34,818 nt of DNA from assembly GCA_008373095.1 (NCBI GenBank), contig RQOP01000058.1, positions 1 through 34,818 of the forward strand, in the 5' to 3' direction. The translations under genes were made by a program, and so were the position numbers. The notes below the pieces were generated by a model. That model made no database searches and was not told where the DNA came from. It was given only the letters and a program-made list of their open reading frames with translations. Below are positions 1 through 34,818 of the stretch, piece by piece; the first letter of the stretch is position 1; each line of letters begins with the position of its first letter. The stretch is from SAR202 cluster bacterium. Its GTDB lineage: Bacteria; Chloroflexota; Dehalococcoidia; Lucifugimonadales; UBA826.

Positions 1-636
1 CCTACCGCCCTTCCAACATTTACACCAACACCAACTGCCACCGCGATGAATATTTTGGAAATCGCCAATAAAAAAGTTGTTAGAATCATATCCGGAACAA
101 GTGGCGGCAGTGGGGTATTAGTATCAAGCGGAAATGACCAAACTACCCTGGTTATAACGAACGAACACGTTATAGAAAATGCTTCAGACATGCTCATAGA
201 ATTGTATGATGAAAGTAAATATGAAGGCCTTATCCTATTTGAAGACAAAGAAATAGATATCGCCGTAATTGAGATAATGGCCGCCAACCTCGAATATTTC
301 CCAATAATTCTTGGAGGCTCGCCCAATATAGGAATGGATGTATATGCTCTGGGCTACCCACTTAACGCAAATTACTCGGTTACTTCAGGTATAGTCTCGG
401 CCAATCTATACGAGGAGAAAAGCGGTATACAGCTGGTTCAAACTGACGCAGCCCTAAATCCAGGCAACAGTGGAGGTGGCTTGATTAGTAGGGAAGGTAA
501 CCTAATAGGAATTAATACAAGTAGAAAGGAGGAAACCTCAACCGGGCGGATCATCAACAACATTGGGTACGCCACACTGATTGATGAGGTATATAACAGA
601 ACACCTCATCTCTTCACAATCGACACAAACGATTAA
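1..636 (+). CDS. Trypsin-like (S1C/HtrA-type) serine protease domain, 5' end off window, preceded by Pro/Thr-rich linker
   Basis: Frame is open from base 1 (PTALPTFTPTPTATA-MNILE...). Protease motifs: SGTSGGSGVLV, TNEHVIENA (His), DIAVIEI (Asp), DAALNPGNSGGGLI (Ser). Confidence 0.85.
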   Translation, partial: PTALPTFTPTPTATAMNILEIANKKVVRIISGTSGGSGVLVSSGNDQTTLVITNEHVIENASDMLIELYDESKYEGLILFEDKEIDIAVIEIMAANLEYFPIILGGSPNIGMDVYALGYPLNANYSVTSGIVSANLYEEKSGIQLVQTDAALNPGNSGGGLISREGNLIGINTSRKEETSTGRIINNIGYATLIDEVYNRTPHLFTIDTND

Positions 637-652
637 GATTTTTCTAAGTCCT

Positions 653-3184
653 CTAACCTGATAACAACTCCGACTGTCTTTTCATTCTCTCAGGATGCTC
701 AGTAGCAAATTTGGCTACCGCATCAAAAATAGAATTTGGATCCAATCGAGCTTCTTTCAGGACTTCCCCTTCAGATCCCCCACTCAACCAGACATCGTCA
801 TGGTCAGACACAAGTGAGTATTCTTCCGTAAGTGGTCCAACTCCGGTGACAGGCCACATCCTCTTTGTTCCAGTACTAACTATCATCATATTGTACTTAG
901 CCGATTCAGGAAGCACTTCATCTCTGTATTGCTTGGACTGCCTATTAAATAATTCTTCGGAAACAGCCGCTATGATTCGCACATTATGTCCAGCCTCTTT
1001 TATTGCATCCATCTGTGCAACCAAATTGCTTGTACACGATGAGCCTTGGACCACTATATATCCTTCCTTTGGCTTTGAAGGATCAAAATCCTTCAAAATA
1101 TAGAATCCTTTTGCTGCGGCTTTAATATCTGAATCAGCCAGCTTTGCTCTATCTATCACAGGAAAATCGGGTCGAGCGACTTCTAGGACTATTACCCCGA
1201 CTTTTGGATCCCTTGCTGCTATTTCAGCAGCAGCCAGATACCCAGGCGCCACATCGTTGTAATCCCAAAAGTTCAAATTTATCACTTGATCCCTCGGAAA
1301 AAGCTTCCAAACTTGTGGAGAAAAAATACCGAAATGAGTACGGGCATCTGCGGCGGTTTCAGGCCCCGAATGACCTGCAAGAATATTCAACACACCCAAC
1401 CTAAACGGGCTATCTTGGTTTTGCTGGCTCCATACCCTAACGGGTAGATACATGAGTGGGGTAAAAGCCCCATATGTACCGCTAAGCGCCCACACTCCTG
1501 AATGCTTTTCTGGGTCAAGTGAAGCAGATTGGCTGACGAGCCCAACCGCTGTCGATACATTCCCAGCTTCCTGTATTGCAGACCGTAATCGAATTCCTGC
1601 TGGATTCGTCACTGGATCAAATTCTCCCCATAGAGAACCCTTTTCCACGTTAATGGAGTCAGCCAAGTCAGCTGCAGCCAAAACAAGCCTATTGTCAGTA
1701 ACATAATTGACCCATTTAACTATCTCTGAAATTGCCCTTCGACTCCCTTTGGCAACACCAGGCTCCTCAAACATTTTTATTTCTACCTCTTTCTGTTCTC
1801 CAGAAATGGGATTGGTAGCTGTTACAGTTTTTGGATCTATAGATAGAGTCCTATAATCTAATCTTTCATCCAGAAAAGGATCTTTACTAGTATCTATACG
1901 GGTGGTGAGCTTGTCTTCTACTAGCTCTCCAATCTCTACCAGCCGATCCGCGACCCAATCTCCTAGTCCATTTTGATCCAGTACTGACATCGCTATGTCT
2001 ATATTGTCTTTATATTGAATCAACCTTTCCTTTTCATCCGAAACAGGCCCATCCCCAATACCTTTAAACTTAACCCCATATCGATTCTCAAAAGTTGAGG
2101 CCAAAGCTGCGAAATAGTCTGAATTCATAGCAAAAGTATAAGGATGGCTTTGGTAGCTGATTATTTGATTTCCATATCCAGGTATTTGGCCATTCTCAGC
2201 TCCAGGCCACCATCCTTTTGTCGTTTTACCCACCAATATCATGGGCCTTCGATCAGACGGATCTGTGTCTTCCATCGCTTTAAATGCAGCAACTACCTGC
2301 TCCATGTCATTAGCATCTTCCACCGTAAAGACATTCCAGCCATAGGAAGTCCATTGATCAACTATTCGGTAGGAATCGTACTGAGGCTGTATAACCCCAC
2401 CAACCAATTCATCATCAATGCCCGCATTGTTATAAGACATCAAAACACGCAAACGCTTCCCAACCTGCTGGGCCACGGCTTGTGTCTTCATTTCCTGAGA
2501 ATGCCCTGAGGTCATAGCAAACTCACCTTCCACCGCCATCACTTTAGGCGATTCCGGAGCACCGATAATGTCCCAGAAAGTGGCTTTACCAGCCGCAGTA
2601 GCTATCCCAATACCCGAAGGACCACCGTTCACATCATTGGTTACGTCTGTACTCTCAGAATGACCAGATAAAGCTCGAATCCCTCTGACTTTTGCTTGCT
2701 TCATTGAAGGATGTTCTGTAAGGCCGTTTTCTGACAATATAGTTTCCATACCTTTCTTTGACCTTCTAAATCCAATGCAATCTATCGGAAGTAGTGTCTG
2801 GTCGTAGTCAGCTAAATATTTTTTGTCACCGGTCGCCTGGTGCTTTCTATACAAAGCCTCCCCGAGTACCATCCAAAGTGCATAAGTAACCGGCGCATTG
2901 TGCCCACCAGCTAGCATAAATTTATCTGAAAATGGATGCTTTGGTCTCCTGTAATCGTATTTTAGTCCTCCCAATTCGGGACCGATTAGGTGAGACGCAA
3001 CAGTGTAGGGCGTATAGGCCAAGGGTCCGCCAAAATGGCCGGTCTGGCAATAATTGCCCATTAAAACCAATGTCATAGCCGTTACAAACGACACATCATC
3101 TAAATATTGCTTATCAAAATCGGGTAGAGTCACTTCACGTGCATCAAGGACTGATGACAATGTGACTGTGCTTACTTTGGGCAT
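653..3184 (-). CDS. Transketolase / pyruvate dehydrogenase E1-like thiamine-diphosphate enzyme
   Basis: 843 aa. Recognisable TPP-enzyme segments (GHFGGPLAYTPYTVASHLIGPELGG, GEFAMTSGHSQE, LAGHSGPETAADARTHFGIFSPQVW). Confidence 0.8.
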   Translation of the reverse strand: MPKVSTVTLSSVLDAREVTLPDFDKQYLDDVSFVTAMTLVLMGNYCQTGHFGGPLAYTPYTVASHLIGPELGGLKYDYRRPKHPFSDKFMLAGGHNAPVTYALWMVLGEALYRKHQATGDKKYLADYDQTLLPIDCIGFRRSKKGMETILSENGLTEHPSMKQAKVRGIRALSGHSESTDVTNDVNGGPSGIGIATAAGKATFWDIIGAPESPKVMAVEGEFAMTSGHSQEMKTQAVAQQVGKRLRVLMSYNNAGIDDELVGGVIQPQYDSYRIVDQWTSYGWNVFTVEDANDMEQVVAAFKAMEDTDPSDRRPMILVGKTTKGWWPGAENGQIPGYGNQIISYQSHPYTFAMNSDYFAALASTFENRYGVKFKGIGDGPVSDEKERLIQYKDNIDIAMSVLDQNGLGDWVADRLVEIGELVEDKLTTRIDTSKDPFLDERLDYRTLSIDPKTVTATNPISGEQKEVEIKMFEEPGVAKGSRRAISEIVKWVNYVTDNRLVLAAADLADSINVEKGSLWGEFDPVTNPAGIRLRSAIQEAGNVSTAVGLVSQSASLDPEKHSGVWALSGTYGAFTPLMYLPVRVWSQQNQDSPFRLGVLNILAGHSGPETAADARTHFGIFSPQVWKLFPRDQVINLNFWDYNDVAPGYLAAAEIAARDPKVGVIVLEVARPDFPVIDRAKLADSDIKAAAKGFYILKDFDPSKPKEGYIVVQGSSCTSNLVAQMDAIKEAGHNVRIIAAVSEELFNRQSKQYRDEVLPESAKYNMMIVSTGTKRMWPVTGVGPLTEEYSLVSDHDDVWLSGGSEGEVLKEARLDPNSIFDAVAKFATEHPERMKRQSELLSG

Positions 3185-3361
3185 CTGCTAATTACGTCCT
3201 GTTTATTATTTACCGTCACTCCACGGGTTACCCTTCGAAATTAGAGAATCACCTACTATTTATTAAGTAAGTATCTCTATTAAATTCTCAAGGTAAAAAC
3301 CGGCCCTTGAATCTTATTGGAGGTAAGTCTTTCAGTCAACCAAATTTTACGAAGTAGGCAG

Positions 3362-4822
3362 TCAGTCAAATGGATGAAAATTAGTCAGATTTAGGTTCTT
3401 TTCATAGGTTCGGGCGATTCTACAAAGTATCTCTTCTGATAATGGATGACCCGACACTTGGACGCTGAGCGGTAACCCGTCACGATTGAGGCCAGCTGGA
3501 ACCGATACTGTTGGATATCCATTGTAGTCAAAAGGAACCGTAAATCTTTGAAATGAAGTACCCCTTCGATTATCCATAGGGCCATAGCTAATTGAGTCAT
3601 CTACGTCATGAGGAGGTCTTATCACTGTTGGAGACAACATAGCATCTATGCCATTAAATGCTTCTCGAATCCTGCCATTACACAATCCTCTCTCACGAGA
3701 AGCGTCTATGTAATCTTGGGCTGATACCGAAGTACCATGGTCTAGCCAACCCCTAAACCAGGGACCATATTCAGCAGATCTTTCGGGGAAAAATTCAGAA
3801 TGTGCGTTCAGTGCTTCAGCTGTACATATTGTCTGCCAGGCTGGTAAAAAAGAATCAATGCCTTCTAAATCAATATTTTTAATTATTGCACCTTGGCTTG
3901 TTAAAATATCAGCAGCATGGCGAACAGCTTTCACAATCTCCTCGTCCACACCTTCCTCCGAATACACTTCCGAATACCCTATTGTGATGCCATTTAAATT
4001 TCCGTTTTCAATATCGGTAAAATTAGGTGGATCTACAGGAAAGGTAGTGAGATCATTACTGTCAAAACCAGACAAACACCCCAGAATAAGGGCAGCATCT
4101 CTGACGTCCCGAGTCATTGGGCCTACGTGATCTAATGTCTCTCCTAAATCCAAAACACCGTACCTACTCACTCTACCGTAGGTTGGTTTAATCCCTACTA
4201 AACCACATGCTGCGGATGGGAATCTGATAGATCCCCCAGTATCACTACCAAGGGACCCGGTACAAAGACCAGCAGCTGTTGAGACTCCTGAACCGCTGGA
4301 TGAAGAGCCAGTCCATTTGTTGGTATCCCAAGGATTTTTGGGCACAGACCTTCGCGGATTATATCCACCCATCGCACCTTCAGTAAGATTCAACTTGCCA
4401 AGAATCACCGCACCAGCAGATCGCAATTTGGAAACGACTGTAGCATCATAATTTGGAATATTTTCCTCCAATACTGCAGTGCCTCCCATGGTTCGAATTC
4501 CTTTGGTATAACACAAATCTTTCACGGCAACCGGAATACCATGGAGAGGGCCGCGAATATTCCCGCTTGACCATTCCGCCGACAAAAGTTCTGCCTGTTT
4601 TAATGCTTCATCTCCCATAACAGTTGCATAGCTTAGGTACGTTGAATCAAGGGCATCAATCCGATTCAAAAAATGTTCCGTTATCGTAGTTGGGGTTTGT
4701 TCCCCGGAAGAATATGAATCCGTTATTTCTTGAATGTTTTGATAATGAATCTGATCTTTACTCAAATTTCTATCCACAATGCCTACATCTTTCATTTTCA
4801 CTGGAAAATATCGTTTTGGCAT
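3362..4822 (-). CDS. Amidase (amidase signature family, GatA-like)
   Basis: GIPVAVKDLCYTKGIRTMGGT, GKLNLTEGAMGGYNPRRSVPKNPWD, TGSSSSGSGVSTAAGLCTGSLGSDTGGSIRFPSAACGLVGIKPTYGRVS. Start chosen at 4822 because AGGA lies just upstream; the ORF track start is 4846. Confidence 0.9.
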   Translation of the reverse strand: MPKRYFPVKMKDVGIVDRNLSKDQIHYQNIQEITDSYSSGEQTPTTITEHFLNRIDALDSTYLSYATVMGDEALKQAELLSAEWSSGNIRGPLHGIPVAVKDLCYTKGIRTMGGTAVLEENIPNYDATVVSKLRSAGAVILGKLNLTEGAMGGYNPRRSVPKNPWDTNKWTGSSSSGSGVSTAAGLCTGSLGSDTGGSIRFPSAACGLVGIKPTYGRVSRYGVLDLGETLDHVGPMTRDVRDAALILGCLSGFDSNDLTTFPVDPPNFTDIENGNLNGITIGYSEVYSEEGVDEEIVKAVRHAADILTSQGAIIKNIDLEGIDSFLPAWQTICTAEALNAHSEFFPERSAEYGPWFRGWLDHGTSVSAQDYIDASRERGLCNGRIREAFNGIDAMLSPTVIRPPHDVDDSISYGPMDNRRGTSFQRFTVPFDYNGYPTVSVPAGLNRDGLPLSVQVSGHPLSEEILCRIARTYEKNLNLTNFHPFD

Positions 4823-4964
4823 CGATTTCCTGTATTGCAAAATCAATTAAAATCCGAAGAGCCTTCGAATCATCTGGCAAACCAAATTCCACTGCCTGCT
4901 GGGTCAACCATTCTGCTTGATCGGTCTCTACCGTTACGGTTATATCCGTTTTTTCATGAGCCAT
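4770..4964 (-). CDS. Small 64-aa protein of unknown function, overlapping the 5' end of the amidase gene
   Basis: MAHEKTDITVTVETDQAEWLTQQAVEFGLPDDSKALRILIDFAIQEIDAKTIFSSENERCRHCG. Plausible helix pattern, same strand as amidase, ribosome-binding-like GGAGAGGAAATA upstream. Confidence 0.55.
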   Translation of the reverse strand: MAHEKTDITVTVETDQAEWLTQQAVEFGLPDDSKALRILIDFAIQEIDAKTIFSSENERCRHCG

Positions 4965-5086
4965 TATTTCCTCTCCATTTCAAATTGCCCTATTATAACC
5001 ACGAAAATCTAAACCATATACGTTTATTTGTAGACCAAAGTCTAAAACCTATATATATGTTCATTAAGGATATACGGAGGAGTCAA

Positions 5087-6121
5087 ATGTCGAATGAGGA
5101 TCATAATTGGGAATTTGGAATTCGAGATGATGGGCATTCAGTCATAACTGAAGCTGATACCAAACCAGTTGTATTGGGTGAAGGCAAATTCCAATATGAA
5201 GTGTCTGGACTAAATTGGGGAAATCTTCCAGAAGGTTGGGTATACAAAGAAGCCACTGCCGTGGACGTAGACTCGAAGGACAGGGTATATGTCTTCAACC
5301 GTGGAACAACCCCAATGATTGTGTTTGATTCGGAAGGAACTATCGTAGACACGTGGGGTGATGGAGTATTTTCAAACCCACACGGGGTTACTGTTGGACC
5401 CGACGACGAGATCTATTGTGTGGACAACGGGGATCATACAGTCCGGAAATTTACTTCCGATGGCAAATTACTTTTAACTGTGGGAAATCCAGGTCAATCC
5501 GCACCGCCAATGAGTGGAATACCTTTTGCTAGACCTACCCATGTGGCAGTTGAACCCAATACAGGAAATTTTTATGTTGCTGATGGCTATACTAATGCTA
5601 GCGTTCATAAATTTTCGCCAGACGGCAAATTACTGCTTTCATGGGGAGAGTCAGGAACTAATCCCGGTCAGTTCAATATAGTTCACGGCGTGAACGTAGA
5701 CTCAAATGGATGGGTATACATTGCTGACAGGGAAAATCATCGAATACAAGTTTTTGACAGCAATGGAAAATTTGAAACGCAATGGATAAACCTTTCCAGG
5801 GCCGCAATAACTACGATAGATTCTGGTACTGGTGAAGAGCTGATGTACATTGGGGAATACTTTGCCGGCATCGGATCCAACGATATGGGAACTGACCTGG
5901 GACCCAGGATTTCAGTTCTAAACCTGAAGGGTGAAGTGTTAGCCAGAGTTGGTAGGCAAAGTTATGGGGAGCAAAGCGGTAGGTTCTTCTCGCCTCACGG
6001 TATAGCGGTGGACTCAAAAGGTGACATATATGTGGCAGAGGTTTCCTGGAGCGACTATGGAAGCCGAATGGATCCCCCAAGAGAATTGCGATCCATGCAA
6101 AAGCTAGTCAAGGTTCAATAG
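5087..6121 (+). CDS. NHL-repeat beta-propeller protein (peptidylglycine amidating lyase-like)
   Basis: Repeated motifs: GVTVGPDDEIYCVDNGDHTVRKFTSDGKLLLTVG, GVNVDSNGWVYIADRENHRIQVFDSNGKF, GIAVDSKGDIYVAEVSW. GGAGGAG ribosome-binding site before ATG at 5087. Confidence 0.85.
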   Translation: MSNEDHNWEFGIRDDGHSVITEADTKPVVLGEGKFQYEVSGLNWGNLPEGWVYKEATAVDVDSKDRVYVFNRGTTPMIVFDSEGTIVDTWGDGVFSNPHGVTVGPDDEIYCVDNGDHTVRKFTSDGKLLLTVGNPGQSAPPMSGIPFARPTHVAVEPNTGNFYVADGYTNASVHKFSPDGKLLLSWGESGTNPGQFNIVHGVNVDSNGWVYIADRENHRIQVFDSNGKFETQWINLSRAAITTIDSGTGEELMYIGEYFAGIGSNDMGTDLGPRISVLNLKGEVLARVGRQSYGEQSGRFFSPHGIAVDSKGDIYVAEVSWSDYGSRMDPPRELRSMQKLVKVQ

Positions 6122-6127
6122 CACAAT

Positions 6128-6162
6128 AAGGGTCCCATAAAAAATGGGACCCTTCATTTTTT
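6128..6162. terminator. Bidirectional intrinsic terminator between convergent genes
   Basis: AAGGGTCCCAT-aaaaa-ATGGGACCCTT: 11-bp perfect stem followed by catttttt on +, with A-rich upstream side. Confidence 0.85.
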
Positions 6163-6166
6163 CAAG

Positions 6167-8164
6167 CTAAGATTTACCTAATGCTTTCAGCCCAGCCTCC
6201 AAGGTCTCGACGATATCGTCCACATCAAAAACACATCCACCCCAAGTCCCTCCAGAAGCGGATTGGAGCGCAGCCCAAAGCCGGGTATCTTCAGGAAGTT
6301 TAGGATGAGGAGACAGATCTTCTGGCATAGGCCTTTCAGCGAGTTCTTTATCGCCCCAATCTGAACCCATCACATTTCCAGATTCCCCGACAAGATTAAT
6401 GGAGCCTGACAAATTAACTCTGTCGACGATTATTTCTATTTGATCTCCATCTTTCAATTTTGCTATTGGGCCACCAGCCAGGGCTTCTGGGCCAACATGT
6501 CCGATGCACGCACCTGTAGAAACTCCAGAAAATCTAGCGTCAGTTATTAAAGCGACATTTTTCCCGTAAGAAAGATGTTTTAAGGCTGCCGTAATCTGGT
6601 AAAGCTCCTCCATACCTGTTCCTCGCGGTCCTCCACATTTAACAACCATGATGTCGCCAGCTTTAATTTTCACAGAATCATCATTACTTTTTATCGCTCG
6701 TATTGCATCATTTTCGGACGAAAACACCCTTGCAGGGCCAATGTTTCTATAAACCCCATCGTCATCTACCACTGAAGGGTCTATAGCAGTACTTTTGATG
6801 ACCGAACCCTGTGGGGCGATATTTCCCATAGGAAAAGTGACTGTACTGGTTAGTCCCCTTTTCTTAGCATCCTCAGGATTCATAATCACATGATCTGGAT
6901 CAACAGAATTAACCTCGGAAAGCCTTTTCCTAACGTCATGTCGCCTTTCCGAATCCTCCCACCAATCTAAATTTTCTCCCAGTGTTTGACCCGTTACTGT
7001 CTGCACCTTGGTATCTAATAACCCCATTGATCTCAGATGGAGCATTACTTCCGGAACCCCACCTGCTGTATATAGCTCGGAAGTAGGAAACCCAACAGGT
7101 CCATTGGGAAGAACATCAACTATCCGTGGAGTATTCTTATTTACAGTATTCCAGTCATCCACTGTCATTCTAGTCCTGCCGGCAGCATGAGCTATGCCCG
7201 GTAGATGTAAAAGCAAATTGGTAGACCCCCCACAGGCTGCGTGGACAACCATTGCATTTCTTAGAGCCGCGTCCGAAATAATATCTGAAGACAATGTATT
7301 TCTTGATTCCATAAGGACCAGGGCCCGTGCACTACGCTGAGCAACATTTTTCCATGCAGTCGTTCCTGATGGGCACAAAGCACTATGAGTGATGGCCAAT
7401 CCCAATGATTCTGCAATGACTTGAGAGGTCCCCGCTGTCCCCAAAAAATGACATCCACCTCCAGGAGAGGCACATGCTTTACATCCAACATCTTGAGCAT
7501 ATTCCAAGGTTACTTCCCCTTGGGCAAACCTAGCTCCTATAGATTGAATCATGCCGGTGTCTTCTCCTTCACGTATTGCCAAGGTAGACCCGCCGGGTAC
7601 TATAACAACCGGTAGTTCCTTGAGGCCAGCTAGGGCCATCATCATTGCAGGAAGACCTTTATCACAGGATGCTATTCCTAATATGCCTTTAGCCGTCGGT
7701 AGAGATCTAGCTTGTCTTCGAAAGACTTGGGCAGCATCATTGCGGTATGGAAGAGAATCCATCATTCCTGTAGTCCCTTGAGTCCTCCCGTCACATGGAT
7801 CTGAACACATTAGGGAGAAAGGAATCGTTTTCGCATCTTTAAATTCACGGGCCGCCGCCTCCACTTGTAGGGCTAGCTCAAAGTGCCCTGTGTGTAGACC
7901 CAAAGCAATCGGGGATCCATCATTATCCCGAAGGCCACCAGAGGTAGATAATATAAGGAAGTGCTTTCTCAGAAGCTCAGCAGGGTTCCATCCCATTCCA
8001 GCATTTTGACTCATCCCGAAATGAAATCCGCTCGACTCATTAACAAGAATTTCCTCTGTAAACGGTAACGTCCCCGAAGGTCCATCAGAATGTGTATCAA
8101 AATTCCATGTGGAATCTTTTGGATCTATAACGTCACCGGTACTAAATGATGCCTGATCTGCCAT
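6167..8164 (-). CDS. IlvD/Edd-superfamily dehydratase of YjhG/YagF type (probable D-xylonate/sugar-acid dehydratase)
   Basis: [103 protein letters not shown] match remembered YjhG/YagF sequence closely. Start placed at MADQASFS (8164), not at the track start 8446. Confidence 0.8.
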
Positions 8165-8247
8165 GTTAAACGCCTCCGCTACATTGATTTGGAGCAATAG
8201 TGTACCAACTCCACTATTATTGGTTAAATAAGGGAAGGAGATAATAT

Positions 8248-9024
8248 TTGAAAATTCAAAAACACATTCTTGGTAATAGAGAGGGGTGGGATTTAATGTC
8301 TGATGAATACCAAGCCAACAGTGAAATATCTTTGGAGGATGTGCATTATTCTCCGTTATCGTTTGGGGAAAAAACCGCCAACCTAATCGGTGACATAACT
8401 GGAAAAGAATATGTTGAACTTGGGTGCGGCGGGGCCCAAAACTCAATAGCTTTAGCCAAGTCAGGAGCTAACGTCACAGCGGTAGATTTGTCTTCCAATC
8501 AATTATCTCATGCCTCTTCCACATGTGAAAAACTTGGTATATCAGTTAATTTACTCCAAGCAAATATGCAAAGTTTAAATTATTTTCCTGACAACAAATT
8601 TGATGGAATTCTTTCTGTTTTTGCACTTGAGTTCATAGAGGATATTGATATTTTTTTCTCAGAATCAAATCGAATCTTAAAAAAGGGGGGTGTACTGATA
8701 ATTAGCACCACACATCCTCTTGGAGCCTTTGAATGGGATTCTGAAGCCAACAATTTATCGGTGACCGATTATTTCAATCCGCCTATAGAGATCTGGAGAG
8801 AACAAGGACAAAGCAACCCTGGAGTTACTTATTTCAGGACAATTGAAGAGCTTTTTTCCAAAATCAGCGAAAACGGATTTACAGTAAAAAAACTTATGGA
8901 ACCGAAACCTTTAGGTCCGAATAACGAAAACTCGAGCCCCTACAAAGGCAGTTATTGGACTGAATTTAGAGACCGATTACATTCAGTGCCCTTTGCAGTA
9001 GTCATCAAGGCAATAAAAGGCTGA
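8248..9024 (+). CDS. Class I SAM-dependent methyltransferase
   Basis: [28 protein letters not shown] motif [30 protein letters not shown] start with AAGGGAAGGAG upstream. Confidence 0.85.
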
Positions 9025-9036
9025 CTTAAACCTTTT

Positions 9037-9249
9037 CTAAGAACCTCCGCCTATGGCTCGCACAATTTCCAGTGAATCTCCCTCACTTAAAACTATTCCA
9101 GCATAGTCTTCCCTCTTAAGGACTTCACCATTCAAAGCAATTGCTATTGCTTTTCTCTCAGCCAACCCAAGTTCCTCTATTAGGTTTATTAGGGTTAAGC
9201 CTAGTTTAATTTCATGTGTCTTACCATTCAAATTTACAAACATCGTCAC
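9037..9249 (-). CDS. thiS: Sulfur-carrier protein ThiS
   Basis: 70-aa ubiquitin-like protein (VNLNGKTHEI...IALNGEVLKREDYAGIVLSEGDSLEIVRAIGGGS), start overlaps thiE stop. Confidence 0.88.
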   Translation of the reverse strand: MTMFVNLNGKTHEIKLGLTLINLIEELGLAERKAIAIALNGEVLKREDYAGIVLSEGDSLEIVRAIGGGS

Positions 9250-9881
9250 ACTTTACTTGATTTCAATACTGTAAAAATATCATGTGCGGCCAATTTCGGG
9301 CTAACAGCCTCAGATATTGCTCCAATAACTGCGACTCCTGCGGCTCCAGCTTCCATTACCTGTAGACAATTTTCTTCCTCTATACCTCCAATACCTATAA
9401 GTGGAATGGATAGTTTATTGCTAATTTCCTTTATTATTTCAGTCCCTGAAGTTTCACCGTTTGGGTGTGAATGAGAGGGAAATATGGTTCCGACCGTCAG
9501 ATAATCCATACCCTCCGATGCTGCTTCCACGGCTGCTTCAAAACTATGTACAGATCTTCCGATAATGAAGTTGTTTTTTAAATTTTGGCAATTGGAATCC
9601 AAATTATGATCTTCGGGAAAATGAATACCATCGGCGGCTACTTCTTTTGCTAAATCCACATCCCCGTTTACCATAAACATGGCCTTATCTTTGGTTAAGT
9701 CTCTTAAACTTATGGCCACTTTTAATTTTTCTGGCCCTTCCATATCTTTATCTCGAAGCTGGACCATATTAACTCCACCTGAAATGGCGTCGTCAACAAT
9801 GAATCCTAAATCTCTTTTAGAGGTCCGATTCCTATTGGTCACCAAGCATAATATAGGGTTGTTACCAATTTCTTTAATCAC
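9246..9881 (-). CDS. thiE: Thiamine-phosphate synthase
   Basis: MVQLRDKD, FMVNGDVDLAKEVAADGIHFPED, GRSVHSFEAAVEAASEGMDYLTVGTIFPS-SHPN, IPLIGIGGI. Confidence 0.9.
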   Translation of the reverse strand: MIKEIGNNPILCLVTNRNRTSKRDLGFIVDDAISGGVNMVQLRDKDMEGPEKLKVAISLRDLTKDKAMFMVNGDVDLAKEVAADGIHFPEDHNLDSNCQNLKNNFIIGRSVHSFEAAVEAASEGMDYLTVGTIFPSHSHPNGETSGTEIIKEISNKLSIPLIGIGGIEEENCLQVMEAGAAGVAVIGAISEAVSPKLAAHDIFTVLKSSKV

Positions 9882-9884
9882 AAT

Positions 9885-10661
9885 CTAACCAGAGTTAACC
9901 CCAGCACCGGGACTACTTGATATTGCTGACTCCCTTCTTTCAATACGGCCGCTTAGATAAGCTTTGCGACCAGCAGAAACACCTAGTTTAAAAGCTTCTC
10001 CCATAGCAACTGGATCTGCTGCTTGAGCAATAGCCGTGTTTACTAAGACAGCATCCGCACCAGCTTCTAGTGCCTTTGAAGCATCCGAAGGAACTGCTAA
10101 TCCAGCATCCACTACGACAGGGACTTGGACGTCACTTATGATAATTTCAATTTCTTCCATGGTTAATATACCTTGTCCAGAGCCTATAGTGGATCCGAGA
10201 GGCATGACGGTTGCACAACCCAAATCAGCAAGCCTATGAGCTAAAACAGGATCGGCATGAATGTAAGGTAGTACGTCAAATCCATCTTCGACTAATTCTT
10301 TGGCGGCATCAAAAGTGCCTATTGGGTCTGGCAATAAATGACTTATATCGGGAATGACTTCGAGTTTAACCCAAGATGAACCTGTAACTTCTCTTGCCAA
10401 CCTGGCAGTCAATACTGCCTCCTCTGAGGTTTTACTACCGGCGGTATTGGGAAGGATCGTGTAATCATCCCAGTTGAAGTAGTCCAAGATTGTTTTTTCG
10501 TTAACATCTTGCAAATTCAGCCTACCAATGGCCACAGTAATAATCTGAGTCCCAGAAGCCCTTACAGAATCTACCATCTCTTCCATAGTTCGATGGCGTC
10601 CAGTACCTACCATGAGTCTCGAAGTAAATTCCTTCCCTGCTATAACTAAAGGATCATTCAT
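9885..10661 (-). CDS. thiG: Thiazole synthase
   Basis: DPLVIAGKEFTSRLMVGTGRH, LPNTAGSKTSEEAVLTARLARE, WVKLEVI (Schiff-base Lys), VPVVVDAGLAVPSDASKALEAGADAVLVNTAIA. Confidence 0.95.
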   Translation of the reverse strand: MNDPLVIAGKEFTSRLMVGTGRHRTMEEMVDSVRASGTQIITVAIGRLNLQDVNEKTILDYFNWDDYTILPNTAGSKTSEEAVLTARLAREVTGSSWVKLEVIPDISHLLPDPIGTFDAAKELVEDGFDVLPYIHADPVLAHRLADLGCATVMPLGSTIGSGQGILTMEEIEIIISDVQVPVVVDAGLAVPSDASKALEAGADAVLVNTAIAQAADPVAMGEAFKLGVSAGRKAYLSGRIERRESAISSSPGAGVNSG

Positions 10662-10695
10662 ACTGCATCTCCATCACCCTACAAATTTTCTAAAC

Positions 10696-10720
10696 AAAAA
10701 AAATCACCCTAGGAGGGTGA
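10696..10720 (-). terminator. Intrinsic terminator downstream of the TPP riboswitch (expression platform)
   Basis: On - strand: TCACCCT-CCT-AGGGTGA-TTTTTTTT, 7-bp perfect stem and 8 T's. Confidence 0.85.
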
Positions 10721-10820
10721 CGGGAGATTGATTCCATAACTCCCTCCGCTGGCATTATCCAGTTCAGGTCTCGGGTCGGTTTCAATAAAAAAACCCTCTC
10801 AGCCGCTTAAGGCTCCCCGT
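10720..10820 (-). ncRNA. TPP (THI-box) riboswitch aptamer controlling thiG-thiE-thiS
   Basis: - strand ACGGGGAGCC...CGGCTGAGAGGG...GACCCGAGACCTGAACTGGATAATGCCAGCGGAGGGA matches the THI-box consensus CTGAGA...ACCTGAtctGGATAATGCCAGCGnAGGGA. Confidence 0.95.
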
Positions 10821-10926
10821 GTACGCAACTTTATTTTTCAAGAATATATGCAACATACGTGTTAAAGTCAATGCTATGTCGTTCTGTGAAATTCTAATTA
10901 TGAACATATATGGTTAGGAAGCTGTT

Positions 10927-11412
10927 TTGACGCGCCATTTCACCGCTACCGGATACCTTACATGGAAGGGGGGTGTATTTCTCCACCGCCACCCCAAAAT
11001 TAATCTATGGCTACCGCCTGGTGGCCACATAGAGATTAATGAAGATCCTGCTGAAGCCGTGATCAGAGAAATAAAAGAAGAAACCGGTTTATTGGCAGCT
11101 ATATTTGAGACCCCAACATCAAAAGAATTGAATTTTGACTACCCAAAATCGATCGTACCACCGAGGTTTATCTTGGAGGAGGATATAGATGATCCAATAG
11201 ATGGATTTCACAATCACATAGATATGATTTATTACTGCCAACCTGTTAAGGGAATCAACCAATTACTACCAGGCTGGAGGTTGTTTGGCTATAAAGAGTT
11301 AAAAAAGGCTCAAAAGATTTATGAACATGATAAAGATGGTTTTGACACCTACATTCATCCTCCTGTGGACGTCATAAGCGTAGGAATAAACGCCATAGAG
11401 TCAACTTCATAG
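10927..11412 (+). CDS. NUDIX hydrolase
   Basis: Nudix box: GGHIEINEDPAEAVIREIKEETG. TTG start. Confidence 0.85.
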   Translation: MTRHFTATGYLTWKGGVFLHRHPKINLWLPPGGHIEINEDPAEAVIREIKEETGLLAAIFETPTSKELNFDYPKSIVPPRFILEEDIDDPIDGFHNHIDMIYYCQPVKGINQLLPGWRLFGYKELKKAQKIYEHDKDGFDTYIHPPVDVISVGINAIESTS

Positions 11413-11496
11413 GGCCTTTCCGATGTAAAAATGCTCTCCGTTCGGGTATTATTTTACGGCTTCAAAAATCAACTGGGATGAGGTGAAACTAACAAC

Positions 11497-12564
11497 ATGG
11501 TTCAGAATAATATCGCCGTTATCAGAGGGGATGGCATTGGTATAGAGGTGGTTGAGGAAGGTATAAAAGTGTTAGAAGCAGTGTCAGAAAACTACGATTT
11601 TCAACTTTCATTCCAAGAATTCCCGTGGAGTTCTCAATACTACATGGATACAGGCGCTATGATGCCGTCTGATGGTTTGGATACTTTGTCGGCATTTGAA
11701 GCTATCTTTTTGGGTGCTGTGGGTCATCCTGATATACAAGATCATATAACCCTCAATGGACTGTTGCTGCCAATACGCCGAAAATTTGATCAATATGTTT
11801 GTGAGAGACCGAGCGTCTTGTATGAAGGCATTGAATCACCGCTTTCAGGGAAAAAACCATTTGATATTGATATGGTCGTAATAAGAGAAAATACTGAAGG
11901 CGAATATGCAAACGTCGGCGGCTTTCAATACATGGACTTCCCTGAAGAAGTAGGGATTCAGACCGGAGTATTTACCCGTAAAGGCTGTGAAAGGGTCATA
12001 CGATATTCATTTGAATTGGCCCGTAAAAGAAACAAGAAAAAGCACCTTACATCAATCACTAAGTCTAATGCTCAAGGTTATGGAATGTTGGTGTGGGATA
12101 GGGCTTTCGATAGAATTGCCGCCGAATACCCAGATATCTCAACTTCATCTTTATTAGTGGATGCAGCAGCGATGGATTTCATCAGGAAACCTGAAGATTT
12201 TGACGTGGTTGTAGGCAGTAATCTTTTTGGAGATATTTTGACTGATATAGCAGCGATCATCACAGGAAGCATGGGATTAGCCTCCAGTGCAAACCTGGAC
12301 CCTGAAGGTAGATACCCTTCGATGTTTGAGCCCGTTCACGGTAGCGCGCCCGATATTATGGGAAAAGGGATAGCCAATCCTATGGCCCAGATTTTGACCG
12401 GAGCTATGCTACTAAAACATTTAGGTCATACCGATGCGGCTATAGATATTGAAAAGGCTGTATTGTCGGTACTTGCTGAAGGAGAAATTTTGACACCAGA
12501 TTTAGGAGGATCATCCTCTACATCTTCCGTAGGAGATGCCATAGTGGGGTCATTGGGTAAGTAA
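11497..12564 (+). CDS. Tartrate/D-malate dehydrogenase-type beta-decarboxylating dehydrogenase
   Basis: IAVIRGDGIGIEVVEEG, MVVIRENTEGEYANVGG, SNLFGDILTDIAAIITGSMGLASSANLDP, FEPVHGSAPDIMGKGIANP. Confidence 0.85.
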   Translation: MVQNNIAVIRGDGIGIEVVEEGIKVLEAVSENYDFQLSFQEFPWSSQYYMDTGAMMPSDGLDTLSAFEAIFLGAVGHPDIQDHITLNGLLLPIRRKFDQYVCERPSVLYEGIESPLSGKKPFDIDMVVIRENTEGEYANVGGFQYMDFPEEVGIQTGVFTRKGCERVIRYSFELARKRNKKKHLTSITKSNAQGYGMLVWDRAFDRIAAEYPDISTSSLLVDAAAMDFIRKPEDFDVVVGSNLFGDILTDIAAIITGSMGLASSANLDPEGRYPSMFEPVHGSAPDIMGKGIANPMAQILTGAMLLKHLGHTDAAIDIEKAVLSVLAEGEILTPDLGGSSSTSSVGDAIVGSLGK

Positions 12565-12592
12565 CTTAAAATACCTGTTAAGAGATACGTAT

Positions 12593-15055
12593 ATGACAAC
12601 CAAAACCATAGAGACCAGATTCCCACATGAGAGTATAGAAAACAAGTGGCAGCAAAGATGGCGAGAATCCAACCTTTATAGGGTTAACGACGACGATCCT
12701 AGGCCTAAATGGTATGAGTTAACAATGTACCCATACCCTTCTGGTGATTTGCACGTAGGCCATTGGTATGCCATGACTGGCGCCGACATTCATGCCCGAT
12801 TTCGGAATATGCAAGGCTACAATGTTCTCCATCCTATGGGATTTGATGCCTTTGGACTAAATGCCGAAAACGCTGCTATTGAACGTGGTATACATCCCCA
12901 TTCTTGGACAATGGACAACATCAAACGAATGCGTGATCAATTGGCCTCCATGGGACCTATGTATGACTGGGATAGAGAAGTTGTAACTTGCGTACCGGAA
13001 TACTACAAATGGAATCAATGGTTTTTCTTACAGTTCTATAAAAATGGCCTAGCTTATCGAGATTTCGCTCCTGTCAATTGGTGCCCGTCATGTGTAACAG
13101 TGTTGGCAAATGAACAAGTGATCGACGGCGCCTGTGAAAGATGTGACACTGTAGTGACTCATCGAGACATGAATCAGTGGTTTTTTCGCATTACAGATTA
13201 TGCTGAAGAGTTGTTAGACCAGTCAAAAATGGATTGGCCCGAAAGAATCAACACCATGCAGACAAATTGGATCGGCAAAAGTGAAGGTGTTGAATTCAAA
13301 TTCGATATATCAGAACACAATTTGGATACTGAGTCACTTCTAACCTTCACGACTAGAATTGATACGGTGTATGGAGTAACTTTTGTCGTTCTTGCGCCGG
13401 AACACCCGCTGGTAGAAGCCTTAACCTCCCCAAGCCAAAAAGGTGCTGTTACCGACTACATAAATAATGCTAGGAAAGCTTCAGAAGTAGAAAGGCTAGC
13501 GACGGACAGGGAAAAGACCGGGGTTTTCCTAGGAAGCTATTGTGTTAATCCTCTAACCGAAGATCGTATCCCAATACTCATTGGCGACTATGTGCTAAAC
13601 ACCTACGGTACCGGGATAGTGATGGGCGTGCCTGCACATGATGAAAGAGATTTCATATTTGCTAAAAAATACGACCTTCCAATAAAAGTAGTCGTATCCC
13701 CAAAAGACTGGGATGGTGGGGAATTGGATGAGGCTTATCTGAACCCTGGGACACAAGTTAATTCGTCACAGTTTGATGGTTTAAATAGTGCGGAAGGCAA
13801 ACGCCTTATTGCTGAACACATTGAGGCAAATAACCTTGGCACTAGAACCGTAAATTACCGCATGCGAGATTGGCTAATATCAAGACAGCGATATTGGGGC
13901 ACACCTATTCCAATGGTGTATTGTGATGACTGTGGAGTGGTAGCTGTGAAGGAAGAGGACCTTCCCGTATTACTTCCAGAGGATGCAGAATTCCTACCGA
14001 CAGGGGAATCTCCTCTCGCAGTACATGACAAGTTTGTAAACACGGCCTGTCCTGAATGTGGGAAACCCAGTAAAAGAGAAACAGACACGATGGACACATT
14101 CGTTGATTCCTCTTGGTATTTTCTACGATATGCTAGTCCAAAGCATTCCGAATCAGCCTTTGATGAAAAATCCGCAGAGCTTTGGAATCCTGTGGATCAA
14201 TACACGGGGGGCGTTGAACATGCAGTGATGCATCTACTTTATTCACGATTCTTCGTCAAAGCTACCCGAGACCTCGGTTTAATAAAATACGACGAACCTT
14301 TCAAAAGACTTTTTAATCAAGGCACCATAATCTACAAGGGTGCAAAAATGAGCAAGTCTAGAGGCAATGTTATTGCGCCAGACGATTATGTGGATGTTGT
14401 TGGGGCTGATACGGTTCGAACCTACCTAATGTTCATAGGTCCTTGGGAACAAGGAGGAGAATGGAATGACTCTGGAATAAACGGCGCCGCTAGATGGCTT
14501 AACAAAGTTTGGGATATTTCCCAAATAGATCCCAAAACTTTCGCGGCAAACTCAGATTCCGACACTGAAAAGAATTTAAACAGACTCTTGCACAAGACCA
14601 TTATGCGAGTTGGGGAAGACATAGAAAAATTCAAATATAACACCGCTATATCCGCCTTGATGCAGTTCACAAATGCTCTAGGAGAAGACAAACTTTTTGA
14701 AAGCATTGATTATGAACAGTGGCTAAATTTGACTCGTAATTTATACATGATGATGGCTCCTATAGCTCCACACCTGTCTGAGGAACTGTGGGAAAAGTCA
14801 GGTATGAAATCCAGTGTACACATCCAAGAATGGCCTAAATATGATGCGGATTTAGCAAAAGATGACGAAATTACTCTTGTTGTACAGGTTAATGGCAAAG
14901 TTAGAGCAAAAATTTCTGCTTCAGCTAACATAACAGAAGCTGAAGCAAACGAAATAGCAATGGAAGATCCAGGTGTTCAGAAACACACTCAAGGATTAGA
15001 AATCAGGAAAGTTATATATGTGCCAGGAAAATTATTAAATATCGTCGCCAATTAG
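12593..15055 (+). CDS. leuS: Leucyl-tRNA synthetase
   Basis: MYPYPSGDLHVGHWYAMTGADIHARF (HIGH region), GAKMSKSRGNV (KMSKS), WYFLRYASP, TGGVEHAVMHLLYSRFF. Confidence 0.97.
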   Translation: MTTKTIETRFPHESIENKWQQRWRESNLYRVNDDDPRPKWYELTMYPYPSGDLHVGHWYAMTGADIHARFRNMQGYNVLHPMGFDAFGLNAENAAIERGIHPHSWTMDNIKRMRDQLASMGPMYDWDREVVTCVPEYYKWNQWFFLQFYKNGLAYRDFAPVNWCPSCVTVLANEQVIDGACERCDTVVTHRDMNQWFFRITDYAEELLDQSKMDWPERINTMQTNWIGKSEGVEFKFDISEHNLDTESLLTFTTRIDTVYGVTFVVLAPEHPLVEALTSPSQKGAVTDYINNARKASEVERLATDREKTGVFLGSYCVNPLTEDRIPILIGDYVLNTYGTGIVMGVPAHDERDFIFAKKYDLPIKVVVSPKDWDGGELDEAYLNPGTQVNSSQFDGLNSAEGKRLIAEHIEANNLGTRTVNYRMRDWLISRQRYWGTPIPMVYCDDCGVVAVKEEDLPVLLPEDAEFLPTGESPLAVHDKFVNTACPECGKPSKRETDTMDTFVDSSWYFLRYASPKHSESAFDEKSAELWNPVDQYTGGVEHAVMHLLYSRFFVKATRDLGLIKYDEPFKRLFNQGTIIYKGAKMSKSRGNVIAPDDYVDVVGADTVRTYLMFIGPWEQGGEWNDSGINGAARWLNKVWDISQIDPKTFAANSDSDTEKNLNRLLHKTIMRVGEDIEKFKYNTAISALMQFTNALGEDKLFESIDYEQWLNLTRNLYMMMAPIAPHLSEELWEKSGMKSSVHIQEWPKYDADLAKDDEITLVVQVNGKVRAKISASANITEAEANEIAMEDPGVQKHTQGLEIRKVIYVPGKLLNIVAN

Positions 15056-15089
15056 TCGTTAGATAAGCTCGACATAAACGGAGAAGCCC

Positions 15090-16184
15090 ATGAAAGCATC
15101 CATAGCAGTTTTACCAGGGGATGGAATAGGACCAGAAGTCATTAGTGAATCGATAAAGGTACTTGAAGCTATCGGCAATAGATTTAATCACGATTTTGAG
15201 ATTGAATCCGGCAGGGTAGGGGGTAATGCAATAGATGATTATGGAACCCCTTTGCCCCAGGAAACCATTGATACCTGCAAAGATTCAGATGCAATTTTAT
15301 TCGGTGCGGTTGGGGGTCCTAAATGGGATGATCCAAATGCCGATGTTCGGCCAGAGGATGGTATTCTGGCGATCCGCAAATCATTGGGATTGTTTGCTAA
15401 TTTAAGACCCGTAAAAGTTTATCCTGCACTGATAAATTCGAGTCCCCTCAAACCAGAATTTTTGGAAGGGGTAGACATGATGGTTTTACGAGAATTAACT
15501 GGTGGATTGTATTTTGGAAAACCGAAAAAACGATGGAACACATCTAGGGGTCGGAGAGGGGTTGATACCCTTAAATATACGGAGTCTGAGATAGAACGCA
15601 TTTTGAGGGTCGGATTTGAGCTCGCAATGGAAAGGCGTAAGAAACTGACATCGGTAGACAAGCAAAATGTCTTGGAATCGTCACGGCTCTGGAGGGAAAT
15701 AGCAATTGAGGTAGGGAAAGATTATCCAGAAGTGGAATTGGACCACGTTCTAGTCGATAACGCTGCCATGCAATTGATCAGAAACCCTTCTGATTTCGAT
15801 GTAATTGTTTCCGAAAATACCTTTGGGGATATTCTCACAGATGAAGCTTCAGTCCTATCGGGATCAATGGGAATGCTGCCATCAGCAAGTTTGTCCAGTC
15901 TTCCGGGTAAATCTGGAAGGCGAACTAAAGTCAGTTTGTATGAACCTATACACGGCAGTGCCCCTGACATAGCCGGCAAAGGAATAGCCAACCCAATAGG
16001 ATGCATACTAAGCACGGCTATGATGCTTAGGCTTTCCTTTGGCATGAATGACGAAGCAGACGCAATCGAAAAATCTGTTGACGCAGCCTTAGCGGAAGGA
16101 TACAGAACCGCAGACATTGCTAGTGATGGTGGCAGTGAAGTAAACACCAGCACTATGGGCAACGTTATATCAGGCTCTATTTAG
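15090..16184 (+). CDS. leuB: 3-isopropylmalate dehydrogenase
   Basis: IAVLPGDGIGPEVISE, ILFGAVGGPKWDD, LLRK-like ILAIRKSLGLFANLRPVKVYP, VLRELTGGLYFG, ENTFGDILTDEASVLSGSMGMLPSASL. Confidence 0.95.
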   Translation: MKASIAVLPGDGIGPEVISESIKVLEAIGNRFNHDFEIESGRVGGNAIDDYGTPLPQETIDTCKDSDAILFGAVGGPKWDDPNADVRPEDGILAIRKSLGLFANLRPVKVYPALINSSPLKPEFLEGVDMMVLRELTGGLYFGKPKKRWNTSRGRRGVDTLKYTESEIERILRVGFELAMERRKKLTSVDKQNVLESSRLWREIAIEVGKDYPEVELDHVLVDNAAMQLIRNPSDFDVIVSENTFGDILTDEASVLSGSMGMLPSASLSSLPGKSGRRTKVSLYEPIHGSAPDIAGKGIANPIGCILSTAMMLRLSFGMNDEADAIEKSVDAALAEGYRTADIASDGGSEVNTSTMGNVISGSI

Positions 16185-16242
16185 CATTAGATATTTAATA
16201 AATGGATGCTATTTAGCACAGGCTGAAAAATTGAGTTTGCTT

Positions 16243-17292
16243 CTAAAACGGCAACTCTGAGGCTATGTTGTAACCTTCTGCCAATGACTGCAGTTCTCCC
16301 CAGGTAGAATCTTCTACAAATATACCTTCTTTACGTTGGCGAGTCTCATTTCGGTATTCGATTTCACCTGGATACAAAACTTCGTCAAAACCCGGAGCCG
16401 TCTCAGAACTTTTTAGATAAGCTGCGAATTCCGTGACCTCATCTTTAAAATCCTGCAGATCCCTAAAAGCTGAAACATTAAAAACTGAAATAAAACAGCC
16501 ATCATTATGCCTACCGGACGGATCATGTCCGAAGCCCAGACCGGTTAGAATTCCTGAAAATATTTCGACTATAGATGACAAACCATAACCCTTGTGGCCT
16601 TGGTCTCCACCAAGAGGTAAAATAGCACCTCCATTCTTTAATTCATTAGGATCTGTGGTATGTTCTCCATCCGCCTTAACCACCCACCCACTTGGAATGG
16701 TCCCCCCCCTTGCTTGCGCCAAATTGATCTTACCTGCAGCCACAGCACTGGTCGCCATATCAAGGAAAAATGGCCCATCCAGGTTACTAGGCATCGCGAT
16801 TGATATGGGATTCGTCCCCAATCTTTTTTCTCGGCCACCAAATGGAACCACAGCTTTTGCCGATCGGCCAGAGTCAGCAGTAATCATTCCTATCATATCT
16901 GCCTCGGCAGCCATTAGAGGGTAAGCGGCCAAACGACCAATATGACTTTGCCTGTATACAGTGGCAGCAGCTATGTTCTGAGTCCTAGCCTTTTCTATGG
17001 TCTCCCTCATTAACCGCTCCGTGACAGAATAACCAAATCCCCAGTGTCCATCCACCACAGTAGTGGTGGGGGTATCTTTGACAATCTCATATTCTGCGCC
17101 TGGAACTATGTGGCCACGATTCACCCTATCAATGTAGGTCGGTATCTGAATTATTCCATGCGAATCATGGCCAGCTAAATTGGCGCCGATAGACAAACGG
17201 GAAATAACTTTGGATTCCTCTTCTGAAGCACCGGCTTCAACAAGTAATGCTGTAGCAATTTTTTCCAATTCATCTGGCATAATTGAAGGCAT
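16243..17292 (-). CDS. Ldh2/malate-type NAD(P)-dependent oxidoreductase
   Basis: GHDSHGIIQIPTYIDRVNRG, GHWGFGYSVTERLMRETIEKA, SHIGRLAAYPLMAAEADMIGM, RLGTNPISIAMPS, KGYGLSSIVEIFSGILTG. Confidence 0.88.
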   Translation of the reverse strand: MPSIMPDELEKIATALLVEAGASEEESKVISRLSIGANLAGHDSHGIIQIPTYIDRVNRGHIVPGAEYEIVKDTPTTTVVDGHWGFGYSVTERLMRETIEKARTQNIAAATVYRQSHIGRLAAYPLMAAEADMIGMITADSGRSAKAVVPFGGREKRLGTNPISIAMPSNLDGPFFLDMATSAVAAGKINLAQARGGTIPSGWVVKADGEHTTDPNELKNGGAILPLGGDQGHKGYGLSSIVEIFSGILTGLGFGHDPSGRHNDGCFISVFNVSAFRDLQDFKDEVTEFAAYLKSSETAPGFDEVLYPGEIEYRNETRQRKEGIFVEDSTWGELQSLAEGYNIASELPF

Positions 17293-17302
17293 AATCTATC
17301 TC

Positions 17303-18823
17303 CTATAAGTCTGAAGCCCATGTTTTTGATCTTTCCACCGCTTTCGACCAGTCATTCCGCTTGCGATCTCTTTCTATATCACTCATGAATGGAGTATATA
17401 CCGTTTGAGATTCCCACATTGCACTTATATCGGACAGAGAGTCCCAAATTCCCGAACCGATACCAGCGATGAAAGCCGCCCCCAGCACTGTAGTTTCCTG
17501 AACAGCCGCCCTGTTTATTTTGCAATTACTAATGTCTGCTTGCATTTGCATCAAAAGCCCATTGTTTGTCGCTCCACCATCAACCTTTAATTCCAATATA
17601 TCGTTCGCAGACTCTTGCTGCATTATTGTCAAAATTTCCTCACACTGATAAGCAATGGCTTCAAGGGCCGCTCTCGCTATGTGAGCTTTGTTAGATCCTC
17701 TAGTTAATCCAACGATAGTTCCTCTGGCATCCATATCCCAATAAGGAGCGCCTAATCCGGTAAAAGCCGGGACAAAATATACTCCTTCTGTGTCATTTAC
17801 TGAACGAGCAAGTTTCTCCACTGAATCGGAAGACTCGATGATGTTTAATTCATCCCTCAACCACTGTACAGTCGCCCCAGCTGAAAATACACTTCCTTCC
17901 AGAGCGTACTCAATTTCACCTTTTACTTTCCAGGCCACGGTGGAAAGAAGACCTTTATCCGATCTTTTAATTTCACCGCCGGTATTCATCAACAGAAAAG
18001 CCCCAGTACCGTAAGTACATTTTGCATCCGCAATATTGAAACACGCCTGACCAAACAATGAGGCATGCTGATCACCTGCAACACCAGAGATAGGCACGTT
18101 TAAATTATCCAATACATCGATTTCGCAGGATCCAAAGTCAGCATCCGAATCGCAAATCTGGGGCAATAAGCCCGTTGGTATGCCGAATATATCTAAAATT
18201 TCCTGAGACCACTCCTGAGTTTCTAGGTCAAAAAGCATGGTCCTTGACGCATTAGTTATATCTGTCACATGCCTTTTGCCACCACTCATATTCCAAATTA
18301 GCCAGCTGTCCACAGTGCCAAAGGCCAATTTACCTTGCTTTGACTTCTCATAAGCCCCTGGAATTGTATCCAAAATCCATTTGATTTTAGTCGCCGAAAA
18401 ATAAGGATCCATTGAGAGCCCAGTGATCTTAGTAATTCTTTCTGCATCAGGTGTGTTCATTAATTCTTGGCATATCGCACTTGTTCTTCTGCACTGCCAA
18501 ACAATTGCCTTATATATCACTTCGCCGGTTTCTCGTTCCCAAATAACCGTTGTTTCCCTTTGGTTCGTGATCCCCATTGTGATTATGTCTTTTGCTGCTA
18601 CCTTAGAAGTTTCTAGTAGCTCTTTAATGCAGGCATAAACACTTTCCAAAATTTCGTGAGGATCATGTTCGACCCAGCCCGGTTCTGGATAAAACTGAGT
18701 AATTTCTCTATAACTAGAAGCAAATATCTCTCCTTGGATAGTGACTAGGGCTACCGTTGTACCGGTAGTGCCTTGATCAATTGCAAGAATGTACTTTTCT
18801 GACATATGTATCATCCATACCAA
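17303..18823 (-). CDS. glpK: Glycerol kinase
   Basis: ILAIDQGTTGTTVALV, FYPEPGWVEHDPHEI, GITNQRETTVIWERETG, DQHASLFGQACF, GAPYWDMDARGTIVGLTRG, LKVDGGATNNGLLMQMQAD. Start probably the internal MSEKYILAIDQG (about 18805). Confidence 0.95.
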   Translation of the reverse strand: MVWMIHMSEKYILAIDQGTTGTTVALVTIQGEIFASSYREITQFYPEPGWVEHDPHEILESVYACIKELLETSKVAAKDIITMGITNQRETTVIWERETGEVIYKAIVWQCRRTSAICQELMNTPDAERITKITGLSMDPYFSATKIKWILDTIPGAYEKSKQGKLAFGTVDSWLIWNMSGGKRHVTDITNASRTMLFDLETQEWSQEILDIFGIPTGLLPQICDSDADFGSCEIDVLDNLNVPISGVAGDQHASLFGQACFNIADAKCTYGTGAFLLMNTGGEIKRSDKGLLSTVAWKVKGEIEYALEGSVFSAGATVQWLRDELNIIESSDSVEKLARSVNDTEGVYFVPAFTGLGAPYWDMDARGTIVGLTRGSNKAHIARAALEAIAYQCEEILTIMQQESANDILELKVDGGATNNGLLMQMQADISNCKINRAAVQETTVLGAAFIAGIGSGIWDSLSDISAMWESQTVYTPFMSDIERDRKRNDWSKAVERSKTWASDL

Positions 18824-18909
18824 TGTAAATTTTTAGGTGGATTCATATGGTATGGTGAACCGATAGTATGTCAACACTTTTGGATAACACTGGGGAGACA
18901 GGAGATTTT

Positions 18910-19290
18910 ATGAAGGAACGTTCTATAACCATTACCGCTGGTAATCTCACAATGAACGCTATTATGAACGAATCCGATACGGCTAATGAAATTTGGAATT
19001 CCTTGCCCATCTCGGGTTCGGCTAATGTTTGGGGTGATGAAATATATTTCGCTATTTCTGTTAAAACTGAGGAAGATCCTAATGCCTCAGATCTGGTTTC
19101 CTCCGGTGATCTTGCATATTGGCCTCCGGGTGATGCATTCTGCATTTTTTTCGGTAGGACTCCCGCTAGCACTGACGACCAACCCAGAGCCGCTAGCCCA
19201 GTGAACGTGTTTGGTCATATTGATGGTGATGAAAAACTTTTTAGGGGTGTGGCTGGGGGAACTCCTATCGAGATAGTTGCTAAAGAATAA
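18910..19290 (+). CDS. Cyclophilin-like fold protein (TM1367/DUF-type)
   Basis: ITAGNLTMNAIMNESDTANEIWNSLPISGSANVWGDEIYFAI...GDLAYWPPGDAFCIFFGRTP. Start at MKERS preceded by GGGGAGACAGGAG. Confidence 0.75.
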   Translation: MKERSITITAGNLTMNAIMNESDTANEIWNSLPISGSANVWGDEIYFAISVKTEEDPNASDLVSSGDLAYWPPGDAFCIFFGRTPASTDDQPRAASPVNVFGHIDGDEKLFRGVAGGTPIEIVAKE

Positions 19291-19302
19291 AAGGGATTAA
19301 AT

Positions 19303-19965
19303 ATGAGCTACACAGCGCTCCTACGACAGAAAGCCGATAGCCTTTGGGAAAAAGAATATTTGCACCCCTTCGTTCAGGGCATAGGTTCAGGAACTCTGGA
19401 ATTGGAAAAATTCCAGCATTACATGAAACAGGACTATTTGTTCCTTATTGAATTTTCCAAAGTTATATCGCTAGCTATTGCCAAATCTAAAAATCTCGAA
19501 GACATGGGATGGTTTTCCACATTATTGAACGAGACTTTGAACACAGAAATGGCTCTCCATGTAAGTTTTTGTAAAGATTTTGACATCGAAGAGAAAGACC
19601 TTTTGAACACTAAAATGTCCCCATCTACTCATTCCTACACACGTCACCTTTTGGAAATAGGATATTCTGGGTCAACTCCTGAAATAGCTACAGCGATCTT
19701 GCCTTGCTCATGGGGTTACTCTGAGATTGGTAAACGTCTTTTTGCCAATGGGCTCCCTTCGAATAATCCTCTCTATTCAAGATGGATAGAAATGTATAAC
19801 TCAGATGAATTTGAAGACTTGGCTCTCTGGATTCGTGGGTTTATAGATCGAGAAGTTCAAAATATGACGCCTAGCAGCCACGAAAACCTGGAAGACATTT
19901 TCTTTACCAGTACCAGGTACGAATATAAATTCTGGGACTCTGCATACAACCTCGAGACTTGGTAG
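19303..19965 (+). CDS. TenA/thiaminase II-family protein
   Basis: HPFVQGIGSGTLELEKFQHYMKQDYLFLIEFSKV, LPCSWGYSEIGKRL. Confidence 0.88.
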   Translation: MSYTALLRQKADSLWEKEYLHPFVQGIGSGTLELEKFQHYMKQDYLFLIEFSKVISLAIAKSKNLEDMGWFSTLLNETLNTEMALHVSFCKDFDIEEKDLLNTKMSPSTHSYTRHLLEIGYSGSTPEIATAILPCSWGYSEIGKRLFANGLPSNNPLYSRWIEMYNSDEFEDLALWIRGFIDREVQNMTPSSHENLEDIFFTSTRYEYKFWDSAYNLETW

Positions 19966-20029
19966 CCGAACAGAAAACATTTCCATTATATTGCATACCG
20001 TAATATTATTTACAATATCTATTACATTA

Positions 20030-20050
20030 TGGTATATTTGGTTTATACCA
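20030..20050. repeat. Inverted repeat TGGTATA-(7 nt)-TATACCA upstream of the 88-aa gene
   Basis: Direct reading: tggtatatttggtttatacca. Confidence 0.6.
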
Positions 20051-20083
20051 ATATAAGCAGATGTAATCGTAAGAGGCGGTAAA

Positions 20084-20350
20084 GTGGCAAAGACAGAGTC
20101 GTTAGATATTATTGAACCAGTAAGCGAAAGCTCCTGTGCCCATCACTGGATCATTGGTGATCCAGATGGCCCGACTAGTTCCGGCAAATGCAAACGTTGT
20201 GGGACTCAGAGAGATTTTATGAATTATTTTGAAGGTTCATCTTGGGGCTCAGATATTTCTCTAGACCAGTTAGGGAAATCAACTGGTGCGACAAGAGAAG
20301 CCTCCTACGGGCAAACTGTACCCAACATCACTGAAGACGATGAGGAATAG
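20084..20350 (+). CDS. Small putative zinc-ribbon protein of unknown function (88 aa)
   Basis: GTG start after AAGAGGCGG; CAHHWIIGDPDGPTSSGKCKRCGTQRDFMNYFEGSSW has C/H/CxxC candidate metal ligands. Confidence 0.65.
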   Translation: MAKTESLDIIEPVSESSCAHHWIIGDPDGPTSSGKCKRCGTQRDFMNYFEGSSWGSDISLDQLGKSTGATREASYGQTVPNITEDDEE

Positions 20351-21096
20351 TTAGCGAAAAAGATCATTTTCTTTTGGTCTTAGAAGTGATTCATATTCAG
20401 AATTTTCTGGGTTAAACTCGCTACCCCTGATCACTACGACTGGTATATTCAAAGACTTTCCGGTAGCTAATTCCGATGCAGCTGCTAATTCATCGGCAAT
20501 GCAGATAGTGGTAACTTTCAACACCTGACCTACAGCATCAATCGTATCCTTGTAATCTATGAAAGGGCTCATACCTGCGCAGCCAATGGCGAAATTTACG
20601 TGACCGTCCCTCCAGGGGCGTCCAAACGTATCCGAAATGACAACCCCTAGCGATTCTACATTGGTGATGCGCTTAATATCGTTTACGATTTTTCTAGCTG
20701 AAGCGTCTGAATCTTTGGGTAGCAGAGCAACCTTAGTTTCACCTTCTACATTCGAGGAATCTATTCCTGCATTCGCATACTTTCCGTTATCAAAACACCG
20801 CGTTCAAAGTCAGTCCTCACAATTTCTGTAGACTGCTCCAATATCAACTGCACCAACCTAGGGTCTTTTCCAAGCTTGGCCGCGAGTTCTTCTGCCTCCG
20901 AGGTAGGTTCAATATCCAATAAATCCCGAACCATACCTTCAACTTTGGAGACAACTTTTTGGGTCACCACTATTACATCTCCAGACTGTATTCCTCCAGC
21001 TGAGGATAATGCCGCCTCAAAAATCATTTCAGAAAGATTATGCGAGGTGTTAAATTCAGGCATCCCACTTAAGCCGATGATTTCTATATTACCCAT
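20351..21096 (-). pseudogene. cofE: CofE-like coenzyme F420-0:L-glutamate ligase, disrupted by frameshifting deletion (or assembly error)
   Basis: N-terminal half (21096-20761) MGNIEIIGLSGMPEF...SGDVIVVTQKVVSKVEG...GVLITE, then stop. The other frame continues ANAGIDSSNVEGETKVALLPKDSDASARKIVNDI...VVISDTFGRPWRDGHVNFAIGCAGMSPFIDYKD... with no stop to 20351. Confidence 0.85.
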
Positions 21097-21188
21097 ACAT
21101 GACTATCCTATTAATTCTTAATGTTATACTCGCCGAACCATAATTTTGTTAGCTCTCTAACATTTTCCTATGCAGGAGGTATTTTCCT

Positions 21189-22064
21189 TTGACTTATCTA
21201 AGAAGTTTACTATTTGTGCCTGGTAACCAGCCAAACATGCTGGCCAAAGCCGCCTCATTCTCACCAGACGCTTTCGTGCCAGATATGGAAGATTCTGTAG
21301 CATGGGACGATAAATCACAAGCAAGGCAAGTCGTTGCTGACCATTTAGAAACGCTTGGGAATACAGGTATAAGAATCATACCAAGGATAAACTCCCTTGA
21401 TACCGGTCTTTGTGAAGAGGACTTGGCAGCCATCGTTGGACCACACATTTACGGCGTCTCTATAGGAAAAATTAATACAGCCCAAGATGTAAGTGTGATT
21501 TCAAAATGTATTGCCAATTTGGAATCTGAAAGAAAAATAACCAAAGGTTCTATTAAATTGGTGTTGTGGATAGAAACTGCCGTTGGTTTATTAAATGCTT
21601 ACGACATATTATCCTCAAATGATCGAATAATTGCCGCTGCCTTTGGTGCTGAAGATTTCACAAACGATATGGGAATCACGCGAAACGAAGATGATCGTGA
21701 AATACTTTTTCCGAGAAGCCAGGTAGCAATAGCGGCAAAGGCCGCGGGAGTCCTAGCATTAGACACACCATATTTCGGTTTTAGAGATCCAGAAAGTTTG
21801 AAAATAAACTCAGAATTATCTAAATCTGTCGGCTTCAAAGGAAAGTTTGCAATACACCCATTGCAGGTGGAAATAATTAACGAATGTTTCTCTCCTACAA
21901 AAAAGGAAATTGATCATGCGTTAGAAGTAATCCGAGTCTTTGAAGAAGCCGCTGCTAAAGGTAGAGGCTCCACATCTTTAGATGGTCAGGTTGTAGATGT
22001 TCCCGTAGTAAAAAGGGCTGAGGCCCTAATCTATCAGGCCAAGCAAATGGATATCGTCACTTGA
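21189..22064 (+). CDS. HpcH/HpaI aldolase / CitE-like CoA-ester lyase
   Basis: RSLLFVPGNQPNMLAKA, DAFVPDMEDSV, IGKINTAQDV, IETAVGLLNAYDI, FGAEDFTNDMG, FKGKFAIHPLQVEIIN. TTG start after AGGAGG. Confidence 0.88.
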   Translation: MTYLRSLLFVPGNQPNMLAKAASFSPDAFVPDMEDSVAWDDKSQARQVVADHLETLGNTGIRIIPRINSLDTGLCEEDLAAIVGPHIYGVSIGKINTAQDVSVISKCIANLESERKITKGSIKLVLWIETAVGLLNAYDILSSNDRIIAAAFGAEDFTNDMGITRNEDDREILFPRSQVAIAAKAAGVLALDTPYFGFRDPESLKINSELSKSVGFKGKFAIHPLQVEIINECFSPTKKEIDHALEVIRVFEEAAAKGRGSTSLDGQVVDVPVVKRAEALIYQAKQMDIVT

Positions 22065-22438
22065 TGGATAACAGTGACCAAATTGTTCTTAAAGGCATGA
22101 GTTTTTATGGTTACCACGGTGTTAATCCGGAAGAACGTTCCACCGGCCAGAAATTTATCGTTGACCTAAGAGTGAAATGTTCCTTAATAAAACCTTCCGA
22201 ATCAGACAAAGTGGAAGACACCGTGAACTACTCTGAACTATTCAGAATCGTCAAAACTGTTATAGAAGGAGAGCCACACAACTTACTGGAGAGCGTGGCA
22301 AAAAATATTTCAGATAAGATACTTCTGGATTATGATATCTATTCGGTTTCTGTAACAATTAAGAAGCCTGAGGTTCGTATAAACGAATCGAATTTGGATT
22401 ACGCTGCTGTTACATTAACTCGATATGGAAATAAATGA
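22061..22438 (+). CDS. folB: Dihydroneopterin aldolase
   Basis: DQIVLKGMSFYGYHGVNPEERSTGQKFIVDLRV, DTVNYSELFRIVKTVIEGEPHNLLESVA, VTIKKPEVRI. Confidence 0.92.
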   Translation: MMDNSDQIVLKGMSFYGYHGVNPEERSTGQKFIVDLRVKCSLIKPSESDKVEDTVNYSELFRIVKTVIEGEPHNLLESVAKNISDKILLDYDIYSVSVTIKKPEVRINESNLDYAAVTLTRYGNK

Positions 22439-22459
22439 ATTTTTAAAGAAGGTTTCAGA

Positions 22460-23860
22460 GTGCCAGAAAATCTACCAGAAACACTAGGTGAATTGATCGA
22501 ATCCGGCTACACATCCCGCACAGTTAAAGAGGAAATTCGATCCAACTTGGTGCAAAGAATAAGTGATGGCTCCGAAGTATTTCCAGGCATAGTTGGTTTT
22601 GACGATTCAGTCATCCCGCAAATACAAAATGCGATCCTAGCAGGGCAAGATATCATCCTTCTTGGAGAACGAGGTCAGGCAAAGTCCAGAATAATCCGAC
22701 TTCTAGTTGATCTACTTGACGAGTATATTCCTTTCGTAAAAGGATCTGAGATAAATGATGACCCGCTTGACCCAATAAGCCAGTATGGAATAGAAGCTCT
22801 TGCTGCTGACAAAAAAAACACAAAGATAGACTGGCTGCCTAAAGAGGATAGATATGCGGAGAAACTTGCTACTCCAGATGTTTCGGTGGCGGATCTTATA
22901 GGAGAAATCGACCCAATCAAAGTAGCAGAGGGAAGATATCTGTCAGACACAATGGCTATTCACTATGGAATGATACCCCGGACGAATAGAGGTCTGTTTT
23001 GTATAAATGAACTCCCTGACCTTACCGAGAGAATACAAGTTAGTTTGTTTAATTTAATGCAGGAAAGAGATATTCAAATCAAAGGCCACCAAGTCAGACT
23101 ACCCTTGGATATGATAATTGTGGCCACAGCCAACCCGGAGGATTACACAAACAGAGGTCGGATAATAACCCCTCTTAAAGACCGCTATGGGGCACAGATT
23201 CGCACTCACTATCCAAGCGACGTCTCCCAAGAAATGAACATAGTTACTCAAGAGTATAAAAAGTTTTCTGATTCTGCGGAATTGGTCAAAACACCTGAGT
23301 TTATGAAGGAAATCATCGGTGAAATTACCCATTTGGCACGGCGCAGTCCTGAAATAAACCAAAGGTCTGGTGTTAGTTTGCGAGTATCTATATCCAATTT
23401 TGAAACCTTGATAGGTCAGGCATTCAGGAGAAGCCTCGCCAATAATTCTATTTCTTCTCCTAGGATCAGTGACCTCCCATACCTGATAGCTTCCACAATA
23501 GGGAAGATCGAACTTGAGACCGTAGAAGAAGGCCTTGAAACCAAGATCATCAGTGACATTGTTGACAGGGCTGTTTTGAACGTATTCACAAACCATACAG
23601 AAGCAGACGAATTTGATTTCGTATTAAATCAGTTCGAAGAAGGGATCGTTATCCAAGCCGGAAGTACAATTGATGATGATAAATATATTTCATTAATTGA
23701 CCGATTCGAAAATTTAAAAGGAAAATTATCAGTTCTTTGTGACCCAATTGAGGACGATAGTGCGATAATTTCTGCGTTTGAATTTGTTTTAGAAGGGCTT
23801 TATCTCAGTAAAAAAATAAGTAAAAAAACTGAAGATAGGACTGCAGAATATGCAATATAG
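22460..23860 (+). CDS. ChlI/MoxR-like AAA+ ATPase (magnesium-chelatase-like)
   Basis: ILLGERGQAKSRI (Walker A-like), GLFCINELPDLTERIQVSLFNLMQERDIQIKGH, ATANPEDYTNRGRIITPLKDRYGAQIRTHYP. GTG start. Confidence 0.85.
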   Translation: MPENLPETLGELIESGYTSRTVKEEIRSNLVQRISDGSEVFPGIVGFDDSVIPQIQNAILAGQDIILLGERGQAKSRIIRLLVDLLDEYIPFVKGSEINDDPLDPISQYGIEALAADKKNTKIDWLPKEDRYAEKLATPDVSVADLIGEIDPIKVAEGRYLSDTMAIHYGMIPRTNRGLFCINELPDLTERIQVSLFNLMQERDIQIKGHQVRLPLDMIIVATANPEDYTNRGRIITPLKDRYGAQIRTHYPSDVSQEMNIVTQEYKKFSDSAELVKTPEFMKEIIGEITHLARRSPEINQRSGVSLRVSISNFETLIGQAFRRSLANNSISSPRISDLPYLIASTIGKIELETVEEGLETKIISDIVDRAVLNVFTNHTEADEFDFVLNQFEEGIVIQAGSTIDDDKYISLIDRFENLKGKLSVLCDPIEDDSAIISAFEFVLEGLYLSKKISKKTEDRTAEYAI

Positions 23861-23925
23861 GTGATCCAGCACCTTTCCAAACAAATAGATTTTCGTTACT
23901 AACAATTCGATGGTCCGGAGAGTAC

Positions 23926-26598
23926 ATGGCCCAAAATAACAATTCCTCCAATATGTCCCGTGCATATAGCCCCGGCGATACTGAGGGCAGAATCTACAAA
24001 TTCTGGGAGGAGTCTGGTTACTTTCAACCAAATACCAGCTCAGATAAACCTCCTTTTGTCATGATAATGCCGCCCCCAAATGTCACAGGAGAACTACACA
24101 TGGGGCATGCTTTGACAGTTGCTGTAGAAGATATGATCGTACGCTGGCACCGTATGAAGGGTGAACCAACGCTGTATCTACCTGGTACGGACCACGCAGG
24201 TATAGCAACCCAGGTCGTTGTAGAACGATTATTAGCAACAGAAGGGGTAAACAGGTACCAACTGGGTAGAGAAAAATTCGAAGCACGTATATGGGAATGG
24301 GTTGAAACTTATGGTGATCGTATATACGAACAACTCAGAAGACTTGGAACTTCCTGTGACTGGTCCAGAAGTACATTTACTCTCGATGAAACACCTAGAG
24401 CAGCGGTACGAAAAACTTTCGTGGATCTTTACGAAAAAGGACTGATATACAGAGGTGAGCGAATAGCAAATTGGTGCCCTCGATGCTCGACAGCTTTATC
24501 TGAGCTGGAAGTGAAATACAAGGAAATTGACGGGAATTTATACCACATAAAATACCCATTTACAGATGGATCCGGCTTTTTGGTGGTAGCAACTACCAGG
24601 CCAGAAACAATGCTTGGAGATACAGCGGTTGCCGTCAATCCTAACGACGAAAGATTCAAAGGGAAAATTGGTAAAGAAATCAGTTTACCGCTTACCAATC
24701 GCCTTATCCCGGTAATAGCCGATGACGCAGTGGAGGTAGAATTTGGGACAGGGGCACTGAAAGTTACCCCAGCACATGATCCTGTAGACTTCGAGATAGG
24801 ATCACGAAATGACCTCCCTTTTATAACCGTTATAAACGATGACGGTAAAATGAATCCAGAATCTGGTAAATTCCAAGACACAGACAGATTTGAATGTAGG
24901 AAACTCATTCATGATGAACTTGAAGCGGAAGGTTTGTTGGTGGAAACTAAACCATTCCGTCATTCTGTTGGACACTGCGACAGGTGTGACGAGATCATCG
25001 AGCCACTTATTTCTAAACAGTGGTATGTATCAATGGAATCGTTGGCGGAACCCGCCATAAAGGCCGTGAAGGACAACGAAATCCAGATTATCCCTGAAAG
25101 ATTTACTAGTGTTTATTTTAATTGGATGGAGAACATTAGGGATTGGCCAGTCAGTAGGCAACTTTGGTGGGGACACCAAATACCCGTATGGTATTGCCAA
25201 GACTGTTCTGCAGAAACAGTACCACTAGAAGATCCCTCCAACTGTCAATCTTGCGGATCAAAGGCGATAGAGCAGGACCAAGATGTTTTAGACACTTGGT
25301 TCAGTTCTGGATTATGGACTCATTCCACCTTGGGATGGCCAGATGACACAGAAGATCTGAGGTCTTTTTATCCTGGCTCAGTAATGGAAACAGGCTACGA
25401 TATTCTGTTTTTCTGGGTGGCGAGAATGATTATGTTAGGAATGGCCAACATGGGTGAGATACCATTCCACACAATTTATCTCCATGGTCTTGTTTTGGAC
25501 CCAGAAGGGGTAAAAATGAGCAAGACAAAAGGCAATGTACTAAATCCTCTTGACCTTATAGATGAATACGGCGCCGATGCTGTGCGATTTGCCCTCACAA
25601 CAGGCACCTCTGCTGGCAATAACCTGCGAATGAATGAGCAGAAATTGGAGTCCAGTCGAAATTTCGCTAATAAGCTGTGGAATGCTTCGAGATTCGTAAT
25701 ATCCAATCTTGATTCAGGAAAAGAGACTCCTAATTTTTGCGAACCCCAAAACCTTAATCATCGACACGATCAATGGATACTATCGAGACTCAACCAAGTA
25801 ACCATTGATGTCAACAGATTAATGGGTGATTTTCAATTTGGAGAAGCTCAAACACAAATTCATGATTTCCTCTGGAATGAATACTGCGACTGGTATATTG
25901 AATTAACAAAAGACCGATTAAGAACAGAAGGGGCTGAATCCCCTTTGCCTACATTAGCCTATGTGTTGGAACGTACGCTGCGGTTGCTGCATCCCTTTTT
26001 GCCTTTTATCACAGAAGAGGTATGGGGGAGCCTTTGCAAAGTAGGTAAAACTGGAGACGAATGGCCAGAATCCCTCATTATGGCAGAATATCCAGAGGTT
26101 CAAGCATCTATAACGAATGATAATTCTGTATCAGAAATGGCAAAATTAATTGAATTCATCCGTGCTATTCGGAACATGAAATCGGAATTCAACATTCAGC
26201 AGAGACAAAAAATAAGCTGTCGGATAGCAGCTGCAGAAGAGTCCCTTTTGGTGAAAGCAGAGGCTAAAACCATAGAGAACTTTGCCGGTGTTTCTATATC
26301 TGAAATCAGCGACTCAGGTTTGCTTGAAATGCAAAACGGAGAAATATCAATAGTAGCGAATATGGGAACAGCCTACTTAAAACTGGGAGAGAATGTAGAT
26401 TTGGGTGCGGAATTAGTACGTCTCCAAACAGAACGGGACGAAATTTCTAAATATATTTCCTCTTTAAACAACCGCCTCTCAAATCAATCCTTTGTAGAGA
26501 AAGCGCCAGAAGAAGTTGTCGAAAAAGAAAAAGAGCGATTACAAAGGTCTAACGACAGGGAGACTAGAATAAACGAAATCTTAGCGACATTGGAATAG
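23926..26598 (+). CDS. valS: Valyl-tRNA synthetase
   Basis: MPPPNVTGELHMGHAL, PGTDHAGIATQVVVER, ATTRPETMLGDTAVAVNP, VKMSKTKGNVLNPLDLI, C-terminal coiled coil. Confidence 0.97.
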   Translation: MAQNNNSSNMSRAYSPGDTEGRIYKFWEESGYFQPNTSSDKPPFVMIMPPPNVTGELHMGHALTVAVEDMIVRWHRMKGEPTLYLPGTDHAGIATQVVVERLLATEGVNRYQLGREKFEARIWEWVETYGDRIYEQLRRLGTSCDWSRSTFTLDETPRAAVRKTFVDLYEKGLIYRGERIANWCPRCSTALSELEVKYKEIDGNLYHIKYPFTDGSGFLVVATTRPETMLGDTAVAVNPNDERFKGKIGKEISLPLTNRLIPVIADDAVEVEFGTGALKVTPAHDPVDFEIGSRNDLPFITVINDDGKMNPESGKFQDTDRFECRKLIHDELEAEGLLVETKPFRHSVGHCDRCDEIIEPLISKQWYVSMESLAEPAIKAVKDNEIQIIPERFTSVYFNWMENIRDWPVSRQLWWGHQIPVWYCQDCSAETVPLEDPSNCQSCGSKAIEQDQDVLDTWFSSGLWTHSTLGWPDDTEDLRSFYPGSVMETGYDILFFWVARMIMLGMANMGEIPFHTIYLHGLVLDPEGVKMSKTKGNVLNPLDLIDEYGADAVRFALTTGTSAGNNLRMNEQKLESSRNFANKLWNASRFVISNLDSGKETPNFCEPQNLNHRHDQWILSRLNQVTIDVNRLMGDFQFGEAQTQIHDFLWNEYCDWYIELTKDRLRTEGAESPLPTLAYVLERTLRLLHPFLPFITEEVWGSLCKVGKTGDEWPESLIMAEYPEVQASITNDNSVSEMAKLIEFIRAIRNMKSEFNIQQRQKISCRIAAAEESLLVKAEAKTIENFAGVSISEISDSGLLEMQNGEISIVANMGTAYLKLGENVDLGAELVRLQTERDEISKYISSLNNRLSNQSFVEKAPEEVVEKEKERLQRSNDRETRINEILATLE

Positions 26599-26621
26599 TA
26601 TCCAACAAGTACTTGGCTTAA

Positions 26622-29261
26622 TTAGGCAGCTAGACCGCAGCACCTTTTATATTTTTTCCCACTTCCACAAGGACATTGTTCATTTCTACCAACCTTGGGT
26701 CCAGTAGGCTTATTCACCATTTTTGAAGAGTTATTGGTCTTGAAAACTGGCTTGGGTTGATTGGTCACTTTTGGCGTAGCGACGGTTTGAGTGCCAAGCT
26801 CAGGGTCAATTGGAGTCCCAGTTCTAAAAATGGTATGCACAACGTCGTCAATAATTTTGGTCTGCAAATTTTGAAATAATTCATGACCATCTTTCTTATA
26901 CATCACCAATGGATCTCTTTGACCAACGGCTTGTAGGCTAATTCCCTGACGAAGATTCTCCATTGCAGTCAGATGCTGCACCCAATTGGCGTCAATAGTC
27001 CTCAGCATTATGTACTTTTCTACCGACCTAGCGTTTTCATCACCAAGCACGGCCTCAAAATTATTGTAAATCTTTTCGACATGATCCAATACTTGCTCAG
27101 AATAATTCTTCTGCCCGGTATTAAACACATATTCAGGATCAGTTAGTTCCGCCGGAAGAGGAATTATTCGCTGAATATCTGCTATGACACTTTCAATGTC
27201 CCAATTTTCAGTCGCAGCACTCGACATACCTTCACCAATTACGGCCTCGCATTCTCCTTCTATCATCCTCTGTATCTTTGGTCGCAACTCAACGCCATCC
27301 AATACAGCATCTCTCTGCTCATAGATGATGTCTCTATGAGAGTTAACCACATCGTCATATTCCACTAAATTTTTTCTCATGTCGAAATGAAAGGATTCTA
27401 CTTTGACCTGCGCGCCTTCAATGGATCGTGAGATCATTTTGTTCTCAATTGGGGTTTCGTCATCCATCCCAGCCCAGTCCATTATGGTTTGAATTCTATC
27501 CCCTCCAAATCTTCTTACTAAGTCATCATCCAGAGAACAGTAAAACCTGGTTTCTCCAGGATCACCCTGACGCCCTGATCTCCCTCTAAGCTGATTGTCT
27601 ATTCTCCTAGCTTCATGTCTTTCAGTACCGATGATGAGAAGTCCGCCAACATTCAAGACATGATCATGGTCTTTTTCCCATTGCACAGTGTCTCCTTCGG
27701 CCAAATCTAAAGAACCACCCAAAACTATGTCAGTACCTCTACCTGCCATGTTTGTGGCTACAGTGACTGCCCCTGGTTTCCCAGCCTGGGCAACAATAGT
27801 TGCTTCTCTATCGTGTTGTTTCGCATTCAATACTTCGTGTTTAATACCTTGCTTTTTTAAAAGCCCACTTAGAATTTCTGATCTGTCTATATCCGTCGTC
27901 CCCACCAAAACAGGCTGTCCAATGTCAACTCTAGATTTAATTTCTCGTACGACGGCGTTGTATTTTGCAGCTTGGTCTCGATATATTAGATCTCCGTGAT
28001 CAGACCTCATTACTGGATTATTTGTCGGTACGCTAAGTACCTCAAGTTTATAAATTTTCCAAAATTCCTCTGCCTCTGTCGCTGCCGTACCTGTCATGCC
28101 AGACAATTTAGAATAAAGTCTAAAATAATTTTGAAGGGTGATCGTCGCATACGTCACTGATTCCCTCTGCACAGTGATATTTTCCTTGGCTTCGATGGCT
28201 TGATGTAGGCCATCTGAATACCTTCGACCGTCCATTAATCGCCCAGTGAACTCATCGACAATTATGACTTTTCCATCCTTAACCACATACTCTCGATCTT
28301 TTTTGTATATCACTTCTGCTCTAACAGCATTTTCTACAAAATGGACCTGTCCAAAATTGTCAGCGTCGTACAGATTATCAACTTTAAGAAATTTTTCTAT
28401 TTTGCCTATTCCGTTTTGGGTAAGTGAAACAGAGCGATGTTTTTCTTCCACTGAATAGTCTTCTTCTTCTCTTAAACTTGGAACAATTTTGGCGTACTTT
28501 GAATATTCGCTGGGGTTCTGCTGAGATGGGCCACTTATAATCAATGGTGTCCTTGCTTCATCAACCAAAATATTATCAACTTCGTCCACTATAGCGAACG
28601 ACCTATCTCTTTGAACTCTTCTCTCAGCAACGTCAACCATGTTGTCTCTGAGATAATCAAACCCAAAATCATTGTTGGTACCATATGTTATATCCGACTC
28701 ATAAGCCTCTTTCCTTGAGACTTGTTTTCCGGCTACCTGCTTACCATCAAAGGTATCGGGGTGGAAAAGATAGGCATAGTCGTGCTGCAAGGCAGAAACT
28801 GAAACCCCTAGGGTGTTATATATAACTCCCATCCACTCAGCGTCCCGTTTTGCCAGGTAATCGTTCACTGTAACAACATGAACTCCTTCTCCCGAAATAG
28901 AGTTAAGAAATGCTGGTAGGGTTGCGACTAAGGTTTTTCCTTCTCCTGTCCGCATTTCAGCAATTTTCCCTTGGTGTAAGACAATGCCGCCTAGTAACTG
29001 AACATCAAAATGCCTTTGACCAAGCGTTCTTTTGGCAGCCTCTCTTACAGCCGCAAATGCATCTGGAAGCAGTTCATCGAGGGATCTACCTTTTCCATAT
29101 TCGGTTTTAAGAATTGTGGAAACGGCTTTCAGCTCTTCATCCGACTTAGACTCGTAAAGGCTCTCCAAACTATTTATTTGATCTACCAAGGGATCAAATT
29201 TAGAAAGAGCTTTTTCATCCGAGTTACCGAGAAGGTTCGTTATCGCTTTTAAAAATGCCAT
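26622..29261 (-). CDS. secA: Preprotein translocase subunit SecA
   Basis: MRTGEGKTLVATLPAFLN, VHVVTVNDYLAKRDAEWM, TNNDFGFDYLRDNM, AGRGTDIVLGG, C-terminal SEC-C zinc motif CPCGSGKKYKRCCG. Confidence 0.97.
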   Translation of the reverse strand: MAFLKAITNLLGNSDEKALSKFDPLVDQINSLESLYESKSDEELKAVSTILKTEYGKGRSLDELLPDAFAAVREAAKRTLGQRHFDVQLLGGIVLHQGKIAEMRTGEGKTLVATLPAFLNSISGEGVHVVTVNDYLAKRDAEWMGVIYNTLGVSVSALQHDYAYLFHPDTFDGKQVAGKQVSRKEAYESDITYGTNNDFGFDYLRDNMVDVAERRVQRDRSFAIVDEVDNILVDEARTPLIISGPSQQNPSEYSKYAKIVPSLREEEDYSVEEKHRSVSLTQNGIGKIEKFLKVDNLYDADNFGQVHFVENAVRAEVIYKKDREYVVKDGKVIIVDEFTGRLMDGRRYSDGLHQAIEAKENITVQRESVTYATITLQNYFRLYSKLSGMTGTAATEAEEFWKIYKLEVLSVPTNNPVMRSDHGDLIYRDQAAKYNAVVREIKSRVDIGQPVLVGTTDIDRSEILSGLLKKQGIKHEVLNAKQHDREATIVAQAGKPGAVTVATNMAGRGTDIVLGGSLDLAEGDTVQWEKDHDHVLNVGGLLIIGTERHEARRIDNQLRGRSGRQGDPGETRFYCSLDDDLVRRFGGDRIQTIMDWAGMDDETPIENKMISRSIEGAQVKVESFHFDMRKNLVEYDDVVNSHRDIIYEQRDAVLDGVELRPKIQRMIEGECEAVIGEGMSSAATENWDIESVIADIQRIIPLPAELTDPEYVFNTGQKNYSEQVLDHVEKIYNNFEAVLGDENARSVEKYIMLRTIDANWVQHLTAMENLRQGISLQAVGQRDPLVMYKKDGHELFQNLQTKIIDDVVHTIFRTGTPIDPELGTQTVATPKVTNQPKPVFKTNNSSKMVNKPTGPKVGRNEQCPCGSGKKYKRCCGLAA

Positions 29262-29350
29262 ATTTTTTGTTATTAATTCCTTACTTCACAACAAATTATA
29301 CGGGCACATCATTTACGAGTACCAGCAATTCACATCCACGTTAACTTGGC

Positions 29351-30301
29351 CTATGCTTCGAACATGGCCCCAACGGAAAGTCCACTGTGTATCCTATGGA
29401 TTGCCTCCCCAAGCATGGGGGCGATTGATAGTACGGTCAAATTTGAACCCCGTTTAGCATCAGGTACAGGTAAAGTATCGGTGACAACTGTTTCTATCAC
29501 TTCACTTCGTGCCAGTATATTACTCGCTTCACCTGAAAGTACGGGATGTGTGACAGCACAATAAATATCCTTGGCTCCATGTTCCTTAAGGGCCTGTGCA
29601 GTAGCTATAACAGTCCCGCCCGTTCCTAATTCATCGTCCACAATTAGAGCAGTTTTGTCCTTAACATCTCCGATCAAGCTTACAGCTTCAACTCGGTCCT
29701 CATTACCTATCCTGTGCTTTTCGACCAAAGACATTCCAACATTCAAAAACCTCGCAGTGTCTCTGGTTCTTTTCACATCACCTGCATCGGTGGCAGATGC
29801 AACTTCTATACCTATGTTATTGGCTTTAAAATGCCCTGCCAACATTTGGACCGCTGACAACTCATCAACTGGTATATTGAAAAAACCCTGTATTTGTCCA
29901 GCATGTAAATCAACGGTTAGGACTCTATCTGCTCCTGCCACAGTAAGTAAATTAGCAACGAGCCTAGCCGTTATGGGAACTCTAGGCTGATCTTTTTTAT
30001 CGCTACGACCGTATGAATAATGAGGTATTACGGCAGTAATACGACCAGCCGAGGCTCTCTTTGCAGCATCTATCATCACCAAGAGTTCCATAATGTGATC
30101 ATTCACAGGTTGGCAAAAAGTTTGTACCAAAAAGACATCTCTTTCTCTAACATTCTCTTTAAAACTTACAAACGTGTTGTCATTGCTGAATTTAAAAACA
30201 TCGCATTCTCCAAGTGGTATCCGTAAATAATCACAAATGTCTGATGCGAGTTTTGGGTGGGAGTTACCGGAAAAAATTCTTAAATCTTCAAAAGAAGGCA
30301 T
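29351..30301 (-). CDS. prs: Ribose-phosphate pyrophosphokinase
   Basis: LRIFSGNSHPKLASDIC, RERDVFLVQTFCQPVNDHIMELLVMIDAAKRASA, VIPHYSYGRSDKKD, VLTVDLHAGQIQGFFNIPVD, ALIVDDELGTGGT. Confidence 0.96.
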   Translation of the reverse strand: MPSFEDLRIFSGNSHPKLASDICDYLRIPLGECDVFKFSNDNTFVSFKENVRERDVFLVQTFCQPVNDHIMELLVMIDAAKRASAGRITAVIPHYSYGRSDKKDQPRVPITARLVANLLTVAGADRVLTVDLHAGQIQGFFNIPVDELSAVQMLAGHFKANNIGIEVASATDAGDVKRTRDTARFLNVGMSLVEKHRIGNEDRVEAVSLIGDVKDKTALIVDDELGTGGTVIATAQALKEHGAKDIYCAVTHPVLSGEASNILARSEVIETVVTDTLPVPDAKRGSNLTVLSIAPMLGEAIHRIHSGLSVGAMFEA

Positions 30302-30345
30302 ATTAAAAACATCTCAAAGTATTTGATATGAAACCAATCTATCTC

Positions 30346-30359
30346 ACCTGTTTACAGGT
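30346..30359. repeat. Short palindrome ACCTGT-TT-ACAGGT in the divergent prs / MEMO-gene intergenic region
   Basis: Direct reading: acctgtttacaggt. Confidence 0.5.
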
Positions 30360-30492
30360 AGGCTAAGCGAGGCGAATTATAGCACAGCGAAAGGTAGTAA
30401 ATGTTTATTGTTTTGTTACCCTTATTGCTTATTGGTGCCATGTGGCTGATACTTTTCTTTCCTATGATTTTTATGTTAATCAGGACTACAAA

Positions 30493-31731
30493 ATGGCAAA
30501 ACGACTACCAACTAAACCACAATTGCGGGATTTATCACCCCAATGGATCCAACGACAAGATGGGGTTTTCCTTCACCTTGAGGACGATTTGGGAATAGCT
30601 CAGACCGCGGTGCAAATACCGCAGAACCTAACACCAATACTACTGTTGTGTGACGGGACACGAACATTAGAATCCATAAATGGCGGCTTACTCCTACAGG
30701 GTATTTCTATAGGTCAAGAGAGAATATCTAACCTACTTGAACAATTAGACGATGCCTTACTCTTAGAAAACGGTAAATATGCTGCTGAGAAAAATAAAGC
30801 AATCCAAAAATATCGACATTCTGAACATCGGCCAATGTCTTTCGCGGGAACTATATATCCAGCCGCAGTTTCTGATTTAGACCTATTCATAAAAGAAAGC
30901 AAAGCCAGATTTGAGGCTTCCGAAAAGGCTGAGGAATATCAGGGGGATATACAAGGTCTGCTATCCCCTCACATTGATTTTGCAAGAGGGTACGCAACAT
31001 ATGCAGAGTTATGGAAAGAAAGTGAAGGACATTTAGAAGATATAGAGCAAGTCATACTGCTTGGTACAGATCACAGCGGGGGACTAGGTTCAATAACCCC
31101 AACCATGCAAAATTACCAAACCCCTTACTCAGATCTAGAAACCGATCTGACGGGTATTAAATTATTGGAGTCAGCGATTGTAGGAAAAGACCCTTATAAC
31201 GAAGAATTGCATCATATAAAAGAACATTCCATAGAATTAGCTTTGACCTGGCTGCACAATGCTTTGGAAGGTAGGTCTTTCAAACTTTTGCCAGTCCTAT
31301 GCGGTTCCTTTCAGAAATTTATCGTGGATAAACAGAGCCCTAGCGAGGATGAAACTATTAGCAATGTGATTGAAGCTCTTACTGAATATCGAAAGAAATC
31401 GAGAACTTTGGTGATTGCGGCGGGGGATTTGGCTCACATGGGACCAGAATTTGGAGATTCAGCTCCAATGGATGAGGTAGCACTAGCAGATCTCGCTTCT
31501 AAAGATCATATTTCCTTGGCTACCATCGAAAAAGGTGAGCCTGAAGATTTTTTTGACGCAAGTGCTGAGGAATCAGATGCAAGAAAAATCTGCGGATTAA
31601 CACCTATATATTTAATGGGTAAAGTATTAGACGGTTGCAGAGGATATAGCGTCGGATATGATCAATGCCCAGCCGACCAGCAAAACACTTCTGTGGTTTC
31701 AATAGCTGGGACTGTGCTTTTTGGAGACTGA
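30493..31731 (+). CDS. MEMO1/AmmeMemoRadiSam-B family protein with N-terminal ~100-aa (PqqD-like?) domain
   Basis: FAGTIYPAAVSDL, GLLSPHIDFARGYATYAELWKE, VILLGTDHSGG, YQTPYSDLETDLTGIKLLES, HHIKEHSIELALTWLHNAL, VIAAGDLAHMGPEFGD. Start at MAKRLPTKP (30493). Confidence 0.85.
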   Translation: MAKRLPTKPQLRDLSPQWIQRQDGVFLHLEDDLGIAQTAVQIPQNLTPILLLCDGTRTLESINGGLLLQGISIGQERISNLLEQLDDALLLENGKYAAEKNKAIQKYRHSEHRPMSFAGTIYPAAVSDLDLFIKESKARFEASEKAEEYQGDIQGLLSPHIDFARGYATYAELWKESEGHLEDIEQVILLGTDHSGGLGSITPTMQNYQTPYSDLETDLTGIKLLESAIVGKDPYNEELHHIKEHSIELALTWLHNALEGRSFKLLPVLCGSFQKFIVDKQSPSEDETISNVIEALTEYRKKSRTLVIAAGDLAHMGPEFGDSAPMDEVALADLASKDHISLATIEKGEPEDFFDASAEESDARKICGLTPIYLMGKVLDGCRGYSVGYDQCPADQQNTSVVSIAGTVLFGD

Positions 31732-31743
31732 AAGAGGGTAAAT

Positions 31744-32067
31744 ATGACCAGAGTAGGATTTTTATTGAAGGTAAAAGAAGAATATATAGATGAATATAAA
31801 ATCCATCACAAAAATGTCTGGTCGGAAATGAAAAATGCCCTGTCCAGAAATGGATGGAAAAATTACTCCCTTTTCATGAGACCCGACGGTCTACTGTTCG
31901 GATATTTTGAAGCTGACAAATCTTTGGCGGATTCTATTAAGCGTATGGACTCAGAGAAAGTAAATACTGACTGGCAAGAATTGATGTCACCATATTTTGA
32001 AATCCCTGAGGGCTCAGCGCCAGACCAAGCCATGATAGAACTTGAGGAAGTTTTCCATCTGGATTAG
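31744..32067 (+). CDS. L-rhamnose mutarotase family protein
   Basis: RVGFLLKVKEEYIDEYKIHHKNVWSEMKNALSRNGWKNYSLFMRPDGLLFGYFEAD...WQELMSPYFEIP. Confidence 0.88.
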   Translation: MTRVGFLLKVKEEYIDEYKIHHKNVWSEMKNALSRNGWKNYSLFMRPDGLLFGYFEADKSLADSIKRMDSEKVNTDWQELMSPYFEIPEGSAPDQAMIELEEVFHLD

Positions 32068-32097
32068 ACAGGCTGGATTAAACAGGAGTGAACAATT

Positions 32098-32859
32098 ATG
32101 AGACTAGCATCCAAAAAAGTAATTGTGACAGGAGGGGCTTCGGGTATAGGAAGATCTATATGCAATATCTTTGCTTCCGAAGGTGCCTCAATAGTTATCG
32201 CTGATATCGACGAATCTGGATCGCATGAAACCTCGGCTCAAATAGAGTCAGCCGGAGGCAAATCCCTCGCAGTAACAACAGATGTTTCTTCGGATGAAAG
32301 CGTCTCAGATATGATCAAAAAAGCCTCAGATTTCCTAGGTGGGATTGATATTCTTGTAAATGACGCTGCGGCATTCATATTCGGCAAGGTGGAAGATGTT
32401 ACTCAAAAGGATTGGGAAACAGTGTTCGGAGTCAATGTGATAGGGGCCTCCAGCACCGTTAAACATTCCCTACCATATTTGAAACAATCCACTTCTCCAA
32501 ACATAGTAAACATCGCATCCGTAAGTGGATTTATAGCCCAACCATCTTTTGTGCCATACAACGCTTCGAAAGGAGCTTTGCTACAACTGACACGATGTTT
32601 GGCTATGGACCTTTCAGAATTTAACATAAGAGTAAATGCAGTTTGCCCAGGAGCTATTTATACCCCGGCAACAGAAAGGCATATAGCTTTTGAAAAAGCA
32701 GATAGAGATGAATTCCTCGAAAAAGCAGGACAAACCAGCTTTCTCAAAAGAGTCGGCACACCTGAAGAGGTCGCATATGCAGCTCTGTTCCTAGCCTCAG
32801 ACGAGGCTTCCTTCATCACTGGCAGCCATCTAGTGGTGGATGGAGGCGCCACCGTATGA
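32098..32859 (+). CDS. Short-chain dehydrogenase/reductase
   Basis: KVIVTGGASGIGRSIC, DILVNDAA, NIASVSGFIAQPSFVPYNASKGAL (YxxxK), ITGSHLVVDGGATV. Confidence 0.92.
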   Translation: MRLASKKVIVTGGASGIGRSICNIFASEGASIVIADIDESGSHETSAQIESAGGKSLAVTTDVSSDESVSDMIKKASDFLGGIDILVNDAAAFIFGKVEDVTQKDWETVFGVNVIGASSTVKHSLPYLKQSTSPNIVNIASVSGFIAQPSFVPYNASKGALLQLTRCLAMDLSEFNIRVNAVCPGAIYTPATERHIAFEKADRDEFLEKAGQTSFLKRVGTPEEVAYAALFLASDEASFITGSHLVVDGGATV

Positions 32860-33737
32860 GCTTTAACAAAGATTTTAAATTCGTAGATGCGCACGTTCAT
32901 TTCTATGACATGCAACATCCAACACTTTATTACGGACACTGGCAGCCAAACGAAGACCATCCCTTTCTTGGGGCACAAACCCGAGTTTTAGGATCCAGGA
33001 ACTATTTAGCAGAGGACTTCATAAGAGATTCACAGCCTCACGGAGTGACTAAAGCAATACATGTTCAGGCCGCCATCGGTTCCAAAGATCCTGTGGAAGA
33101 AACAAAATGGTTGCAGGAGGTATACCAAAATACTGGACTACCAAATGCGATAGTTGGCCATGTCGACCTAAGAGATTCCAAAGCCGAAGCTGTTATTGAA
33201 CATCACCTAAATTATCCCAACTTCAAAGGTGTCAGAGATTTCTCCCATGGGGAATATTTAATCGATGATCACTTTAGACGGGGATACAGCTTACTGGAAA
33301 AATTCGATCTCATCTCAAGCATATCTGCCCAATGGCAAGACATGGAAAACCTAGCGGATTTGGCAAAAACATTCCCTAATACAAAAATAGTATTAGATCA
33401 CGCTGGATTCCCCGAAGAAAGAACCACCGAATATTTCAATAATTGGAAAACCGGCATGAAGAAGATATCCGATTGGCCAAATATTTATTGCAAAATTTCT
33501 GGACTTGGAATGGGAGATAATCGCTGGACCGAGGATTCGATAAGACCATATGTCGAAACATGCATTGAACTTTTTGGAGTTGACCGATCCCTATTCGCCA
33601 CAAACTGGCCTATAGATAGTCTATGGAGCGACTATGGCTCTGTGGTGCGGGCCTATCGCAATATAACTGGTAGTTTTTCTCAATCTGAAGTTGCAAAATT
33701 ATTCCGCATCAATGCTGAAAGTATCTATCAGATTTAA
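32856..33737 (+). CDS. Amidohydrolase-2 family (COG3618-type, lactonase-like)
   Basis: FVDAHVHFYDMQHPTLYYG, GVRDFSH, IVLDHAGFP, CKISGLG, DRSLFATNWPIDSLW. ATGA overlap with the SDR gene. Confidence 0.87.
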   Translation: MSFNKDFKFVDAHVHFYDMQHPTLYYGHWQPNEDHPFLGAQTRVLGSRNYLAEDFIRDSQPHGVTKAIHVQAAIGSKDPVEETKWLQEVYQNTGLPNAIVGHVDLRDSKAEAVIEHHLNYPNFKGVRDFSHGEYLIDDHFRRGYSLLEKFDLISSISAQWQDMENLADLAKTFPNTKIVLDHAGFPEERTTEYFNNWKTGMKKISDWPNIYCKISGLGMGDNRWTEDSIRPYVETCIELFGVDRSLFATNWPIDSLWSDYGSVVRAYRNITGSFSQSEVAKLFRINAESIYQI

Positions 33738-33771
33738 TCTTTACTATCGATTTCAGATTGAAAGGACCAAA

Positions 33772-34104
33772 TCAATAGGCCGTTGTAGGGCTGGCATAAA
33801 TTTTTATCATGGCCACCCAACCAATAACAGGTATCAGCCAGATCAACAGCCACCACCATTTTTTATTTTGGTCATGCAGCCGCCTTACGCTAATCGACAA
33901 TGTTGGAGCTAACATGAAAATCCAAAATATTGTGGTGAGGGGATAAAAGGGTAGGGAACTCAACAAGATGGCATCTAAAATAAATAACGGAACTACACAG
34001 ATTATTTGAAAGAGAGTGAAAAACCAGAACTCTCCTCTGGTTGAACGCCCGGTGAAATCAGACCATCTCCTGAAAGCCAAATTTATTGCTATTGAAAACG
34101 TCAC
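33772..34104 (-). CDS. DUF805 membrane protein
   Basis: RRWSDFTGRSTRGEFWFFTLFQII...LAPTLSISVRRLHDQNKKWWWLLIWLIPVIGWV. Confidence 0.88.
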   Translation of the reverse strand: MTFSIAINLAFRRWSDFTGRSTRGEFWFFTLFQIICVVPLFILDAILLSSLPFYPLTTIFWIFMLAPTLSISVRRLHDQNKKWWWLLIWLIPVIGWVAMIKIYASPTTAY

Positions 34105-34118
34105 TTCTATACTCTCTT

Positions 34119-34818
34119 TTATGAGATGTTAAATCCATCGTAACCACTAGCCGCGACTTGGTCACATATTTCACGATAAGGAGGTATTCCTCCTGCGTAA
34201 GGCATAAAAATTCTTTTTTTGCCAGGTATATTCGCTCCCACATACCAGGAATTACAGGTGTACCTTAGTGTATCGCCAGCAATTTCCTCAACGTGACTCG
34301 TCCAACTCTCTTCGGCTGATATTTTTGCTTCAATTTCACTAAAGCCGCCCGTTTCCATATAACTCAGGCAATCTCTTATCCATTCAACGTGTTGCTCAAT
34401 TGAAGTCATCATATTGGACAATACAGAAGGACTACCTGGTCCAGTGATAGTAAACATATTGGGAAAACCTGCCATACTCAATCCTAAATAACTCTGAGGG
34501 CCATCAGACCAAATGTCTGTCAAATGAACCCCCTCTTTTCCCTTAATGTTCATTGATAACAAAGCGCCAGTCATTGCGTCAAAGCCAATTGCGAAAATGA
34601 CAATGTCAAATGCATAAACATTATTTTCGGTTTGAACGCCTTCTTTGACCAGACCTTTTATCGGGTCAGTATTCACATCTAAAAGAGTCACATTACCCCG
34701 GTTGTAAGTCTCGTAATAGTCAGTATCAGCGCACAGTCGTTTACAGCCAATAGTGTTTGTAGGAGCAAGCAACTCAGCCGTCACCGAATTAGTTACTGTT
34801 TCTCTAATCTTATCTCTT
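34119..34818 (-). CDS. Flavin-containing (Baeyer-Villiger-type) monooxygenase, C-terminal part, 5' end off window
   Basis: Frame is open through the window edge (RDKIRETVTNS-VTAELLAPTNTIGCKRLCADTDYYETYNRGNVTLLDV...FDIVIFAIGFDAMTGAL...GPQSYLGLSMAGFPNMFTITGPGSPSVLSNM). Confidence 0.87.
   Translation of the reverse strand, partial: RDKIRETVTNSVTAELLAPTNTIGCKRLCADTDYYETYNRGNVTLLDVNTDPIKGLVKEGVQTENNVYAFDIVIFAIGFDAMTGALLSMNIKGKEGVHLTDIWSDGPQSYLGLSMAGFPNMFTITGPGSPSVLSNMMTSIEQHVEWIRDCLSYMETGGFSEIEAKISAEESWTSHVEEIAGDTLRYTCNSWYVGANIPGKKRIFMPYAGGIPPYREICDQVAASGYDGFNIS

Follow-up and report, generated by a model that had tools for sequence, protein, structure and literature searches.

A 16-nt deletion interrupts cofE in a SAR202 group II genome, in an order where cofE also occurs without cofD and cofH

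The gene for the coenzyme F420-0:L-glutamate ligase (cofE) is interrupted in the genome of a SAR202 group II bacterium by a deletion of exactly 16 nt, which removes the first part of a conserved motif. Judged from the locus and its orthologues, this is probably a recent cofE null allele. SAR202 bacteria are abundant, uncultured and marine, and the oxidation of resistant organic matter is their proposed role. The analyzed stretch of 34,818 nt (the window) is the whole contig C58 of a MAG of 1.95 Mb and 104 contigs with 94% completeness and 4.3% contamination, whose nearest named relatives are marine SAR202/Dehalococcoidia MAGs, one of them labelled SAR202-II. Together with 59 relatives (7 congeners and 52 more distant genomes) it forms a sample of 60 genomes of the order, mainly MAGs with one per species. 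When the genome contigs were scanned for a conspecific copy of cofE only congeners and more distant genomes matched, and no viral contig matched in a DNA pattern search for a cofE copy. The features of the broken locus are the following:

20351..21096, minus strand: cofE, disrupted (PF01996 and TIGR01916 on both halves; collinear intact orthologues in congeners)
20761..21096, minus strand: 5' half, an ORF of 111 aa with about 105 CofE residues followed by SMRMQE (PF01996 positions 4-94, E 7.4e-22)
20351..20779, minus strand: 3' half in the other frame, 142 aa, up to the native stop (PF01996 positions 102-218, E 2.3e-34)
between 20778 and 20777, minus strand: deletion junction, 16 nt missing (alignment of 8 congeneric loci; single-T microhomology)
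20755..20768, no strand assigned: inverted repeat AGGAAT-CT-ATTCCT, judged unrelated

The original prediction, made from the DNA alone, had named the gene cofE, and the family models bear this out, as PF01996 and TIGR01916 match complementary parts in the two halves. In TIGR01916 the 5' half covers positions 1-96 and the 3' half positions 104-244; each half by itself scores under the cut-off, and jointly they cover the full family model. NF009810 (FbiB) is matched as well. What the gene lacks is the single uninterrupted reading frame of a CofE. Frame 1 of 21096-20351 on the minus strand reads MGNIEII...RTDFERGVLITE-SMRMQE and then meets, six codons on, the predicted premature TAG at 20763-20761. 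The remainder, read in a different frame from 20779 as YANAGIDSSNVEG...LLRPKENDLFR, is open as predicted until the TAA at 20353-20351. No ATG, GTG or TTG start is present in the 3' half before the ATG at 20572, and a start there leaves about 73 residues.

Between the GAA of ITE and the GCG of ANAG the window has 5 nt (AGTAT, 20781-20777) compared to 21 nt in the congeners, and the remainder of cofE aligns with the 7 congener orthologues without any indel. The gene is thus exactly 16 nt short, in agreement with the predicted loss of about 16 nt and not with a homopolymer slip. The strand reads GAAAGTA/TGCG, with the slash at the junction, where the single-T microhomology leaves the position of the deletion ambiguous by 1 nt; the junction lies outside any homopolymer or tandem repeat. 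The lesion indeed strikes a conserved motif, T-x-H-G-F-[IV]-C-[AI]-N-[AS]-G-[VI]-D, which is found with small variations in all 33 relatives translated and whose first seven positions are gone in the window. The lost segment, T/S-I-H-G-F-I-C, aligns with A-K-F-G-N-V-C, directly before V-N-A-G-I-D of the Archaeoglobus fulgidus CofE. A perfect palindrome next to the deletion had also been named as a possible cause of slippage. The sequence is present at 20755-20768; strictly, however, 2 nt separate its arms, which makes it an inverted repeat, and neither of the two nearest relatives has it in perfect form. Slippage driven by this repeat is rejected, because the window contains 49 inverted repeats of this kind (arms of 6, spacer 0-4), about one every 700 nt, and because the named one lies outside the gap; the microhomology at the junction is just 1 nt.

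The alignment of orthologous loci, which the original prediction had proposed as a check, showed an uninterrupted frame in all seven congeners. In addition, cofE was found in 47 of the 52 more distant relatives, and each match consists of one frame without stops. The 16 nt are retained by every congener, so that among the genomes compared the disabling deletion is private to the window's genome. Collinearity of the contig extends over 33 kb with G003, its nearest congener (83.8% identity), and over 14.4 kb with G006 (82%), and in both comparisons the 16-nt gap is the sole unbalanced, frame-breaking indel inside a gene. The remaining indels are compensating pairs or groups, are multiples of three, or lie at gene ends, in mechanically extended ORF starts or between genes; for small indels close to ORF ends this classing is our own reading of the indel list. 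The contig is therefore otherwise clean, and a generally poor, frameshift-rich assembly was rejected for it. As far as sequence can tell, this argues against generally poor data without proving that the deletion is present in cells. A second gene of the genus may also be freshly broken: in G006 (C84:9656-10567) a luciferase-family gene carries one in-frame TAA.

With G006 as outgroup, the changes on the own branch of the window's cofE amount to 8 nonsynonymous and 31 synonymous, and those on the sister branch to 16 and 25, a contrast that is not significant (p about 0.09, small counts). Neither half carries a further stop or indel. Selection has thus not been relaxed in the way expected of a pseudogene after its inactivation, and both halves appear to be still under purifying selection; under simple assumptions, neutral drift would be confined to the end of the terminal branch, to its last 10-25% or so at most. 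With purifying selection on both halves, either the lesion is very recent or real cells lack it. The same signal is equally expected if the living cells hold an intact cofE.

For the window's genome we favor a very young null allele that would have arisen through a single 16-nt deletion. The deletion would shrink a space of seven codons to 5 nt and shift the remainder of the gene out of frame. The transcript would then yield a fragment of 111 residues, made up of CofE residues 1-105 and six foreign ones; the 3' half would be without a usable start, and no frame change could restore the lost residues. Cells bearing the allele would produce FO and F420-0 via CofG/H and CofC/D but add no gamma-glutamyl tail and make no F420-n. 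We infer both the presence of the allele in living cells and this biochemical consequence from the assembled sequence.

Searches for a second cofE and for F420-related enzymes, also proposed by the original prediction, were run on the assembly. No second PF01996/cofE gene was found across the 1.95-Mb assembly (94% complete, 104 contigs), and an intact copy could still lie in the unassembled part of the genome. The other genes of the pathway are kept: cofC and cofD are adjacent on contig C49, and cofH and a second cofG/H-like gene are located on C32. There are 46 luciferase-family matches in this genome. All three proteins scanned had an F420-dependent family as best match but scored below the curated cut-offs, and use of F420 as cofactor by luciferase-family proteins is not proven by these matches. 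A folC gene that is likewise broken was considered and dismissed, as its shortened match lies where a contig of 3,055 bases ends. Three mycobacterial oxidoreductases bind F420 with two glutamates six- to ten-fold weaker than the long-tailed form, and binding of FO to them was not measurable (PMC5623714).

The original prediction had itself named an assembly or sequencing artefact as the alternative. An artefact of assembly, amplification or consensus calling is a tangible possibility, toward which we lean less. The cells would then carry an intact cofE, and the gap would come from a chimeric or mis-resolved stretch or from a rare variant that entered the consensus. The uninterrupted cofE in every congener, the undiminished purifying selection on both halves and the intact state of the remaining F420 genes and many luciferase-family genes all favor it. 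A CofE-made tail has moreover been reported on F420 from all producers investigated (review, PMC8498797), so that a loss of CofE should be costly. However, 16 nt missing without flanking repeats are atypical of a sequencing error, and there is no second frame-breaking indel over 33 kb of flanking DNA. The loss of 16 nt with a microhomology of 1 nt, away from any homopolymer or tandem repeat, fits better to an ordinary deletion than to the typical sequencing error of 1 nt.

The original prediction had suggested that, if the lesion is real, polyglutamylation of F420 is being lost or has been replaced in the lineage. An established loss of cofE in the lineage is not supported, and we consider this suggestion very improbable. 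It could draw on the absence of any further PF01996 protein in the window's genome and on G024 and G027, two genomes in which cofD and cofH were found and cofE was not, which mean that producers lacking cofE may exist in the order. Against this, cofE is intact in all seven congeners and present in 47 of 52 further relatives, selection is not relaxed, cofC, cofD, cofG/H and the 46 luciferase-family matches are retained, and no candidate replacement ligase was found in a search that did not extend to CofF-type alternatives. That the split gene is functional, by programmed frameshifting or as two complementing polypeptides, is scarcely credible and was rejected. Both halves are clean and conserved, but the motif residues are physically absent, so that a normal CofE cannot result from any change of frame; the 3' half lacks an ATG, GTG or TTG start until 20572, and such an arrangement is seen in no relative examined.

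In the order as a whole, cofE and cofD occur together in 36 of 60 genomes (the broken cofE of the window counted), and 19 of 60 carry cofE without cofD. In the same 19 genomes no cofH match exceeds the family cut-off, and cofE is intact in all of them (example loci are L024, L021, L101, L102, and L103). Weaker, sub-cut-off cofH matches in four of the 19 are probably other radical-SAM enzymes. Completeness is at least 90% in 14 of the 19; G048 consists of one contig, G025 and G054 of two contigs each. A local search of 2.0 of the 2.69 Mb of G048 with cofC, cofD, cofG, and cofH of the window's genome found none of them, and the same search found cofE and matched control loci from distant relatives strongly. 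All 19 cofD-less genomes have npdG (F420:NADP oxidoreductase model, TIGR01915) over the cut-off. Presence and absence of cofD are scattered over the CofE tree and need 10 changes, of which well-supported branches force at least 5, and therefore the combination of cofE without cofD probably arose repeatedly. In the parts of the open-licence literature consulted, no evident description of cofE and npdG without cofD and cofH was found. The inverse situation is seen in G027 (L094) and G024 (L095, L096), where cofH and cofD occur with an adjacent cofC match and no PF01996 gene is detectable; these genomes are possibly incomplete, or possibly F420 producers without CofE.

The genes next to cofE in the window are these:

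21189..22064, plus strand: CitE-like lyase (HpcH/HpaI), divergent neighbor of cofE (PF03328; NCBIfam citE below cut-off)
22061..22438, plus strand: folB, dihydroneopterin aldolase (PF02152 1.1e-32; TIGR00525 99 bits, cut-off 72.15)

The CitE-like gene adjoining cofE is conserved in several families. Divergent linkage of cofE and folB, often with the CitE-like gene in between, is found in the whole genus and at 16 non-congeneric loci from many families, 10 in cofD-less and 6 in cofD-bearing genomes (window 20351-22438; L010, L020, L028, L030, L110, L117, and others). Further along the window, at 18868-19965, a cyclophilin-like gene (PF04126) is followed by tenA, and members of this pair also occur near cofE in other families (neighborhood clusters 4 and 6).

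Among known systems, the intact orthologues resemble CofE of A. fulgidus (PDB 2G9I, 2PHN, 7ULD) most directly. A congeneric orthologue scores 252.3 bits with TIGR01916 (cut-off 180.65) and aligns over the full length with the A. fulgidus protein (2e-41), whereas the window's gene is split and misses the segment equivalent to A-K-F-G-N-V-C. By this homology the SAR202 orthologues are predicted to carry out the GTP-dependent gamma-glutamylation of F420-0. The ligase domain of FbiB, the actinobacterial fusion of CofE and a nitroreductase, is likewise homologous, as the NF009810 match indicates; in contrast to FbiB, the congeneric SAR202 proteins are stand-alone, of about 253 aa, and without the C-terminal nitroreductase domain. 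The third system is FolC2 of chlamydiae (CT611), a CofE homologue that takes the place of FolC. Its gene belongs to the CofE family, lies near folate genes in hosts without F420 synthesis and complements an E. coli folC mutant (PMC1971073). As with FolC2, the SAR202 cofE adjoins a folate gene, folB, and persists without cofD and cofH, in 10 cofD-less genomes with both features combined. Unlike the hosts of FolC2, SAR202 genomes keep folC (54 of 60) and carry npdG.

Taken at its face, the distribution suggests that CofE is uncoupled from de novo F420 synthesis in part of the order, through salvage or through another substrate; about a third of the sampled species would have lost cofD and cofH or never possessed them. 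We put this forward tentatively and would not yet bet on it, because family models can miss divergent enzymes and because a TIGR01915 match is no proof of F420 use. With salvage, F420 or a late precursor may be taken up from other organisms, CofE extending the tail and NpdG being kept. CofE of SAR202 may instead act on another substrate such as folate, for which the chlamydial precedent speaks. The retained folC and the far better fit to the F420 model (252 bits, compared to 77 bits on the folate-ligase model TIGR04132) speak against it, and CofE as the sole folate ligase of the cofD-less genomes was rejected since folC is present in most. These genomes may also hold divergent, unrecognized genes for F420 synthesis.

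If reads do not confirm the lesion, it matters little, as it concerns one gene recently broken in a single MAG; if it is real, this would be an F420 producer without its tailing enzyme. The order-wide pattern is more important than the lesion, as a tailing enzyme and NpdG persist in many species without the known genes for making F420. It suggests either sharing of the cofactor in the ocean or an unrecognized substrate of CofE, and both can be tested. If the uncoupling is true, a cofE null allele in a species that makes F420 would be a natural experiment on which of the two roles of CofE counts.
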